Positions 1 to 64,000 of a stretch of 64,000 bases of DNA are shown here, one piece after another. Where the stretch lies: positions 62,001 through 126,000 of the forward strand of contig NZ_PVNB01000007.1 of NCBI RefSeq assembly GCF_003001995.1, read 5' to 3'. Origin of the DNA: Orenia metallireducens (lineage in GTDB: Bacteria; Bacillota; Halanaerobiia; Halobacteroidales; Halobacteroidaceae). Numbering within the stretch: position 1 is the stretch's first letter; every line of letters starts with the position of its first letter. Both the position numbers and the translations under genes were made by a program. A model generated the notes under the pieces. It ran no database searches and had not been told where the DNA came from. It saw nothing but the letters and a program-made list of their open reading frames with translations.

Positions 1-212
1 TAAACAGTCCCCTGTTCAGTTAAAGAAGAAGAAGCAATATCTACTGGCTCATTATAATGGGTAGCCATATGTCGCCTCATATAAGTACTACAACCTTGGG
101 AACCATGCATCATCAAAATTGATTTTTCAATCCCTTTAAAAGCAATCGCCGCTCCCATAGGCATACACATTTTACAGGGATTTACATCTAAATTTATAAA
201 ATTACGAGCCAT
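1..212 (-). CDS. nifN: NifN (nitrogenase FeMo-cofactor scaffold), 5' part only
   Basis: The first 70 codons of a nitrogenase-like protein run off the left edge. The peptide starts MARNFINLDVNPCKMC and continues with a HGSQGCSTYMRRH segment, the NifK/NifN-type P-cluster-fold region. Together with NifE it would form the NifEN scaffold on which FeMo-cofactor is matured. The ATG at 212 is well placed: a GGAGGTGA ribosome site lies inside the end of nifE six bases upstream, and the nifE stop is only two bases away, so translation is probably coupled. In some clostridia nifN is fused to nifB; whether that holds here cannot be seen. Assignment as NifN rather than NifK rests on position after nifE and on a complete NifK elsewhere in the cluster. 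Confidence 0.85.
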   Translation of the reverse strand, partial: MARNFINLDVNPCKMCMPMGAAIAFKGIEKSILMMHGSQGCSTYMRRHMATHYNEPVDIASSSLTEQGTV

Positions 213-214
213 AT

Positions 215-1576
215 CTATTCACCTCCACTTTCTTTAGCAATAATCTTCCATACTGGACTATTTAAGGTAGAATCCAGCTCTTTAGCAAAATTTACAGCTC
301 CTACAAAACCAGTTAAAGGATGCTTTCTACCATGATTATGATCACAAAAAGCTACTCCTAGCTTATAAGCTAAAGGTCTCTCTTTTACTCCACCAACCAA
401 GATATCTGCTCCTCTTTCCTTCATAAACTTCTCAAGTTCAGTAGGATTGGCATCATCAAGGATGATAGTCCCTTCATCAGTCAAATCTCTAATCCGAGCA
501 TACTCTTCCTTTTTTCCATTTTGAGTTCCTACCATTACAGGATTTATTCCTAAACTATTGAACTGTTTAATCAATGAAATAGCTTTAAATCCACCACCGA
601 CATAGATAGCAGCACTATAGCCTTCTAGTCTCTGTCTATAAAACTCCAATTCTTCCTTTACCTTAGCTTGCTCTTCTTTAATCAACTCTTCTACATTATC
701 AATTATCTTCTGTTCACCTAATAGTTGAGCTATCTTTCTTAAAGAAGCAATAGTATCATCTATCCCCACAAAGCTGATCTTAACAAAAGGTATCCCATAT
801 CTTTTTTCCATCTTTTTAGCTAACAAAGTCATAGATCCAGCACACTGGACTATATTCAACTCTGCTTGTGGAGCTCTCATTATCTCTTCACAGCTAGAAT
901 CTCCAGTAAATTTAGCATTGACCTCAATCCCAACTCTATTTAGATAACCCTGAAGAATCCACAGCTCTCCAGCTAAATTATAGTCACCTAAAATATTAAT
1001 ACCCTTCTTTTTAAGGGGTGTAACATTAGTATCCATCAATTCCAAAATGGCATTACCAGCTGCTTTATAACCAGTAGATTTATTACCAGCAAAACCTGGA
1101 GCCTGTACTGGAATCACTCTAATATTATACTTCTGTTCAGCAGCTTTACAGACTGCAGCTAAATCATCACCAATTACACCTACTACACAGGTTGAATAAA
1201 CAAAGACAACCTTTGGATCATAGGCTTCTACTATTTCATCAATAGCAGCAGTTAACTTCTTCTCTCCTCCAAAGACAATATCTTTCTCTCTTAAATCAGT
1301 AGAAAAACTATTTCTAAACACCTCAGCACCACTGGTCAAGCTACCTCTAAGATCCCAAGTATAACTAGCACAGCCAATTGGTCCATGGACCAAATGATAA
1401 GCATCAGTAATTGGGTTTAAGACAACTCTAGCTCCAGAGTACACACAAGCTCTTTGACTTACTGCTCCTGCTACACTATTTTGATCACATTTTAGATCTT
1501 TTTTCTCCTGTTTTGAATTACGAAGAATAGAATCTTTTCTTTCTTCTAACGTCCCTAATTCCGCACTTCTACTCAC
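215..1576 (-). CDS. nifE: NifE, nitrogenase FeMo-cofactor biosynthesis protein
   Basis: About 453 residues of the NifD/NifE family. The segment RACVYSGARVVLNPI followed by HLVHGPIGCASYTWDLRG is typical of NifE, and the STCVVGVIGDD motif carries the third conserved cysteine. NifE pairs with NifN as the alpha2-beta2 scaffold that completes FeMo-cofactor before transfer to NifDK. The frame stays open to a GTG at 1588, but AAGGTGG sits best (8 bases) in front of the GTG at 1576, giving an N-terminus MSRSAEL; I prefer that start with moderate certainty. A hairpin lies in the 129-base gap after nifK, so the scaffold genes may be expressed at a different level from the structural genes. Confidence 0.92.
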   Translation of the reverse strand: MSRSAELGTLEERKDSILRNSKQEKKDLKCDQNSVAGAVSQRACVYSGARVVLNPITDAYHLVHGPIGCASYTWDLRGSLTSGAEVFRNSFSTDLREKDIVFGGEKKLTAAIDEIVEAYDPKVVFVYSTCVVGVIGDDLAAVCKAAEQKYNIRVIPVQAPGFAGNKSTGYKAAGNAILELMDTNVTPLKKKGINILGDYNLAGELWILQGYLNRVGIEVNAKFTGDSSCEEIMRAPQAELNIVQCAGSMTLLAKKMEKRYGIPFVKISFVGIDDTIASLRKIAQLLGEQKIIDNVEELIKEEQAKVKEELEFYRQRLEGYSAAIYVGGGFKAISLIKQFNSLGINPVMVGTQNGKKEEYARIRDLTDEGTIILDDANPTELEKFMKERGADILVGGVKERPLAYKLGVAFCDHNHGRKHPLTGFVGAVNFAKELDSTLNSPVWKIIAKESGGE

Positions 1577-1669
1577 TTGACTCACCACCTTATAGTATTG
1601 TATAATAATGATGGCATATTTATAGAGAGCAGGTAGTAACTAAACTTAGTGATTTGATTGGTATTATTT

Positions 1670-1712
1670 ATAAGCAGTATAGTGAATGTACCAGATTCAC
1701 CATACCGCTTAT
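1670..1712 (-). other. Hairpin in the nifK-nifE intergenic gap
   Basis: The left arm 1670-1687 (ATAAGCAGTATAGTGAAT) is the reverse complement of the right arm 1695-1712 with two mismatches, around a 7-base loop. On the minus-strand transcript it would sit just after the nifK stop. It is followed by AAATAATA rather than a U run, so it is more likely a processing or mRNA-stability element, or a partial attenuator, than a full terminator. Confidence 0.6.
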
Positions 1713-1717
1713 AATAA

Positions 1718-3082
1718 TTACATTACTAATTCCAAATCCTCTTCAGTTGCATCTCTATCTGCTCTATCTAATAAAGCACCACTTATCTTCTCAATTAATC
1801 TCATAGCACCTTTGTATCCCACAATCGGTAGATAACTTTGAACACTTCTATCTAAGATTGGGAAACCAAATCTTACTAAAGGAATATCCTCTTCTTTAGC
1901 AATATACTTCCCATAAGAATTTCCGATAATTAAATCTACTGACTCATTTTTAATCCATTGATGTAACTCTAATAAGTCACCTGGATTCTTCACTTTAACA
2001 CCCTCTACTCCAGCATCTTCTAAGATAGCATCAACTTGTTGCTTAAACTCTTTACCTGGAGTACCAGTTACAACATACTTAGGTGTCATACCAAGACTAA
2101 CTACAAACTCAGTCATAGCAATTACTACATCAGGATCACCGAAGATAGCAACTGTTTTACCATGGAAGTGGAAATGAGTATCTGTCATAATATCAACCAA
2201 CTGACCTCTCTCCTCTTCTAAAGCATAAGGAACCTCTTGTCCAGTAATCTTAACTAATTGCATAATGAACTCATCAGTTGCTTTAACTCCAATTGGAGTC
2301 TTTAAAACGTAAGGTTTAACATCACATTTACGTTCTAATTCAAAAGCACCAGCCTCAGAAGCAAAGCTTCCTAGAGCTATTGTAGCTTTAGAATTTCCAG
2401 AATCTTTTATCTCTTCAATAGTAGTTCCACCTTTAGGATACATCTCATACTTTCCTGTCATTGGAGAATCTACTACTCCACTAGTATCTGGTAACATAGT
2501 AAATGGAATTCCCATTAATTTTGTAATTCTTTTGATCTCTCTCATATCACCAGGATCTACAAATCCAGGGATAAGATTGATCTTCTCATTACTAGCCTCT
2601 TCATCCTTTTGAGCAAGTTGCTTAATCATTGCTTGCACCATATTAGAATAACCAGTGATATGAGAACCAACATAACTTGGAGTACTAGCATGGATAACAG
2701 TCTTACCTTCTGGTAAATCCATGGATGCAATCATAGACCCTACATCATCACCAATTGTTTCTGATAAACAAGTTGTATTAATCGCTACCACATCAGGATT
2801 ATATAATTTCCAAATATTTTTCATTGAAGTATTTAAGTTTGATCTTCCCCCAAATACTGAAGCTCCTTCAGTAAATGAACTGGTAGTTGCTACTACTGGA
2901 TCTCTAAAATGTCTAGTCAAATGCATTCTATGAAAAGAACAACATCCTTGAGAACCATGACTATGAGGTAAGCATTTATTTATTCCTAAAGCAGCATACA
3001 TTGCTCCTATCGGTTGACAAGTCTTTACTGGATTAACTACTAATCCACTTCTTTCTGTAATTTTCTTTGGTGTTAACGACAT
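1718..3082 (-). CDS. nifK: NifK, MoFe-protein beta subunit
   Basis: A 454-residue beta chain of molybdenum nitrogenase, which together with NifD holds the P-cluster. Recognisable segments are CQPIGAMYAALGINKCLPHS and GSQGCCSFHRMHLTRHF with P-cluster cysteines, the SFTEGASVFGG stretch, and TTCLSETIGDD with the third ligand. The short length, lacking the extra N-terminal segment of proteobacterial NifK, matches the C. pasteurianum type. The start ATG overlaps the nifD stop (TAATG), indicating translational coupling for a 1:1 complex. Confidence 0.97.
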   Translation of the reverse strand: MSLTPKKITERSGLVVNPVKTCQPIGAMYAALGINKCLPHSHGSQGCCSFHRMHLTRHFRDPVVATTSSFTEGASVFGGRSNLNTSMKNIWKLYNPDVVAINTTCLSETIGDDVGSMIASMDLPEGKTVIHASTPSYVGSHITGYSNMVQAMIKQLAQKDEEASNEKINLIPGFVDPGDMREIKRITKLMGIPFTMLPDTSGVVDSPMTGKYEMYPKGGTTIEEIKDSGNSKATIALGSFASEAGAFELERKCDVKPYVLKTPIGVKATDEFIMQLVKITGQEVPYALEEERGQLVDIMTDTHFHFHGKTVAIFGDPDVVIAMTEFVVSLGMTPKYVVTGTPGKEFKQQVDAILEDAGVEGVKVKNPGDLLELHQWIKNESVDLIIGNSYGKYIAKEEDIPLVRFGFPILDRSVQSYLPIVGYKGAMRLIEKISGALLDRADRDATEEDLELVM

Positions 3083-4686
3083 TAGCTTGCACCTCCTAAT
3101 TCAGCTTCTATTTCTGGATCATTCTTCCATGGAGCTGTGATATAATTCCAAGTTGGAGTATTTATACCAGCAGATATATCTCTAGCAAAGTTGACAGCAC
3201 CTTTAAATCCTGCATATGGTCCACTGTAATCATAACTGTGTAACTGCTTTGAGAAGATACCCATCTTCTGAGCTACATATTTATCTTTAATACCAGAACC
3301 AAAGACAGCTGGTTTTAAAGCATCAAGCAGAACTTCAGTCTCATAATGGTTTAAGTCATCTATCAAAATTTGACCATCTTCCATTGCTGTCACTAAACCT
3401 TTATACTCACCTAAAGGCATCTCTTTCTTTAATTGTTCATATCTTTCTTCAGACAAACGTAACTTATAACGCTTTTCATCCTTAGTTACTTTCAATTCAG
3501 GAATATTTCTATCATCAGCAGTCATCTCAATATCTGGAATAATCTCTCTTCCTTCATAATCATCACGATGACCAAACTCATATCCTGCTACTACAGTCTC
3601 AATACCAATCTCTTTAAATAAGTTTTGGTAATGGTGAGCTCTAGATCCACCTACGAATAAGCATGCAGTATTTCCTTCACACATCTTCTTATACTGAGCT
3701 ATTACATCTTTAATTTCTCCTAATTCCTCTTCAATTACCTCTTCAGTTCTTTGAATTAACTCTTCATCATCAAAGTACTTAGCCATATTTCTAAGAGTTT
3801 CTATTGTTCCTTGTACTCCAATGAAGTTTATCTTCAACCACGGAATACCATACTTTTCTTCCATCATCTCAGCAATATAGTTGATTGAACGGTGACATTG
3901 TACTAAGTTCAAATCCGCTGTATGAGCTTCTTTAATCTCCTCTAAAGTACCATCACCAGTCATTATAGAAACAACATCATAGCCAATCTTATCTAAGATT
4001 CTAGAGATTTCAAATCCATCTCCACCAATGTTATACTCACCTAATAAGTTAATTGGATATTTAGTCTTAGGTTCTCTATCTTTAGTTCCTACTACATTCT
4101 CCATAAAATTATTATTGGCAATATGGTGACCTGCAGACTGACTTACACCTTTATAACCTTCACAACTAAAAGCCAATACGGGAATACCATACTCTGCTTG
4201 AGCCTCTTTAGCTACTGCATTAATATCATCACCAATTAATCCCACTGGGCAAGTAGCACTGATACTAATTGCTTCAGGTTCAAAGATCTCTACAGCCTCT
4301 TTAATTGCTTGCTTCAACTTCCTCTCTCCACCAAATACGATATCTGGATCTTGCATATCAGTAGAGAATGAATAACTGATAAAGTTCTTTTCACCATCTT
4401 TTGCTCTACCTTTATGACGTCTTGTTCCCCAAGTATAATAAGAACATCCTATCGGACCATGGGTAATATGAACTACATCCTTCAACGGTCCCAAAACTAC
4501 CCCTTTACAACCTGCATAAGCACAACCTCTATTTGTCATAATACCAGGTACAGTTCTGGTATTAGCCATAATATGCTGTTTTTCTTCTCCTGAATCCTTA
4601 ATCATCATATGCTCTTTCCTGTTCTTCATAGATTTACCAGGATAAGCACTTAATAAATTCTCTAATAAATTTTTATTATCTATCAT
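3082..4686 (-). CDS. nifD: NifD, MoFe-protein alpha subunit (Clostridium pasteurianum type)
   Basis: A 534-residue alpha chain of molybdenum nitrogenase, the FeMo-cofactor subunit that reduces N2. P-cluster ligands are visible in RGCAYAGCKGVV (C55), HGPIGCSYYTWG (C81) and SATCPVGLIGDD. Cofactor ligands are the Cys of LVQCHRS and the His of KQLHSYDYSGPYAG. About 50 extra residues around positions 380-430 (rich in Asp, Glu and Lys) match the insertion known from C. pasteurianum NifD, making this a group II Mo nitrogenase rather than an Anf or Vnf enzyme. A GGGGGTGA ribosome site precedes the ATG at 4686. Confidence 0.97.
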   Translation of the reverse strand: MIDNKNLLENLLSAYPGKSMKNRKEHMMIKDSGEEKQHIMANTRTVPGIMTNRGCAYAGCKGVVLGPLKDVVHITHGPIGCSYYTWGTRRHKGRAKDGEKNFISYSFSTDMQDPDIVFGGERKLKQAIKEAVEIFEPEAISISATCPVGLIGDDINAVAKEAQAEYGIPVLAFSCEGYKGVSQSAGHHIANNNFMENVVGTKDREPKTKYPINLLGEYNIGGDGFEISRILDKIGYDVVSIMTGDGTLEEIKEAHTADLNLVQCHRSINYIAEMMEEKYGIPWLKINFIGVQGTIETLRNMAKYFDDEELIQRTEEVIEEELGEIKDVIAQYKKMCEGNTACLFVGGSRAHHYQNLFKEIGIETVVAGYEFGHRDDYEGREIIPDIEMTADDRNIPELKVTKDEKRYKLRLSEERYEQLKKEMPLGEYKGLVTAMEDGQILIDDLNHYETEVLLDALKPAVFGSGIKDKYVAQKMGIFSKQLHSYDYSGPYAGFKGAVNFARDISAGINTPTWNYITAPWKNDPEIEAELGGAS

Positions 4687-4719
4687 ATTGGTTCACCCCC
4701 AAAGTTTAAACTTATAACC

Positions 4720-5106
4720 TTATATAGCTTCTTCTCCCACTTCTCCTGTTCTTACTCTTGCAGCTCCAGTTACAGGAATAACAAATATCTTTCCATCACC
4801 TGCATTACCACTTTTATTAACACTAATAATAGTATTAGCGACCTTTTCTACATCATCATCATTAACTATTAAGGTAATTAACCTTTTTGGAACCAAACGA
4901 TGCCCTTCAGATACTGCTTCAGCTACCTCTGGAGATTCTATCTCCGCTCCAGATAATAGTGAATTAATCAACTCATAATCAACTTTCTTCTTACCTCTAC
5001 CATAAACCTTACGGCAGGTCATTGAGTCAAAACCTTCTGCAGAAAGAGCCTTTTTGGTCTTATTAATCATATTCATGCGGACAATAGCCATAACTTCCTT
5101 CATCAC
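4720..5106 (-). CDS. nifI2: NifI2, nitrogenase-specific PII-like regulator
   Basis: A 128-residue PII-superfamily protein starting MMKEVMAIVRMNMINKTKKAL. Together with NifI1 it forms a complex that, in archaea and clostridia, binds NifDK and switches nitrogenase off when ammonium rises, with 2-oxoglutarate and ATP relieving the block. The C-terminal GDGKIFVIPV followed by RVRTGEVGEEAI is the PII-like core. The longer T-loop and position second between nifH and nifD identify NifI2. It lies 11 bases after nifI1. Post-translational control here is therefore likely to be NifI-based; no draT or draG gene is visible in the window. Confidence 0.93.
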   Translation of the reverse strand: MMKEVMAIVRMNMINKTKKALSAEGFDSMTCRKVYGRGKKKVDYELINSLLSGAEIESPEVAEAVSEGHRLVPKRLITLIVNDDDVEKVANTIISVNKSGNAGDGKIFVIPVTGAARVRTGEVGEEAI

Positions 5107-5117
5107 AAGACCTCCTT

Positions 5118-5441
5118 TTATAAGCCTTTTTTACCAGTACTAATTGTGTAAGCCTCTTCAACTTCACTTACAAATATCTTTCCATCTCCAAAGTTACCTT
5201 CACCAGTTTTAGCAGTTCTAATTATAATCTTAACTAAATCATCTACATCCTCATCATTTACTACCATTAATAACATCTCTTTAGGTAATTCATCATAGTG
5301 GATATCTCCTACCTTAACACCTCTTTGCTTACCTCTACCTGCCACATCAATCTTAGTAACAGCTGGAAATCCTGCATCACTTACTTCTGCTAATATCTCA
5401 TTAACCTTCTCAGGTCTTACAATTGATCTCACCATTTTCAT
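5118..5441 (-). CDS. nifI1: NifI1, nitrogenase-specific PII-like regulator
   Basis: A 107-residue PII-like protein (MKMVRSIVRPEKVNEIL; AGRGKQRGVKVGD; NFGDGKIFVSEVEEAYTI). It is the first of the NifI pair that senses 2-oxoglutarate and energy status and inhibits dinitrogenase on ammonium upshift. Its place directly after nifH is the arrangement of methanogens and clostridia. The 150-base gap from nifH contains a long inverted repeat that may tune the ratio of nifH to downstream mRNA. Confidence 0.93.
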   Translation of the reverse strand: MKMVRSIVRPEKVNEILAEVSDAGFPAVTKIDVAGRGKQRGVKVGDIHYDELPKEMLLMVVNDEDVDDLVKIIIRTAKTGEGNFGDGKIFVSEVEEAYTISTGKKGL

Positions 5442-5470
5442 AATCTGTATACCCCCCTTAGTTTAAATAC

Positions 5471-5553
5471 AGTCAGTTAATATCGCCTAATATTTTATCT
5501 ATATATTCTTTATCTCTAATATTTTATCACTCAACAATCAATATTAACTGACT
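5471..5553 (-). repeat. Inverted repeat plus tandem direct repeat in the nifH-nifI1 gap
   Basis: The arm AGTCAGTTAATAT at 5471-5483 is matched perfectly by its reverse complement at 5541-5553, leaving a 57-base loop. Inside the loop CTAATATTTTATC occurs twice, at 5487-5499 and 5516-5528. The stem lies in the transcript just after the nifH stop, where an mRNA end-protecting structure would favour high NifH levels. Confidence 0.55.
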
Positions 5554-5591
5554 TTCACTAGTAATCGATTCATATGTTTAAAAGCACTAAA

Positions 5592-6476
<885 letters not shown>

Positions 6477-6574
6477 TCAAATCAAAAGTAAACTAACATA
6501 AGTTCCATAAACAATATTACATGTTAAGTATTTTGCTATAATTAACATCAAAGAGCGTTGTTTTTGCGAAATAA

Positions 6575-6619
6575 TGTTAAGTATGTGTTAATTATAGCTT
6601 CGTTTATCTCCTGTGTCAA
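6575..6619 (-). promoter_or_regulatory. nifH proximal promoter P1 with phased TTAACA operator
   Basis: Read on the minus strand: TTGACA (6614-6619), exactly 17 bases, TATAAT (6591-6596). TTAACA repeats follow at 6586-6591, overlapping the last T of the -10, and at 6575-6580, one 11-bp turn further. A protein on these repeats would cover the start site, so repression is the simplest reading. Near-consensus elements imply a strong promoter when free. Confidence 0.85.
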
Positions 6620-6655
6620 GAATAAAATAGATTTTTTAGAAATATTTACTTATAT

Positions 6656-6683
6656 ATGACAAAAACATAACAAATAAATAACA
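6656..6683 (+). promoter_or_regulatory. Phased ATAACA-type array upstream of nifH P1
   Basis: ATGACA at 6656, ATAACA at 6667 and ATAACA at 6678 follow one another at exactly 11 bases on the plus strand. This is the opposite orientation to the sites in the promoter, and they lie upstream of the P1 -35. They may be activator or loop-forming sites for the same regulator. Confidence 0.55.
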
Positions 6684-6835
6684 CAGATATATTAATCATA
6701 TGTAAGGTTTGCTATATATATGACACAAATAGATCACCCAAAGCATTAAATTTCTAATATAATAGCAAAAACTCACTTACAGATGTTAAACATACCCCAC
6801 ACCCAACACCAAAACTATTATTTCTTACACCTTTG

Positions 6836-6880
6836 TGTTAAGTATGTGTTAATTATAGCCTTGTTTTTATCCTATGTCAA
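6836..6880 (-). promoter_or_regulatory. nifH distal promoter P2 with phased TTAACA operator
   Basis: Minus strand: TTGACA (6875-6880), 17 bases, TATAAT (6852-6857), with TTAACA at 6847-6852 and 6836-6841. The block 6836-6899 resembles the P1 block 261 bases away with few mismatches, so the nifH promoter appears to have been duplicated. The rest of the 697-base region between nifH and the amt-mcp gene contains only the phased arrays and AT-rich DNA; I see no further gene in it. Confidence 0.82.
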
Positions 6881-6906
6881 GAAAAAAATAGATTTTTTTG
6901 GTAAAC

Positions 6907-6945
6907 TTAACACAAATATAACAACTACATAACAAATACATGACA
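6907..6945 (+). promoter_or_regulatory. Four-unit phased TAACA array upstream of nifH P2
   Basis: On the plus strand TTAACA (6907), ATAACA (6918), ATAACA (6929) and ATGACA (6940) are spaced exactly 11 bases apart. The array lies upstream of P2 and has the opposite orientation to the operator inside the promoter, matching the arrangement at P1 and at the XRE-cupin gene. Confidence 0.6.
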
Positions 6946-7046
6946 CCTATATGTTAGTTGTTCCGATAAAGTTTACATAACGATTTCGCTTAAAACTCTT
7001 CGAGAACTCTCCTAGCTCTGAAGTTAACATGATTATAATAATAAAA

Positions 7047-7077
7047 ATAAGGGTCTCTGTTTTTGCAGAGACCCTTA
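7047..7077 (-). terminator. Terminator of the amt-mcp gene
   Basis: A 12-bp stem (TAAGGGTCTCTG at 7048-7059 with its complement at 7066-7077) around a 6-base loop. On the minus strand it is followed by TTTTTATTATT. It separates amt-mcp from the nif promoters. Confidence 0.85.
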
Positions 7078-7116
7078 TCAAGTGTATAAGCTTATTTATT
7101 TTTTATTAAAAACTGT

Positions 7117-9366
7117 CTAAATAGCAAAGCCATCTACAGAGCTTTTTAAACCTTCCGCTAAAGAAAGTAATTCTTGGGAGGATAATTTAAGTTCTTCAGA
7201 CATAGTAGCAATATCACTAGCACCACTTTCAACATCCTCACCTACCACGACCAACCCTTGAGCATCATCAGAAGAAGCTTGAATATTAGCAGCAGCATCC
7301 ACAATACAATTCTCTATATCTCTAAAGACACTTCCTGCATTTTTAATAACACTTTTTCCTACCAAAGCCTTCTCTTCAACATCAGTCACAGCCTCTAAAC
7401 TCTTTCTAGAAGTAGCTTGAGTTTCATTTATCAAATCTCTAATCTTATCAGTTGCCTGACTAGTATTACGGGATAAGACTCTAATCTCTTCTGCTACAAC
7501 GGCAAATCCACGCCCCTTTTCACCAGCACGAGCAGCCTCTATAGCCGCGTTTAAAGCCAAGAGATTGGTCTGGGAGGCAATATCATTGATTAGCTTCACA
7601 ATATCCTCTATTTCATTAGAGTTACCTACTAGCTGATTAATAGCAGCAACCCCCTCCTTTACAGAATCATTTATCTCTTCCATCTTCAAGATAGCATCTC
7701 CTAGACTACTGCTGCCGATTTCAGTTTTAGAAGCTGCTTCTTGAGAAAGAGCACTGGCTTGCTGACTACCAGCAGAGATTTGATCGATCCCAACTTTCAT
7801 ACTATCAATATTAGCCACAGTATTCTCTGCTATCAGATTACTCTTCTCAACAGCTGAGGACAACTCCCCACTATAAGAAGTTAATGTATTAATCATTTTA
7901 GCCAAGTCACCAATTAATCCCTTAACCTTCCTATTTGTCCGATTAAAGACATTCAAGAGCTTGTCTTCACTATCGTTCAAACCATCCAAGGATAATTGGG
8001 TACTGAAATCTCCTTTAGCCATCTTATTTAAACCTAACAGTACCTGCTCAATAACCTTACCACTTAAAGAACCAAAATCAGGATAAGAGCTAGAACCATG
8101 CTCTGAGATATCAAGACCTTTTATCTCTTCATCATTAGAAACTCTCAAGCCAATGACTAAATCAATTACTTTAAAGAGAAGATAAGATAAAGAAAAGGTC
8201 CATAGAGCTACAGCCACTACACCCCTTAATTGGACAAGAAATAATTCAATCCCCCCTCCATAGAGCAATCCACCTTCTGTTGCAAAGATCCCCACCATCA
8301 ACGTCCCAAAGATACCACAGACCCCATGTACCGAAACAGCACCAACTGGATCATCTACATGTAAACCTTCTATAATATCCATAGCAAAAACTACAACAAC
8401 TCCCGCCATAGCCCCTATAGCCACAGCTCCAAAATCATTAACATTAGCTGTCCCTGCTGTAATACCTACCAAACCTGCCAAAGCACCATTTAGGGTCATA
8501 CCGACATCAGCTTTACCAGATTTAAACCAACTAGTAATTAAAGCTAAACTAGCTCCAGCAGCCGCCGCCAAATTAGTAGTCATCGCTATACTAGCAATAT
8601 TCAAATCAGTACCAGCAAGAGTACTTCCTGCATTAAAACCAAACCAGCCAAACCATAAGATAAATACCCCCAAAGCAGCCATTAACAAATTATGTCCTGG
8701 AATCTTATTAGCAGAACCATCCTCATTATATTTTCCAATCCTTGGACCCAAGACCATCGCCCCTGCCAAAGCAGCCCAACCTCCTACAGAATGGACAACA
8801 GTAGATCCAGCAAAATCAATCATATCACCTAACCAGCCACCACCCCAGATCCAATAACCAACCACAGGATAAATAAAACCACTGATTACCAAACTACATA
8901 TTAAGTATGCATTAAATTTCGTTCTACCTGCTATAGCTCCAGAGACGATAGTCGCTGCAGTTCCAGCAAAAACAACTTGAAATAACCAAAAAGCAGCCAA
9001 TGGAATATCTAATCCCAAATGACTAAAATCACCATTTAAAAAGAAACCATTAAAAGATACGAATTTATTCCCTACTCCAAACATGATACTAAAACCTAAA
9101 ACCCAATAAATTAAAGAGCCTACAGAAAAGTCCATTAGATTCTTCATGATAATATTCCCTGCATTCTTAGCCTGAGTAAAGCCAGCTTCCACCATCGCAA
9201 AGCCCGCCTGCATAAAGAAGACTAAAAATGCCGACAATAGGGTCCACATCGTATCAATGGCAATCTCTTCTTCACCCCTCACCAGACTCTCTGCCCAAAC
9301 TGTATTTGATGTTATAAGTAAGATTAACAATAATAAGACAAAAGGAAAAATCACCCTTTTCACCAT
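7117..9366 (-). CDS. Ammonium transporter fused to a methyl-accepting chemotaxis signalling domain
   Basis: About 749 residues. Residues 1-27 are a signal-peptide-like hydrophobic segment ending VWAES. Residues ~30-410 are an Amt/Rh channel with both pore histidines ([29 protein letters not shown]), ending with the conserved cytoplasmic [20 protein letters not shown]-like stretch ([14 protein letters not shown]) follows at ~440-490, then a chemoreceptor coiled coil whose hairpin tip ([34 protein letters not shown]) is intact. The protein probably reports ammonium passage or occupancy to CheA/CheW while importing it. Codons TTG 9372 and GTG 9369 also precede the frame, but AAGGAG sits 6 bases before ATG 9366. 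The gene adjoins nif and shares its operator; I see no glnK beside it. Confidence 0.93.
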
Positions 9367-9382
9367 CACCAACTCCTTCTTG

Positions 9383-9438
9383 TGTAAAGTTTATGTTATA
9401 TATGTGTTAATTATAAGGCATAAAAGCTATTATATCAA
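9383..9438 (-). promoter_or_regulatory. amt-mcp promoter with three phased half-sites
   Basis: Minus strand: TTGATA (9433-9438), 17 bases, TATAAT (9410-9415), then TTAACA (9405-9410), ATAACA (9394-9399) and TTTACA (9383-9388), each 11 bases apart. Upstream on the plus strand TTTACA (9454) and CTTACA (9465) repeat the same phase. The layout is the same as at nifH. Confidence 0.82.
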
Positions 9439-9606
9439 TAGGATTTTTATATTTTTACAAAATTCTTACATTCACTTGAGGAAAATAACTAAAAATACAC
9501 TTGTACAACTACTAGTCTAAACTGTAATAATTTTTACAACAAAAGGCATACGACCAATTTCAGATATTTTTATTAACATTTTTTACCATAATGAATATGA
9601 TATACT

Positions 9607-9736
9607 AACCAAGTCAAGTAAAATAAATCTTGGTTCATCATACCCATTATCTTATCCTAATATCACCTCTAGCGGATATTCAGCTACTTTGATATTAGCT
9701 GGAGAAAAAAGAGCTCGAAACTCCGAGCTCTTTTTT
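9607..9736 (+). ncRNA. Possible small structured RNA upstream of the microprotein array
   Basis: The segment holds three hairpins in a row: ACCAAG/CTTGGT (9608-9634), CAGCTA/TAGCTG (9681-9701) and a strong terminator (9705-9736). It has no convincing ORF. A TATACT at 9601-9606 could be the -10, but I see no good -35. The terminator has no protein gene to serve on the plus strand, which is the main argument for a short noncoding transcript. Apart from this RNA, the amt promoter and the repeat at 9803, I see nothing in the 589 bases between amt-mcp and 9956. Confidence 0.3.
9705..9736 (+). terminator. Strong terminator (AAAAAAGAGCTCG stem)
   Basis: A 13-bp perfect stem, 9705-9717 with 9724-9736, around a 6-base loop. 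The stem ends in six T on the plus strand and is nearly symmetrical, so it could work in both directions. No coding gene ends here on either strand. Confidence 0.75.
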
Positions 9737-9802
9737 CATTGAATAATAGATTACAATAATTAACTTATATATATCTTCTCTTTTAATGAAAATATTGCAA
9801 CA

Positions 9803-9885
9803 GTTTAGATTTAAGTTTAAGTAAAAATCAGAACAATATTTTATGGTTTACTCAAGCTTAAACTTAATCTCAGACCAAGTCTCAA
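9803..9885. repeat. Imperfect inverted repeat, dispersed TTAAGTTTAAGTAAAA family
   Basis: The left arm GATTTAAGTTTAAGTAAA and right arm TTTACTCAAGCTTAAACTTA are complementary apart from a small bulge. They flank about 20 bases. The same two modules recur at 18105-18187 next to the AzgA-type permease gene, so this is a small dispersed element and not a gene-specific site. Confidence 0.5.
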
Positions 9886-9896
9886 ATCTTGTCTAA

Positions 9897-10136
9897 TCAC
9901 AAAAAATGGTTTAGTGAATATTATATACCAAATGAGGAAAAGGAGGTGTACTACAATGGGTAAATGTGGATACGGATATGAATTCATCATCTTCTTAGTT
10001 CTTATCTTATTAATATTAGGCGGGAGTTGTTAGAAATATGATACAAAACTAAATAAACCCAACGATATAAACAATTTCATTCAAAAATAGTAGATATTAT
10101 CATCACAAAAAATGGATAACTGAATATTATATACCA
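9897..10136 (+). promoter_or_regulatory. Duplicated 34-35-base leader before microprotein genes 1 and 2
   Basis: The segment starting ATCACAAAAAATGG and ending GAATATTATATACCA occurs at 9897-9930 and again at 10102-10136, differing by only a few bases. Each copy lies about 25 bases upstream of a microprotein ATG. It is probably the promoter, duplicated together with the gene. I cannot assign a sigma factor: no clean SigE, SigG or SigK -10 is visible. Confidence 0.45.
9956..10033 (+). CDS. YjcZ-like hydrophobic microprotein 1
   Basis: This ORF encodes 25 residues beginning MGKCGYGYEF, then a hydrophobic run (IIFLVLILLILGG) and a final Cys. The shape is a short Gly/Cys/aromatic head, one membrane span and a tiny tail. 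It matches the YjcZ/YhcA-type microproteins of spore formers, which are tied to sporulation in Bacillus. AGGAGG lies 9 bases before the ATG. It is the first of four similar tandem genes, the only plus-strand genes in the window. No specific function is known; a coat or forespore membrane role is inference. Confidence 0.75.
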   Translation: MGKCGYGYEFIIFLVLILLILGGSC

Positions 10137-10159
10137 AGAGAAGAGGGGGTGACATTATA

Positions 10160-10234
10160 ATGGGTGACTACTGTGGAGGAAATGAAGCTTTTGTTATCTT
10201 CTTAATCCTTATCTTATTGCTCTTAGGTTCTTAA
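10160..10234 (+). CDS. YjcZ-like hydrophobic microprotein 2
   Basis: Twenty-four residues beginning MGDYCGGNEAFV, followed by one hydrophobic span (IFLILILLLLG) and ending directly in Ser. The AGAGGGGGTGAC ribosome site stands about 9 bases upstream. The head differs from copy 1 but the NEAFV...FLILILL core is shared with copies 3 and 4, showing tandem duplication. It has its own copy of the duplicated leader and so may be transcribed separately. Confidence 0.75.
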   Translation: MGDYCGGNEAFVIFLILILLLLGS

Positions 10235-10290
10235 TTTTATTAATAAATAAACTCAGGTAAAACCTTCAAGCTAGAAAGGAGGGATAAAAG

Positions 10291-10377
10291 ATGGGTGACT
10301 ATTGTGGAGATAATGAAGCTTTTGTTCTATTTTTAATCCTTATCCTATTGGTTTTATCCACTATGGGATACTGTTAA
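10291..10377 (+). CDS. YjcZ-like hydrophobic microprotein 3
   Basis: Twenty-eight residues with head MGDYCGDNEAFV, a membrane span (LFLILILLVLS) and the tail TMGYC. AAGGAGGGATAAAAG precedes the ATG at a good distance. The MGDYCG start is shared with copy 2 and the STMGYC tail with copy 4, so it is intermediate between its neighbours. No separate leader repeat is visible, so it is probably cotranscribed with copy 2. Confidence 0.75.
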   Translation: MGDYCGDNEAFVLFLILILLVLSTMGYC

Positions 10378-10422
10378 TCTCAAATTGAAAATTATCTTTA
10401 ATTAAGAAAGGTGGTGTGTATC

Positions 10423-10521
10423 ATGGGATGCTATGGAGGCGTTGATGGCGGAGACAATGAAGCTTTTGTTCTATTCTTAATCCTTATCTTATTGGTTTTA
10501 TCTACTATGGGATACTGCTAA
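10423..10521 (+). CDS. YjcZ-like hydrophobic microprotein 4
   Basis: Thirty-two residues; the head is extended (MGCYGGVDGGDNEAFV) and glycine rich, followed by the same span and the STMGYC tail as copy 3. AAAGGTGGTGTG provides the ribosome site. The gene closes the array and is followed after 19 bases by a strong terminator. The nearly identical cores suggest proteins that assemble together in a membrane, but that is inference. Confidence 0.75.
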   Translation: MGCYGGVDGGDNEAFVLFLILILLVLSTMGYC

Positions 10522-10539
10522 AAATATCAAATTTACCCA

Positions 10540-10570
10540 AAAGAAGAATCCTAAAGTAGGATTCTTCTTT
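10540..10570 (+). terminator. Terminator of the microprotein array, probably bidirectional
   Basis: A 14-bp perfect stem (10540-10553 with 10557-10570) around a 3-base loop. It ends in TTCTTTTATT on the plus strand and in CTTTT on the minus strand, so it may also stop transcripts from the selenium cluster. Confidence 0.85.
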
Positions 10571-10638
10571 TATTAAAAATATATCTTTAAAATATCTAAA
10601 TCTACATATTCTCAATACCATATAAGACAAGCTTCAAT

Positions 10639-10905
10639 CTACTTCTTTAACCTTATTATCCTCTTCTCTAATTTATCTTTTATCACTTGATAGTAGCCTG
10701 CAATCTCTATCTTATTCTCTCTTAATATCTCTAAAGGATTATCCTTAGTATTAACTCTAATCGCCATTCCACAATCAGCAGTAATTTCAGCTAAGACAGG
10801 TACCATCATAATTTTATAGCCTTGCTTTTGTAGAATCCCTTCTGCCGCTAAAGCATGATGGGTAGAATTAAAGACTAACAGATTATATTCATTATTTAAG
10901 CCCAT
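10639..10905 (-). CDS. DUF3343 protein, putative Se/S carrier-like
   Basis: An 88-residue protein of the DUF3343 family. The domain starts EYNLLVFNSTHHALAAEGIL, and the conserved DCGMAIRV segment carries its single cysteine. Families of this type are found beside selD, yedF and cysteine-desulfurase-like genes and have been proposed to carry selenium or persulfide sulfur; the biochemical role is not established. It is the last gene of the selD-led group, 18 bases after selD, which supports a selenium-handling job. The C-terminus is Lys/Arg rich. Confidence 0.75.
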   Translation of the reverse strand: MGLNNEYNLLVFNSTHHALAAEGILQKQGYKIMMVPVLAEITADCGMAIRVNTKDNPLEILRENKIEIAGYYQVIKDKLEKRIIRLKK

Positions 10906-10923
10906 TACTATAACCTCTCTTCT

Positions 10924-11967
10924 TTAATAACTAACCTTTATCTTAGCACCATGACCTCTAACTCTCCCAATCACAGTGGCATCATCAATACCCAAAGCAT
11001 ATAATTCTATCAATAAATCAGCAACCTTATCCCCAGCAACTGAAATTAATAGTCCACCAGAGGTCTGAGGGTCAAATAGTATATCAACTATATTCTGCTT
11101 AATCTCCCCTATAAATGTAACTTTGTCCTCTAAATGCTTCTTATTAGAGTAAGCCCCCTCAGGAATCATTCCCATCTCTGCATACTCTAAAGCATCAGCA
11201 AAGATAGGCAGTTCACTAGAAAAGATCTCTATTTCAACATCACTACCTTTAGCCATCTCCCATAGATGACCTAACAGACCAAAACCAGTTACATCAGTAC
11301 AGGCATTAACTCCAATTTTTTGCATTGGAGCCACAGCTTTATTATTTAAAGTCCTCATCGCTTTAACGGCTGGGTGATCTTTAATATTAGTAATTAGACC
11401 ACCTTTAATCGCAGTAGCTACAACCCCCATACCTAAAGGCTTGGTCAAAATCAAAAAGTCACCTGCTTGAGCCTCTGAATTGGTAAGTAGCTTGCCCTCT
11501 TCTATCACACCTGTCACAGATAGGCCATACTTAGGCTCATCATCTTGAATAGTATGCCCACCTGCTATAATTGCTCCTGCTTCTGCCACTTTATCAGCTC
11601 CTCCTTGTAAAATCTCAGCTAAAACTTTCTCACCTAAGCAGGTCCGAAAACCAACTACATTCATTGCTAATAATGGTCTTCCTCCCATAGCATAGATATC
11701 ACTTAAAGCATTGGTCGCAGCAATCTGCCCAAATAAATAAGGGTCATCAACTATTGGTGTAAAGAAATCAACAGATTGAATCAATATCTTATCATCACTA
11801 AATTGATAGGCAATAGCATCATCAGATTTGTCCAAACCTACTAATAATCTCTCATCTCCTGATTTAAAATCAACCTGATGCAAAACCCTAGATAGAGCCT
11901 GAGGGCTCATTTTGGCTGCACAGCCTGAAGTCTTACTATACTCTGTTAATTTGATTTTGTCTTTCAT
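10924..11967 (-). CDS. selD: Selenide, water dikinase (selenophosphate synthase), Cys form
   Basis: A 347-residue SelD makes selenophosphate from selenide and ATP. The N-terminal active-site segment reads KTSGCAAKMSP with Cys, not selenocysteine, at the catalytic position, followed by Lys. AIR-synthase-fold motifs include the QSVDFFTPIVDDPYLFG region, the AGGHTIQDDEPKYGLSV segment and the DVTGFGLLGHLWEMA stretch. Selenophosphate may supply selenoproteins, selenouridine or the selenium ligand of the molybdenum hydroxylases encoded at 28889-39549; no selA, selB or selC is visible here, so the last use is the best supported by context. AGGAGG precedes the ATG by 10 bases. Confidence 0.96.
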   Translation of the reverse strand: MKDKIKLTEYSKTSGCAAKMSPQALSRVLHQVDFKSGDERLLVGLDKSDDAIAYQFSDDKILIQSVDFFTPIVDDPYLFGQIAATNALSDIYAMGGRPLLAMNVVGFRTCLGEKVLAEILQGGADKVAEAGAIIAGGHTIQDDEPKYGLSVTGVIEEGKLLTNSEAQAGDFLILTKPLGMGVVATAIKGGLITNIKDHPAVKAMRTLNNKAVAPMQKIGVNACTDVTGFGLLGHLWEMAKGSDVEIEIFSSELPIFADALEYAEMGMIPEGAYSNKKHLEDKVTFIGEIKQNIVDILFDPQTSGGLLISVAGDKVADLLIELYALGIDDATVIGRVRGHGAKIKVSY

Positions 11968-12049
11968 CTAATTTAATCCTCCTTTATAATCACCTATCGC
12001 TAAAATCACATTTAATTATGATACTTTATGGAGATATTGCGACACTTTT

Positions 12050-12146
12050 TTCATTAGCCAATAGCTACTAGCCTCTAGCTTCTAGCTAGTAAACCTATAA
12101 GTTCTTAGCTAACAGCTAGAAGCCAGTAGCTGGTAGCTAAAGTATC
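12050..12146. repeat. TAGC-rich inverted repeat between selD and yedF
   Basis: The stretch is built from variants of TAGCTACTAGC and AGCTTCTAGCT. The left part (12057-12090) pairs with the right part (12107-12139), giving a long imperfect hairpin. Low-complexity palindromes of this kind are usually dispersed intergenic repeats. It does not end in a T run and I do not read it as a terminator. Confidence 0.55.
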
Positions 12147-12157
12147 GCACTATCTAT

Positions 12158-12724
12158 CTATAATGATACTACCTCACCTGTATTTAAGCTCTCAACTATC
12201 TCATACATATTAGTAATACTACCTACCTCTAACTTTTCAGTTAGTCCATAATAGTTCAAACAAGCTCCACAGGATACAACCTCTACCCCTTGCTCTACTA
12301 GCTGTTGTAAATGCTCTTGAGCCTGCTGATTTAATGTAGGAATTTTAACCCCTGAGTTGATAAAAATAATCTTAGCTGGCAATGGGTTTATTTCTAATAA
12401 GGTACTAACAAAACCCTTCATCAAGGCATAACCAAGTTCTTCTTCACCCTTACCCAAAGTATCAGTACTGATAAAATAGACCTTCCCTCCACTTTCATCC
12501 TGCTTCTCAACAACCATATCAGTTTTTTTAATGGTTAACTGATATTCATTGCCATCTTCTAATAAAGTAACTTGGCAATTTAACTTCTTAGCCAACTTCA
12601 TTACATTATCCTTAGCCACCTGATCATCTAACAACACCAATAATTTATCACTTTTCTCTAAAGCCTTTTTAGTCTCAATAACTGGCTTTGGACAGATCAT
12701 TCCTCGTACATCAAGCTCTTTCAT
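12158..12724 (-). CDS. yedF: YedF-type selenium metabolism protein (TusA domain plus DsrE-like domain)
   Basis: A 188-residue two-domain protein. Residues 1-70 are TusA/SirA-like with the carrier cysteine in RGMICPKPVIETKKAL. Residues ~80-188 are DsrE-like with the CGACLNYYGL motif. Proteins with this architecture co-occur with selD and are linked to selenium delivery in anaerobes. The gene overlaps the cysteine-desulfurase-like gene by 4 bases, so the two are translated together. A reasonable inference is that selenium or sulfur moves as a perselenide or persulfide from the PLP enzyme to these cysteines. Confidence 0.85.
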   Translation of the reverse strand: MKELDVRGMICPKPVIETKKALEKSDKLLVLLDDQVAKDNVMKLAKKLNCQVTLLEDGNEYQLTIKKTDMVVEKQDESGGKVYFISTDTLGKGEEELGYALMKGFVSTLLEINPLPAKIIFINSGVKIPTLNQQAQEHLQQLVEQGVEVVSCGACLNYYGLTEKLEVGSITNMYEIVESLNTGEVVSL

Positions 12725-13881
12725 AAACCAAACTCCTCCTTATTATTAGCTATTTTAGATAAAGCCTCTAAGATAATATCTACCTCTTCTTCTGTATTGA
12801 AATAGGAAAAACTGACTCTAACCATCCCTATCTTTTTAGTATGCAAGGCTTGGTGGAGTAAAGGAGCACAGTGCAAGCCTGCTCTAACTGAGATATTGAA
12901 GTGACTTTCTAAGATATATCCCAAATCAGCTGCTGCTATTTCTTTTAAGTTAAATCCTACAACGGCTACTCTAGCTTCCATCTCTAAATCACCATAGATT
13001 ATAATATCATTTATCTTCTTTAAGCCTGCTATCAACCTCTTAGTCAACCTTAGCTCTTCTGCTCTAATCTGAGCAATTCCAGTCTCTAGAACAAAATCAA
13101 TCCCTGCACCTAAACCAATAATCCCCATAGTATTGAGAGTTCCTGCTTCATAGCGATCTGGTAAGATTGTCGGCTGATAAGTCGATAAGGAGTCACTTCC
13201 TGTTCCGCCCTCTATTAGGGTATCTAGTTCAATTCCTTCATTAATATATAAAACTCCTATTCCTGGAGGACCATATAGTGATTTGTGCCCTGCTAAAACC
13301 AGTAAATCTATCTTCATCTTCTCAACATCAATCTCAACTACACCTGCTGTCTGAGCTGCATCAACTAGATAAGTAATCCCTCTATTATGAGCTAACCCTC
13401 CAATTCTTTTGATATCGACTATACTTCCAATCACATTAGAAGCATGGGTAGTTACTATCAAAGTAGTATTCTCTTGAATTTCTTCTTCTAACTGCTTTAA
13501 ATTCAATCTACCTTTTTGATCAATTTGAATAATACTTAACTCAATTAACTTACTTTTTTCTAATTTCCTTAAGGGACGCAATACAGAATTATGTTCAAGC
13601 TCAGTAGTGATGACATGATCACCTTTCCGTAAAACCCCTTTTATCGCTAAATTCAATGCCTCTGTAGCACCAGAGGTAAAGATAACTCTAGAAGAATTAG
13701 CAGCATTAATTAACTTGGCTACCTTAGTTCTAACATTAAATATATCTCTTTCAATTCTAGATATTCCAACACCACCAGACCTACCAGGGTTATAGCCAAA
13801 ATCCCTCATACAAGAATTGATCTGCTGATAAACCCCTTCTGGCTTAGGCCAAGTTGTGGCAGCATTATTGACATAAATCAT
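12721..13881 (-). CDS. Cysteine desulfurase / selenocysteine lyase-like PLP enzyme
   Basis: A 386-residue class V aminotransferase, starting MIYVNNAATTWPKPEGV. The PLP lysine is in LVLAGHKSLYGPPGIG, and the histidine of TTELEHNSV and the aspartate of YLVDAAQTAG frame the cofactor. Near the C-terminus, SVRAGLHCAPLLHQAL carries the active-site cysteine in the short loop typical of the TIGR01977-like group. It removes sulfur or selenium from cysteine or selenocysteine and would hand it to YedF and the DUF3343 protein. Its place in a selD cluster favours a selenium role, but specificity cannot be read from sequence. Confidence 0.88.
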   Translation of the reverse strand: MIYVNNAATTWPKPEGVYQQINSCMRDFGYNPGRSGGVGISRIERDIFNVRTKVAKLINAANSSRVIFTSGATEALNLAIKGVLRKGDHVITTELEHNSVLRPLRKLEKSKLIELSIIQIDQKGRLNLKQLEEEIQENTTLIVTTHASNVIGSIVDIKRIGGLAHNRGITYLVDAAQTAGVVEIDVEKMKIDLLVLAGHKSLYGPPGIGVLYINEGIELDTLIEGGTGSDSLSTYQPTILPDRYEAGTLNTMGIIGLGAGIDFVLETGIAQIRAEELRLTKRLIAGLKKINDIIIYGDLEMEARVAVVGFNLKEIAAADLGYILESHFNISVRAGLHCAPLLHQALHTKKIGMVRVSFSYFNTEEEVDIILEALSKIANNKEEFGL

Positions 13882-13980
13882 ATTAATTTACTCCTTTTAT
13901 TAATTCATTAATAGGCAATTAGTAACAACTGTCCACACCAATCTTATTTTTTAATACTAAAGTAGTTATCTAACATTAAT

Positions 13981-14925
13981 TTAACTCTTTTGAGTAGATA
14001 ATTCTCTTAGCTTTTTAACAGAAACTATATGTACTAAGTATTTGAATAGAACAAAAGACACTAGAGCAATTGATAATAGTTCTACTCCCCTTGCTGGATA
14101 ATAGAGCAAAAGACTATTGAAATTCTTCTGTAAAAAAGATGAAGCCATCTTCAAACCAATGGCTGTGATTACAAAAGGAAAAGTAAAAGCAGAAAAACTG
14201 GGATAAAAATCTCTTGAAATCATTTTTGGCAGATAGCTTGTAACCAGAGTTATCATAACTAGGGTCAATAGACTAAGTAATCCTACCATCATCAGACTTT
14301 TATTAGTAAAAGCACTCATATAACCTGCCAAACAAAGACCTGCTGGAGCTGTAAAGATAGAGATAGTAGGTAAGGCTGCCTTCTTAATCTCCTTAATAAC
14401 TAAGACTCGATAAGTGATTATTGGGAGCAAAAGCAGATAAGTAGCAAAACCAAACCAGAAGATTATCTGACCAAGTTGCAGCTGATTAAAAGCTGGAGCA
14501 GTTACACTAGCTACTACTATCCCTACATAAACAATAAAACAACTAGGAAAGACCTTCTTGATATTAAAATTAAAGATAAAGCTAATAGAGAATAAGATCA
14601 TCAATAAAATATGTAGAACAATCCCTCCATACCAAAAATATAAGGCCAATTGGTAAGAGAAAGGAAGCAGATAAGTAGCTAAAATTATAATTGCCATAGA
14701 GAAGGTTGGGAAAACACTAGCTACAACTGGATTCTCTAATTGAGCTAAGAAGCCTTTCTTATTAGCAAAGAAACTACCAATTAATAACAAAGCCACCAAC
14801 ATAGCTAATATTCCAGCTAAATAACGATACTGATTACCATAACCTTGAATTAAATTACCTAAACCCGCTAAACCAAGCATCAGACCTGCTATCGGTACTG
14901 GCACCCTTTTAAAAATTTCTGTCAT
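13981..14925 (-). CDS. TDT-family membrane transporter (TehA/SLAC1 fold) in the selenium cluster
   Basis: A 314-residue membrane protein with about ten hydrophobic segments. The N-terminus KRVPVPIAGLMLGLAGLGNL and the mid-protein FTAPAGLCLAGYMSAF are typical of the telluriteresistance/dicarboxylate transporter family, channel-like proteins for anions. The flanking genes all handle selenium or sulfur, so selenite, selenide or another oxyanion is an attractive substrate, but that is inference from context. Fifty bases separate it from the C_GCAxxG_C_C gene upstream and 99 bases from the desulfurase downstream. Confidence 0.8.
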   Translation of the reverse strand: MTEIFKRVPVPIAGLMLGLAGLGNLIQGYGNQYRYLAGILAMLVALLLIGSFFANKKGFLAQLENPVVASVFPTFSMAIIILATYLLPFSYQLALYFWYGGIVLHILLMILFSISFIFNFNIKKVFPSCFIVYVGIVVASVTAPAFNQLQLGQIIFWFGFATYLLLLPIITYRVLVIKEIKKAALPTISIFTAPAGLCLAGYMSAFTNKSLMMVGLLSLLTLVMITLVTSYLPKMISRDFYPSFSAFTFPFVITAIGLKMASSFLQKNFNSLLLYYPARGVELLSIALVSFVLFKYLVHIVSVKKLRELSTQKS

Positions 14926-14975
14926 TTATTTTACCCCCTATTTATTTTAATTCAAATTGAAGGTTTAATCAATTC

Positions 14976-15437
14976 TTAATCTAAAACTCCATCTTCAATG
15001 AACTTACTCATTACCCAAGCAGCTACTTCTCCTGTGATCCCAATACAATGCTCAGCCCGTTTAGGACTAGCAAAATCTTCAAATTTGGCAGTAATCACCC
15101 TACAGCAGGTAGAACCATACTCCTCTTTGATATAGTCATGGAGCTCTGCACTTCTAGGAAAAGAGTTAGCTGGCATCTTGGCTCCTGGCTCTGTCCTTCC
15201 ATACTTTAAACCCAAAGCCATCACTCCACCACTAATCGCCCCACATAGACATTTGGACTTACCGATTCCGACTGGAAATCCTGAAGCCAACTTAACAATC
15301 TCTGCTGGCAACTCTTCTCCCAATAATTGATTGATAGTGGTCAATACTGCCTCAGAGCAATAATACTCTCCCCTTCTAAAATATCCTTCCGCTTGTTGAC
15401 GGGCACTTTCAATTAAATTAGTTTGCTCTTGTTTCAT
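14976..15437 (-). CDS. C_GCAxxG_C_C family redox protein
   Basis: A 153-residue protein with the family's cysteine signature: YYCSEAVL, then CLCGAISGGVMALG, later STCCRVIT and EHCIGITGEVAAWV. Members are small anaerobe proteins predicted to bind metal or a redox cofactor through these cysteines; a biochemical function is not established. The cysteine-rich character fits a cluster dealing with reduced sulfur and selenium. The ATG at 15437 follows a GGAG-type site. Confidence 0.85.
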   Translation of the reverse strand: MKQEQTNLIESARQQAEGYFRRGEYYCSEAVLTTINQLLGEELPAEIVKLASGFPVGIGKSKCLCGAISGGVMALGLKYGRTEPGAKMPANSFPRSAELHDYIKEEYGSTCCRVITAKFEDFASPKRAEHCIGITGEVAAWVMSKFIEDGVLD

Positions 15438-15525
15438 AGTTTAAATTCTCCTCTCATAATTAACATAGTTTTTAAGAAATTTAAGATTATTCTTTAATTG
15501 CTCAATTTTAATAATTTAATATAAT

Positions 15526-16071
15526 TTATGAAAGTCCTTTAATTATTTTAAATGTTTGCTTTAAATCTTTCTCATCAACCCCGATAATAGGAATACCTAT
15601 TTCCTCTTCTTTAAAAATCTCTCTTATCTCTTCGATAAATATCCCTGCTCCATCTATACTCTTTACATTATTAAGGTTAAACTCTAGTTTGGGTGAACTA
15701 AATGTTCCTCCCCAATCTCCAGAACAGCTTCTATTTACACCACAACTAGGGCTACCTTCTATACCAAGCAAGCCCACAATTTGATAATCAGCAGCCTGAT
15801 AATCCTTAATCTGTTCTAAGTAAGGTTTAAATACCTCTCGACAATGCTTTCGAAAATAAGGAGTGTTAAACTGCTCTTTAACATGCCCCCATCTTTTCAC
15901 ACCATAAACTGTTAACTCTGGACAAGGAAGCTGAATAATCCCTAAACCTTGCTCCATTAATAGACTAACAACCTCTGATAAAGCTCCTCTATATTGAGAT
16001 AGTCCTTCTACCTTAGAATTACAATTTAGTATACAATGGGCTATTAAAACTATCTTTTTATCTCTCTTCAT
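15526..16071 (-). CDS. TudS-related putative desulfidase (CD3072 type)
   Basis: A 181-residue protein (IAHCILNCNSKVEGL; IQLPCPELTVYG; GIEGSPSCGVN). It belongs to the family of TudS, a [4Fe-4S] enzyme that removes sulfur from thiouracil, and the three spread cysteines would hold such a cluster. The upstream neighbour is an ECF S component; the same pair is found in Clostridioides difficile as CD3072-CD3073. The pair may import and desulfurate a thio- or seleno-compound, feeding the adjacent Se/S genes. The substrate is unknown. Confidence 0.78.
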   Translation of the reverse strand: MKRDKKIVLIAHCILNCNSKVEGLSQYRGALSEVVSLLMEQGLGIIQLPCPELTVYGVKRWGHVKEQFNTPYFRKHCREVFKPYLEQIKDYQAADYQIVGLLGIEGSPSCGVNRSCSGDWGGTFSSPKLEFNLNNVKSIDGAGIFIEEIREIFKEEEIGIPIIGVDEKDLKQTFKIIKGLS

Positions 16072-16098
16072 TATTAACTAGCCTCTCCTTTTACTATA

Positions 16099-16659
16099 TT
16101 AGAATCTCTTTCGAATCTGATAATCGAATCTCTGCACTAAAAAAGCTACTACAAGGCAGCTAGCAATCTTATCAACTAAATTACTAGTAATCCTAGCAAT
16201 GAAGGCAGCTTGAAAGATACTCTCTCCTGAATGAAGTAACCAAGCATAAAGTAGGTCAACTCCACCACCAGTTAAACCACTAAAGAGAAAAACTGCAATT
16301 GGAGTCCCAACCAAAGGGGCAACTACTGATAAGATTAGTCCAGTTATTAGAGCAGTTAGATAATTAAAGCTATATCTTTTAGCAATTAATCCTACAATTA
16401 AAGCAATCACAATATTGACGATAGCAAAGGGAATATTTTTAGGATTGAATAAAACCCCTTGAATTACATTAGTTAAACCTCCTGTCATAACCCCATAAAC
16501 AGGACCTAAAACCACTGACACAAAAATAGTACCAATAGTATCCAAAAATAAAAGAGGAATCTTAAAACTAGAAACCGCTGTACCAAAAACCATATTAATC
16601 ACAATTCCTAAAGCTGCTAAAATCAACTTTAATGTTTTTTTATCATCCATATCCTTCAC
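16099..16659 (-). CDS. ECF transporter S component (CD3073 type)
   Basis: A 186-residue integral membrane protein with five to six hydrophobic segments and the S-component look (KLILAALGIVINMVFGT near the N-terminus, TGGLTNVIQGVLFNP in the middle). It would bind a small solute and share a common EcfT/EcfA module, which is not encoded nearby. Its partner gene downstream is a TudS-like protein 27 bases away, so the solute may be a thiolated or selenated nucleobase or a related compound. A hairpin terminator isolates it from the permease gene upstream. Confidence 0.75.
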   Translation of the reverse strand: MKDMDDKKTLKLILAALGIVINMVFGTAVSSFKIPLLFLDTIGTIFVSVVLGPVYGVMTGGLTNVIQGVLFNPKNIPFAIVNIVIALIVGLIAKRYSFNYLTALITGLILSVVAPLVGTPIAVFLFSGLTGGGVDLLYAWLLHSGESIFQAAFIARITSNLVDKIASCLVVAFLVQRFDYQIRKRF

Positions 16660-16710
16660 CTTCTAAATTAATTATTTTTAATTTTTGATGAAATTATCAA
16701 TTCAATCATA

Positions 16711-16742
16711 TCAATAAGGTGGCTAAATAGCCACCTTATTGA
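16711..16742 (-). terminator. Hairpin downstream of the AzgA-type permease gene
   Basis: A 15-bp perfect stem (TCAATAAGGTGGCTA at 16711-16725 with its complement at 16728-16742) around a 2-base loop. It lies between two minus-strand genes. The T run is weak, so termination may be incomplete. Confidence 0.7.
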
Positions 16743-16769
16743 TTGTTTAAGTACAAAAACCATATGTTT

Positions 16770-18077
16770 TTATAAGTAGATATACTTAACTATAAATAAG
16801 AAACCTAATAAGTAGACAATCCAATGAACATCTTCACCTTCACCATAGAAGAACTTGATAATCGGATAGATAATAAATCCTAAAGAAATACCAGTAGCAA
16901 TTGAATAGGTAAAGGGCATTGCTACAATAGTTACAAAAGCAGCTAAACTCTCAGCAATATTATCCCATTGAATATAAACAACATTCTTCAACATCAAAGC
17001 ACCTACAATAATCAAAGCTGGTGCCGTAGCTGCCGCTGGTACAATAGCAATCACCGGAGTAAAGAAGATTGATAATATAAAGCAAAGTGCCACTACTACT
17101 CCTGTTAGACCAGTTCTACCACCTTGAGCTACCCCAGAAGCCGATTCGACATAGGTAGTAACCGTTGGAGTTCCCATCATAGAACCAGCAATTGTTCCCA
17201 CAGAGTCTGCCAATAATGCTTTTTCTACCTTAGGTAAGTTACCATCTTCATCTAAAAAGCCTGCCTGCTGACTTACCCCTACCAGAGTCCCTGCTGTGTC
17301 GAATAGATCTACAAATAAGAAGGCAAATACAATCGTCAAAATTCCTTTACCCAAGGCTCCACTAATATCGGCCTTAAATAAGACTGGAGACCAAGTAGCT
17401 AAAGTTGGCAACTCAATTATCTTCTCTGGCATCTGAGCTACACCTAAAGGAATTGCCAAGATTGTGGTAATAATAATCCCCCATAAGATACTACCTTTTA
17501 CTCCTTTAGCCATCAATAGCCCTGTAATAATCAGCCCTACTATAGCTAAAAAAGCACTAGGATTGGTTAGATCCCCTAAAGTAACTAAGGTTGCATCACT
17601 ATTAACCACAATCCCTGCTCCCTGCATTCCAATAAAGGCAATAAAGAGTCCAATTCCAGCACTTACTGCTGATTTTAAAGTAGCTGGCATGGCATTAATA
17701 ATTGTCTCTCTGATCTTAGTCAAGGTCAATAATAAGAAGACAACTCCCGAAATAAAGACTGCTCCTAAAGCCTCCTGCCAACTAAGACCCATTCCCAAAA
17801 CAACAGTATAGGTAAAGTAAGCATTCAGCCCCATCCCTGGTGCTAAAGCAAAAGGATAATTAGCTAAAAAAGCCATACATAAAGTTGCAAAGGCTGCCGA
17901 CATTGCAGTTGCAATCATTACTGCTTCAAAGGGCATCCCTGTAGCCTTAACAATACTAGGATTAACAAAGATAATATAAGCCATGGTCATAAAGGTTGTA
18001 ATCCCTGCAAGAACCTCTGTTTTAATATTGGTCTTATGCTCCTTTAATGAAAATAATGATTCTAATAAACTTGACAT
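16770..18077 (-). CDS. AzgA/PbuG-type purine permease (adenine, guanine, hypoxanthine)
   Basis: A 435-residue, twelve-span permease of the NCS2 superfamily, AzgA branch. Motifs are TTFMTMAYIIFVNPSI, ALAPGMGLNAYF and MGTPTVTTYVESASGVAQGG. It imports purine bases by proton symport and feeds the deaminases downstream in the cluster. The frame extends to 18161, but AAGGAGTGGATAACT directly precedes the ATG at 18077 and the preceding 28 residues are not conserved permease sequence. It follows ygeX with a gap of 117 bases containing a dispersed repeat. I looked for a purine riboswitch there and saw none. Confidence 0.9.
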   Translation of the reverse strand: MSSLLESLFSLKEHKTNIKTEVLAGITTFMTMAYIIFVNPSIVKATGMPFEAVMIATAMSAAFATLCMAFLANYPFALAPGMGLNAYFTYTVVLGMGLSWQEALGAVFISGVVFLLLTLTKIRETIINAMPATLKSAVSAGIGLFIAFIGMQGAGIVVNSDATLVTLGDLTNPSAFLAIVGLIITGLLMAKGVKGSILWGIIITTILAIPLGVAQMPEKIIELPTLATWSPVLFKADISGALGKGILTIVFAFLFVDLFDTAGTLVGVSQQAGFLDEDGNLPKVEKALLADSVGTIAGSMMGTPTVTTYVESASGVAQGGRTGLTGVVVALCFILSIFFTPVIAIVPAAATAPALIIVGALMLKNVVYIQWDNIAESLAAFVTIVAMPFTYSIATGISLGFIIYPIIKFFYGEGEDVHWIVYLLGFLFIVKYIYL

Positions 18078-18104
18078 AGTTATCCACTCCTTAAATTTAT
18101 ATAT

Positions 18105-18187
18105 TTTAAGTTTAAGTAAAAGTCTAAAATTAAGGCAATTAATAAGAAGACTAATGCACACTTAAGCTCAAACTTAAACTTGGTCTA
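18105..18187. repeat. Dispersed inverted repeat, second copy of the 9803 family
   Basis: The left arm TTTAAGTTTAAGTAAAAGTC and the right arm CTCAAACTTAAACTTGGTCT face each other across about 45 bases. They share modules with the element at 9803-9885. It fills the ygeX-permease gap and runs a few bases past the ygeX-side start of that gap. Confidence 0.5.
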
Positions 18188-18194
18188 AACATCT

Positions 18195-19415
18195 TTAAGA
18201 CAATTCTGGTAGAGGGTACTTTCCTTTCCAGACGATATCTCTATACCCTACTGGATCAGTATCTCCTTCAGTACTGATGATTAAGACTTTAGAGTCTTGA
18301 TCTAACTTTAAAGCTTCTACTATATCCCCACAAGCTTCATCCTCTAATAAGATCTGCAACAGACCAATACCTACTGCTGCTGACTCTCCTGCGATTATTC
18401 TTGGGTCATCTTTTAGTGGATTGGCTACAATTCTCATCCCTAAGGCTGCTATATAATCTGGACAGGATAGATAGGCATCGGCATAATCCCTTAAAATCTC
18501 CCAAGCTATTGGATTTGGTTCACCACAGGCCAATCCAGCCATAATAGTATCAAGCTCACCTGTTACATTATGGGCCTGACCATCCTTGGCTAGTGCTGAT
18601 TGGTAGATACAATCTGCCTTATCAGGTTCAACAATAATAGTATAAGGACACTCTTCACCATAAATAAATACTAAAGCTGCCAAAATAGCGCCTGCAAAGG
18701 CACCTACTCCAGCTTGTAGGATAATATGGGTTGGTTTTTCTGCCACTAACTGCTCTACGACCTCACTGATAACAGTAATATATCCTTGCATAATCCATAA
18801 AGGGATATCTTCATAGCCTTCCCAGGCTGTATCTTGAACGATTACCCCATTATTCTCCTTGGCATATTCTTGGGCTATTCTCACAGTATCATCATAATTA
18901 CAATCAGTTATCGTAGCTTCTGCCCCTTCTTTTCTGATATTCTCCAGCCTCATCTTAGCAGACCCTTTAGGCATAAAGATTACCGCCTTCTGATCTAGTT
19001 GATCGGCAGCCCAAGCTACACCTCGACCATGATTACCATCGGTTGCTGTCACAAAGGTAATCTCACCAAGCTTATCTTTAATCTCTTTAGATTTCAACTT
19101 TTCAAAGCTCAACTCACTAATATCCATCTCTAATTTTTGACTCAAATATTTAATGATGGCATAAGAGCCTCCTAAAACCTTAAAGGCATTTAAGCCAAAG
19201 CGATAAGACTCATCCTTAACCCAAATCTTATCTAGCTTAAACTCCTCTGCTAAATTACTCAAGGTATGTAAAGGAGTAACTTCATATTGAGAGAAGCTCT
19301 GGTGAAATTCTCTAACCTCCTTAATTACCTCCTTAGAAAAAGAGTCTACACTGACCTTCCTTTTATTATCCTTTGTATCTTGATTATAAGTTACCTTAAT
19401 ATTATTTTTTGACAT
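18195..19415 (-). CDS. ygeX: Diaminopropionate ammonia-lyase (YgeX)
   Basis: A 406-residue PLP enzyme of the DapAL family. The PLP lysine is in RFGLNAFKVLGGSYA, the GNHGRGVAWAA loop binds phosphate, and the QAGVGAFAGAILAA segment matches the family. It splits 2,3-diaminopropionate into pyruvate and ammonia. In anaerobic purine/uric-acid-degrading gene sets ygeX sits with ygeY, ssnA and selenium-dependent hydroxylase genes, as it does here. It is the third gene of the ygeY operon, and the nitrogen operator upstream of ygeY would control it. Confidence 0.95.
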   Translation of the reverse strand: MSKNNIKVTYNQDTKDNKRKVSVDSFSKEVIKEVREFHQSFSQYEVTPLHTLSNLAEEFKLDKIWVKDESYRFGLNAFKVLGGSYAIIKYLSQKLEMDISELSFEKLKSKEIKDKLGEITFVTATDGNHGRGVAWAADQLDQKAVIFMPKGSAKMRLENIRKEGAEATITDCNYDDTVRIAQEYAKENNGVIVQDTAWEGYEDIPLWIMQGYITVISEVVEQLVAEKPTHIILQAGVGAFAGAILAALVFIYGEECPYTIIVEPDKADCIYQSALAKDGQAHNVTGELDTIMAGLACGEPNPIAWEILRDYADAYLSCPDYIAALGMRIVANPLKDDPRIIAGESAAVGIGLLQILLEDEACGDIVEALKLDQDSKVLIISTEGDTDPVGYRDIVWKGKYPLPELS

Positions 19416-19441
19416 TATCTATCCCTCATTTCTCCTTGACT

Positions 19442-21028
19442 TCATTTTAATCTAATTACCTCTCCTGGTCGATTATTGGTCTTCTGACCTTTTTGTAAAA
19501 TTAGCTCTCCATTGACCATCACCAATTCAATCCCTACAGAGTACTGGATAGGATCGATAAATGTAGCTCTATCTGCAACTGTTGCTGGATTGAAGATAAG
19601 CAGATCAGCCTTTTTGCCTACTTCCAAAGTCCCGCGATCATTAAACCCAAAGGCTTCTGCTGCCTTAGCAGTCATCTTATAGATAGCCTCCTCTAAAGTC
19701 AATACTCCTTCTTCCCTGACATACTTATCTAAGACCTTAGGAAAAGAACCATAGACCCTAGGATGGGGTCTACCACCCAATAAACCATCGGTGCAGAAGT
19801 TCTGCTCAGGTCTTTTCATAAATCTAATAATATCCTCTTCCCGACCATAATAGTCATACATCCCTACTGCATTTTCTTCTTCATATAGCAGATCAAAGAG
19901 GGCATGATAAGGATCTTTTCCTTTTAGTTGAGCTATCTCAAGTAAGTTCTTACCGATACATTTTCTGTTCTCTTCTGTCTTGACACTGGTAACGTAGATA
20001 TTCTCAAAGCCAGCAAAATCAATGAAGTTATCCCAGCCAGGGATCCCTGACTCAACATCTGCAATCATCTGCTCTCTTAATTCTTCATCCTCTAACCTCT
20101 CCAATAACTTATCTGTTCCACCATCATGGACCCAAGGTGGTAAGGTTACTCCTAACATAGTGCTGCCTGCTGCATAGGGATATTGGTCAAAGGATACTTT
20201 TACTCCTTTAGCTTGGGCTTCTTCCAAGAACTTTTCTACTCGGGGAATCTTATCCCAATTCTTCTTACCACAGACCTTAAAATGAGAGAAATGTATCTTA
20301 ACTCCACTCTCTTCACCTATCTTAATTACTTCTTGCATGGAATTTAAGATATCATCAGCTTCACTTCGTTGATGAATAACTAATGGTCTATCATACTCTG
20401 CTACCACTTTACATAGCTCAATCAGTTCTTTTTGTTCTCCATAGGCACAAGGCATATAGATTAATCCCGTTGATAACCCCGCTGCCCCTGCTTCTAAAGC
20501 CCTGTGAGTAATCTCTTTCATTCTCTCCATTTGCTCAGCATCAGGCTGACAATTCTCTAAGCCTATAACCTCCATCCGAATATTCCCATGAGGGACTAAA
20601 TAGGCTAAATTTGTAGCTATTTCTGTCTCCTCTAATAACTTCAAATAACCATCGGTCGTCTGCCAATCCCAGCTAAGATGATCACTATCGCCATCAAGTC
20701 CAGCTAGATTCTTACGCCAAGGACCAACATACTCTAAAGGAAGAGGAGCCATCGAAATACCATCTTGCCCCAAGACCTCAGTAGTGATTCCTTGCCTAAT
20801 CTTAGGCTCTATATAGGGATTGATTAAGACCTCTAAATCAGAATGGCTATGGGTATCGATAAAGCCTGGTGAAACTACCTTACCCTCTGCATCTATTATC
20901 TGATCAAATTCATCCTCATCAAATTGACCAATCCCAACTATTAAATCTCCCTCAATTACTAAATCTCCTTTAAACTTCTTAGTTTTTATTCCATCAATGA
21001 TAATTCCATTCTTAATCAAGGTCTTCAT
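19442..21028 (-). CDS. D-aminoacylase / N-acyl-D-amino-acid deacylase family amidohydrolase
   Basis: A 528-residue amidohydrolase. The metal-binding start DTHSHSDLEVLINPYIEPK and the later HQRSEADDILNSM, FSHFKVCGKKNWDK and FCTDGLLGGRPHPR segments match D-aminoacylases. It would release an amino acid from an N-acyl or N-carbamoyl compound. Between ygeY and ygeX its natural substrate is probably a purine ring-opening intermediate and not a free acyl-D-amino acid; that is inference. It overlaps ygeY by 17 bases, so the operon is tight. Confidence 0.87.
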   Translation of the reverse strand: MKTLIKNGIIIDGIKTKKFKGDLVIEGDLIVGIGQFDEDEFDQIIDAEGKVVSPGFIDTHSHSDLEVLINPYIEPKIRQGITTEVLGQDGISMAPLPLEYVGPWRKNLAGLDGDSDHLSWDWQTTDGYLKLLEETEIATNLAYLVPHGNIRMEVIGLENCQPDAEQMERMKEITHRALEAGAAGLSTGLIYMPCAYGEQKELIELCKVVAEYDRPLVIHQRSEADDILNSMQEVIKIGEESGVKIHFSHFKVCGKKNWDKIPRVEKFLEEAQAKGVKVSFDQYPYAAGSTMLGVTLPPWVHDGGTDKLLERLEDEELREQMIADVESGIPGWDNFIDFAGFENIYVTSVKTEENRKCIGKNLLEIAQLKGKDPYHALFDLLYEEENAVGMYDYYGREEDIIRFMKRPEQNFCTDGLLGGRPHPRVYGSFPKVLDKYVREEGVLTLEEAIYKMTAKAAEAFGFNDRGTLEVGKKADLLIFNPATVADRATFIDPIQYSVGIELVMVNGELILQKGQKTNNRPGEVIRLK

Positions 21029-22217
21029 AATTACTATCCTCTGCTAAAAACTTTTTCAAAATAGCAACATAACCTCTATAAGCCCCTTCTAGCTCTGTTA
21101 GTTCCACATACTCATCGACCACATGGGCTAACTTCTCCACTGATGGACCAAAACCTATAGTAGGAATCTGGCGTATCCCTGCACTCTGACTTCCATCAGT
21201 ACAGAAGGAGTAATGAGAGATCTGACTCTTTAAACCTGAGTCCTGTAAAGCCTGATAAGCCTCTTTAACAAAAGAGTCCTCTTGACTATACTTCCAAGCA
21301 GGGAAGAATCTCTTGCTAGCTAATGTATTACCAGTGTAGCAATCAACCTCTGCCTCTACCAACTTGACTTCAGCCTTAAAGGTCTTATCTCTTTTACTTA
21401 GATTATCGCTAATCTCTTCTAAAGGAGCCAAGACACTCTCTTCACTCTCACCAACCAATAACCTCCGATCAAAGGTAGCTAGACACTCTTCAGGAACTAC
21501 CGATCTACCAGGATAGGGTCTAGAATGAATATCAGTCAGCTCCAAGATAGCCTCACCAAGAAAATCATCAACAGGTAGCTCTAGCTGCTCGACCTCTGCT
21601 AAGAACTTCATCATTTGCTTAACAGCATTGACCCCTTCTTGAGGGTTAGCAGAATGGGCACTCTTACCATAAGTAGTTACTTGAATCTCAGCCCGCCCCC
21701 GCTGACCAATAGCTAAATTCAAATTAGTCGCCTCTCCAATAATCACCAAATCAGGATCGACTTGATCAACTACCTTTCCTTGAGCTACCCCTTCAAAGAT
21801 CTCCTCATGGACAGTGCCTGCTACAATTATATCTCCTTGTAAATCTTCTTTACAAGGAATAAAGCTAGCTGCAGCAAAAGCCATTGTCATGATTGCTGTT
21901 CTCATATCAGAAGTTCCTCGCCCATATAACTTACCATCTTTGATAACACCACCATAAGGATTAATACTCCACAGTTCTTGATTCTCTACACCCACTGTAT
22001 CCATATGACCTTGTAATAGTATCTTCTCTGTCCCTTGACCCTCAATCACTCCAATAGTATTGCCCCAATCATCTATCCAGACCCGATCAAAGCCCAAATC
22101 CTCCATTACCTCCTTTAAGTAAGTAGCAGCCTCCTTTTCTTGACCAGACTCCCCTGGGAAGGAGATAAATCGCTGACACTTTTTAATTAAATTATCTATA
22201 CTAAGTTTTTGACCCAT
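21012..22217 (-). CDS. ygeY: YgeY, M20-family hydrolase of selenium-linked purine catabolism
   Basis: A 401-residue zinc metallohydrolase of the M20 family. Metal and catalytic residues are visible in LQGHMDTVG, GRGTSDMRTAIM, TVHEEIFEG and IIGEATNLNLAIG. YgeY occurs with ssnA, ygeX and selenium-dependent molybdenum hydroxylases in enterobacteria and clostridia and is needed for anaerobic purine breakdown. It heads the ygeY-aminoacylase-ygeX operon. The promoter at 22275-22341 carries three phased TTAACA-type sites. Confidence 0.93.
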   Translation of the reverse strand: MGQKLSIDNLIKKCQRFISFPGESGQEKEAATYLKEVMEDLGFDRVWIDDWGNTIGVIEGQGTEKILLQGHMDTVGVENQELWSINPYGGVIKDGKLYGRGTSDMRTAIMTMAFAAASFIPCKEDLQGDIIVAGTVHEEIFEGVAQGKVVDQVDPDLVIIGEATNLNLAIGQRGRAEIQVTTYGKSAHSANPQEGVNAVKQMMKFLAEVEQLELPVDDFLGEAILELTDIHSRPYPGRSVVPEECLATFDRRLLVGESEESVLAPLEEISDNLSKRDKTFKAEVKLVEAEVDCYTGNTLASKRFFPAWKYSQEDSFVKEAYQALQDSGLKSQISHYSFCTDGSQSAGIRQIPTIGFGPSVEKLAHVVDEYVELTELEGAYRGYVAILKKFLAEDSNYEDLD

Positions 22218-22274
22218 AATACTTCTCCCCTTTTAGAATAAAATTATTTACAAAGATTACTTCTTGCAAACTAA

Positions 22275-22341
22275 TGTTAATCACATGTAAAACATATGTT
22301 AACTTTATATAAATTATAAATAAAAGCAGACTTAAAATCAA
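22275..22341 (-). promoter_or_regulatory. ygeY promoter with three phased half-sites
   Basis: Minus strand: TTGATT (22336-22341), 17 bases, TATAAT (22313-22318). One period beyond the -10 come TTAACA (22297-22302), TTTACA (22286-22291) and TTAACA (22275-22280). Counting back 11 bases from the first site lands on the same position relative to the -10 as in the nifH promoters, so the phase is kept although the overlapping site itself is lost. Confidence 0.8.
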
Positions 22342-22452
22342 GTGAATATTAATTATTTTGATATAAATTAAATATTATTTAATATTATAAGTTAAAAAAT
22401 AATTTATCGCGTGAACTTTACGTCAGATTATCTAACATCAACTTCTGTTCTC

Positions 22453-23544
22453 TTAATTTATAATTTCAATAACCACATCCATCACACCACCACAGACCAT
22501 TCCTTCATCAGCAGCAAGCTCTGCAGTCATATCAACCCTATAAAGCAACACTCTTTCTGCTTGGTTTTTGATTAAATCTACTGCTTTTTGCTTTACCTCT
22601 GCTTCACTACAACCACCACCGATAGTTCCAAAAGACCTTCCATCAGCCAAGATTAACATCTTAGCACCTGCCTTTCTAGGAGTAGAACCCTTTGTCTGAG
22701 CTATAGTTACTAAAGCCATTCCATAAGAGTTATCTTCTTTACCCAACTCTTCTACAATCCTTTCTATAAGTTCCTGACTAGCAACTTGATCTACTGCTAC
22801 TTCTACTGCTGTTCGATAAACTTGAATGATTTCAGCAAGAATACTGATCGCTATCTCCCAAGGGGTCTGGGCTCCTATATCTAAGCCAATAGGGGTATAG
22901 ACCTGCTCAAGGCTCTCTTGAGCAAAACCTCCCTCTACTAAATTGCTAAATATTTTCTTGATTCTACGCTTACTACCAATCATCCCTACATAAGCAGTCT
23001 CCTTGGCTAATACAAACTTTAAACATTCCAAATCATGCCTATGTCCTCTAGTAGCAATCACCACAAAGTCCTCTGAATGTAAATTTAAAGCTTCTAAAGC
23101 ACTTATAAAGTCATTACAGATTACCTCTTTAGCTTGGGGAAAGCGTTCTTGATTAGCAAAATAAGGTCTATCATCGATGACTATCAACTCTAAATTTAAA
23201 CCTTCGCTGATTTTAGCTAGAGCATGGGCTATATGACCACCACCTAAGATAATCAGCCTTGTCGAAGGTAGATAGGCCTCTAATAAGACCTCGACCTTCT
23301 CCTCCCCAACTACAAATTCAACTAATTCAATACTATCTTCAAGCCGATATTTCTTCCCCTGCTCTAGAAGAGCTTTAGTCAAACTCTGCTGATCTATACT
23401 GCTATAATAGTCATTCTCTCCAATCAATATCTTTCCACCTTTAATATCAGATAATTTTTGAAAACTACTCTCAACTATAGTCATTAGCAACAGCTTCTTT
23501 CTAGCTCTAGGCAGTTCATTTAATTTAGTGAATAATTCTTTCAT
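22453..23544 (-). CDS. XdhC/CoxI-family molybdenum hydroxylase maturation protein with duplicated CoxI domain
   Basis: A 363-residue XdhC-type protein, the chaperone that sulfurates or selenates and inserts molybdopterin cofactor. A Rossmann domain (RLIILGGGHIAHALAKI) sits at ~95-235. The intact XdhC_CoxI domain follows at the C-terminus (GSTPRKAGAKML; GTIGGGCSEAEV; GMVCGGVMDVV). In most family members the order is CoxI then Rossmann. The first 90 residues still resemble a CoxI domain but lack the GGGC and CGG motifs, so this looks like a protein with a decayed N-terminal copy and an active C-terminal one. It is the last gene of the yqeC-mocA-yqeB set. Confidence 0.88.
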   Translation of the reverse strand: MKELFTKLNELPRARKKLLLMTIVESSFQKLSDIKGGKILIGENDYYSSIDQQSLTKALLEQGKKYRLEDSIELVEFVVGEEKVEVLLEAYLPSTRLIILGGGHIAHALAKISEGLNLELIVIDDRPYFANQERFPQAKEVICNDFISALEALNLHSEDFVVIATRGHRHDLECLKFVLAKETAYVGMIGSKRRIKKIFSNLVEGGFAQESLEQVYTPIGLDIGAQTPWEIAISILAEIIQVYRTAVEVAVDQVASQELIERIVEELGKEDNSYGMALVTIAQTKGSTPRKAGAKMLILADGRSFGTIGGGCSEAEVKQKAVDLIKNQAERVLLYRVDMTAELAADEGMVCGGVMDVVIEIIN

Positions 23545-23545
23545 C

Positions 23546-24568
23546 TTAGACCCCCTTTCCCACAGGGCAGATAGGATAATTACACTCCTGACAAGAACGG
23601 CATAGACCTCCGTGACCTAGAGCAATAATATCCTCTCTACTGACCTCTTCACCAGCCAACACCCTAGGCAAGATTAAATCAAGAATTGTTCTTTTGTTAA
23701 ACATAGCACAGGCTGGAGTCCCTAAAATAGCTACCTCTCCTAAATAAGCTACCATAAACATCGAGCCCGGTAAGACTGGAGCTCCATAACTTTCTATTCT
23801 AGCTCCACTTGCTTTAATACCAGTTGGGGTGACATCATCAGGATCAACCGACATCCCACCACCAGTCAAAATTAGCTCTATACCAGTCTCTACTAATTTT
23901 TGAATAGCTTCTGCAATCCTTTGAGGGTCATCAGGAGCATAGATCACCTCTTCAATTGGCAGATTATACTCTGCTGCCTTTGACTTAAAGACCGAAGCGA
24001 ACTTATCCTCAATCCTTCCATAATAGACCTCATTACCAGTGATAATAACCCCTATTCTCCTCCTGATAAAAGGCTTTATTCTTAACAACTCTTTTTCTCT
24101 ACTCAACTCTTCAACCTCTTCAATATTTCCCTTAGCCGTCTTAAGAGGAATTATTCGAGTACCTGCTAACTTGCTTTTAGCCTCTACTACTGTATTATTG
24201 TGTAAGGTGGCAATAGTCACATCTTCAATATTATTTAATCGATATAATAAATCCACATCTACCTTCAATAATCCACCATACTCAGCCTTTAAGGTAACCT
24301 TGCCTTCACTAGCTTGGGTATAGCTTACCCCTTGACCTGCTATCGCTTGAGCAATTCTATTAGCCGCCTCCTCTTCATGGCATTCATCATCACCTAATTC
24401 CATAAGATAAATATGATCCTTGCCCATACTTTTAAGCACAGGAATATCTTCCTTTTGAACCAAATGTCCTTTCTTGAATCTAACCCCCTTAAACTCTCCA
24501 GGAATAACTTGAGTCATATCATGACCCAAAATCATTCCAACTGCATCCTCTACTTTAACCTTTTCCAT
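23546..24568 (-). CDS. Molybdopterin-binding protein (MoeA/CinA-like) of the Mo-hydroxylase maturation set
   Basis: Three hundred and forty residues. The N-terminal 150 residues (KVEDAVGMILGHDMTQVIPG) are characteristic of a family found with selenium-dependent molybdenum hydroxylases. Residues ~170-310 are a MoCF/MPT-binding domain (GVIITGNEVYYGRI; LTGGGMSVDPDDVTPTG). A cysteine-rich tail follows (CRSCQECNYPICPVGKG) that could bind metal. It probably holds molybdopterin during its conversion to the cytosine dinucleotide form. The gene ends 2 bases before the XdhC-type gene begins. Confidence 0.85.
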   Translation of the reverse strand: MEKVKVEDAVGMILGHDMTQVIPGEFKGVRFKKGHLVQKEDIPVLKSMGKDHIYLMELGDDECHEEEAANRIAQAIAGQGVSYTQASEGKVTLKAEYGGLLKVDVDLLYRLNNIEDVTIATLHNNTVVEAKSKLAGTRIIPLKTAKGNIEEVEELSREKELLRIKPFIRRRIGVIITGNEVYYGRIEDKFASVFKSKAAEYNLPIEEVIYAPDDPQRIAEAIQKLVETGIELILTGGGMSVDPDDVTPTGIKASGARIESYGAPVLPGSMFMVAYLGEVAILGTPACAMFNKRTILDLILPRVLAGEEVSREDIIALGHGGLCRSCQECNYPICPVGKGV

Positions 24569-24583
24569 ATTATATCCCCCTTC

Positions 24584-25375
24584 TTAACTAAAAGAGAGGA
24601 TTGCTTCTAAAACTCCCCCTCCTATTGCCAAAGCCTTGTCTGAAATAGTGGTACTATGCTTGATTTCACCTCTAGGATCTATATCTCCCAACTTCGTTCC
24701 AATTTTAACCATTATATCACTTCTTAAAACCCCTCTAATCACCCCTGAGATTTCTGCCTTAATTGGCTGTTGATCTATATAGCCAAAGACCCCACCGGCT
24801 TCAATCATATCACCTATACTATACCGTGAAGTGAATCTTCCTATTATAGGAGCCTTCAAGACTCGCTCTCTAGAGTAACCAGCAATCATCCCAGGCAGAC
24901 CAGTATTCTCTTGAGCTCTTCCTGCTCTAATCACTCGACCTAGAAAGTGACCTCGATTGGTCTCAATTACAGCATCTACATCTACCCCCGCCTCAAAGCC
25001 TGGTCCTAAAGCAATCACAACCTCTGCATCATCGATAGCAGTTCCTAAATTACGTTTAGCAATAATAGCATCTATTAATACACTAAAGTCCATCTTATCT
25101 TTAACCTTAGCTTGAGGATCGATAATTACTGGGATATTTCCTTCTGCTAAAATATCTTTAACCTCTTGCAGCCCCTCTGCTCTATAAGCCTTAATCCCTT
25201 CCACCTCACAGTAACCTTGATAAATCGCTTCTGAGAAAGCAACGGTTCTGCGAACAGTTAGAGGTTTCTCAACTTCAGTCATAACTATCTTAAATCCTGA
25301 CTTATATAACCTATAAGCTACACCAGTAGCTAAATCACCTGCTCCTCTAATTAAAATCAATTTATCTTTAATCAT
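24584..25375 (-). CDS. yqeB: YqeB, selenium-dependent molybdenum hydroxylase system protein
   Basis: A 263-residue protein starting LILIRGAGDLATGVAYRLYKSGF, a nucleotide-binding fold, with later VVIALGPGFEAGVDVDAVIETNRGH. This is the YqeB (EF2563-like) family, which comparative genomics links to the selenium-containing molybdenum hydroxylase trait along with yqeC and selD. It is thought to help build the labile selenium cofactor. The start overlaps mocA by 8 bases. Confidence 0.92.
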   Translation of the reverse strand: MIKDKLILIRGAGDLATGVAYRLYKSGFKIVMTEVEKPLTVRRTVAFSEAIYQGYCEVEGIKAYRAEGLQEVKDILAEGNIPVIIDPQAKVKDKMDFSVLIDAIIAKRNLGTAIDDAEVVIALGPGFEAGVDVDAVIETNRGHFLGRVIRAGRAQENTGLPGMIAGYSRERVLKAPIIGRFTSRYSIGDMIEAGGVFGYIDQQPIKAEISGVIRGVLRSDIMVKIGTKLGDIDPRGEIKHSTTISDKALAIGGGVLEAILSFS

Positions 25376-25982
25376 AGTTCATCCCTTCTTTCAATAACCT
25401 CTGATAATCCTCTGCTCTATCTATATCAAAATGGATTGCAGGGGAAGCTACTTTTACTATTTCAACTTGACTATCATACTTAGCAATCAATTCTCTACCC
25501 CCTTTATCTCCACTAACTCTACTTAATTCATCTAACAAGTCAACATTAAAGATAGTCGGGTTTCCTCTGAACCCTTTATATTCTGGTACCAAGATTAGAG
25601 GTTTTTCTTCCAGAAAGACTTTTAATAATTTATTTATAATTACAGTATTAATATAAGGTAAATCTCCTGGTAAGAATAAAATCCCCTCTAAAGTTTCTTC
25701 CTCTTTAATAGCTTCAACCCCAGCCTTGACAGAGCTACTCAATCCTGCTCGATAATCACTATTAAAGATTAGATTCAGTTCCTTATCTTGTAGCAATTCT
25801 CTTATCTGCTGAGCCTGATGACCTAATACAACTAAAACTTGCTCAACCTCAGAAGCTAAAACCTGATCTACTACCACTTCTATTAGCCTTTTATTAGCAA
25901 ATTGCTCCCCTAAGTTTAATAGCTGTTTGGGATAGCCCAATCTACTTGATAATCCTGCTGCTAAGACAATTGCAGCTATCAT
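25368..25982 (-). CDS. mocA: Molybdenum cofactor cytidylyltransferase (MocA/YgfJ type)
   Basis: A 204-residue nucleotidyltransferase with the signature AIVLAAGLSSRLGYPKQLL at the N-terminus and LFLPGDLPYI in the middle. It adds CMP to molybdopterin to make the dinucleotide cofactor used by xanthine-dehydrogenase-family enzymes. It overlaps yqeC by 4 bases and yqeB by 8, giving a closely coupled yqeC-mocA-yqeB-MPT-xdhC-type operon. The substrate preference (CTP over GTP) is family knowledge. Confidence 0.92.
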   Translation of the reverse strand: MIAAIVLAAGLSSRLGYPKQLLNLGEQFANKRLIEVVVDQVLASEVEQVLVVLGHQAQQIRELLQDKELNLIFNSDYRAGLSSSVKAGVEAIKEEETLEGILFLPGDLPYINTVIINKLLKVFLEEKPLILVPEYKGFRGNPTIFNVDLLDELSRVSGDKGGRELIAKYDSQVEIVKVASPAIHFDIDRAEDYQRLLKEGMNYD

Positions 25983-26740
25983 TCAAAGACCTCTACCAAA
26001 GGGTTAAATAATTCCAATGAAGTTAACAGCACCTTTTCAAAGCTCTCTTCTCGCAGGATTTTGGCTAAAGAGCAGGCTTGATTATAGACTATCTTATCAT
26101 CAACTTGATTAATGATAGGAATAACTTGATAGGAATTATTCTTCAACTTCCCATAGCATTCTTCTCTACAGATTATCTCTGCAATAATTTCAGGGGTAAC
26201 CTGACCAATAGCATCTTGCTCAAAAACTCCCTTGGCAAGCTCAGCCCGATAGACATACTCATCATTGAACTCTTTGCCAATTACCGAAGCACCAACTACC
26301 AACAGCACCTTGGTAGTATTAATTGGAATCACCGGTTCATCTTCCCTTGGCAATTTGAAAGGACGCCTTCTAGCACCATCAGCCTCTACTAAAATATGTT
26401 TGATCCCCTCAAACTCATCAGCAAGTACCTCTACCCACTCTGAGGGAACCCCAATCAACTTGCCATCATCTACATCATTACCGATCACAATTACTTGATC
26501 TTCTTCTCGTTTTAAAGCAGTTCTAAGCTCCTCTAGTAACTGCTCTAACGTAGTAGCCATAATCAAAGCATCGATCTTATCTAATTCTGGTAAATATATT
26601 TTGGTAGTTGTAGTAACCAAGATATTCCCCTGCTTATTTAGCTGCTCAGCCAGATAATACATAATACTACTCTTACCACCACCACCTACTAAAGAGATTA
26701 TCCTGTCAGACTCTAATTCCAGCACTCCCTCTAACCTCAT
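25979..26740 (-). CDS. yqeC: YqeC, selenium cofactor biosynthesis protein
   Basis: A 253-residue P-loop protein. The start ISLVGGGGKSSIMYYLAEQL is a Walker A, and HILVEADGARRRPFKLPREDEPVIP is the family hallmark. YqeC is one of the markers, with YqeB and SelD, of selenium-dependent molybdenum hydroxylases, and its exact reaction is unknown. It follows adenine deaminase by 11 bases. Pairing of this operon with two hydroxylases downstream of it in the cluster supports their being selenoenzymes. Confidence 0.93.
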   Translation of the reverse strand: MRLEGVLELESDRIISLVGGGGKSSIMYYLAEQLNKQGNILVTTTTKIYLPELDKIDALIMATTLEQLLEELRTALKREEDQVIVIGNDVDDGKLIGVPSEWVEVLADEFEGIKHILVEADGARRRPFKLPREDEPVIPINTTKVLLVVGASVIGKEFNDEYVYRAELAKGVFEQDAIGQVTPEIIAEIICREECYGKLKNNSYQVIPIINQVDDKIVYNQACSLAKILREESFEKVLLTSLELFNPLVEVFE

Positions 26741-26751
26741 CTTTACCCCTC

Positions 26752-28449
26752 CTAATCTACCACTAAAGATACCTGTTTAAACTCCTTAACATTTATCAAT
26801 CCTTGATCGGTCAGCTTCAATTCAGGAATTACAGCCAAGGCCATAAAGGACAATGACATAAAGGGATCAGTTGCTTTTACCCCTAAGTGCCTAGCTTTCT
26901 CTTTCATCTCTTGTAACCTATATGCTACCTCCACTAAAGGCTGGTCTGACATCAAGCCAGCAATTGGCAAAGCCAACTCCATTAAAACCTTATTATCCTT
27001 AACAATCACAATCCCACCTTGTAGCTCTTCTAAACGCTTGACTGCCAATAGCATCTCTTCACTCTCTAATCCTGCTACTATAATATTATGGGAATCATGG
27101 GCAATAGAAGTGGCAATTGCACCTTCTTTTAGACCGAAATTATTCAAAAGACCTAAACCAAGATTACCTGTACCACGATGGCGTTCTACCACTGCTAACT
27201 TGACCAAATCATGATTGATTAACTCTTGACTATCACCACTTTTTAAAGCCACCACAGCTTCTTTGGTAATAATCTGCTCTTGCTCTAGCTTCATCACTCT
27301 AAACCTTCTGCCTTTGGGTAACATAAAATCTCTCTCACTCAACTCTCCTAGATTGACAGACTTAAAGATTTGATCTTGATAGCTAATAGAATCTATCTCA
27401 AACAGAGCTTCCCCTCCTTTAGCTACCAGCTTTCCATCTTTAAAGACCATCTCAATCTCCCAACTATCAAAGTTATCAATAACTACTAGATCACCTTGAT
27501 AACCTGGTGCAATTGCCCCTAGTTTAGCCATGCCTAAGGCTTCTGCAGAATTAATCGTCCCTAAACGAAGGGCTTCAATCGGATCTAATCCTGCCTGAGT
27601 AGCCTTTTTCATCAAGAAGTTAATATGCCCCTCTGTTATCAAGTCATCGGGATGTCGATCATCGGTAGCAAATAAGAATCTTCTAGAATTTCTAGCATTG
27701 ACTCCAGCGATTAAGCTCAATAAGTCTTTAGTCATAGAGCCTTCTCGAATCATCACATACATTCCAGCTCTTATCTTCTCTAAAGCCTCTTTAGCTGTGG
27801 TACATTCATGATCTGCTTTAATCCCTGCTAAAAGATAAGCGTTTAGCTCTTTACCACTGAGATTTGGAGCATGACCATCCTTAAATCTATCCTCCATCAG
27901 CTCAACCTTATTCCAAATATCCTCTTCACCCTTGATGACTCCTGAATAATTCATCACTTCCCCAAGACCAAAGACCTCTTGATACTTTAATAGGGGAGCT
28001 AATTTATCTACACCTAGTTTAGCACCTGAGCTTTCAAAACTGGTAGCAGGTACTGCCGAAGGTAACATTAAATTAAAGTTCCAAGGAAGATTTTGAGCCT
28101 CCTTTAAAATGTACTCTATCCCAGCCCTTCCTGAGACATTGGCAATCTCATGGGGATCAGCAAAGACAGTAGTAGTTCCCAAAGCAATTACCTGTTTGGC
28201 AAACTCTTGCACCCCAACCATACTGCTTTCAAGATGAAAATGTCCATCTACAAAACCAGGAGCCAAGATCCTTCCTGCTAAATCTATCTCCTCTTGAGCT
28301 TGATAATCACCATAACCGATAATTACTCCATCACTAACAGCTAAACTCTCTTCCACCAATTCACCATTGAAGACATCTACTATCTTGCCATTCTTAAAGA
28401 GTAAATCGACTGGTTTATCTCCTCTAGCTTGCTTTAATAGATGTTTCAT
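26752..28449 (-). CDS. ade: Adenine deaminase
   Basis: A 565-residue amidohydrolase that turns adenine into hypoxanthine and ammonia. The metal motif GFVDGHFHLESSMVG, the TVFADPHEIANVSG segment and the FATDDRHPDDLITEGH stretch are typical of the bacterial Ade family, and length agrees. The C-terminal half contains the conserved TSIAHDSHNIIVAG and PLVEVAYRLQEM regions. It is the first gene of the maturation operon, so deamination and hydroxylase assembly are expressed together. Its own promoter lies at 28500-28527. Confidence 0.95.
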   Translation of the reverse strand: MKHLLKQARGDKPVDLLFKNGKIVDVFNGELVEESLAVSDGVIIGYGDYQAQEEIDLAGRILAPGFVDGHFHLESSMVGVQEFAKQVIALGTTTVFADPHEIANVSGRAGIEYILKEAQNLPWNFNLMLPSAVPATSFESSGAKLGVDKLAPLLKYQEVFGLGEVMNYSGVIKGEEDIWNKVELMEDRFKDGHAPNLSGKELNAYLLAGIKADHECTTAKEALEKIRAGMYVMIREGSMTKDLLSLIAGVNARNSRRFLFATDDRHPDDLITEGHINFLMKKATQAGLDPIEALRLGTINSAEALGMAKLGAIAPGYQGDLVVIDNFDSWEIEMVFKDGKLVAKGGEALFEIDSISYQDQIFKSVNLGELSERDFMLPKGRRFRVMKLEQEQIITKEAVVALKSGDSQELINHDLVKLAVVERHRGTGNLGLGLLNNFGLKEGAIATSIAHDSHNIIVAGLESEEMLLAVKRLEELQGGIVIVKDNKVLMELALPIAGLMSDQPLVEVAYRLQEMKEKARHLGVKATDPFMSLSFMALAVIPELKLTDQGLINVKEFKQVSLVVD

Positions 28450-28499
28450 AATTCTTCTTCCTCCTTTCTTTTTTCTTCATTAAATTCAATAAATATATT

Positions 28500-28527
28500 A
28501 TCATAATTTTCACTTTATAAAAGTAAA
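28500..28527 (-). promoter_or_regulatory. Probable promoter of the ade-yqeC-mocA-yqeB operon
   Basis: Minus strand: TTTACT (28522-28527), 16 bases, TATGAT (28500-28505), about 50 bases before the ade start. It has no phased TTAACA sites and so is a useful contrast to the nitrogen-type promoters. Confidence 0.45.
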
Positions 28528-28535
28528 TAAAATTT

Positions 28536-28888
28536 CTTAGGTTCTGCCTAAGGGCGGGTTACCTTTTTTCTTGATAAAAAAGTAACCAAACCTACGAGTT
28601 TTAAAGAATAAAAACTCTTCGTGATAAATCCAATCAAGAAAAAAATTTAACTCACTACGCAATTAATATCTATTGAGATTCAGAAATACAATACTTCTAA
28701 TTCAAAGAATAGACTTAACTTATTATTCTTTTAAAATACTTGCTTCGTTCAAACAAGAATTTTTTTCGGCTTAAAAATCTTTAAAACCTTTTAACTTGGA
28801 CCTATATTAACTGTACATTGTACACTGTGAGTTTTAAAAAATATAACATTATCATTCTATAAACTCAAATCCAACAACTCATCACTCA
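28536..28888. repeat. Repeat-filled gap between ade and the xanthine dehydrogenase genes
   Basis: No gene is visible. Three small hairpins follow in a row: CTTAGG/CCTAAG (28536-28552), GGTTAC-T6/A6-GTAACC (28557-28587) and ACGAGTTTT/AAAACTCTTCGT (28594-28622). The rest is AT rich, with an ACTGTACATTGTACACTGT low-complexity stretch near 28808. The whole looks like a degenerate REP- or MITE-like element. It may also terminate the dehydrogenase operon, which ends at 28889. Confidence 0.5.
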
Positions 28889-31147
28889 TCACTCTTTACT
28901 CTTCACTGCTTTTAAGATTTTCTCTGGTGTTGCTGGCAGCTCTTTTATTCTGACTCCAATGGCATCTTCTATGGCGTTGATAATTGCTGGTGCAGTAGGA
29001 ATCATGGCTGGTTCTCCAATCCCTTTGGCTCCATAAGGTCCTACAGCATCTTTGCTCTCTACGATAATCGTCTCAATCTCAGGCATATCTAAAGAAGTCG
29101 GGACTAAATAGTTGCTTAGATTAGGATTTTTGGTAATACCCTTTTCTATAATCTGATCTTCCATCAGAGCCATCCCTAGACCCATAGCTGTTCCCCCTTC
29201 ACTCTGACCCTCTATATTCTGAGGATGAATTGCTTTACCGATATCAACAGCAGCAACAATTCTCTCTACCTCTACCTGACCAGTCTCAGTATCGACTACT
29301 ACCTCAGCAATCTGGGTATTGAAGGTGTAGGCTAGATAGTTTTTTGCAGAAAAACCTGTCTCTTTATCAGGGACATCAGTTTTTGGAAAATAGCTTCCTT
29401 CAGCTATTAGAGGTTGCCCCTTAGCTTTAGCCAGCCTAGCTAACTTCCCAAAAGTTAAACCTCTATCTTCACCTTTAACTATAATCTTCCCATCCTTGAT
29501 CTCTAATGAAGGATAATGGGCTCCTAACTCTAAGAAGGCATGGTGATGGATTTGAGCTAGCATATTCTCAGCAGCATTCTTGGTAGCATTACCTGTAAAT
29601 AAAGTCTGGCGAGTAGCTGAGGTAGAACCAGCATTCTTCATCGTAGCAGTATTTCCTTGCAGGAAGTTCATTCCTTCAATCGGATAGTTCAACACCTCTG
29701 AAATAATCTGTGCTACTAGAGTTAAGACACCTTGCCCTACATCAGCAGCAGCAGTCTTAATCGTCAAAGTCCCATCATCTTCTACCTTAATTTGACAGGT
29801 TGAGTGATCTGGATAACCCTCTCCATAACCATTACCAAACATAATAGATGCTATTCCTACCCCCCGCTTTTTATTACCTCGCTCTACCTTAATCTGCTGA
29901 TAATTTGAAGCCTCTACAGCCTGTTCTATCGTCTCCTTTAAGCCTACACTAGAGGTCAACTCTTGACCATTAGGGGTAATTGACCCCCTCTGATAGCCAT
30001 TTTTCAACCTAAACTCTACTGGGTCCATTCCAATCTCTTTGGCTAAAATATCAATTTGAGATTCATAGGCAAAGGCTGCTTGAGTTGCTCCAAAACCTCT
30101 CATTGCCCCTGAGTAAGTATTATTGGTGTAAACTGTATAGCTCTTTCCTGCTATATTGTCGATATTATAGGGACCTGTAGAATGATATAATGCCTGATGG
30201 ACAACTGCTGGACCACTGGAAGCATAAGCCCCTGTATCACCAATCACCTCTACTTCCCACGCAGTAATCTTTCCAGCATAGGTTACTCCACTTTTGATCC
30301 TAATAATCATGGGATGGCGTTTGGATTGAGCTATCATCGATTCTGCTCTAGTATAGACCTGCTTTACCTTCTTCCCAGTCAGCTTAGCCATCAAGGCTAG
30401 ATGAATCTGAACAGAGACATCCTCCCTCTTACCAAAGGCACCACCAATTATAGGCTGCACTATATTAATCTTACTTGGCGATACACCTAAGGCGTGGGCT
30501 ACATCAATTTGGGTATCATGGAGCCATTGGGTTGCTGCCCAGATAGTATATACTTCTGTTTCTGGGTCATACTCAGCCACTCCTGCCTCAGTCTGTAATG
30601 GCAGCTGCTCAATCCTTTGGGTTCTAAATTCATTAGTGAGAATCAAATCAGCCTCAGCAAATCCTTGTTTAATATCACCTTTTTTTAGATTATGGGAGCA
30701 GAGAATATTTCCACCTTGATGAATTAATGGAGCATCGTCTTCCATTGCCCTTAAAGGCTCCTCAATTACTTCTAATTCTTCATAAGCAACCTCAATCAAC
30801 CGTTCTGCCCGTCTAGCTACCTCTTCACTTGTAGCTGCAATCAAGGCTATCGCATCTCCCATACTTCTGGTCTTCTCTCTAGCTAAAATCTCTTGATCCT
30901 TGATTATCAAGCCAAAATTATTCAATTCAGCTAACTCTTTAGCTGTTACTATCAGCTCTACTCCTGCTAACTCTTCTGCTTTAGAGATATCAACCTCTTT
31001 AATTAGTGCATGGGGATGGGGAGCTCTAAAGGCTTTGATATATAACATATCATCCAAATAATAATCAGGGGCAAAGATAGCCTTGCCAAGAACCTTATCA
31101 ATCACATCGACTTTGGCTACCTTCTTACCAACTGCTCTAGTTCCCAT
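28889..31147 (-). CDS. xdhA: Xanthine dehydrogenase, molybdenum-binding subunit
   Basis: About 752 residues of the large subunit of a xanthine-dehydrogenase-family hydroxylase (VGKKVAKVDVIDKVLGKA at the start). Cofactor-binding segments include IIGGAFGKREDVSVQ, MRGFGATQAAFAYESQ and the catalytic GAKGIGEP with its base glutamate. It oxidises xanthine, hypoxanthine or a related heterocycle with water as oxygen source. The frame is open to 31171, but GAGGTGAT sits 6 bases before the ATG at 31147. It overlaps the Fe-S subunit gene by 11 bases. With yqeB, yqeC and selD nearby, a selenium ligand on Mo is likely. Confidence 0.93.
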   Translation of the reverse strand: MGTRAVGKKVAKVDVIDKVLGKAIFAPDYYLDDMLYIKAFRAPHPHALIKEVDISKAEELAGVELIVTAKELAELNNFGLIIKDQEILAREKTRSMGDAIALIAATSEEVARRAERLIEVAYEELEVIEEPLRAMEDDAPLIHQGGNILCSHNLKKGDIKQGFAEADLILTNEFRTQRIEQLPLQTEAGVAEYDPETEVYTIWAATQWLHDTQIDVAHALGVSPSKINIVQPIIGGAFGKREDVSVQIHLALMAKLTGKKVKQVYTRAESMIAQSKRHPMIIRIKSGVTYAGKITAWEVEVIGDTGAYASSGPAVVHQALYHSTGPYNIDNIAGKSYTVYTNNTYSGAMRGFGATQAAFAYESQIDILAKEIGMDPVEFRLKNGYQRGSITPNGQELTSSVGLKETIEQAVEASNYQQIKVERGNKKRGVGIASIMFGNGYGEGYPDHSTCQIKVEDDGTLTIKTAAADVGQGVLTLVAQIISEVLNYPIEGMNFLQGNTATMKNAGSTSATRQTLFTGNATKNAAENMLAQIHHHAFLELGAHYPSLEIKDGKIIVKGEDRGLTFGKLARLAKAKGQPLIAEGSYFPKTDVPDKETGFSAKNYLAYTFNTQIAEVVVDTETGQVEVERIVAAVDIGKAIHPQNIEGQSEGGTAMGLGMALMEDQIIEKGITKNPNLSNYLVPTSLDMPEIETIIVESKDAVGPYGAKGIGEPAMIPTAPAIINAIEDAIGVRIKELPATPEKILKAVKSKE

Positions 31148-31619
31148 GATTATCACCTCTTTGAGCAACATCCTGTACAGCCTTGATTATCTTGGTATAT
31201 CCTGTGCAACGGCAGATATTCCCTGAAAGCCCCCGTTTAATCTCTTCTTCACTGGGCTGTGGATTATGATCCAATAGATTCTTAGCCGATAAGATCATTC
31301 CAGGGGTACAGAAACCACATTGCACCGCTCCATTATCAATAAAAGACTGCTGTAAGGGATGAAGCTTATCTTCATTTCCCAAGGCTTCGATAGTAGTAAT
31401 CTCACTACCATCTACTTGAGCAGCAAGTACCAAACAGGAGTTAGCTGTCTCTCCATCGATAATCACAGTACAAGCACCACACTCACCTTCACCACAGCCT
31501 TCTTTGGTTCCAATCAGCCCTAACTTATCTCTTAGTAAATCAACCAATCTTAAGTTGGCTGCCACTTGTAATTTATACTCTTCTCCATTTACCTTTACCT
31601 TGATATCAACTAAGCCCAT
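31137..31619 (-). CDS. xdhC: Xanthine dehydrogenase, 2Fe-2S subunit
   Basis: A 160-residue electron-transfer subunit with two [2Fe-2S] clusters. The N-terminal plant-ferredoxin-type motif is GCGEGECGACTVII and the C-terminal helical-domain ligands are QCGFCTPGM and NICRCTGYTKI. It passes electrons from the Mo centre to FAD in the neighbouring subunit. Length is normal for separate Fe-S subunits of this family. GGAGGTGG precedes the ATG at 31619, and the start lies 14 bases inside the FAD-subunit gene. Confidence 0.95.
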   Translation of the reverse strand: MGLVDIKVKVNGEEYKLQVAANLRLVDLLRDKLGLIGTKEGCGEGECGACTVIIDGETANSCLVLAAQVDGSEITTIEALGNEDKLHPLQQSFIDNGAVQCGFCTPGMILSAKNLLDHNPQPSEEEIKRGLSGNICRCTGYTKIIKAVQDVAQRGDNHGN

Positions 31620-32481
31620 CTAGATCCACCTCCAGCCTATTTAAAGCAGCTTTGATCCCTCTAACAATCAACTCTTGAGCCACCTCGTAGCGGTACTCTC
31701 CAGTAGAACGAATATCATCAATGGGACTGATATCATTCTCTACTTTCTTAGCACTTTCTATTATCAGCTCTAAGTTAACCTTCTCTCCTCTTAAAAAATT
31801 CTCAACACTTCTTGCTCTAAGTACCTTAGGTCCTACTGACCCTAAATAAATCTTTATATCAACAATCTCAGAGTCCTCTTGATTAACCTTTAATAATAAA
31901 GCCAAATTAACCACTGAGATCGATAATGCTCTTCTTTTACCAAGCTTCTGGAAGACAACTACCTCATCATCTTGAGGAACAGAGAAGAAGATATCTGTAA
32001 GTACTTCCTGCTCCTTTAATAGTGTCTGACCTGGTCCTAACAGAAAATCATCTAATCCTACTACCCTCTTACCATCAACTCCACTCAACTCAACTTTAGC
32101 ATCTACAACCGTTAAAACCGGTACCAAATCGGCTGCTGGTGAAGCATTGGCAATATTTCCACCGATAGTTCCTCGGTGTCGAATCTGGGGTGAACCAACC
32201 TCTTTTGCCGCCTCTTGTAAAGCAGGAAGAACCTTCTCTAAAATCGGTGAATCTTCTATCTCTTGATGAGTCGTCAAAGCACCAATATGAATCTGATCTC
32301 CTTCTTGCTTAATTCCAACAAACTCTTTAACCTTAGAAAGGTCAACTACCTTTTCCAACAAATCTAACTTATTATAATACCTAACCAATAGATCGGTACC
32401 ACCAGCCAAAAAAGTTGGCTGATCCATTTCTGCTAATAATTTAAAAAGTTCGGTACTACTTTTAGGACTATAATATTCCAT
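31606..32481 (-). CDS. xdhB: Xanthine dehydrogenase, FAD-binding subunit
   Basis: A subunit of about 291 residues with the FAD motifs PTFLAGGTDLLVRY, QIRHRGTIGGNIANASPAADLVP and a C-terminal CO-dehydrogenase flavoprotein domain. It carries electrons from the Fe-S subunit to NAD or another acceptor. The ATG at 32490 has its AAGGAG directly abutting it, whereas the ATG at 32481 (MEYYSPKSS) has it 9 bases away, so I prefer 32481. It is directly downstream of ssnA. Confidence 0.93.
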   Translation of the reverse strand: MEYYSPKSSTELFKLLAEMDQPTFLAGGTDLLVRYYNKLDLLEKVVDLSKVKEFVGIKQEGDQIHIGALTTHQEIEDSPILEKVLPALQEAAKEVGSPQIRHRGTIGGNIANASPAADLVPVLTVVDAKVELSGVDGKRVVGLDDFLLGPGQTLLKEQEVLTDIFFSVPQDDEVVVFQKLGKRRALSISVVNLALLLKVNQEDSEIVDIKIYLGSVGPKVLRARSVENFLRGEKVNLELIIESAKKVENDISPIDDIRSTGEYRYEVAQELIVRGIKAALNRLEVDLDGLS

Positions 32482-32502
32482 CCTTATCATCTCCTTCTCA
32501 AC

Positions 32503-33834
32503 TCAAAGCCTTGACCATAACCTTTGAGCTCTACTCCTACCTTCTTCATAAACCTTCTGCAAATCAACACCTACTATCTCTCTATCCTGCATCACTACTT
32601 GACCATTGACCATTGTCAACTCTACCATTCCACCAGAGATGCCAAACAACAGATGATAATAATAATTTTCTTCTGTTATCGGGGTAGTTGGCTGATAATC
32701 GACTATAATCAAATCAGCATAACTTCCTTCTTCCAAGCTCCCCACTGGATGCTTAAGATATTTAGCTGCAATCTGACGATTATTTTCAAAAACCATCTGA
32801 GGCACCTCTACTCCTGCGATTGATGGATTCTGCAATTGATGCTTATGGAGTAAGTTAGCAACCTTAATCGATTCAAAATTATCGGTAGTATAGCCATCAG
32901 TTCCTAAACCTACCGTTAATCCTTTCGTTAACATCTCAACTATCGGTGTATAACCCACAGCATTTGACATGTTAGACTCTGGATTATGGATTAGGTTAAC
33001 ATTACTTTTAGCCAAGATTTCAACTTCCTTTGGACTTAAATGAACTCCATGAGCAGCCAGCATCTTCTCATTACAGAGACCATACTCTGCTAAGCGCTCA
33101 ACTACTCTTAGACCATACTTTTCTATCGAATCCTCTTGGTCTGCCAATCCCTCGGCGAGATGAATATGAACCCCTGTATCCAACTCTTTAGTCAGTCGAC
33201 TGACCTTTTCCAATGTTTCATTGCCCAAGGTAAAGGAAGCATGTAAGCCAAAGGATGCTGTCAACAGCTCATTATCCTGCTGTTGGCAGAATCTGATAAA
33301 GCGTTCATTCTCTAAAATTCCTGCTTCTCTAACCTCTCTACCATCACGATCTGAAACCTCATAAGCCAAATTAGCTCTAATCCCAACTTCATTAACAGCC
33401 TTAGCAATCATATCTAATGAGCCTGCAATAGCATTGGGACTGGCATGATGGTCAAAGATTGTAGTGGTCCCATTTTTAATAGCTTCAATGCTAGCCAATA
33501 AAGCACTATAATAGACATCCTCCAAATCCAAAGCCTTATCTAGCTTCCACCATAGCTTCTCCAAGATTTCAATAAAGTTCTGCGGAGGATCCCCTTCCAA
33601 AGCCATCCCTCGAGCAAAGGAACTGTATAGATGCATATGAGTATTGATCATTCCTGGTAAGACAATCTTGCCCTGAGCATCAATAACTTCTATAATCTCT
33701 AAGCCATACTTTTCTTTAAGTTCTTGAGATTTGCCAATATCTTTAATTAGATTCCCGGCTATAACTACTCCACCATCAATAATTATCTGATCTTGGTTTA
33801 AGGTAATGATTAGACCGTTCTCAATTAGTTTCAA
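32503..33834 (-). CDS. ssnA: SsnA, putative aminohydrolase of selenium-linked purine catabolism
   Basis: A 443-residue amidohydrolase related to chlorohydrolase/guanine deaminase enzymes. The metal ligands are in INTHMHLYSSFARGM, the HIHLAEG and AAHGVHLS segments, and GLGTDGYTTDN. SsnA accompanies ygeX, ygeY and selenium-dependent hydroxylases in the anaerobic purine/uric acid gene set. The start is TTG at 33834, supported by GGGAGG before it. It is the first gene of ssnA-xdhB-xdhC-xdhA; no clear promoter is seen in the repeat-rich gap upstream. Confidence 0.93.
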   Translation of the reverse strand: MKLIENGLIITLNQDQIIIDGGVVIAGNLIKDIGKSQELKEKYGLEIIEVIDAQGKIVLPGMINTHMHLYSSFARGMALEGDPPQNFIEILEKLWWKLDKALDLEDVYYSALLASIEAIKNGTTTIFDHHASPNAIAGSLDMIAKAVNEVGIRANLAYEVSDRDGREVREAGILENERFIRFCQQQDNELLTASFGLHASFTLGNETLEKVSRLTKELDTGVHIHLAEGLADQEDSIEKYGLRVVERLAEYGLCNEKMLAAHGVHLSPKEVEILAKSNVNLIHNPESNMSNAVGYTPIVEMLTKGLTVGLGTDGYTTDNFESIKVANLLHKHQLQNPSIAGVEVPQMVFENNRQIAAKYLKHPVGSLEEGSYADLIIVDYQPTTPITEENYYYHLLFGISGGMVELTMVNGQVVMQDREIVGVDLQKVYEEGRSRAQRLWSRL

Positions 33835-33901
33835 AAGACCACCTCCCGTTTTTTAATGTGCGGTATACAGTTGAAAGTGTATATAATTAAAGGTCAAAAT
33901 C

Positions 33902-34250
33902 TTTTTTGACGCAGACTAAAATCTGACTAAGGTCTGACTTAAAGCCTTATTAATTAACGAATTAAAGATTAAATGATGAAATTAAAGGTTTAAAATTTCT
34001 TGATTTAAATTCGTGTCCATTCGAGAGATTCGTTGCAAAAAATATCTCTATAAGTTTTGATTTAAAACTCAAGATTAATGATAAAAATAAAAAATGATTT
34101 AGCAACGAATTAACGCGAATCCCACGAATTAGAGATTAAAAGACTAAATTAAAGATTTAAAAGCTCTTGACCTAAATTTGTGTTAATTCACCCAAGAGTA
34201 CTTCCTCATTCGACAAAAAAGTCTCCCTCAGAGCGCGTGACTAAAAATAT
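33902..34250. repeat. Repeat-rich gap: GCAACGAATTAAC element and a half inverted repeat
   Basis: The gap 33835-34287 has no gene. At 33908-33943 it contains one arm of an inverted repeat also present at 48081. From 34010 it holds TTCGTGTCCATTCGAGAGAT then CGTTGC, facing GCAACGAATTAACGCGAATC at 34102, and next come TTCACCCAAGAGTACTTCCT (34187) and a GCGCGTGAC end (34233-34241). These modules recur in inverted order at 41122-41269, which shows a dispersed element. Confidence 0.6.
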
Positions 34251-34287
34251 TTATAAGCTCCTTTAATAATTTTATAACTATCAACTG

Positions 34288-35655
34288 TCAACTCTCTACT
34301 CCTACTAGCTTCTTGGCTACTTGATTTGCTTTATCCACTAACTTATTCTCATCTATATTCAACAGTTTACCATCTTTAACTACTATCTGACCATTGACCA
34401 TAGTCAGATCAACTCGGTGGTCATTGCCACAGGTCACTAAAGCTGTCACTGGATCGAAGCAACCTGCAAATTCTAATCTATTCTTATTAACCATAAACAG
34501 ATCAGCCGATTTACCTACTGCCAAGGAGCCAATATCATCTCTTCCTAAGACTTTAGCACTACCTCGGGTGGATAGTTCCAAGACCTGTCGGCAGGAGATA
34601 GCGTCAATCCCACTTGTTATCCGATGCAATAAGAAGGCAGCCTTCAACTCACCAATCATATCAGAAGAGTCATTACTAGCACTCCCATCGACAGCCAAAC
34701 CTACTTTGATTCCTTGCTCCATCATCTCTGGTATCCTTGCTACTCCTGAGGCTAATTTCTGGTTAGAGACTGGACAATGGGCTACCCCTGTACCAGTACT
34801 CTTTAATACCTCCAGCTCCTGATCAGAGAAGTGAACCCCATGGGCAAACCAGATATCCTCACCAAGCCAGCCGACACTCTCCATCAGCCCTAGTGGACGC
34901 ATCCCAAATTTACTTAGACAGAACTCATTCTCATCTTCAGTCTCTGCTAGATGGGTATGGCATTGTACTCCGTATTCTCTAGCCAATTTAGCAGTCTCTT
35001 TCATTAAATTTGGTGTTACTGAGAAGGGTGAGCAAGGTGCTAATACAATTTGGCACATCGATTGAGGTTTAGGATCATGATACTCTTCAATCAATCTCTG
35101 GCTATCCTTTAAAATCTCTTCATCATTCTGCACTACTGAATCTGGTGGTAACCCACCATCCTTCTCACTTAAGGACATACTACCTCGGCAAGGATGAAAT
35201 CTAGCTCCAATCTTGTGAGCAGCTCTGATTTGTTCATCTATTAGCTTCCCACTTGCATTCTTAGGAAAGACATAATGGTGATCAACACTAGTAGTACAAC
35301 CTGTCTTTAATAGCTCTCCTAAAGCAATTAAAGTACCAGTATAAACAGCATCAGCAGTTAAATTTCTCCATAAAGGGTAGAGATTCTTCAACCATGAAAA
35401 CAGCTCTACATTCTGTACCTTCAAGATAGCACGGGTTAAGGTCTGATAAAAATGATGATGGGTATTGATCAATCCGGGAAAGACCCACATTCCTGCTCCA
35501 TCTATCACTTCATCTATATCTTCACTTACATCTAGATTACTCCCAATGGCTTTAATCACTTTGTCCTCAATTAGGATGGAGCAATTCTTCAACTCCCTTC
35601 TCTGCTCATCCATTGTAATTACTGTCTCAGCATTCTTAATTAACTTTTTAGCCAT
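34288..35655 (-). CDS. 8-oxoguanine / guanine deaminase-like amidohydrolase
   Basis: A 455-residue amidohydrolase. Metal residues appear in GLINTHHHFYQTLTRA, CHTHLAETEDEN, AHGVHFSDQELEVL and LAVDGSASNDSSDM. This pattern (ATZ/TRZ-type, SASNDSS loop) is that of 8-oxoguanine deaminases, a close relative of guanine deaminase. It would produce xanthine or urate plus ammonia, feeding the xanthine dehydrogenases. It follows the PreA-like gene by 4 bases and belongs to the same operon as the 916-residue dehydrogenase. Confidence 0.85.
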   Translation of the reverse strand: MAKKLIKNAETVITMDEQRRELKNCSILIEDKVIKAIGSNLDVSEDIDEVIDGAGMWVFPGLINTHHHFYQTLTRAILKVQNVELFSWLKNLYPLWRNLTADAVYTGTLIALGELLKTGCTTSVDHHYVFPKNASGKLIDEQIRAAHKIGARFHPCRGSMSLSEKDGGLPPDSVVQNDEEILKDSQRLIEEYHDPKPQSMCQIVLAPCSPFSVTPNLMKETAKLAREYGVQCHTHLAETEDENEFCLSKFGMRPLGLMESVGWLGEDIWFAHGVHFSDQELEVLKSTGTGVAHCPVSNQKLASGVARIPEMMEQGIKVGLAVDGSASNDSSDMIGELKAAFLLHRITSGIDAISCRQVLELSTRGSAKVLGRDDIGSLAVGKSADLFMVNKNRLEFAGCFDPVTALVTCGNDHRVDLTMVNGQIVVKDGKLLNIDENKLVDKANQVAKKLVGVES

Positions 35656-35659
35656 TCCT

Positions 35660-36742
35660 TCACCTCCTAGACCACTTCAAAACCTCTGTTGGACAACTGG
35701 TCACACAGAAACCACAACCAAAACATTTATCTGAATCTATCTCTAACTTATCATCAAAAGCCAACGCATCATAAGGGCAGACCTTAACACAGATATTACA
35801 CTGACAACAATCATCACTAACATAAGGTACTTCTTTTTTCAAATTCTTCTCTTCCTTTATCTCTGTTAGAGCTAAGCCTTTAATCTCAGCCAAAGAACCA
35901 TATCCTTTTTCTTCAAGAAAGTCTGCCATCTCTTGGGCAACCCTCCCATAGATATCTGCTCCTTTGACCATAGCAGCTGTACAGATTTGGACTGCTGAAG
36001 CACCTGCCATCATCATCTTAATAGCATCTTCTCCTGTAGAAACTCCGCCTACTCCAATAATTGGGATATCTACTGCTTGAGCAGCTTCAAAGACACATCG
36101 TAAGGCTAAAGGAAAGATAGCTCGACCAGATAACCAGCCATAACCATAGTTATTACCTAATAAGGCTTTACCGCTATTAATATCTATATCTAAACATGGT
36201 CCAAAGGAATTAATCAGAACGATCCCATCTGCACCAGCCTCTTCAGCAGCTTGTGCAAATTTGGGTATATCAACCTGTGGGCTTAACTTGACCAATACTG
36301 GTAAATCTGCAGAGCTTTTAGCTGCTTTGATCGCCTCAACTACTGGTGTAGTATCACCACCCAAATAATGAGTAGATAGCTCTAAACAATCGGCAAATTC
36401 TGCTACTTGGGGAGCTAACGTCTTGATCTCCTCAGCAGAATAGCCTAAGCCTATAATTACAGGTAAGCCCAACTCTTTAATCTGAGGATACTCCTCTGTT
36501 AACCAAATCTCTGGTTCCAGCTCTGACCAGAGTTCAGAGTTCAACATCCCTCCTTCTATCTTAGCAATGCAGGGACGAGAGACCTCTGCACCTTTAACAG
36601 AAATTGTCTTAGTTACAATTGCTCCTGCCCCTCCCTTTACAGCTAAGCTAGCTGCTTTGGCATCTTTAACTGGTGGTCCTGCTGCAGGCATCACTGGGTT
36701 CTTCAAATCCATATTTAATAGCTCAATTCCTATATCAGCCAT
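35660..36742 (-). CDS. Dihydropyrimidine/dihydroorotate dehydrogenase-like protein with two 4Fe-4S clusters (PreA-like)
   Basis: A 360-residue protein. Residues 1-300 are a flavin-binding TIM barrel of the dihydroorotate/dihydropyrimidine dehydrogenase class (LNMDLKNPVMPAAGPPV; GADGIVLINSFGP; IIGVGGVSTGEDAIKMMMAG). The C-terminal 60 residues hold two ferredoxin clusters (CCQCNICVKVCP; CFGCGFCVTSCP). PreA-type enzymes reduce uracil or thymine rings. Inside a purine operon it might reduce a purine- or pyrimidine-like intermediate, ahead of the hydantoinases at 41352 and 50536. No PreT partner is next to it. The substrate is unknown. Confidence 0.85.
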   Translation of the reverse strand: MADIGIELLNMDLKNPVMPAAGPPVKDAKAASLAVKGGAGAIVTKTISVKGAEVSRPCIAKIEGGMLNSELWSELEPEIWLTEEYPQIKELGLPVIIGLGYSAEEIKTLAPQVAEFADCLELSTHYLGGDTTPVVEAIKAAKSSADLPVLVKLSPQVDIPKFAQAAEEAGADGIVLINSFGPCLDIDINSGKALLGNNYGYGWLSGRAIFPLALRCVFEAAQAVDIPIIGVGGVSTGEDAIKMMMAGASAVQICTAAMVKGADIYGRVAQEMADFLEEKGYGSLAEIKGLALTEIKEEKNLKKEVPYVSDDCCQCNICVKVCPYDALAFDDKLEIDSDKCFGCGFCVTSCPTEVLKWSRR

Positions 36743-36798
36743 AATTCTTCCTCCTTCTTAACTAAGCTTAAGCTCAAGTCTAAACTATACTCTTCAAT

Positions 36799-39549
36799 TT
36801 ACTTAGACTCGGACTCAGACTTTAATAATTCAATGTCAATTGGTATTTTAGTCAATCTCTTCCCTGTTAAGCGATACAATGCATTGACAACCGCTGGTGC
36901 CACTGGAGCAACGGGCAATTCAGACATTCCTTTAGCACCATAGGGCCCATCAGGATGATTCTCCTCTATTAAGATACTCTTTACCTCTGACATATCTGTT
37001 GTTTTAGGTAACTTTAGCTTGAGGAGATTATCTTGGACTAATCTGCCATCTTGAAGATAGAAATCTTCGCTAAGAGCATAACCTAAGCCCATAGCTACTC
37101 CTCCTTCTATCTGCCCCTCGACACTCTTGAGATTGATTGTCTTTCCTAAATCATGGGCTGCAATTACCTTCAAGACCTTGACATCATTATTAGCTTGGTC
37201 CCATTCTACCAAAGCACCATGGGCAGCATAGCAATAAGCAAAGTGTAGCTTATCCCAGCCTGCAGTTGGTGTAGCCGGGATAGCATCCTTAGCAAGTGGT
37301 GCAGTTCTAGGAGGGATATACTTATAAGAGTCAAATAATTGAATATCTTTATTAGCAATTTCAGCCAAAGTGATTACTAAGTCTCGAGTATCCTTATCCT
37401 TAACCTCTCCATCTTCTATGTATAAGCCATCTATAGAGACTCCACTAACTTCTGCTACCGCTTTTAAGATTTTATCTTTTAATCCTTCTGCAGCACCTTT
37501 GACAGCATTTCCTGATAGAAAGACCATCCTCGAACCAGTAGTTACACCAATATCAGGGGTCAGTTCTGTATCACCTGCCAAGACCTTGACCTCTCGATAA
37601 TCAATCCCCAAAGCTGTAGCAGCTATCTGTGCCATTGCTGTATCAGAGCCCTGTCCAGAATCGATACACCCTACATATAAGGTAAAGCTTCCATCTGAAT
37701 TCAACTCTATTCTAGCCTCAGTCTCTTCTTCTAGTCCAGTACCCAAACCTACATTCTTATAAGCTGCAGCTATTCCCCAAGCTCTTTTCTTATTATCAGT
37801 ATTTACAATTTCTTCCTTAGCTATTGCTTCTTGTAACTTAATTAAGCAATCTTTAAAGCCGATCCCACCTGCTACAACCTCACCAGTTAAGGTATCTCTC
37901 CCATCTTCTAAAGCATTCTTCAACCTAAGCTCAATGGGATCCATTCCTAGTTTCTCAGCTAAACGATCCATCTGTATCTCAGCAGCAAAGCAGACCTGTG
38001 GAGCTCCAAAGCCTCTAAAAGCTCCCCCTGGCAGGTTATTGGTATAAACAGCTTTGACATCAACCTTGGCATTAGCAACTTGATATGGTCCTAAAGCAAA
38101 AGAGGTTGCCCTTCCTGCTACTGGCTGACCAGCCGAAGCATAAGCCCCAGTATCGGTATAAATCTCAACCTCAGCCCCTACCAATTTCCCATCCTTTGTT
38201 GCCCCCGTCTTATAATGGAGATAAGCAGCATGGCGTTTAGTTGAAATCCGAATCGATTCCTCTCTAGTCAAGACCATCTTCACTGGTCTCTTTAAAAGCA
38301 GAGCAGCTAGAGCTGTATGTACTTGAACAGTAGGCTCTTCTCGCCCACCAAAGGCACCTCCAGTACAAGTGGTAATTACCCTTACCTTATCTTCAGACAG
38401 ATTCAAGCTGGCTGCAATTATATTCCGATACTCATAGGAACCCTGACTAGGAGTCCAGACTATTATCCTACCATCTATATACTCTGCCAAACATCCTTCA
38501 GGCTCCAAGTAAGCATGCTCTGTAAAAGGGGTCTGATAAGTATCTTCAATTATCACATCAGCTTCGGCAAAGGGATCTTCATAATTACCCTTACGTAGCT
38601 TAATATCAGTTAGAATATTACCATCTTCATGAATATCAACAGCATCATCTACTAAAGCTTCTGCTGGACTATAGTAAGTAGGCAGCTGCTTATATTTAAC
38701 CTCTATTTCCTCTACCCCTTTAGCTGCAGCCTCTTGACTCTCTGCTATCACCAAAGCTATGGGATCACCGATATAACGGACCTTATCATAGGCCAATACT
38801 GGTTGGTGATTGATAATTAAACCAAAATCCTTTTCACCTGGAATATCCTCAGCCGTTAATACCTCTACAACTCCAGGGATTTTCTCTGCCTTACTAGTAT
38901 CGATCTCTATTATCTCAGCATGGGGTTCACTACTCAAATGTAGTTTTCCATATAACATCCCTTCTCGAAAGAGATCATCTACATAAAGCGGTTTACCAGT
39001 TACCTTCTCTAAGGCATCGTTTCGAATCTCCTTAGCAGCTAATAACTCTTTACTCTTAGCTATAGTAAATTCTCTATTTTCCCTTAAATAACTAGCTGCC
39101 AATTGAATAGCTTCAATAATCTTTTGGTATCCTGTACAGCGACAGATATTGGCCTTTAAAGCCTTCTTGACCTCTTGAGTAGAAGGTTGCTTATTCTTAT
39201 CTAATAAAGCTTTGGCTGACATAATCATTCCTGGAGTACAGAAACCACATTGGATAGCACCCGTCTCCATAAAAGCAAGCTGTAAAGGGTGTAAACTACC
39301 ACCTTTACTTAAATTTTCAATGGTTTCTATCTTACTTTCATTTAATCTTGATAATTTCCAGACACATGATTTTTGGGCTCTACCATTAATGATTACAGTA
39401 CAAGTACCGCAATGCCCCTGATTACAGCCATTTTTTGCTCCTAATAATCCTAATTTCTCTCTTAAAAAAGTTAGCAGAGTTAAAGAGCCTTCCTCATTTC
39501 TAACCTTTACCTTTTCTCCATTAATTACTAAACTTATACCTTCAGCCAT
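36799..39549 (-). CDS. Selenium-dependent xanthine dehydrogenase, Fe-S and Mo domains fused
   Basis: A 916-residue enzyme joining a 2Fe-2S module (residues 1-160; GCNQGHCGTCTVII, CGFCTPGMIMSAKALL, NICRCTGYQKI) to a molybdopterin-binding module (~175-916; CTGGAFGGREEPTVQVH, GGAFRGFGAPQVCFAAE, GAKGMSELP). No FAD domain is present. The architecture matches the selenium-dependent xanthine dehydrogenase family of clostridia. Electrons may go to the XdhB-type subunit or to the ferredoxin-like PreA protein encoded downstream. The cell thus has two hydroxylases, perhaps for different purines. AAGGAGGAAGAGCT precedes the ATG. Confidence 0.92.
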   Translation of the reverse strand: MAEGISLVINGEKVKVRNEEGSLTLLTFLREKLGLLGAKNGCNQGHCGTCTVIINGRAQKSCVWKLSRLNESKIETIENLSKGGSLHPLQLAFMETGAIQCGFCTPGMIMSAKALLDKNKQPSTQEVKKALKANICRCTGYQKIIEAIQLAASYLRENREFTIAKSKELLAAKEIRNDALEKVTGKPLYVDDLFREGMLYGKLHLSSEPHAEIIEIDTSKAEKIPGVVEVLTAEDIPGEKDFGLIINHQPVLAYDKVRYIGDPIALVIAESQEAAAKGVEEIEVKYKQLPTYYSPAEALVDDAVDIHEDGNILTDIKLRKGNYEDPFAEADVIIEDTYQTPFTEHAYLEPEGCLAEYIDGRIIVWTPSQGSYEYRNIIAASLNLSEDKVRVITTCTGGAFGGREEPTVQVHTALAALLLKRPVKMVLTREESIRISTKRHAAYLHYKTGATKDGKLVGAEVEIYTDTGAYASAGQPVAGRATSFALGPYQVANAKVDVKAVYTNNLPGGAFRGFGAPQVCFAAEIQMDRLAEKLGMDPIELRLKNALEDGRDTLTGEVVAGGIGFKDCLIKLQEAIAKEEIVNTDNKKRAWGIAAAYKNVGLGTGLEEETEARIELNSDGSFTLYVGCIDSGQGSDTAMAQIAATALGIDYREVKVLAGDTELTPDIGVTTGSRMVFLSGNAVKGAAEGLKDKILKAVAEVSGVSIDGLYIEDGEVKDKDTRDLVITLAEIANKDIQLFDSYKYIPPRTAPLAKDAIPATPTAGWDKLHFAYCYAAHGALVEWDQANNDVKVLKVIAAHDLGKTINLKSVEGQIEGGVAMGLGYALSEDFYLQDGRLVQDNLLKLKLPKTTDMSEVKSILIEENHPDGPYGAKGMSELPVAPVAPAVVNALYRLTGKRLTKIPIDIELLKSESESK

Positions 39550-39569
39550 AGCTCTTCCTCCTTATACAT

Positions 39570-39637
39570 AGTTGACAGTCAAAAGAGTAAATCTTATATC
39601 TTAAAGAATTTAATGATCTTGAACTTAACTGTCAACT
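39570..39637. repeat. Inverted repeat in front of the 916-residue dehydrogenase gene
   Basis: AGTTGACAGT (39570-39579) has its exact reverse complement at 39628-39637. The surrounding CAACTGTACACTGTCATTAT type sequence also occurs near 28810 and 34275. It is probably a dispersed low-complexity repeat. A regulatory role is possible but not supported. Confidence 0.4.
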
Positions 39638-39663
39638 GTACACTGTCATTATACATTGATATA

Positions 39664-41019
39664 TTATACTGCTACTTCCTCATCTATATTATCTACATTT
39701 TCTACCACTTCATCTTCTGGCAAGATTAAGTGTAAAGCAATTGAAATAATTGCACCTACAGTAATTCCTGAAGATAAGATAGCAGACAACCATTGTGGTA
39801 ATTGAGCTACTATACTAGGCTTCATAGTTACCCCTAAACCAAAGGCCAAAGAAAGTGCTAAAATAAATAACTTTCTATCAGTTAATCCACCTTTAGTAAC
39901 TATCTTGATTCCCGAAGTAGCTATCATTCCAAACATAGCTATCGTTGCTCCCCCCAAAACTGAATTAGGCATCACACTGACAATAGCAGCAAATTTAGGA
40001 ACTAAACCTAAGACCAATAAGATTCCTGCCGCAGCATAACCAACTACTCTACTTCCTACTTTAGTCAATTGAATCACACCAGTATTCTGACTAAAGGTGG
40101 TATTTGGTAGAGAATTAAAGATAGCTGCAATTACACTTCCCACTCCATCAGCTAAGATACCTCCACTTAAGCGCTCTATATGAGTTTCTGTATCTACTCT
40201 CTCTCCAGAGACCTCAGCTACAGCCGTTAAATCTCCAATCGATTCAATAGTAGTGATTAGATACCCAATCAACCAAGGTAATAAATGCATAAAATCAAAA
40301 GAGAATCCATATTTAAAAGGCACTGGAAGGGTAAACCATCCCGCCTCTGCTACTGGAGTAAAATCGATCAACCCCATAAAGATAGCTACTATATAACCAA
40401 CAATCAATCCAATGGCAATAGAACCAACCTTCATCATCCCTTTTCCATAACGATTAGCAATGATAATCATAACTAAAACCAACGATCCCAAAAATAGATT
40501 CTGCAAACCACCAAAGTTCTTAGCTCCAACCCCACCACCAAAATCTGTAATACCTACTTGAACCAAACTTAAGCCAATTAGCATAACCACAGTTCCTGTT
40601 ACTATCGGTGGAAAGAACCTTTTGGTCTGCTTGATAAAGTAACTTAAGATGATTTCTACAGGTGCAGCTATTAAGGACATCCCTAAAACCAAAGGCATTC
40701 CCCCGGTTTTTGCTGCCCCAATCGCCATCGGTACAAAGGTAAAGCTCGTTCCTTGTACTCCCAGAAGACCAGACCCTACTGGACCAACCTTCCTACATTG
40801 AATATAAGTTGTAATTCCAGAAGCTACTAACGCCATACTGACAAAAAATCCAGTCTCTGCTACATTCAACCCTAATACCCCTGCAATTATTAAAGGTGGA
40901 GTAATTACCCCTACAAACATTGCTAGCATATGCTGGAATCCTAATAAAAATGTCTCCCAAGTTGACGGTCTATCTTCTAATCCATATAACGGTTGACTTA
41001 AAGCTTGATTATTTTCCAA
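39664..41019 (-). CDS. Xanthine/uracil permease, NCS2 family
   Basis: A 451-residue, about twelve-span symporter. The NCS2 signature QNTGVIQLTKVGSR and the GVQGTSFTFVPMAIG and TTIESIGDLTAVAEVSG segments are clear. Members take up xanthine, urate or uracil with protons. It lies directly upstream of the fused dehydrogenase, so xanthine or urate is the likely cargo. The start is TTG at 41019 with TAGGAGGG 8 bases before; no better start exists nearby. This is a different branch from the AzgA-type permease at 16770. Confidence 0.92.
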   Translation of the reverse strand: MENNQALSQPLYGLEDRPSTWETFLLGFQHMLAMFVGVITPPLIIAGVLGLNVAETGFFVSMALVASGITTYIQCRKVGPVGSGLLGVQGTSFTFVPMAIGAAKTGGMPLVLGMSLIAAPVEIILSYFIKQTKRFFPPIVTGTVVMLIGLSLVQVGITDFGGGVGAKNFGGLQNLFLGSLVLVMIIIANRYGKGMMKVGSIAIGLIVGYIVAIFMGLIDFTPVAEAGWFTLPVPFKYGFSFDFMHLLPWLIGYLITTIESIGDLTAVAEVSGERVDTETHIERLSGGILADGVGSVIAAIFNSLPNTTFSQNTGVIQLTKVGSRVVGYAAAGILLVLGLVPKFAAIVSVMPNSVLGGATIAMFGMIATSGIKIVTKGGLTDRKLFILALSLAFGLGVTMKPSIVAQLPQWLSAILSSGITVGAIISIALHLILPEDEVVENVDNIDEEVAV

Positions 41020-41121
41020 TTTAATCCCTCCTAGAGTTTATACTATTTTCTTAGCTTGTTTTAATATGGATTTCAACGTCTAAAGTGAAATAAAAGACTA
41101 AAGGTCAAAAGATAAAGATTA

Positions 41122-41269
41122 GCAGCGAATTAACACGAATTTCACGCGCCCTGAAAGAAGCGGTTTTTGCTTTTTGAGGAAGTACTCTTGGGGTGAATTA
41201 AATAGTAAAAAATTAATTAATGTTTTAAATCTTTTGGTTTTATTCGTATAAATTCGGGAGATTCGTTGC
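41122..41269. repeat. MITE-like dispersed element with GCAACGAAT-type ends
   Basis: The left end GCAGCGAATTAACACGAATT (41122) faces the right end whose complement starts GCAACGAATCTCCCGAAT (41269). Inside are TTCACGCGCCCTGAAAGAAG and GAGGAAGTACTCTTGGGGTG. The same inner modules occur reversed at 34180-34241. No ORF lies inside; the gap 41020-41351 holds nothing else I can recognise. Confidence 0.6.
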
Positions 41270-41351
41270 AGAAAGTTATCTTTTAAGGTTTTTGGTTAAG
41301 AAATTAAAGGTATTGAATTAGTAAAATATTTAAGTCTTATCCTAGAGTTGT

Positions 41352-42722
41352 TTATCTATATACTACTGACTTATCAGCCTTAATAAACTTCCCATAACCT
41401 CTTTTTCCTAAAAACTTACCCTCAGCAACTATCTTGGTACCTCTTAAAATCGTCATTACAGGCATCCCCTTGACTTTTATCCCTTCAAAACTGGTATAGC
41501 CAGCCTTAGAATGTAGCCTATCACCATGTAATTTAACCTCTAAATCTGGATCAAAGACCACCAAATCAGCATCCTTGCCAACTTCTATACTTCCCTTTTG
41601 AGAGTAAAGACCAAAGATTTTAGCTGGATTTGTTGAGAGCAACTCAACCATTTTGTTTACAGAGATCCTACCTACTTTAACACCATAAGTATAAATCAAA
41701 GGTAGCATCGTCTCTACTCCAGGAATTCCTGGTAGGATATCAAGGGAATTGCTCCCTGCTTTCTTCTGCTCGACACTAAAGGCACAATGGTCTGTTGCTA
41801 TTACATCTATTTTCCCATTCATAATCCCATCCCATAATACCCGATTGTCTTCCTTCTCCCTTAAAGGAGGACTCATCAAGTTCAACCTTCCCCCTTCACC
41901 TTCTAACAATTGGCGAGTTAACAGTAGATAATGCGGAGCAGTTTCAGCATAAATATCTACCCCCTGCTCTCTTGCCTTTAGTATCTGCTGATAACCTTTT
42001 TGTGAAGAGAGATGAACTATGTACAAGGGCATTTCTAATAGCTTAAGCAACTCACATAATTCACTAATAGCCTCTGCCTCAACACTACTAGAACGAATAT
42101 CAGAATGATACTCTACCCCCAATTGCTTTCTAGCCCGATATTTAAGAGTATTAGCTTGAATAAGCTGGTCTTTTTCAGCATGAACCGTTAGCAATAATTC
42201 TGCTTGTTTAGCCGCTTTAAGTAAAGAAATCCATTTCTTATTATTAAGCATATAAATATCTGAATAAGTAGTAAAGGCTTTCAAACTGGAAATACCATTC
42301 TCCCTTAAACGATAAAAATCTTTAAGATATCTTTCTGAACTCAACTTATTATCTACACATAAATGGAGATTGTAATCTATTACACTATCTCTAGCCTCCA
42401 ATTTCCTCTTTACTAAACCTTTAATTAAAGAGTTATCAACTTGATCTGCATAATCTATTATGGTAGTTACACCACCAAAAGCAGCTGAACAACCTCCACT
42501 ATAAAAATCATCTATAGTTACTGTTCCCCGAGAATGGAGGCTGAAATGAACATGACTATCAATCAGACCTGGTAGTAGAAACTTTCCATCAAGATCAATC
42601 ACCTCTTCGTCTTGCTTAGAATTCAAAGCTTTAGCTATCTCCTTAATCTTCTCCCCTTCAACTCTAACATCACCCTCTTTGATCTTGTCAGCACTTACAA
42701 CCTTGGCATTCTTTAATAACAA
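41352..42722 (-). CDS. Dihydropyrimidinase / hydantoinase-family amidohydrolase 1
   Basis: About 456 residues of a cyclic amidase. The metal residues are GLIDSHVHFSL, the carbamylated lysine in SSLKAFTTYSD, HAEKD, IVHLSSQKG and ATDHCAFS. It opens a dihydropyrimidine- or hydantoin-like ring. The GTG at 42731 overlaps its own AAGGGAGG, while TTG at 42722 has the site 9 bases upstream, so I prefer 42722 (MLLKNAKVV). It lies 37 bases after the XRE-cupin regulator and is probably controlled by it. A paralogue is at 50536. Confidence 0.85.
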   Translation of the reverse strand: MLLKNAKVVSADKIKEGDVRVEGEKIKEIAKALNSKQDEEVIDLDGKFLLPGLIDSHVHFSLHSRGTVTIDDFYSGGCSAAFGGVTTIIDYADQVDNSLIKGLVKRKLEARDSVIDYNLHLCVDNKLSSERYLKDFYRLRENGISSLKAFTTYSDIYMLNNKKWISLLKAAKQAELLLTVHAEKDQLIQANTLKYRARKQLGVEYHSDIRSSSVEAEAISELCELLKLLEMPLYIVHLSSQKGYQQILKAREQGVDIYAETAPHYLLLTRQLLEGEGGRLNLMSPPLREKEDNRVLWDGIMNGKIDVIATDHCAFSVEQKKAGSNSLDILPGIPGVETMLPLIYTYGVKVGRISVNKMVELLSTNPAKIFGLYSQKGSIEVGKDADLVVFDPDLEVKLHGDRLHSKAGYTSFEGIKVKGMPVMTILRGTKIVAEGKFLGKRGYGKFIKADKSVVYR

Positions 42723-42758
42723 GCTACTCACCCTCCCTTATAAAAGTCATTACCAATA

Positions 42759-43310
42759 CTAGAAGTCAGGTGGGGTAATCGCAGAAACAAAGATAAGATC
42801 CTCTTCTCCAGTACTGGTTATCTTATGAGGAATACTGGCAAAATAATAGATAGTATCTCCCTCTTCTAGATTATAGACCTCTTCTCCAATTTGAATCTCC
42901 ATACTCCCCTGAATAACTAAGGTACACTCCTCTCCGTGATGGGTTAAAGGCTCCTCACAGGTAACTGCCCCAGGTTCTAATCTTGCCGAAATCATCTCTA
43001 TATTCCTTTTTAAATCTGGAGAGAGTAGTTCAAAGGTTAGATTTGACCCTGGAAACCTCAATGACTTTCTATCCCCTCTTTTAACAACTGGATTATATTC
43101 AATCTTATCTAGCATAAAATAAAAAATAGGGACTTCAAAAGCCTCGGCAATCTTTCTTAAAGATGTAATCGATGGATCTGCAATTCCTCTCTCAACCTGA
43201 CTTAAAAAACTTGATGTATATCCTATCTTTTTAGCAAGCTGACTCAAATTTAGACCTCTTTGCTTTCTCTTTTCTCTAATCTTCTTTCCTAAATCCTTAT
43301 TACTAATCAT
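42759..43310 (-). CDS. XRE-family regulator with C-terminal cupin domain
   Basis: A 183-residue regulator. Residues ~8-62 form a helix-turn-helix (LSQLAKKIGYTSSFLSQVER) and residues ~110-180 a cupin (GEECTLVIQGSMEIQIGEEV; HKITSTGEEDLIFVSAI). Such PuuR-like proteins bind a small metabolite in the cupin and regulate a neighbouring catabolic gene. Here the neighbour is the hydantoinase. Its own promoter carries three phased TTAACA-type sites, so nitrogen status would sit above the substrate signal. GAGGTGAT lies 9 bases before the ATG. Confidence 0.9.
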   Translation of the reverse strand: MISNKDLGKKIREKRKQRGLNLSQLAKKIGYTSSFLSQVERGIADPSITSLRKIAEAFEVPIFYFMLDKIEYNPVVKRGDRKSLRFPGSNLTFELLSPDLKRNIEMISARLEPGAVTCEEPLTHHGEECTLVIQGSMEIQIGEEVYNLEEGDTIYYFASIPHKITSTGEEDLIFVSAITPPDF

Positions 43311-43345
43311 TACAAAGATATCACCTCACTTATTTTACAATCACA

Positions 43346-43401
43346 TGTGAAGTACATGTTAAATTTATGTTAATTATACAACCAAGATAGCATTGTGTCA
43401 A
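43346..43401 (-). promoter_or_regulatory. Promoter of the XRE-cupin/hydantoinase operon with three phased half-sites
   Basis: Minus strand: TTGACA (43396-43401), 17 bases, TATAAT (43373-43378), then TTAACA (43368-43373, overlapping the -10), TTAACA (43357-43362) and TTCACA (43346-43351). Apart from this, the upstream array and the mogA terminator, I find no gene or signal in the 512-base gap 43311-43822. Confidence 0.85.
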
Positions 43402-43458
43402 GTATTTTTAAATTTTTAACAGGTTTTTTCAGTGGTATTTAACCATGCGTTAACTTTA

Positions 43459-43497
43459 TTTACAAATACATTACATAAATATAACGTAAAATTTACA
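43459..43497 (+). promoter_or_regulatory. Four-unit phased array upstream of the XRE-cupin promoter
   Basis: TTTACA (43459), ATTACA (43470), ATAACG (43481) and TTTACA (43492) follow at 11-base steps on the plus strand, upstream of the -35. Orientation and phase match the arrays upstream of the nifH promoters. Confidence 0.55.
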
Positions 43498-43737
43498 CAA
43501 AAATACCACTAAGATATACATCCAAATTTAAAACACTACCAAATGTAAACATTTAGAATTTTTCTTGTGTGGTTAAATTAAAAAAATTAATCCTAATTTA
43601 AAATTTAACTTCTATTCTTATATAATTCATGTTAGTTGCTTCTAATTTATTCTGTTCTTATTATATTTTCATTTTATATCTTTGTATTTCTTTAAAAGTT
43701 ATTCATAATTTCTGCAATACATAGTTCCCTTAATAAA

Positions 43738-43781
43738 AAATAAGGAGAGTGCTAAGAAAAATCTTAGCACTCTCCTTATTT
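43738..43781 (-). terminator. Terminator of the moaA-moaC-MOSC-mogA operon
   Basis: A perfect 20-bp stem (43738-43757 with 43762-43781) around a loop of four A. Minus-strand Ts follow (TTATTTTTTATT). It lies 41 bases beyond the mogA stop. Confidence 0.93.
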
Positions 43782-43822
43782 TACTATTTAACTTACATCT
43801 AACTATCACGCAGGCTTAAAAA

Positions 43823-44323
43823 CTAGTCTCTAGCACAATCACCAGCATAACCCAATAATATCTCTAAGCCATGGTCAAGGGTATCAATAATATATTCTAA
43901 AGATTCCCTGACAGCTTTGGGACTTCCAGGTAAATTGATAATCAAGGTCTCATTTCTGATTCCAGCTATAGCTCTAGAGAGCATAGCTCTTGGGGTGATC
44001 TTGAGACTATAAGCCCTAATAGCCTCAGAAATCCCAGGAGCCAATCGCTCTACAACTCTTCTTGTCGCTTCAGGTGTCACATCCCTCTTACTAAAGCCAG
44101 TTCCTCCAGTAGTTAAAATTAGATTCAAATTCAATTCATCGGACATATAAACTAACTCCTGATAAATTTTCTTCTCATTATCAGGCAATAGAGTATATCT
44201 TGCCACCTGATAACTTCTACCTTCAAGTATCTCCCTGATCACTTGAACACTTTCATCTATTCTCTCTCCTTTAAATCCTTTATCACTAGCGGTTATGATT
44301 CCAACTGTATAATCACTCTCCAT
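43823..44323 (-). CDS. mogA: MogA/MoaB-family molybdopterin adenylyltransferase
   Basis: From ATG 44323 the protein has 166 residues ([19 protein letters not shown]). The MPT-binding motifs are LILTTGGTGFSKRDVTPEATR and ETLIINLPGSPKAVRESL. It adenylylates molybdopterin before metal insertion. The open frame continues to a GTG at 44365, but that start has no ribosome site, while GAGG lies 9 bases before 44323. It overlaps the MOSC gene by 11 bases, the usual fusion-like partnership in clostridia. Confidence 0.9.
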   Translation of the reverse strand: MESDYTVGIITASDKGFKGERIDESVQVIREILEGRSYQVARYTLLPDNEKKIYQELVYMSDELNLNLILTTGGTGFSKRDVTPEATRRVVERLAPGISEAIRAYSLKITPRAMLSRAIAGIRNETLIINLPGSPKAVRESLEYIIDTLDHGLEILLGYAGDCARD

Positions 44324-44753
44324 CTGCCAAAACCTCAATTTCATCGCCAACTTTAACCTTTCCACTTACCAACACCTTAGTAAAGATACCCTCTTTAGGC
44401 ATAATACACTTACCAATCTCCTCTTTGATAGCACAACTATTATGGCATTCTTTACCTATCTGAGTGACCTCTTGTACACTATCTCCCACCTTCAATTTGG
44501 TACCTTCTGCTAATTCATGCAAACAAATCCCTTCAGTAGTTATATTTTCTGCAAACTTAGCAATATAACTTCTATCAGCTATCTTCTCTATACTCTCAAC
44601 AGCCAATAAACTGACCTGCCTATGCCATTTACCCGCATGAGCATCTCCGACTAATCCATGATCTTCTTTAAAGAAGCCCTCTTCTACCTTTTCCTTGCTG
44701 ATCCCTTTTTCTCGGCTACTATTTATAGATATTACCTTAGCTATCTTTTTCAT
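44313..44753 (-). CDS. MOSC-domain protein
   Basis: A small MOSC protein of about 146 residues ([17 protein letters not shown]), with the family features [19 protein letters not shown] and the conserved cysteine in [18 protein letters not shown] domains bind sulfurated or activated molybdenum cofactor and are thought to deliver it. In clostridia such single-domain proteins sit between moaC and mogA, as here. The ATG at 44753 overlaps the end of moaC by 17 bases; an upstream extension to 44789 is open but poorly supported. Confidence 0.88.
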
Positions 44754-45225
44754 CACCTTCACCCCTGATAAAATCTCCAGATTTACCACCAGTCTTCTTT
44801 AAAAGAGCAATCTCCTCAATCACCATCGCCTTGTCAACAGACTTACACATGTCATAGACCGTTAAAGCTGTTATCGAGACTGCTGTTAAAGCCTCCATCT
44901 CTACTCCTGTCTTACCTACAGTCTTGACTTCTGCCCTTATCTCTAATCCATCTTCTTTCAAGTTAAAGCTTATATCAACCCCTGTTAAGGGTATATTATG
45001 GCACATCGGGATTAAGTCACTAGTCTTTTTAGCCCCCATAATCCCAGCAATTTGAGATACAGAGAGCACATCCCCTTTTTTGACCATACCTTCTTTAATC
45101 ATTTCAACAGTCTCAGCTCCCATCTCTATTCTCCCTTTAGCTACTGCTGTTCTTTTGCTATCATCCTTATCCCCAACTTCAACCATATAAGCCCGACCAG
45201 CATCATTAAAATGTGTGAACTCCAT
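44737..45225 (-). CDS. moaC: MoaC, cyclic pyranopterin monophosphate synthase
   Basis: A 162-residue MoaC, starting [20 protein letters not shown]. The active-site segments [15 protein letters not shown] and [17 protein letters not shown] are conserved. It rearranges the MoaA product to cyclic pyranopterin in molybdopterin synthesis. AGGAGG precedes the ATG, and the gene follows moaA by 6 bases. Confidence 0.96.
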
Positions 45226-45231
45226 AGTTTA

Positions 45232-46188
45232 TCAACCTCCTATCTGAAACATATCTCTTTTAGAAAACCCTCCACCTTCTAAATCATGCTCTAAAGGCTT
45301 CTCATAAATAGAAGTCAATATTTTTGAGCGCAAATCTCCCCCAGACCTTAAAGTCTTTCTTAAATCTATCATCTGATTTGAATGGAGGCACAACTTCATC
45401 TTAGCATCGGCTGTTAATCTTACTCGATTACAGTTTTGGCAGAACTTACAGGAAAGCGGGTTAATTAAACCAACCTTCCCTTTCCCCTGAGGTAGTTTAT
45501 AATAAACTGCTGGCGACGACTTATCCTTGGAAGCCACCCTCTCTAACCCCTTTACTTTATCCAAAACCAAGCGATTAGAGACTAGTCTTGAATAGGACCA
45601 AGCAACCATCTCTCCAATAGGCATCAGCTCAATGAACCTGACATCAATCTCCTTCTCTTTAGTCAAATTAACAAAATATTGAATCTCATCTTCATTAAAA
45701 TCTTTCATTAAGACTACATTTAATTTAACCGGGGTCAAGCCAACCCTATCAGCCTCTTCTAGTCCCGCCAAAACCAGATTCAAATCACCACCTCTAGTGA
45801 TATATCTATATTTGACAGGATCTAGGGTATCAATACTGACATTAACCCTTCTTAACCCAGCTTCTTTTAGCTTAGCTCCATACTCCTTTAACAGTAAACC
45901 ATTGGTAGTCAGAGCCAAATCCTCTAAGCCATCTATCTTAGCAATAGACTTTATCAAATCAACAATACCCGGTCTAAGCAAGGGCTCTCCTCCAGTTATT
46001 CTAACCTTCTTTATCCCCAAAGCAACAAACTCCCTCGCTAGCCTAACTATCTCTTCAGAGGTCAGCACCTTAGACCTTCCCATCCTCTTAACTCCTCCAC
46101 TTGGCATACAATATCTACATCTTAAATTACATAAATCCGTTACCGATATCCTTAAATAATCTATAACTCTATTGTAAGAATCCCTCAT
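45232..46188 (-). CDS. moaA: MoaA, GTP 3',8-cyclase (radical SAM)
   Basis: A 318-residue radical-SAM enzyme performing the first step of molybdenum cofactor synthesis. The SAM cluster motif is DLCNLRCRYCMPSGG, the glycine-rich KVRITGGEPLLRPG follows, and the second [4Fe-4S] site is CKFCQNCNRVRLT with CLHS. The C-terminus ends in two glycines, as needed for catalysis. It heads a four-gene operon whose promoter carries nitrogen-type phased repeats, consistent with cofactor demand from the purine hydroxylases. Confidence 0.97.
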   Translation of the reverse strand: MRDSYNRVIDYLRISVTDLCNLRCRYCMPSGGVKRMGRSKVLTSEEIVRLAREFVALGIKKVRITGGEPLLRPGIVDLIKSIAKIDGLEDLALTTNGLLLKEYGAKLKEAGLRRVNVSIDTLDPVKYRYITRGGDLNLVLAGLEEADRVGLTPVKLNVVLMKDFNEDEIQYFVNLTKEKEIDVRFIELMPIGEMVAWSYSRLVSNRLVLDKVKGLERVASKDKSSPAVYYKLPQGKGKVGLINPLSCKFCQNCNRVRLTADAKMKLCLHSNQMIDLRKTLRSGGDLRSKILTSIYEKPLEHDLEGGGFSKRDMFQIGG

Positions 46189-46237
46189 GCTACACCTCCT
46201 ATTTCTCCAACCCTTCTATATCAAACTCACAATTAAA

Positions 46238-46294
46238 TGTTAACTGTATGTTAATTATTGAGTTAATTATAAAGTTATATTTAAATTTTGTCAA
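46238..46294 (-). promoter_or_regulatory. moaA promoter with phased half-sites
   Basis: Minus strand: TTGACA (46289-46294), 17 bases, TATAAT (46266-46271). TTAACT overlaps the -10 (46261-46266), and perfect TTAACA repeats sit at 46249-46254 and 46238-46243, 11 bases apart. The step from the first to the second is 12 bases, slightly off phase. In the rest of the gap to 46527 I see only a CCCCTCTT/AAGAGGGG hairpin at 46473-46494. Confidence 0.78.
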
Positions 46295-46527
46295 GTTTTT
46301 TCAGAGAAATATACATGAAGTTGACATCTGGATTCTGACCATAACCTAAACAATATAACCAACACATAAACGAAATTTCTCACTTGTTTTTTTATTTCAC
46401 TTTAGATAAAGATAGACTATTGTCTACAAAGTAGTTAAGGGATGAGTTTTTAAATTATCATAACGCAAGCAACCCCTCTTGTTTTTAAGAGGGGAGTAAG
46501 AATAAATTATATTTTATGTTCACACAT

Positions 46528-47916
46528 CTAATACCCATTGGCAAGCTCCCCTGTAAAAGAAGTTACTTTTATTAAACGTCCGAATCCTGATTGAACCGTA
46601 ATTTGACTATCAGTAAAAACTGTTTCTCCTCTAACAATAGTTCTCTCTACTAACCCCTTTCCAGTCAAACCTACAAAAGCAGAAATTTTATTCTTATAAA
46701 GCAATGATTCTGGAGTAATATTCCAAGAAGCTTCAGGATCTACAATAACAATATCAGCATCAGCACCCAAAGCCAAAGTCCCTTTCTGTGGATATAGATT
46801 AAAAGCCCGAGCAGGTCCATAAGCCAAAATTCTAGCTAATAACTGGGGGCTAAGTTTACGCTGATGTACAATCTCATCAAACATAACTTGAAATGTTGAC
46901 TGGACACCACTAATACCACCCCAGGCTTTCCAGATATTATCAGCTCCTGCTTCTTTTTCTTCAATAGTACAAGGGGAATGATCCGAGGCTACACAAGAAA
47001 TCGTACCATTAATAGTATATTCCCAGAGCTGTTCTTGGGCTTGCCTAGAACGTAAAGGGGGAGCACATTTAAACATGGGACCATTTTCTAAGAAATCATC
47101 CTCACTAAATATTAAGTAATGGGAACAGGTCTCTGCAGTTATCTTTACTCCATCACTTTGAGCTTCTTTGATTATCTCTGCTACCTCAGGATGACTCACA
47201 TGACAAATATGTACCTTAGCCCCTGTCTCCTTAGCCAACCTAACTATATTCTCTACTGCCAATACTTCTGCACTGACTGGTCTAGCAGCTAAATAATCCA
47301 CTATATTTAAACGAGCTTCCTTAATAGCCTTATCCTGCTCATATTTAACAATCGAGTAATCTTCAGCATGAAAACCAATTAAAATATCTAAAGGAGCAGT
47401 AACCTTCATGGCATCTCTAACAATTCCAGAATTAATTGTAGAATAATCTGGAGAAACAGGACCTAAAAAGGATTTCAAACCTACAGCACCAACATCATAC
47501 ATTCCTTCTAAATCATCTACATTATTATCTACCAATCCACCCCATAAAGCATAATCTACAACTGCCGATTCTTGTACTATATTTACTTTACGCTCAAAAA
47601 TTTCAGCAGAGATAGTAGCTGGATCATTTTGCAAAGGCATATCGATAATAGTAGTAACTCCACCTGCTGCAGCACTTTTAGTACCATGAAGAAAATCTTC
47701 TCGCCATTCAAAGCCAGGTTCATTGAAATGGGTATGGCAATCAATAGCACCTGGGAAGATCATTTTACCTGTTGCATCAATTACCTCTTTAGCTTCTAAT
47801 CTATCACCCTCCTCATTAACAATCTCAGCTATTTTACCATTCTTTACAGCTAGAGAACCTTTAATCATTTTTTCAGGATCTACAATAGTTCCACCATAAA
47901 TCAATAAATCAAACAT
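46528..47916 (-). CDS. allB: Allantoinase
   Basis: A 462-residue cyclic amidohydrolase that opens allantoin to allantoate. Features are CHTHFNEPGFEWREDFLHG, AAAGGVTTIIDMPLQNDP, the carbamylated lysine in GLKSFLGPVSPDY, HAEDYSIV, ICHVSHPEV and ASDHSPCTIEEK. The WREDF and MPLQN pattern separates AllB from the hydantoinases at 41352 and 50536. It appears to be a single-gene unit, with its own upstream gap of 385 bases and the moaA promoter region downstream. Confidence 0.94.
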   Translation of the reverse strand: MFDLLIYGGTIVDPEKMIKGSLAVKNGKIAEIVNEEGDRLEAKEVIDATGKMIFPGAIDCHTHFNEPGFEWREDFLHGTKSAAAGGVTTIIDMPLQNDPATISAEIFERKVNIVQESAVVDYALWGGLVDNNVDDLEGMYDVGAVGLKSFLGPVSPDYSTINSGIVRDAMKVTAPLDILIGFHAEDYSIVKYEQDKAIKEARLNIVDYLAARPVSAEVLAVENIVRLAKETGAKVHICHVSHPEVAEIIKEAQSDGVKITAETCSHYLIFSEDDFLENGPMFKCAPPLRSRQAQEQLWEYTINGTISCVASDHSPCTIEEKEAGADNIWKAWGGISGVQSTFQVMFDEIVHQRKLSPQLLARILAYGPARAFNLYPQKGTLALGADADIVIVDPEASWNITPESLLYKNKISAFVGLTGKGLVERTIVRGETVFTDSQITVQSGFGRLIKVTSFTGELANGY

Positions 47917-48074
47917 TTATAAACACCTCACATCTTATTATTTTTAATTCAATCACAGCATCTATTTTAACACAATAAAATAGAACAAATTGGGCTAACG
48001 CCCACTTTTGTATAATCATTGACTATAAAACTATAGCTGATGCAATTACCAAATTCCTTAAAATAAATGAAACC

Positions 48075-48173
48075 TTTTAGACGTAGACTAAAATCTGAGC
48101 AAAACCTGACTTTAAATAATTCAAATCTTTTAATTTTTAGTCGGCTCTTAGTCAGAACTTAGTCTGTGTCAAA
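48075..48173. repeat. Dispersed inverted repeat upstream of allB
   Basis: The left arm TTTTAGACGTAGACTAAAAT (48075) pairs imperfectly with the right arm ending TTAGTCAGAACTTAGTCTGT (48168), spanning about 100 bases. The left arm is repeated at 33908-33943 with about 80 percent identity. It is a small MITE-like repeat; the gap 47917-48301 contains no gene and no promoter I trust. Confidence 0.55.
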
Positions 48174-48244
48174 TTGCTCTTGAGTTTTGATTAATAAAAG
48201 TTATCCAAAACCTCTAAAAAAGCATAGTTTCCTTAATAAGAACA

Positions 48245-48284
48245 AAAATCTATACCTATAGATTAATCTATAGGTATAGATTTT
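48245..48284 (-). terminator. Terminator of the ABC/All operon
   Basis: A perfect 19-bp AT-rich stem (48245-48263 with 48266-48284) and a 2-base loop. It lies 17 bases past the stop of the last AllC-type gene. Minus-strand TTTTTG follows the stem. Confidence 0.85.
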
Positions 48285-48301
48285 GAATTCAGCTTTTTTT
48301 A

Positions 48302-49549
48302 TTATTCATTGGCAAGTTTTAATAATGTATCAGCTAAGATATCTGTACCTCTTGCAATATCAGAATAATCGCTCCATTCCTTAGGACTATGACTTATTCC
48401 ATCTTTACTAGGTACAAAGATCATTGCTATAGGAGCAAACTTCCCAACCATCATCGAATCATGAAATGCTCCACTTATCATTTTATGAAAACGTATTTCC
48501 TTATTAGTACAGCTTTCTTCTAAGATCTTTATAATCTTTTGATCTGAAGGTGTAGGTTGGTCATCATTAATCTTTTCTACCTTTATAGTTAGACCTCTAT
48601 CTTCTTCTACCTCTTCAATAAATTTCATTAAGTTATCTATACATTCACTTTTAACCTCATAATCACTATCTCGGATATCAATTGAAAAATAAACTTCACC
48701 TGAGATAACATTAGAAGCATTAGGTAATACTTCTACTCTTCCTACTGTAGCCACAGTATCTTTACTTGCTGATTCTTTGGCAAGCCTTTCAGCCTCCAGG
48801 GCAATCTCACAGCAAGCTAAAAAGGCATCATGCCTTAAGTTCATTGGTGTACCACCTGCATGAGACTGCTTTCCTGCTATTGACACTTCAAAACTTGATG
48901 GGCCTGCAATACTCTCTACTATTCCTATCGGCACTTCTAAAGATTCCAAAACAGCTCCCTGCTCAATATGAAGCTCCACAGCAGCAAAGACACCACCTTG
49001 CTTAACAGGAATTTGATCAAACTCGGCTAAATCATATCCCAAACTCTCTAAAACCTCTGTTAAAGAGTTTCCTTCTTCATCCTTCAACTCTTTTGCCTTA
49101 TCAAGGGATAGTTCGCCAGCCATAGCCCTACTGCCAAGGCACCCCAAGCCAAATCTAGTCGGTTCTTCTGAAGTATAGACTAATACTTCTATATTTCGTT
49201 TATGCTTTTGACCAAATTCTTTAATAAGCCTTGCAGCTTCAATACCAGCTACTACTCCTGCCATACCATCAAATTTTCCTGCATTAATAACTGTATCAAT
49301 ATGAGAACCAGTCCATACAACAGGTAAACTAGGATCAGATCCTTCTAAGGTAGCAAAAATATTTCCTATAGCATCCTCTCTAACACTAAGTCCAACTTTA
49401 GCCATCTCTTCTTTAATATAATTTCGTGCCTTGAGTTCAGGTTCAGTAAATAATATTCTCGTTGTACCATCTTTAGGATCAGAATTAAATTTATCCAACC
49501 CTTCAATCATCTCTTGTATATTTGATTTTAATGCCCTTTTAAGTGCCAT
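48302..49549 (-). CDS. AllC-type M20 amidohydrolase 2 (allantoate amidohydrolase / N-carbamoyl amino acid hydrolase)
   Basis: A 415-residue zinc hydrolase. Metal-binding and catalytic segments are WTGSHIDTVINAGKFDGMAG, YTSEEPTRFGLGCLGSRA and ELHIEQGAVLE. The C-terminal SGAFHDSMMVGKFAP stretch is typical. The family includes allantoate amidohydrolase and carbamoyl-amino-acid amidohydrolases. With a true AllC candidate at 55482 in the same operon, this copy may act on ureidoglycolate/ureidoglycine or on the hydantoinase product. It is the last gene before the operon terminator. Confidence 0.85.
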   Translation of the reverse strand: MALKRALKSNIQEMIEGLDKFNSDPKDGTTRILFTEPELKARNYIKEEMAKVGLSVREDAIGNIFATLEGSDPSLPVVWTGSHIDTVINAGKFDGMAGVVAGIEAARLIKEFGQKHKRNIEVLVYTSEEPTRFGLGCLGSRAMAGELSLDKAKELKDEEGNSLTEVLESLGYDLAEFDQIPVKQGGVFAAVELHIEQGAVLESLEVPIGIVESIAGPSSFEVSIAGKQSHAGGTPMNLRHDAFLACCEIALEAERLAKESASKDTVATVGRVEVLPNASNVISGEVYFSIDIRDSDYEVKSECIDNLMKFIEEVEEDRGLTIKVEKINDDQPTPSDQKIIKILEESCTNKEIRFHKMISGAFHDSMMVGKFAPIAMIFVPSKDGISHSPKEWSDYSDIARGTDILADTLLKLANE

Positions 49550-49567
49550 TTAAACTACCTCCCTACA

Positions 49568-50521
49568 TTAGCTAATTAAGTTTTGAGGTTCCCCTTTAAG
49601 CCATTGATCAATATTGCCAAATACTATTTCTGCACGAGTATATAAAGCTTCCTCAGTGGCAAATGCTACATGGGGAGCTAATACTGTATTCTTAGCTTCT
49701 ACAAGAGGGTGAGTAGTTGCTATAGGAGGTTCTATCTCAAATACATCGATTCCAGCCCCTGCAAGCTTTCCTTGATTTAATGCCTCTGCTAATGCTGTAT
49801 TATCTACAATTGGACCTCTTGCTGTATTAATTAAGATCGCAGATGGTTTTAAAAGAGAAATCTTATCTTTATCAATTAAATTCTCAGTACTTCCATTAAG
49901 AGGTAGATGCAATGATACAATATCACTCTCTTTTAATAGAGTATCTAGCTCAACATATTCTACACCTAGCTCTTTGGCTTCATCTTTTTCAGTTCTACTA
50001 TAGGCTAACAATTCACAACCAAAGGCTTTAGCTATTCCAGCAACCTTTAATCCAATCTCTCCAGTTCCAATGATTCCAAACTTCTTTCCATATAATTCTG
50101 AACCTAATAATCCAGCCCTTGTTCCTTCATTTCTTGTTACTTTATCACAAGTTACAATCTTACGAAGAACTGCTATCGCAAGTCCAAAAGCAAGCTCAGC
50201 TACTGCATTAGTTGAGTAACCCGCTGAGTTACAGACATCAACTCCTCTCTCTTTACAAATATCTAAATCAATATGGTCAACACCTGTAAAGGCAACAGAT
50301 ATCATCTTTAAATTAGGACAATGTTCAATGACCTCTTTTCTAAATGGTAAATTTGTTAAAATAACAATATCAGCATCTTTCGCTCTACTGATTAACTCCT
50401 CTGTATCCTCAGTTCTTGTATCATAATAAACAAAATCACATCCATGTTGATCTAAGGTTTTTGAAATCATCTCTACCTTTTCTTGACTAATTCCTAATGG
50501 TTCTATTACAACAATCTTCAT
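49568..50521 (-). CDS. D-2-hydroxyacid dehydrogenase (possible glyoxylate reductase) in the ureide operon
   Basis: A 317-residue NAD(P)-dependent dehydrogenase. The nucleotide-binding motif is KFGIIGTGEIGLKVAG, and the catalytic Arg, Glu and His appear in INTARGPIVDN, FEIEPPIA and APHVAFATEEA. Ureide breakdown yields ureidoglycolate and then glyoxylate, so glyoxylate reduction to glycolate is the simplest role. Oxidation of ureidoglycolate to oxalurate, done elsewhere by the unrelated AllD, is a second possibility. Specificity cannot be read from sequence. Confidence 0.85.
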   Translation of the reverse strand: MKIVVIEPLGISQEKVEMISKTLDQHGCDFVYYDTRTEDTEELISRAKDADIVILTNLPFRKEVIEHCPNLKMISVAFTGVDHIDLDICKERGVDVCNSAGYSTNAVAELAFGLAIAVLRKIVTCDKVTRNEGTRAGLLGSELYGKKFGIIGTGEIGLKVAGIAKAFGCELLAYSRTEKDEAKELGVEYVELDTLLKESDIVSLHLPLNGSTENLIDKDKISLLKPSAILINTARGPIVDNTALAEALNQGKLAGAGIDVFEIEPPIATTHPLVEAKNTVLAPHVAFATEEALYTRAEIVFGNIDQWLKGEPQNLIS

Positions 50522-50535
50522 AATTAATCCCCCTT

Positions 50536-51891
50536 TTATTTTCTATTGATATATATACCTTTTCCTTTTTGACCTACGAACTTTCCCTGATCATAAATAA
50601 TTTTTCCTCTAAGTACTGTAGTTTCAACTTTACCCTTTAATTCCAAACCTGCAAAAGGTGAGTATCCACTCTTCATCTTCAAATAATCCTTATCTATTAC
50701 TTGTTTTGTATCAGGATTGAATATCACAAAATCTGCATCATAACCAACCTTTACTTCCCCTTTATTATTTAGATTAAATATTTGAGCAGGATTATAACTT
50801 AATACTTCTACCATCTTATTAATTGATATTTTCCCACTGGCAACCCCTTTAGAGTAGATCAAAGGAAGTAAGGTCTGGATACCCGGAATACCAGGTGCAA
50901 TTGTAGTAAAATTATTTTTACCTACAGCTTTTTGTTCTGGCGTGTAGGGGCAATGGTCTGTTGAAATAATCTTAATTGCCCCTGCTTTTATCGCCTTCCA
51001 TAACGCATCTTGATCCTTCTTCTCCCTTAAAGGCGGACTCATAACTTTTAAATAAGCATCATCACTTTCAAACTCTTCTTTATCAAGCAGTAAATAATGA
51101 GGACAAGTCTCTGCTATAACATCTACTCCTCGTTGCTGTGCCTCTTCTATTTTGCTTAATGCTTTACTACTTGTTAAGTGGAAGATATAGACAGGACAAT
51201 CTATATCCTCAGCAAAAGTAATGGCTCTGTTAGTTGCTTCAAGTTCAGCAATCTCTGGTCTGCTCTTATAATAGTGTTCTAATGTTGTAAACCCTTCTTC
51301 TTTTAAATTTTCAGTAGCATTAACACATATATCTTCATTCTCTGCATGAACACCGACCAGAGCACCATATTTTCTGCTTTCTTCCATTAACTTAATTAAA
51401 TCATAATCACTTACCATTAGATTTGAATTTTCAAAAGCCATAAAAACTTTTATACTCTTTATCCCCATATTGACAAGCTCTGGAATCTCTGCAATCGTCC
51501 TCTCATTCACATCTGTAAAGGCAATGTGAAATCCATAATCAATATACATCTTCTCTTTGGCTGACACCATCTTTTCACTAACAGATTCCAGAGGTGATTT
51601 ACCTTTTTGTTGAATCACAAAGGTTAAAATAGAAGTAGTCCCACCAACAGCAGCTGCATATGTAGCATCAGAAAAATCATCACAGGTTAAATTATCACCA
51701 GATAGTTGCTCGATATGGGTATGAACATCTATTACACCAGGTAATAGAAATTTACCACTAGCATCGATCTCTTTAGACGCCATCCCATCTATCTTTCCGA
51801 TTTTAACAACCTTACCATTTCTTACTCCAACATCCAATACTTCAGTTACCTCCTTGCTAACAACCTTGGCATTTCTGATAACCAAATCCAT
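50536..51891 (-). CDS. Dihydropyrimidinase / hydantoinase-family amidohydrolase 2
   Basis: A 451-residue cyclic amidase. The motifs VIDVHTHIEQLSGDNLTCDD, IKVFMAFENSN (carbamylated Lys), HAENEDICV, IFHLTSSKALSK and STDHCPYTPEQK agree with the D-hydantoinase family. It lies in the operon with AllE and two AllC-type hydrolases, so it may act on allantoin or hydantoin-like intermediates in parallel with AllB. Compared with the paralogue at 41352 the active-site loops differ. AGGAGG precedes the ATG. Confidence 0.87.
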   Translation of the reverse strand: MDLVIRNAKVVSKEVTEVLDVGVRNGKVVKIGKIDGMASKEIDASGKFLLPGVIDVHTHIEQLSGDNLTCDDFSDATYAAAVGGTTSILTFVIQQKGKSPLESVSEKMVSAKEKMYIDYGFHIAFTDVNERTIAEIPELVNMGIKSIKVFMAFENSNLMVSDYDLIKLMEESRKYGALVGVHAENEDICVNATENLKEEGFTTLEHYYKSRPEIAELEATNRAITFAEDIDCPVYIFHLTSSKALSKIEEAQQRGVDVIAETCPHYLLLDKEEFESDDAYLKVMSPPLREKKDQDALWKAIKAGAIKIISTDHCPYTPEQKAVGKNNFTTIAPGIPGIQTLLPLIYSKGVASGKISINKMVEVLSYNPAQIFNLNNKGEVKVGYDADFVIFNPDTKQVIDKDYLKMKSGYSPFAGLELKGKVETTVLRGKIIYDQGKFVGQKGKGIYINRK

Positions 51892-51961
51892 CTTTATTCC
51901 TCCTAGACTTCTAATCGCTTTGTTTGATTAGAAGATTTATATTAGAGAATAAATAAAACCA

Positions 51962-53005
51962 CTATTTTAAATCAACTTTTACAAGGTCTTTATCAACCTC
52001 TTTTAAAAGACTAAAGTCTACAAAATCTAGAACCTGTGGAATTTTTGAGATATTATCCATCTCTTTCATAAAAGTAGCCATCTCTGTTATACCATCGACA
52101 AAATCACTATCAACTTGTAAAGAATAAATATTTCTACTCATAATACCTAGTAGTTCTTCTTTCTCTATATTCAATTCTTCTGATAAAATAGCTGCTGCTT
52201 CTTCTCTATTATTATTAATATAGTCTGTAGCTTTTACAAGAGCCCTTAAGAAGGCTTTAAGGGTTTCTGGATATTTTAACATATCATTAGTAACCTGTAA
52301 TGTTGTATGGAAATTCAAGTAATTAACATCACCTTTATTTTCAGGCAAGTAAGAATTTAGACCACTGAACAAGATTTTTCCATCTAAAGCAATAGCTTTA
52401 CTTACCCATGGTTCCCAACAAGCCATTAAATCAATATCCCCTTTTTCCAAAGCTATTATCTGATCTGCTGGTTGAAGTTTAACAAATCTAAAACTATTAA
52501 TATCAACGCCTAGCTCATCAGCCATCTTTCTAATGGCTATCAATACTCCAGAGCCTGGTGCCATCCCAATTTTTAGTCCCTCTAAATCCTGTGCTGAATT
52601 AATATCAAGTCCCGAACTTGCAACTACTGCTTGAGTTCCACCTATATTGGCCATTGGTGCAATCAAAGTCATAGGAATATTATTCGAAGCAAGAGAGATA
52701 TCTGTATATGTTGATTCAAAGCTGACTTGAGCACTCCCTCCTGCAACCATTGGGCCAATTTCAGTACCTGATTGTTGCAACTTATTTGTTACCTCTAAGC
52801 CCTCTTCTTTAAAGAAACCCATCTTTTTAGCAATAATCTGTTGTGCAGATATCTGGGGATCGATAACCCCCCAGGCTGTAATCTCTTTAACTTCTAATCC
52901 CCCCTGTTCAGTAGAATTAGATACTTCTTTCTGCCCACACCCAGCCAATAAAGCCACCATGGCCATGCAGAATATCAAAACCATTAAATTAAATTCCCTT
53001 CTCAT
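51962..53005 (-). CDS. ABC importer substrate-binding lipoprotein 1 (NitT/TauT type)
   Basis: A 347-residue periplasmic-type binding protein. The N-terminal 25 residues end in a lipobox (ALLAGCGQKEV), so it is membrane-anchored. The NMT1/SsuA-like body contains ISAQQIIAKKMGFFKEEGLEV and ACWEPWVSKAIALDGK. It shares long stretches with the protein at 56839 (GGTQAVV, SGVLIAIR, WEPWV) and is a recent paralogue. Context suggests a ureide or purine-related ligand such as allantoin; the ligand is not known. Confidence 0.88.
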   Translation of the reverse strand: MRREFNLMVLIFCMAMVALLAGCGQKEVSNSTEQGGLEVKEITAWGVIDPQISAQQIIAKKMGFFKEEGLEVTNKLQQSGTEIGPMVAGGSAQVSFESTYTDISLASNNIPMTLIAPMANIGGTQAVVASSGLDINSAQDLEGLKIGMAPGSGVLIAIRKMADELGVDINSFRFVKLQPADQIIALEKGDIDLMACWEPWVSKAIALDGKILFSGLNSYLPENKGDVNYLNFHTTLQVTNDMLKYPETLKAFLRALVKATDYINNNREEAAAILSEELNIEKEELLGIMSRNIYSLQVDSDFVDGITEMATFMKEMDNISKIPQVLDFVDFSLLKEVDKDLVKVDLK

Positions 53006-53033
53006 TATTCTCTCCTCCTATTTCTTATAAACC

Positions 53034-53897
53034 TTATTCTACTGCATCCTTCAACCCATCACTCTTCCATTTAAATAATACTCTTTCAATTAGGGTAATT
53101 AACTTAAAGAAGACGGTATATTCAATCCCAATCAGTGCTGCTGCAAGCATCATATTAGACAACCTAAACCAATTTCTAGCATCGACTATAATATAACCCA
53201 AACCACTATCTGCTCCCATCATTTCAGCAATAACAAGGGCTGAAAAGCTCAATGCCAAACTTACTTTCATACCAATAAAAATATTTGGCAGTGCTCCTTT
53301 GAAAATTACTTTCGTAAAGACTTGAAACTGATTTGCACCAAGACTTAATGCCGACCTAATTAATACAGGATTTATATTCTTAATACCATCTACTGTGTAA
53401 GTCAGTATTGGAAAGAATGTAGCATATGCAATTAATAGTATCTTAGGAAATTCGCCAACTCCAAACCAAACAATAAACAGTGGCAAGAATGCAAAGGCTG
53501 GAATTGGACCAATTAAATTTAAGACTGGCTGAATTAAAGCTTCAAGTATCTGAAAGTGGCTTAATATAACCCCCATAAAGACAGCCACAACAGTTCCTAA
53601 TCCAAAACCTATAATTATCCTTATTAAACTAACTATAAGATGCTTTGCTAGTACCCCTTTTAGATACATATGATAAGCTGTTTGAATCACCATAACTGGC
53701 GAAGGTAATAAAATAGGATTAAAGAGTTCAATACTTTGATTAGTAGAGCTGATAAGTTGCCAGATTATAAAAAAAGCAACAATTGATACAAATCTTAAAA
53801 TTCTATATATGCCATCCCTATTTTGACTGACCTTCTCTCTTAATCTATCCCTAAAAATTACCTCATTATTAGCTTCCATAACCTCTACCTCCATCAT
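53034..53897 (-). CDS. ABC importer permease 1 (NitT/TauT type)
   Basis: A 287-residue membrane protein of the SsuC/TauC class with about six spans. The ATPase-coupling loop is EMMGADSGLGYIIVDARNW. It is close to the permease at 57915 in the GPIPAFAFLPLFIVWFG and SLGANQFQVFTKVIFK segments. Two starts are possible: the first ATGs at 53897/53894 directly follow AGGAGG, and the ATG at 53879 (MEANNEV) has GGAGG 8 bases before. The ATPase gene is immediately upstream. Confidence 0.88.
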   Translation of the reverse strand: MMEVEVMEANNEVIFRDRLREKVSQNRDGIYRILRFVSIVAFFIIWQLISSTNQSIELFNPILLPSPVMVIQTAYHMYLKGVLAKHLIVSLIRIIIGFGLGTVVAVFMGVILSHFQILEALIQPVLNLIGPIPAFAFLPLFIVWFGVGEFPKILLIAYATFFPILTYTVDGIKNINPVLIRSALSLGANQFQVFTKVIFKGALPNIFIGMKVSLALSFSALVIAEMMGADSGLGYIIVDARNWFRLSNMMLAAALIGIEYTVFFKLITLIERVLFKWKSDGLKDAVE

Positions 53898-53910
53898 CCC
53901 CCTCCTCTCA

Positions 53911-54669
53911 TTATTTACTAACTTCTAAAAGTTCTTGTTCAGTAAATCTATCTTTGAACATTTGAACATAATCTATAAATCTTTGGTCTTTGGTATCACG
54001 GGGTCTCTCAATCTCTATCCTAACATCCATCCCTACTTTACCTTCTTCTAACAGTATTACTCTATCTGCTAAATAGACAGCTTCAGAGACACTATGAGTA
54101 ATGAAAATTATGGTCTTTTTAGTCTTTTCCCAAATTTTTAGCAATTCAAGCCTCATCTTCTCCCTAGTTAGTGCATCTAATGCCCCTAAGGGCTCATCCA
54201 TCAATAGTAATTTAGGATTAGTTGCAAGGGCTCGGGCAATACCAACACGTTGCTGCATACCTCCTGATAAACTGCTTGGGTAATGATCTTCATAGCCATT
54301 TAGACCAACCATATCAATAAGTCTAATAGCTATCTTATCTGCATTCTTATCTTTATTAAGCTTTGGTCCAAAGGCTATATTTTCAGTTACTGTATACCAA
54401 GGAAATAAAGCATGATCCTGAAAGACAACCCCTATCTCAGCAGAAGGTTTTTGAACTAGCTTTCCCGAAACATAGATTTCACCCTTAGTCGGCTTAATAA
54501 AACCAGCAAGTAAATTTAACAAGGTTGATTTTCCACAACCACTCTTTCCAAGAATACATATAAATTCATTATCCCCCACTTCAAAATTGATATTATCCAA
54601 AACATAATTACGATCAATATTCTGATTTTCATAAGACTTATATAAGTTTTTAACAAGAACATTCTTCAT
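53911..54669 (-). CDS. ABC importer ATPase (NitT/TauT type), the only one for two permeases
   Basis: A 252-residue ATPase with Walker A GKSGCGKST, Q-loop VVFQDHALFPWYTV, signature LSGGMQQRVGIARAL, Walker B LLLMDEPLGALD and H-loop FITHSVSEAVYLADR. It belongs with SsuB/TauB-like subunits. The operon contains two permeases and two binding proteins but only this ATPase, so it probably energises both importers. It lies between allE and permease 1. Confidence 0.92.
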   Translation of the reverse strand: MKNVLVKNLYKSYENQNIDRNYVLDNINFEVGDNEFICILGKSGCGKSTLLNLLAGFIKPTKGEIYVSGKLVQKPSAEIGVVFQDHALFPWYTVTENIAFGPKLNKDKNADKIAIRLIDMVGLNGYEDHYPSSLSGGMQQRVGIARALATNPKLLLMDEPLGALDALTREKMRLELLKIWEKTKKTIIFITHSVSEAVYLADRVILLEEGKVGMDVRIEIERPRDTKDQRFIDYVQMFKDRFTEQELLEVSK

Positions 54670-54701
54670 CTAAATCACCTCCATTTTTTATGAGCTAATA
54701 A

Positions 54702-55469
54702 TTATAATTTAGCATCTCTATTACAACCTTTAGAATAGATATAAGTAAAATTTTCTCTTCCTACCCCATAAGCTCCCTGAGAGACATAAGGTCCAAACCA
54801 AATATAATCTTCTTTTTTGATCGGCATCCATTCATTATCAAGCAGATAGACACCTTCCCCTTCCAACACATAGGCTCCATGCTCTTGGACATGGGTCTCT
54901 ACAAAGGGATGACACCCTCCTGGAGCAAAGGATAAGATATGCATATTCATATCAAATCCTAAATCAGTTGGTAGTAAATCTTTGATATATACATTCTCCA
55001 TCTCATCATAAATTCTATATTCGATTTTATTTACATCACCATATACAACTCTTGGCTCTACTCCAGCAAGGGGAGTATATAGTTGCTTATACAATAATAA
55101 ATTCAAAACTTCTTCTGAAGTATTTTTAAACTCAACTCCTTTCCCTGGCGGAGAATAAAGATAGTTTCCCTCCGAAAACCTCTTTTCTTCTCCATCAACT
55201 ATTACTTCACCACAACCATCTATACAATAGATAAATGTTTCTACCTCCTCCTCTGCTCCAAACTTTTTAATCGTTTTTCCTCTAGGTTGTGCCTGTACTA
55301 TATATTGCACAAAGCTAGCTCCCATTTCAGGAGATGCTACTATACTAATCTTACACCCCTCTATCCCAGGAATTACATTATTCACAAGTCCCTTTGGCGG
55401 AATCACCGCATATAATCCTGGTTTTATTACTGCTCTAGTCTCTAAAATATCATTAGGATATCCCATCAA
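54702..55469 (-). CDS. allE: AllE, (S)-ureidoglycine aminohydrolase
   Basis: A 255-residue bicupin. The N-terminal cupin includes FIYCIDGCGEVIVDGEE. The C-terminal cupin has the Mn-binding residues in FVETHVQEHGAYVLEG and later YVSQGAYG. It converts (S)-ureidoglycine to ureidoglycolate and ammonia after allantoate hydrolysis. Length and bicupin layout match AllE/YlbA. It follows allC by 12 bases, giving the reaction order AllC then AllE in one operon. Confidence 0.93.
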   Translation of the reverse strand: MMGYPNDILETRAVIKPGLYAVIPPKGLVNNVIPGIEGCKISIVASPEMGASFVQYIVQAQPRGKTIKKFGAEEEVETFIYCIDGCGEVIVDGEEKRFSEGNYLYSPPGKGVEFKNTSEEVLNLLLYKQLYTPLAGVEPRVVYGDVNKIEYRIYDEMENVYIKDLLPTDLGFDMNMHILSFAPGGCHPFVETHVQEHGAYVLEGEGVYLLDNEWMPIKKEDYIWFGPYVSQGAYGVGRENFTYIYSKGCNRDAKL

Positions 55470-55481
55470 AAATCCTCCATT

Positions 55482-56729
55482 CTAATTTTTATTTAAATCT
55501 AAAAGCAATTGATAAACAACATCAACAGCCTTGGCAAAATATCTATAATCAGTCCACTCCTCTTTACAGTGGCTTCTTCCACCTTGACTTGGGACAAATA
55601 GCATCGCTGTATCTACATATTTAGCCATAAACAAAGAATCATGACCAGCACCACTATTAATTTTTTGATAATTATAGCCTTTTGCTTCACAGACTTCTGA
55701 CATAGCTTTAATTAAACTCTTATCAAGGTCAACAGGATACTCTGATAATTTACACTCTATCGAATACTCAGTATCATATTCTTTAGATAAATCAGTAAGT
55801 CGTTGTTCTACCTTATTCGCAATCCTTTCAATTGCCCCATTGTCTCTAGAACGGATATCGAGACTGAATTGAACCTTTTTGGGAACAATATTGATAACAT
55901 TAGGATAATTTTTTATAAATCCAACTGTAGCAACAGTCCCATTTCCTTCACTTCTTGCTAGATCACCGACACCACTAATCATCCTAGAAGCTACCTCCAT
56001 TGCATCAACTCTCATATCCATTGGTGTAGTACCAACATGATCTGCTCTACCATCAATCTCAATTATATATCTCTGCATCCCTACAATACCTTCAACTACC
56101 CCTATATCTTTTCTATTATTCTCAAGTACAGGCCCTTGTTCTACATGAATCTCAATAAATGATTTTATAGTCTTAGCTTCTCTAGACATACCTTTTAAAC
56201 TTTCGGGGTTAAGACCATATTCATCCATTGCTTGATAGATAGATATACCATCTTCATCCTTATATTTATGCAAATCAACTAAGTCAATCCCACCTAACAT
56301 CGCCTTAGAACCAAAAAAACCATTTCCAAACCTTGCTCCTTCTTCATCATTTAGCCCTATTATCTCTAAAGGATATTTGAGTTTTATATTATTCTCTTTG
56401 ACCAGACGTGCTATTTCTAATCCACAGATAACTCCAGCGATACCATCAAAATTACCACCATTTTTAACTGAATCATAATGGGAGCCAATAATTATAGCTG
56501 CTTTATTATCATCTACACCATCAATTCTACCTTTTATAGAACCAGCATAATCTTCAACAGTTTCTAAGCCTATTTTTTTCATTTCATTATTAATGTAATT
56601 CACAGTCTTTCTAGCTTCTAAAGAAAATGCCAACCTCGTTATCCCTTCACCTGGGGTAGCTGTAAAGCTTGCTATCTTCTCTAAATGTTCTTTAACTTTT
56701 AATCCAATCTTCTTTAAATCCATCTCCAT
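55482..56729 (-). CDS. allC: Allantoate amidohydrolase
   Basis: A 415-residue M20 metallohydrolase. The binuclear metal site is in IGSHYDSVKNGGNFDGIAG, LNDEEGARFGNGFFGSKAM and IEIHVEQGPVLE, and the C-terminal NSGAGHDSLFMAKY motif is present. It converts allantoate to ureidoglycine, CO2 and ammonia. The direct neighbour allE makes this the better AllC candidate of the two copies. A weak internal promoter with one TTAACA site may exist at 56798-56834. Confidence 0.9.
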   Translation of the reverse strand: MEMDLKKIGLKVKEHLEKIASFTATPGEGITRLAFSLEARKTVNYINNEMKKIGLETVEDYAGSIKGRIDGVDDNKAAIIIGSHYDSVKNGGNFDGIAGVICGLEIARLVKENNIKLKYPLEIIGLNDEEGARFGNGFFGSKAMLGGIDLVDLHKYKDEDGISIYQAMDEYGLNPESLKGMSREAKTIKSFIEIHVEQGPVLENNRKDIGVVEGIVGMQRYIIEIDGRADHVGTTPMDMRVDAMEVASRMISGVGDLARSEGNGTVATVGFIKNYPNVINIVPKKVQFSLDIRSRDNGAIERIANKVEQRLTDLSKEYDTEYSIECKLSEYPVDLDKSLIKAMSEVCEAKGYNYQKINSGAGHDSLFMAKYVDTAMLFVPSQGGRSHCKEEWTDYRYFAKAVDVVYQLLLDLNKN

Positions 56730-56797
56730 TTTGTATCCCCCCCAGTCATCTTATTTTACCTTAGCTTACTTTCAAAAGTTAGCACCATAATATCTAA

Positions 56798-56834
56798 TGT
56801 TAAGTATTATGATACTTCAATAAATAATAAGTCA
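56798..56834 (-). promoter_or_regulatory. Weak possible internal promoter before allC
   Basis: Minus strand: TGACTT (56829-56834), 17 bases, CATAAT (56806-56811), then a single TTAACA (56798-56803). The core is far from consensus and only one half-site is good. I list it as a tentative member of the phased-repeat set. Confidence 0.3.
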
Positions 56835-56838
56835 CTAT

Positions 56839-57885
56839 TTATTGGCTAACTGTAACCAATGATGAATCGACTTTTTCTAAAGGAGTTGGAAAACCATAGT
56901 CATAGAAATCTGGAACAGCTTTGATATTATTCATACCCTTCATAAACTCGGCCATTGTATTTGAACCTTCTATAAACTGCTCATCAAATTCCATAGAATA
57001 GCTATTTTTACCCATAATTCTCTTAGTGTCTTCCTTAGAAATATTAATCTCTTCAGCTATAATTTCAGCAGCTTGATCAGGATTTTGATTTATAAAATCT
57101 GTCGCCTTACTTAAAGCCTTTAGCAACTTAACTGTTGCCTCAGGGTGTTCTTCATAAAATTCATCAGTCACTTGCACTGTCATGTAGAAATCAATCCAAT
57201 GGACTGCTCCTTGCTTTTCTGGTAAATTTGCTTCTGTACCACTAAATAAGACTCTTCCACCTGCATCTACAGCCTTACCAACCCAAGGCTCCCAAATAGC
57301 TATTGCATCAACGTCACCCCTAGTAAAAGCTGCAAGTTGATCAGAGGGTTGCATATTTATAAATTCAATCTTATCTATATCTACCCCTAATTCTTCACAC
57401 ATATTTCTAATAGCAATTAAGACACCTGCACCAGAAGTCATAGCAATCTTCTTACTTTCTAAATCTTTTGCAGATTCTAACTCAATATCACCACGTATTA
57501 CAACAGCTTGAGTTCCTCCAGCATTGGCAAGAGGAGCTAACACCTTAACCTCTACATTATTAGCAGCTACAGCTATATTATTATAAACTGAGCCAAAAGC
57601 CACTTCTGCCACACCATTTGCAACAAGCGGTGCATTCTTGTCAGGACCAGTCATAAGATGATTCTCAACATTTAGACCCTCTTCTTCAAAATATCCCATC
57701 TTTTCAGCAATAATCTGTTGAGCTGATACTTGTGGGTCAAGTTCACCATATGCTTGAATTGTTATGATATTTTCTCCAGACTCTAGCACCTCTTCATTTG
57801 TGCTTGAACAACCTGCCATCAACAAACTCAAAGTAAGAATAGAACTAAGCAACAATATAATTCCTTTACCTTTAATTTTTCTCAT
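56839..57885 (-). CDS. ABC importer substrate-binding lipoprotein 2 (NitT/TauT type)
   Basis: A 348-residue lipoprotein with a lipobox (LLMAGCSST) after a hydrophobic signal peptide. The body contains VSAQQIIAEKMGYFEEEGLNV and AIWEPWVGKAVDAGG. It is a paralogue of the protein at 51962. Together with the permease at 57915 it forms one importer half-set. Two binding proteins may recognise different ureides, for example allantoin and allantoate; this is inference. Confidence 0.88.
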   Translation of the reverse strand: MRKIKGKGIILLLSSILTLSLLMAGCSSTNEEVLESGENIITIQAYGELDPQVSAQQIIAEKMGYFEEEGLNVENHLMTGPDKNAPLVANGVAEVAFGSVYNNIAVAANNVEVKVLAPLANAGGTQAVVIRGDIELESAKDLESKKIAMTSGAGVLIAIRNMCEELGVDIDKIEFINMQPSDQLAAFTRGDVDAIAIWEPWVGKAVDAGGRVLFSGTEANLPEKQGAVHWIDFYMTVQVTDEFYEEHPEATVKLLKALSKATDFINQNPDQAAEIIAEEINISKEDTKRIMGKNSYSMEFDEQFIEGSNTMAEFMKGMNNIKAVPDFYDYGFPTPLEKVDSSLVTVSQ

Positions 57886-57914
57886 TTTTTATCCCCCTCA
57901 TATTTAATATAATT

Positions 57915-58790
57915 TTAACGTTCTACAGCATCCTTCATTCCATCCTTTTTCCACTTAAATAATACACTTTCAATCTCTAGTAAAATGTAATTAAAGACAG
58001 TATACAACAAACCAATTATTGTTACAGCCATAAACATATCCCCCATTTTAAACCAATTTCTTGCATATACTATAATAAACCCAAGACCTTCATTAGCTCC
58101 CATCATTTCAGCAACTACTAGTGCTGAAAAAGTTAGAGCTAAACTAACTCGCATACCGACAAAAATATTAGGTAGTGCTGATTTAAAGATAACCTTTGTA
58201 AATATCTGATACTCACTAGCTCCCAAACTCATCGCACTGCGAATCCAGTTCGAGTTGACACCTCTAATACCATCAACTGTATAAGTAAGCTGGGGCATAA
58301 AAGTGGCATAGGCGATTAAAGATATCTTTGATATTTCTCCAATACCAAACCAGATAATAAAGATAGGTAAAAAAGCATATACTGGAATCGGTCCTATCAA
58401 GCTTAAAATCGGATTTGTCATATCATCAATTAGCTTGGAACGACAAGTTAAAATCCCTAGTACAATTGCTAGTAAAGTACCTAGTACAAACCCTAATAAT
58501 GCTCTTCTCACACTTACATAAACTTGATAAATTAAATTTCCGTTTATAATGTAATCTACAGTTGTCTTATAAACTGACATTGGAGAAGGTAAAAAAGTTG
58601 GATTAAACCATTGAAATTCTCCATTAAGCTTATAAATCAGCTGCCATATTACAAAGAATAAAACCAAAGAAAATAATTGAGTACATTTACTCTTATTTAA
58701 TTTACTCAACTTGCTTTTTATTGATATAATCCTCATACTTTTCTCTGATTCATTAACATATTGCCCATTTTCAAATACATTTTCTCTCAT
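57915..58790 (-). CDS. ABC importer permease 2 (NitT/TauT type)
   Basis: A 291-residue membrane protein with about six spans and the coupling-loop motif EMMGANEGLGFIIVYARNW. Homologous to permease 1 over nearly the full length. It is the first gene of the ten-gene operon that ends at the terminator 48245-48284. The 280-base gap upstream contains a looser version of the nitrogen-type promoter. Confidence 0.88.
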   Translation of the reverse strand: MRENVFENGQYVNESEKSMRIISIKSKLSKLNKSKCTQLFSLVLFFVIWQLIYKLNGEFQWFNPTFLPSPMSVYKTTVDYIINGNLIYQVYVSVRRALLGFVLGTLLAIVLGILTCRSKLIDDMTNPILSLIGPIPVYAFLPIFIIWFGIGEISKISLIAYATFMPQLTYTVDGIRGVNSNWIRSAMSLGASEYQIFTKVIFKSALPNIFVGMRVSLALTFSALVVAEMMGANEGLGFIIVYARNWFKMGDMFMAVTIIGLLYTVFNYILLEIESVLFKWKKDGMKDAVER

Positions 58791-58932
58791 ATTCTTTCCT
58801 CCTTTTATAAATCAAGTTACACCTACAGGGTTTAAATATCTTAATTTATCACAAATACTTGCCATCTAAGCCCTTTATTAAATATAAATTACTGTAACTT
58901 GTGTTTGACACCTCAACAAAAATTCAAGGTGA

Positions 58933-58993
58933 TGTAAACTTCATGTAAATTTGATGTTATATTTATAATAACACATTTGTCTCCCCATGTCTT
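58933..58993 (-). promoter_or_regulatory. ABC/All operon promoter with three phased half-sites (looser version)
   Basis: Minus strand: AAGACA (58988-58993), 17 bases, TATTAT (58965-58970), then ATAACA (58955-58960), TTTACA (58944-58949) and TTTACA (58933-58938) at 11-base steps. The half-sites are degenerate, and their offset from the -10 differs by about 5 bases from the other promoters. Confidence 0.55.
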
Positions 58994-59070
58994 CGTCCTA
59001 TGTGTATAAAATATAACTATTCCTTATGTCCATATCATACAAAGAAAAATTAATAGTCATTAAAAACAAA

Positions 59071-60663
59071 CTATTGATTCAACCTCAATAACTTCAAGGA
59101 GAATACAACATTAAACTTGTGCTTTGGATCTTGTAAATCAAAATCCAATATTTCAGAAATTCTTTTGAACCTATATTTCATTGTATTATAATGGATAAAT
59201 AACTCTTTAGCAGCCTCTCTCATATTCCAATCATTTCTCACCATAGACTTTAAAGTATTTAGCAACTCAGTATCATTCTCTTTATCATACTCAATCAAAT
59301 TCAATAGATAGGAATTATAAAATTCTTTCGCAGAATTACTTTGAGAAATCTCTTTTAACAACCCATATACACCTAATTCATCATAAAAAGAAGTCACATC
59401 ATCTCCATATATCATCCTACCTAACTCTATAGCCTTTTGGGCTTCTATATAGCTTTTGTGTATATCCATTATTGAAGATTTATAGCTTCCAACACCTATA
59501 GAAATAGTATGTTCAATATCTTTTTTTACCTCCCTTCTTAATTTATCAGTAATAGAGTTTATTTCCACCATAGCCTCTTCCTTAGATGAATGCCCAATCA
59601 AAAAAACTATACTATCACCGAAAGTAGCATATTTAACATCCGCAAAGGAACTCTTTATCATCTTCTTTGTCTTTAGAAAAATTGTACGTTTTACTTCTCT
59701 TATTTTTCGATCTAAATTCTTTTCTGCTTCTAGATACTTATTCCTGAAATCATCAACATCAATAACCATTGTAACCAAACCATCATTAAACTCCCACTCA
59801 TATAAACTCGCTCTCTTTTTTACCTCTTCTAAAGATTTAATACTATTAAAGAGTAAATCTTGTATAAACTGATCTCTGTACTTAGTCTCTATCTGATAAC
59901 TGGATATCTTCTTTTGAATATCTAGCTTCAACACTGTCATAGCATGCTCTAAAGCAATTTCATTATATTCCATATCCTTTTTTTCTACTTCATTATCAGC
60001 CTTAATTAGATAACCATAAATCTTCTCATCAACTTCAATAGTGTAATAGCTATACCTCTCTAAAACCTCCTTTAAAGAAAGAGAGCTAAGCTTCTCTTTA
60101 AATCTATCTGAAGATATTTGAAAATAAACCTCATCAAAATATATATCATAAAAGGCTATATCTTCATTAATAAAATTGCTTAAAGTATCTATAATCTGCT
60201 GAGTATCCCCATTGTTAATTACCAATTTGGTAAAAGACTTATGAATTTGTTCAGAAAAAAACAATTTTGTGGCCTGTTCATTAACAATCTCTAATAATAT
60301 CGGACTTATAATTTTAGCAAAGGTATAATTAAAGGGTATAGATATAATCGGAAAATTCAATTTATCTGCTACTTCTATAACCTCAATAGGTAATTCGTCT
60401 ATAAATCTTTTTAACTTAATAAGCAATCCCGAAGCCCCCTGCTTGTCCATCTTAATGATTATATCTTTTAACATATTTGGTTCATCCTTTACTATATATC
60501 CAGTTGTAGCAAATATCTCTCCTCCCCTTATCCAATTATAGACATCAGGAGCATCTATTACATTTACCGCAGAAATAATTCTATCCAATCCACCTTTCCC
60601 CGCTAACACCTCTAAACCATCAAAATCAGAAATTTTTAACATTTCTTTCACTGTAAGAGCCAT
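59071..60663 (-). CDS. pucR: PucR-family transcriptional regulator of purine/ureide catabolism
   Basis: A 530-residue protein. Residues 1-125 form the PucR N-terminal domain (MALTVKEMLKISDFDGLEVL; PDVYNWIRGGEIFATTGY). The middle is a CdaR/GGDEF-like region, and the C-terminal helix-turn-helix is NDWNMREAAKELFIHYNTMKYRFKR without an acceptable alternative. Bacillus PucR activates purine-degradation genes with allantoin, allantoate or ureidoglycolate as effectors. It sits directly upstream of the ABC/All operon. The symbol is given by family and context; AGGAGG lies 7 bases before the ATG. Confidence 0.87.
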   Translation of the reverse strand: MALTVKEMLKISDFDGLEVLAGKGGLDRIISAVNVIDAPDVYNWIRGGEIFATTGYIVKDEPNMLKDIIIKMDKQGASGLLIKLKRFIDELPIEVIEVADKLNFPIISIPFNYTFAKIISPILLEIVNEQATKLFFSEQIHKSFTKLVINNGDTQQIIDTLSNFINEDIAFYDIYFDEVYFQISSDRFKEKLSSLSLKEVLERYSYYTIEVDEKIYGYLIKADNEVEKKDMEYNEIALEHAMTVLKLDIQKKISSYQIETKYRDQFIQDLLFNSIKSLEEVKKRASLYEWEFNDGLVTMVIDVDDFRNKYLEAEKNLDRKIREVKRTIFLKTKKMIKSSFADVKYATFGDSIVFLIGHSSKEEAMVEINSITDKLRREVKKDIEHTISIGVGSYKSSIMDIHKSYIEAQKAIELGRMIYGDDVTSFYDELGVYGLLKEISQSNSAKEFYNSYLLNLIEYDKENDTELLNTLKSMVRNDWNMREAAKELFIHYNTMKYRFKRISEILDFDLQDPKHKFNVVFSLKLLRLNQ

Positions 60664-60730
60664 TTCATCCCCTCCTTTTAAGTAATTAACTCAATTCAAG
60701 AACCAGCAAAAGCTTTGAATAATAGTTTTA

Positions 60731-60786
60731 TGTAAACTATATGTTAGATTTATGTTAATTATATTGTTCTAAGAATATTCTGTCAA
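60731..60786 (-). promoter_or_regulatory. pucR promoter with three phased half-sites
   Basis: Minus strand: TTGACA (60781-60786), 17 bases, TATAAT (60758-60763), then TTAACA (60753-60758, overlapping the -10), CTAACA (60742-60747) and TTTACA (60731-60736). The phase is the same as at nifH, so the regulator gene itself appears nitrogen-controlled. Confidence 0.84.
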
Positions 60787-60809
60787 GCATCATTCTAAAC
60801 TTGGCAAAT

Positions 60810-60836
60810 AAAAAACTCCCGAAAAGGGAGCTTTTT
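60810..60836 (-). terminator. Terminator of asnB
   Basis: GCTCCC pairs with GGGAGT around TTTTC on the minus strand, followed by a run of six T. It lies directly after the asnB stop and upstream of the pucR promoter. Confidence 0.85.
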
Positions 60837-60838
60837 AA

Positions 60839-62680
60839 CTAGCTAATTTTTATATTATAATCCTCTAACCAGACATTGACCTGAATCAGATAAGCAAATA
60901 ATTGGGGCAGTCTCATCAACTGACCAAACCATGGAATATCAAAATCACCATCACTTTGAGCTAATTTTCTAATATAATCTACATCAATCAGGTCAAGAAT
61001 TGGTGAATTATTATCATTAATAATCTCCAATAACCAATCTCTAGTCGCAGCAAAATAAGCTGGGTCAAAGGTTTTTGGATATGGGTTTTTCGGTCTGAGC
61101 CTAACATCCTCAGGTAAGATACCCTTTAGTGCTTCACGTAAAACTCCTTTTCTTCTACCACCAACATTCTTCATCTCCCAAGGGATATTCCAGACATATT
61201 CCACCAACCTATGGTCACAGAAAGGAACTCGAACCTCTAATCCAGTATACATGCTCATTCTATCCTTGCGATCAAGTAAGGTCGGCATCCAACGGGTCAA
61301 ATTCAAATAAAACATCTCTCTCATTCTCTCTTCAACCCTACTCTCCCCAGTCAAGCGAGGAACCTCTGCTAAAGCCTCTTGATAACGGCTCTTCATATAC
61401 TCTTGGGGACTAATTCTATCTATCAAATCAGCAGATAATATCCTAACTCTATCATCTAGCTTTCTTGACCAAGGGAAGGTGTTAGCCTCTAAAGCATCTT
61501 GGTCATGGTACCATGGATATCCACCAAAGATCTCGTCGGCACACTCTCCAGAAACCCCTACAGTAAAGTTCTTCTTAATCTCTTTACAGAAGAGATACAA
61601 AGAAACATCTATATCAGCCATCCCTGGTAGATCACGGGCATAGACCCCATCCCTTAACGCCTCTACCAGCTTATCATTACTCAGCCTGATATAATGATGA
61701 GTCGTTCCTAAATAATCACTCATCTTCTTAACCCAAACATCATCGGGATCTGGTTGGAAATCATTAGCTTCAAAATTTTCCTCATTACCTTCATAATCTA
61801 CCGAATAAGTATCGATATTCCCTTTACCTTCTCTGATAAAAGCCCTACTAGCAACAGAACTAATTGCACTAGAGTCCAATCCTCCCGACAGCAAAGTACA
61901 GACAGGAACATCAGAGACCAACTGCCTCTCTACAGTATCTATAAATAACTCTCTAACTCTAGCTATAGTAGTCTCCAAATCATCTTCATGAGGCTTGCTC
62001 TCCAACTCCCAGTATTGCTCCGTTTTAACTCCATAACGGTTGACTACCAGCGAATAACCAGGCTTTAACTCCTTAATTCCCTTAATTACTCCATGGCCTG
62101 GAGTTCTTCCTGGACCTATAGTAAAGATTTCTGACAATCCTTCCTCATCAAGTTCAGCCTCTACCTCAGGGTGAGCTAAGAGCCCCTTCAACTCTGATGC
62201 AAATAAGAATCCATTCTTCTGCTCAGTATAAAAAAGTGGTTTAACACCTATCCTATCTCTAGCCAAAAACAACCTTTTTCTAGCTTTATCCCAAATAGCA
62301 AAGGCATAGATACCATTAAGCCGCTTAACACATTCACTGCCCCACTCTATGTAAGAAGTTAATAATACTTCCGTATCAGAGTGCCCTCCAAAAGAATGAC
62401 CTGCCGCTTGTAAATCTCTTCTTAAATCTTCGGTATTATATAATTCACCATTATAGACTAGAACATATTGATTGTTCTGATACTTTTTAATCATCGGCTG
62501 CTTTCCACCCTCTGGATCGACAACAATCAACCTTCTATGGGCTAAAGCTACATTTTCTGAGCTCCATTCTCCTCTTTCATCAGGACCACGCCTCTGTTGA
62601 CAATCAGCCATCATCCCAGCAATTGCTTGCTCTTTTCTCAAATCACGTTCCCAATTTAACCATCCTGCAATTCCACACAT
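60839..62680 (-). CDS. asnB: Asparagine synthase, glutamine-hydrolysing
   Basis: A 613-residue class II glutamine amidotransferase enzyme. The N-terminal catalytic Cys is in MCGIAGWLNWE, the glutaminase domain covers residues ~1-215 (RGPDERGEW; YNGELYN), and the synthetase P-loop is LLSGGLDSSAISSVA. A later GLEVRVPFCDHRLVEYVW agrees with AsnB proteins. It makes asparagine from aspartate, ATP and glutamine, and closes the nitrogen-related block. Its promoter is not obvious and the phased TTAACA repeats are absent. Confidence 0.94.
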   Translation of the reverse strand: MCGIAGWLNWERDLRKEQAIAGMMADCQQRRGPDERGEWSSENVALAHRRLIVVDPEGGKQPMIKKYQNNQYVLVYNGELYNTEDLRRDLQAAGHSFGGHSDTEVLLTSYIEWGSECVKRLNGIYAFAIWDKARKRLFLARDRIGVKPLFYTEQKNGFLFASELKGLLAHPEVEAELDEEGLSEIFTIGPGRTPGHGVIKGIKELKPGYSLVVNRYGVKTEQYWELESKPHEDDLETTIARVRELFIDTVERQLVSDVPVCTLLSGGLDSSAISSVASRAFIREGKGNIDTYSVDYEGNEENFEANDFQPDPDDVWVKKMSDYLGTTHHYIRLSNDKLVEALRDGVYARDLPGMADIDVSLYLFCKEIKKNFTVGVSGECADEIFGGYPWYHDQDALEANTFPWSRKLDDRVRILSADLIDRISPQEYMKSRYQEALAEVPRLTGESRVEERMREMFYLNLTRWMPTLLDRKDRMSMYTGLEVRVPFCDHRLVEYVWNIPWEMKNVGGRRKGVLREALKGILPEDVRLRPKNPYPKTFDPAYFAATRDWLLEIINDNNSPILDLIDVDYIRKLAQSDGDFDIPWFGQLMRLPQLFAYLIQVNVWLEDYNIKIS

Positions 62681-63048
62681 ACAGATACTCTCCTCCTTTA
62701 TATCTTCTTTATCAATCCAATCTTAATATTATGCTAGCCAATTTAATAAAATTACTAAGTAAGAAAATACTTAACGTCAAATTAACACATTACAATTCTC
62801 CTCTCGACTTTACAGTATATCTTATGTATGAAATTGATTTTCGTTCTCATTTTTTAATTTCTAATTTGGCTACTATATATCATCTATATACTTCCTATTC
62901 TAATTAAATTTCAATATTAATAGAAAAATTAGGAACAATCAAAGTAATCTTCAAATCTCTGTTATCACCAAAAATATGGAGATAAAATAATAATCAACCT
63001 GTTATTTTCTTAGGATTAAATACAAATTTCTAATATAATATTGAAAAT
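62681..63048. other. Gap between asnB and nagB, no gene seen
   Basis: About 370 AT-rich bases. An AGGAGG site belonging to asnB lies at the left. One TTGACG at about 62774-62779 on the minus strand could be a -35 for asnB, but the -10 is unclear. I find no ORF, repeat or RNA signal worth naming. Confidence 0.5.
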
Positions 63049-63080
63049 AGGTAAAGGGAGATATAAAATCTCCCTTTACC
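63049..63080 (-). terminator. Terminator of nagB
   Basis: A 14-bp stem (AGGTAAAGGGAGAT with its complement at 63067-63080) around a 4-base loop. Minus-strand ATTTTC follows. It lies 25 bases past the nagB stop. Confidence 0.85.
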
Positions 63081-63104
63081 TATAAAAAATATATTAATTA
63101 TCAA

Positions 63105-63833
63105 TTATTTAATTAACTTAGCAGCTGCTTTATCTACTACAATAGTAACATCTGGATGTAATTGTAATAGAGAAGATGGAACCTCAGTAGTAATTTTACC
63201 ATTGATAGTATTTTTAATAGCCTCTGCCTTGTTCTCACCACTAGCCAATAATAATATCTTCTTAGAACCCATTATAGAGCTCATCCCCATTGAAACTGCT
63301 TGTTTGGGCACCTCTTCTTTAGAGTTAAAAAAGCGGCTATTAGCCTCAATTGTCTCTTCCGCCAAATCAACAATATGAGTTCCAGTTTTCAACTTATTGT
63401 CTGGCTCATTAAATCCAATATGTCCATTAGTCCCTATTCCTAAGACCTGTAAATCAATCCCACCTGCCCTTTCAATCTTCTTATCATATTTTAGGCAAAA
63501 CTCCTGTAATTTATCTTCAGCTTCTATTGGAATATTAATATGTTCTTCTTTAAAATTGACATGATTAAATAAATTATTAAACATATAAGATGTATAACTC
63601 TGTTGATGGTTGGCATCTAAACCTATATACTCATCCAAATTAAAACTAATGACCTCACTAAAATCAATCAAATCTCTTTTATAGAGTTGGACTAAATTTC
63701 TGTACATTCCTTCAGGAGTTGAACCTGTAGCAAGCCCCAATACTGAATTTGGCTTCAAAATAACCTGACTTGATACTATACTTGCAGCTTTAGTGCTTAA
63801 CTCCTCATAACTCTCTACAATATGAACTCTCAT
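63105..63833 (-). CDS. nagB: Glucosamine-6-phosphate deaminase
   Basis: A 242-residue NagB that converts glucosamine-6-phosphate to fructose-6-phosphate and ammonia. Motifs are [35 protein letters not shown] and [13 protein letters not shown]. It also releases ammonium but belongs to amino-sugar metabolism and not to the nitrogen cluster. The gene has its own terminator. Upstream lies the tail of another gene, possibly a sugar PTS component. Confidence 0.95.
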
Positions 63834-63937
63834 AAACTCACCTCTTATTTAATCTTAATTTTGTGACCAAAAAACTTTAGCCACTCTATATGGCTGTTTA
63901 TAAAAAACTTCTAATCATAATTATAAATCTAAAATTA

Positions 63938-64000
63938 TTAGATTTTATTCAGCTCTTCATTAATCTTTATTGCAATAGCTTCTGCACGTGTTCCAACAAT
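63938..64000 (-). CDS. C-terminal end of an unidentified gene, possibly PTS EIIB
   Basis: The last 20 codons of a minus-strand gene enter from the right edge, ending in TAA at 63938-63940. The peptide IVGTRAEAIAIKINEELNKI resembles the end of glucose/GlcNAc-type EIIB domains, and nagB follows at about 105 bases. With only 20 residues the identification is weak. Confidence 0.4.
   Translation of the reverse strand: MVGTRAEAIAIKINEELNKI

Follow-up and report, generated by a model that had tools for sequence, protein, structure and literature searches.

A gene pair of the C_GCAxxG_C_C and TDT/SLAC1 families that follows selD: a candidate selenium transport module

Eight genes, all on the minus strand, occupy positions 10639 to 16659 of the window, the 64,000-nucleotide stretch of Orenia metallireducens DNA analyzed here. 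Upstream of this unit lie markers of the selenium-cofactor trait. The features are as follows:

16099..16659, minus strand: ECF transporter S component of the CD3073 family (NF045596, 239 bits, cut-off 180)
15526..16071, minus strand: putative TudS-related desulfidase of the CD3072 family (NF045597, 195 bits, cut-off 130)
14976..15437, minus strand: C_GCAxxG_C_C protein with six invariant Cys, partner of the TDT protein (PF09719, 102.5 bits, cut-off 27)
13981..14925, minus strand: TDT/SLAC1-family membrane protein of a selD-linked subfamily (PF03595, 69.0 bits, cut-off 27.9)
12721..13881, minus strand: cysteine desulfurase family protein, possibly a selenocysteine lyase (TIGR01977, 466 bits, cut-off 377)
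12158..12724, minus strand: YedF (TIGR03527, 207.5 bits, cut-off 110)
10924..11967, minus strand: SelD, selenide water dikinase (TIGR00476, 386 bits, cut-off 125)
10639..10905, minus strand: putative Se/S carrier, formerly DUF3343 (PF11823, 72 bits, cut-off 25)
24584..26740, minus strand: yqeB, a mocA-like gene and yqeC, the selenium-cofactor trait markers (TIGR03309, TIGR03310 and TIGR03172)

Every gene named in the earlier note on this DNA is an open frame where it had been placed and is matched by curated models. The selenium core that it proposed (SelD, YedF, the DUF3343 protein and a desulfurase-like enzyme) holds, each member scoring over a curated cut-off; however, the C_GCAxxG_C_C gene at 14976-15437 had been overlooked. 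SelD is the Cys rather than the Sec form, its frame having no in-frame TGA. Assignment of the desulfurase as the selenocysteine lyase SclA was rejected (NF040779, 347.7 bits, below the cut-off of 525). The claimed proximity of Mo-Se hydroxylase genes is real: molybdenum hydroxylase and purine genes nearby include yqeB (368 bits) and yqeC (161.7 bits), both above cut-off, together with ssnA, xdh subunits, ygeY and diaminopropionate ammonia-lyase. The mocA-like gene scores slightly under its cut-off (175.6 bits, 186 needed), as does a Se_dep_XDH-like gene in the purine cluster (790.7 bits, 830 needed). Both selD and yqeB, whose joint presence in a genome marks the Se-cofactor (SDMH) trait, are found in this genome. 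A search of the window against Rfam at gathering thresholds returned no match. A promoter-like site at 16700-16671, ahead of the S gene, was discounted as evidence, because the region holds 32 such sites compared with 28.6 in shuffles. Like the SDMH loci of Haft and Self, the window joins selD, yedF, a desulfurase, yqeB, yqeC and molybdenum hydroxylase genes; it adds the C_GCAxxG_C_C and TDT pair (CG-TDT) and the CD3072/CD3073 pair, neither of which is named for SDMH loci in the accessible part of that paper (PMC2276186).

The CD3072 protein shares the fold of TudS, a thiouracil and 4-thio-UMP desulfidase, its best fold matches being TudS 6z92 and 6z96. C13, C50, E52, S107 and C110 are invariant in 12 rows, and S109 is replaced by Thr in two. 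These six positions correspond to Cys10, Cys43, Glu45, Ser101, Ser103 and Cys104 of TudS as given in the available portion of PMC10611767, such that the cluster ligands and the catalytic Glu and Ser are kept and the protein may bind a similar cluster. It is termed TudS-related, not TudS, because the PF04463 (DUF523) gathering score is not reached (25.0 compared with 34.7 bits); a sequence-profile search of the PDB with this protein found no TudS match. A selenocysteine form of the enzyme, suggested by a single TGA in genome G013, was rejected as a nonsense change because a sister genome has Trp at that codon.

The S component shows weak similarity to folate-family S components (TIGR04518, 29.5 bits). 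Its description as an orphan is right locally, since 10639-16659 contains neither an ECF ATPase nor a T gene; both adjoin the S gene in genomes G133 and G132. The CD3072 gene stands beside an import system in 7 of the 9 genomes over cut-off, and beside a PucR purine regulator in another, which lends support to the idea that the two proteins import and strip a thio- or seleno-nucleobase. Such company of transporters is not described for TudS in the same portion of PMC10611767. A literature search combining CD3072/CD3073 with selenium listed no relevant paper. The TudS/ECF module is linked to import systems and tracks yqeB, whereas the TDT gene tracks selD, so the two are separate modules.

For the TDT protein, the PF03595 profile aligns across almost the whole TehA chain. 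F249, invariant in 13 aligned rows, is aligned to TehA F262, which we take to be the pore-gate Phe. C198 is also invariant; it was considered as a special selenium-binding Cys and set aside, as TehA carries Cys at the aligned position. TehA, SLAC1 and yeast Ssu1, the last presumably a TDT protein, share the PF03595 family with the window protein, which forms a distinct subfamily. The model of the tellurite-resistance/dicarboxylate TDT subfamily is not matched (TIGR00816, 43.7 bits, cut-off 237.25), and unlike TehA, SLAC1 and Ssu1 this subfamily pairs with a C_GCAxxG_C_C gene and follows selD. Dicarboxylate transport is the annotation given to TehA-type relatives. Ssu1 acts in selenite efflux and also exports sulfite, according to the accessible part of PMC10269739; this best-known TDT precedent is an exporter, which counts against a reading as uptake. 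Literature searches on TDT/SLAC1/TehA together with selenium, and on C_GCAxxG_C_C, listed no paper that links the two.

The C_GCAxxG_C_C gene is the true partner of the TDT gene, the two making up a two-gene unit. It adjoins the TDT gene in 11 of the phylum sample's 12 other strong loci (gaps of 1-22 bp in ten, divergent in one) and in 61 of 80 named TDT loci, where it stands upstream or downstream of TDT or is arranged convergently or divergently with it. In Clostridium it lies beside six of seven TDT orthologues as opposed to none of 23 TDT paralogue loci, and in Lachnospiraceae beside 21 of 30. The examined stretch shows no partner gene at 16 of 80 named and 9 of 30 Lachnospiraceae loci. 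Six cysteines of the partner (C27, C63, C65, C111, C112 and C131) are invariant across 81 rows; selenocysteine was rejected, since for the 80 named loci the closest partner matches contain no in-frame TGA. The fold is that of the N-terminal domain of split-Soret cytochrome c (1h21; Z 14.8, rmsd 2.9 over 138 residues), of which the partner covers only chain residues 22-192; beyond 1h21 the fold search gave only weak matches, the next at Z 4.0. By profile alignment 1h21 also has Cys at the positions of C65, C112 and C131, whereas C27, C63 and C111 are additional in the partner.

Co-occurrence was followed in three genome samples (phylum, Clostridium and Lachnospiraceae) and in 48 named isolates, with kinship ignored in all counts. 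In the phylum sample selD is present in 13/13 TDT-bearing and 91/136 other genomes, in Clostridium in 7/7 genomes with a TDT orthologue and 32/61 others (16/26 with paralogues only, 16/35 without any TDT match), and in Lachnospiraceae in 28/32 and 69/267, respectively. Pooled, 48/52 TDT-bearing genomes have selD compared with 192/464 others (stratified odds ratio 28, kinship ignored), and selD is present in all 48 named isolates with TDT. TDT orthologues are correspondingly rare among genomes lacking selD: 4/202 in Lachnospiraceae, 0/29 in Clostridium and, counting strong matches, 0/45 in the phylum sample. The four exceptions (G365, G461, G469 and G491) carry an orthologue, and two also have the partner gene; another genome (G067) has a 36%-identical relative with neither selD nor partner. 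The reverse does not hold, the TDT gene being absent from 192 of the 240 selD genomes of the three samples. The earlier note had let its proposal of a TDT selenium channel stand or fall with co-occurrence of the transporter and selenium genes, and this test did not refute it.

Two further genes were compared with TDT. The yqeB gene shows no link (5/13 versus 42/136), and YedE, proposed as a selenium transporter in the consulted part of PMC5322559, is neither linked to TDT nor replaced by it (present in 21/48 selD genomes with TDT and 12/32 without); YedE (TIGR04112) has no match in the window genome. Like YedE, the TDT protein is a membrane protein of selD-following distribution and a candidate for selenium movement, although of a different family. 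Sec-type SelD is commoner in TDT-bearing Lachnospiraceae (17/28 versus 21/69, p 0.011, with TGA marks counted by eye), and Cys-type SelD clusters with yqeB/yqeC at 13 of the 18 selD loci examined from pair-bearing genomes. Because CG-TDT is found both with in-frame-TGA SelD and with Cys-SelD beside yqeB/yqeC, it follows selenium supply and not one use of selenium.

Physical linkage is a different matter, most TDT copies being distant from selenium genes. SelD, YedF, YqeB/C and Se/S-carrier genes are near none of the 12 other TDT loci of the phylum sample, and just 4 of 80 named loci have SelD, YedF, YqeB or YqeC within about 8 kb of TDT. Halanaerobium congolense shows the linked order LysR-CG-TDT-YedF-SelD and H. 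salsuginis the order ECFS-TudS-CG-TDT-YedF, while Anaerocolumna aminovalerica and Lachnoclostridium phytofermentans have Se-cofactor islands containing CG-TDT, with the pair at the end of the island in the latter. In both Halanaerobiales and Lachnospiraceae the pair has a selenium-associated LysR gene as a neighbor: five of seven neighboring LysR proteins tested score over the NF040786 cut-off.

We tentatively read the eight genes as one selenium-supply unit of three modules, presumably co-transcribed, in which CG-TDT provides a path for a small anion, a reading that falls a little short of probable. The core (cysteine desulfurase, YedF, SelD and Se/S carrier) would mobilize selenium and make selenophosphate. 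The C_GCAxxG_C_C and TDT proteins would work as a pair: the latter as a TehA/SLAC1-type path, gated by a phenylalanine, through which a small monovalent anion passes (hydroselenide or hydrogen selenite being likeliest, hydrosulfide or sulfite possible too), and the former, with the fold of the iron-centre domain of split-Soret cytochrome c, as a soluble protein on the cell side that may contact and gate the path or receive the chalcogen via its six cysteines. In the third module the S component would import a thio-heterocycle from which the TudS-related enzyme removes sulfur (or selenium), in organisms with the Se-cofactor trait. Since the pair tracks selD, and with it the ability to use selenium, uptake and homeostasis are preferred to a purely detoxifying role.

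Export of a sulfur anion (sulfide, sulfite or thiosulfate) is an unlikely account of CG-TDT, in which selenium users would keep sulfur off SelD or shed toxic sulfide and selenide, the selenium link being indirect. The sulfite and selenite export by Ssu1, as reported in the part of PMC10269739 cited above, and the separation of the pair from selenium genes in most genomes speak for it, yet selD-less anaerobes should face the same sulfur problem and nearly all lack the orthologue, and a selenium-associated LysR gene beside the pair in two distant groups is not expected. Rather unlikely, too, is that TDT moves a carboxylate or other ordinary anion of selenium-dependent fermentation, for instance in glycine reductase or formate dehydrogenase users, with selD only a life-style marker. 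The dicarboxylate annotation and the over-representation of Sec-type SelD fit this, but the pair also accompanies Cys-type SelD clustered with yqeB/yqeC, in some cases within islands dedicated to the Se cofactor, and a carboxylate carrier leaves the six-Cys partner unexplained. That an unrelated CG-TDT unit was inserted by chance between two selenium-related modules in Halanaerobiales is improbable even though the pair mostly stands alone, as selD lies within 10 kb in 4 of 88 TDT-bearing genomes compared with about 0.5 expected, islands recur in Halanaerobiales and Lachnospiraceae, and genome-wide co-occurrence is independent of neighborhood.

The selenium-supply reading has a more specific form, possible though doubtful: CG-TDT may be a dedicated selenium transport module of anaerobes, a SLAC1-fold hydroselenide/hydrogen selenite channel with iron- or thiol-based gating or unloading by its partner and a selenium-responsive LysR, serving selenocysteine and the Se cofactor via SelD. 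A 2026 review, in the part available, describes prokaryotes as being without any identified specific high-affinity selenium transport system (PMC13188914). In Methanococcus maripaludis, deletion of five candidate loci including YedE revealed none clearly required for any selenium species, according to the accessible text of PMC11097638. CG-TDT tracks selD in three samples and has a selenium-associated regulator beside it, which makes it a tangible new candidate for the missing transporter; if this is true, it would give one branch of the C_GCAxxG_C_C family its first role. Through the CD3072/CD3073 module, desulfuration of nucleobases can be tested for a connection to the selenium-dependent breakdown of purines.

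Eight genes, all on the minus strand, occupy 10639-16659 of the window (genome size 4.1 Mb), and the gene neighbourhood described in the earlier note is real, with all eight present and assigned to families. The unit and the genes upstream of it read as follows.

10639-16659, minus, in order: ECF S component CD3073 (NF045596), TudS-related protein CD3072 (NF045597), CG (14976-15437), TDT/SLAC1 (13981-14925)
10639-16659, minus, continued: cysteine desulfurase (TIGR01977), YedF, SelD, Se/S carrier
Upstream: PF00860 permease, diaminopropionate ammonia-lyase, amidohydrolase, YgeY, XdhC-type protein
Upstream: MoeA-like protein, YqeB, MocA-like protein, YqeC, adenine deaminase
Upstream: xanthine-dehydrogenase-type subunits, SsnA, 8-oxoguanine deaminase, PreA-like protein
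Upstream: Se-dependent-XDH-like enzyme, PbuX, hydantoinase

Together the upstream genes make up a cluster for selenium-dependent breakdown of purines, and loci of this type are known from passages of PMC2276186 and PMC11448449. The product of 35660-39549 is a fused Fe-S/Mo protein that scores 790.7 bits with the Se-dependent XDH model, close to the cut-off of 830; its neighbour is a PreA-like protein whose C-terminal part matches ferredoxin. The YedF-SelD gap (12062-12139) holds an imperfect, TAGCTA/TAGCT-rich 26-nt inverted repeat. Four tiny hydrophobic ORFs of 24-39 aa (e.g., 'MGDYCG.NEAF..FLILILL') stand in tandem on the plus strand at 9914-10521, partly within repeats that are 71-91% similar; they point towards the selenium unit, from which an inverted repeat (10522-10588) separates them. 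The ORFs resemble YjcZ-type sporulation peptides; the three run against Pfam gave no match.

A search of 149 genomes of the phylum with the TDT membrane protein (PF03595) returned matches in 16, of which 13 are strong (42-100% identity, window copy included), one is at 36% and two are at about 25% identity. When the surroundings of the 12 other strong copies were inspected, over as much as 20 kb, no gene for SelD, YedF, YqeB/C, the Se/S carrier, the TudS-like protein or the S component was found, and one desulfurase-like gene lies near TDT, in locus L020. The constant neighbour is CG, a C_GCAxxG_C_C protein (PF09719), which adjoins TDT at 11 of these 12 loci, ten times as a co-directional gene 1-22 bp away and once divergently; at the twelfth, L019, the contig starts just before the TDT gene. 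A profile from the 13-row TDT alignment, scanned against genome contigs, recovered 370 relatives. Among the best 80, CG adjoins TDT at 61 loci (upstream in the same orientation at 46, downstream in the same orientation at 4, downstream and convergent at 8, and upstream in a different or broken arrangement at 3), lies within 7 kb at 3, and is missing from the stretch examined at 16, several of which are short contigs. Because adjacency stays constant while gene order varies, CG and TDT are read as a functional pair. In Clostridium, a gap in score separates the TDT orthologues (above 360 bits) from other TDT proteins (230 bits or less), and CG adjoins TDT at 6 of 7 orthologue loci versus 0 of 23 paralogue loci examined; in Lachnospiraceae it is present at 21 of 30 TDT loci examined. 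The neighbourhood of the earlier note is real, but CG-TDT is the unit to study. A DUF169-type gene follows TDT at five of the best 80 loci, including L097 (8991-9797), the one copy whose PF02596 assignment was tested; a STRING list for YedE in PMC5322559 also contains DUF169.

Searching with the TDT profile finds TehA chains (E 9e-10 to 3e-8) and SLAC1, and the invariant residue F249 aligns with TehA F262, the pore gate. In an 81-row alignment of CG, six Cys never vary. Its predicted model (pLDDT 92.6) has a sole clear structural match, part of the split-Soret cytochrome c 1h21 (Foldseek probability 1.00; Z 14.8, rmsd 2.9 over 138 residues; next match Z 4.0), an entry whose title names a 'novel iron centre'.

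The link between the transporter and selenium genes holds as co-occurrence with selD in all three samples. Across the phylum, where 104 of 149 genomes carry selD over cut-off, it is present in 13/13 strong-TDT genomes versus 91/136 others (p 0.007). In Clostridium (selD in 39/68), the figures are 7/7 orthologue genomes versus 32/61 others (p 0.016), the latter comprising 16/26 paralogue-only genomes and 16/35 without any TDT match. In Lachnospiraceae (97/299), selD accompanies TDT of at least 199 bits in 28/32 genomes versus 69/267 others (p 1e-11), 24/26 versus 73/273 at a 280-bit threshold, and 19/21 when only TDT loci with CG are counted. The stratified odds ratio is 28; these tests count related genomes as independent, and the argument is the agreement of three groups. 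Among the best 80 loci of the 370 relatives, all 48 named isolate genomes tested carry selD. TDT occurs without selD in four Lachnospiraceae genomes (G365, G461, G469, G491), and genome G067, with the 36%-identity relative, lacks selD as well. The paralogue control is informative in Clostridium only, since the few paralogue-only Lachnospiraceae genomes also mostly carry selD (five of six).

SelD has an in-frame TGA in 42 of the 48 named TDT genomes, which suggests selenocysteine use, and yqeB or yqeC is close to selD in 13 of 18 TDT-bearing genomes with Cys-form SelD examined. Because the pair is present with both, it tracks selenium supply at SelD, not one selenium use; TDT is not tied to yqeB in the 149 phylum genomes (5/13 versus 42/136). 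selD lies within 10 kb of CG-TDT in 4 of 88 TDT-bearing genomes, about 0.5 being expected: the window genome, Halanaerobium congolense (L082: LysR, CG, TDT, YedF, SelD), Anaerocolumna aminovalerica (L149: desulfurase, CG-TDT, Se/S carrier, SelD, LysR, YqeC, YqeB, YedF) and Lachnoclostridium phytofermentans (L220: YqeC, Se/S carrier, desulfurase, YqeB, YedF, SelD, XdhC and, further along, MoaA, MoeA-like, LysR, then CG and TDT divergent). In H. salsuginis (L099) the order is S component, TudS-like, CG, TDT, YedF. Of the LysR proteins compared with NF040786 ('selenium metabolism-associated LysR'), those of L082, L084, L085, L142 and L149 score above its cut-off and those of L092 and L159 do not. 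In Methanococcus, genes that respond to selenium are under the control of HrsM, a related regulator, according to passages in PMC9312934 and PMC11097638. In Halanaerobium saccharolyticum, a second C_GCAxxG_C_C gene (L087, 14039-14563) lies directly 5' of YedF; from this, another branch of the family may serve selenium handling too.

CD3072 exceeds its cut-off in nine of the 149 phylum genomes and CD3073 in five, all among the nine and at most 3 kb from CD3072. The gene orders are S, two ABC ATPases, T (CbiQ), TudS-like in G133; S, T, double ATPase, TudS-like in G132 and G013; and S with TudS-like alone in the window genome and G014 (ten of the neighbours in this set of loci were checked with Pfam; for the second G133 ATPase and for the G013 copies the assignment comes from reading the sequence). 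The TudS-like gene adjoins a family-3 binding-protein ABC transporter in G061 and G134 and follows a PucR purine regulator in G057; in G112 neither a transporter nor PucR was seen beside it. The G013 copy (L046, 9706-10287) has a TGA where its sister genome G132 keeps Trp, and this was set aside as a nonsense change. Like TudS, the CD3072 protein has the three cluster Cys and the named Glu and Ser residues, and TudS provides the top two structural matches of its model (pLDDT 83; E about 2e-3). Both genes follow yqeB, CD3072 in 7/9 versus 40/140 genomes (p 0.005) and CD3073 in 5/5 versus 42/144 (p 0.003), in small samples in which G013 and G132 share a genus. The module is consistent with a thio-heterocycle being imported and desulfurated in selenium users that degrade purines. 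At the eight other CD3072 loci in the phylum sample, no selenium gene lies next to CD3072; in the Halanaerobium loci L084, L087 and L099, CD3072 is joined to CG-TDT.

As to what the pair does, it may serve export, for which yeast offers a precedent in Ssu1, described in a passage of PMC10269739 as effluxing selenite. Alternatively, CG-TDT may move an ordinary anion that belongs to a fermentation dependent on selenium. Uptake or homeostasis is the preferred role, because the TDT gene is nearly confined to organisms bearing selD, whereas selD-less organisms meet sulfide or selenite too.
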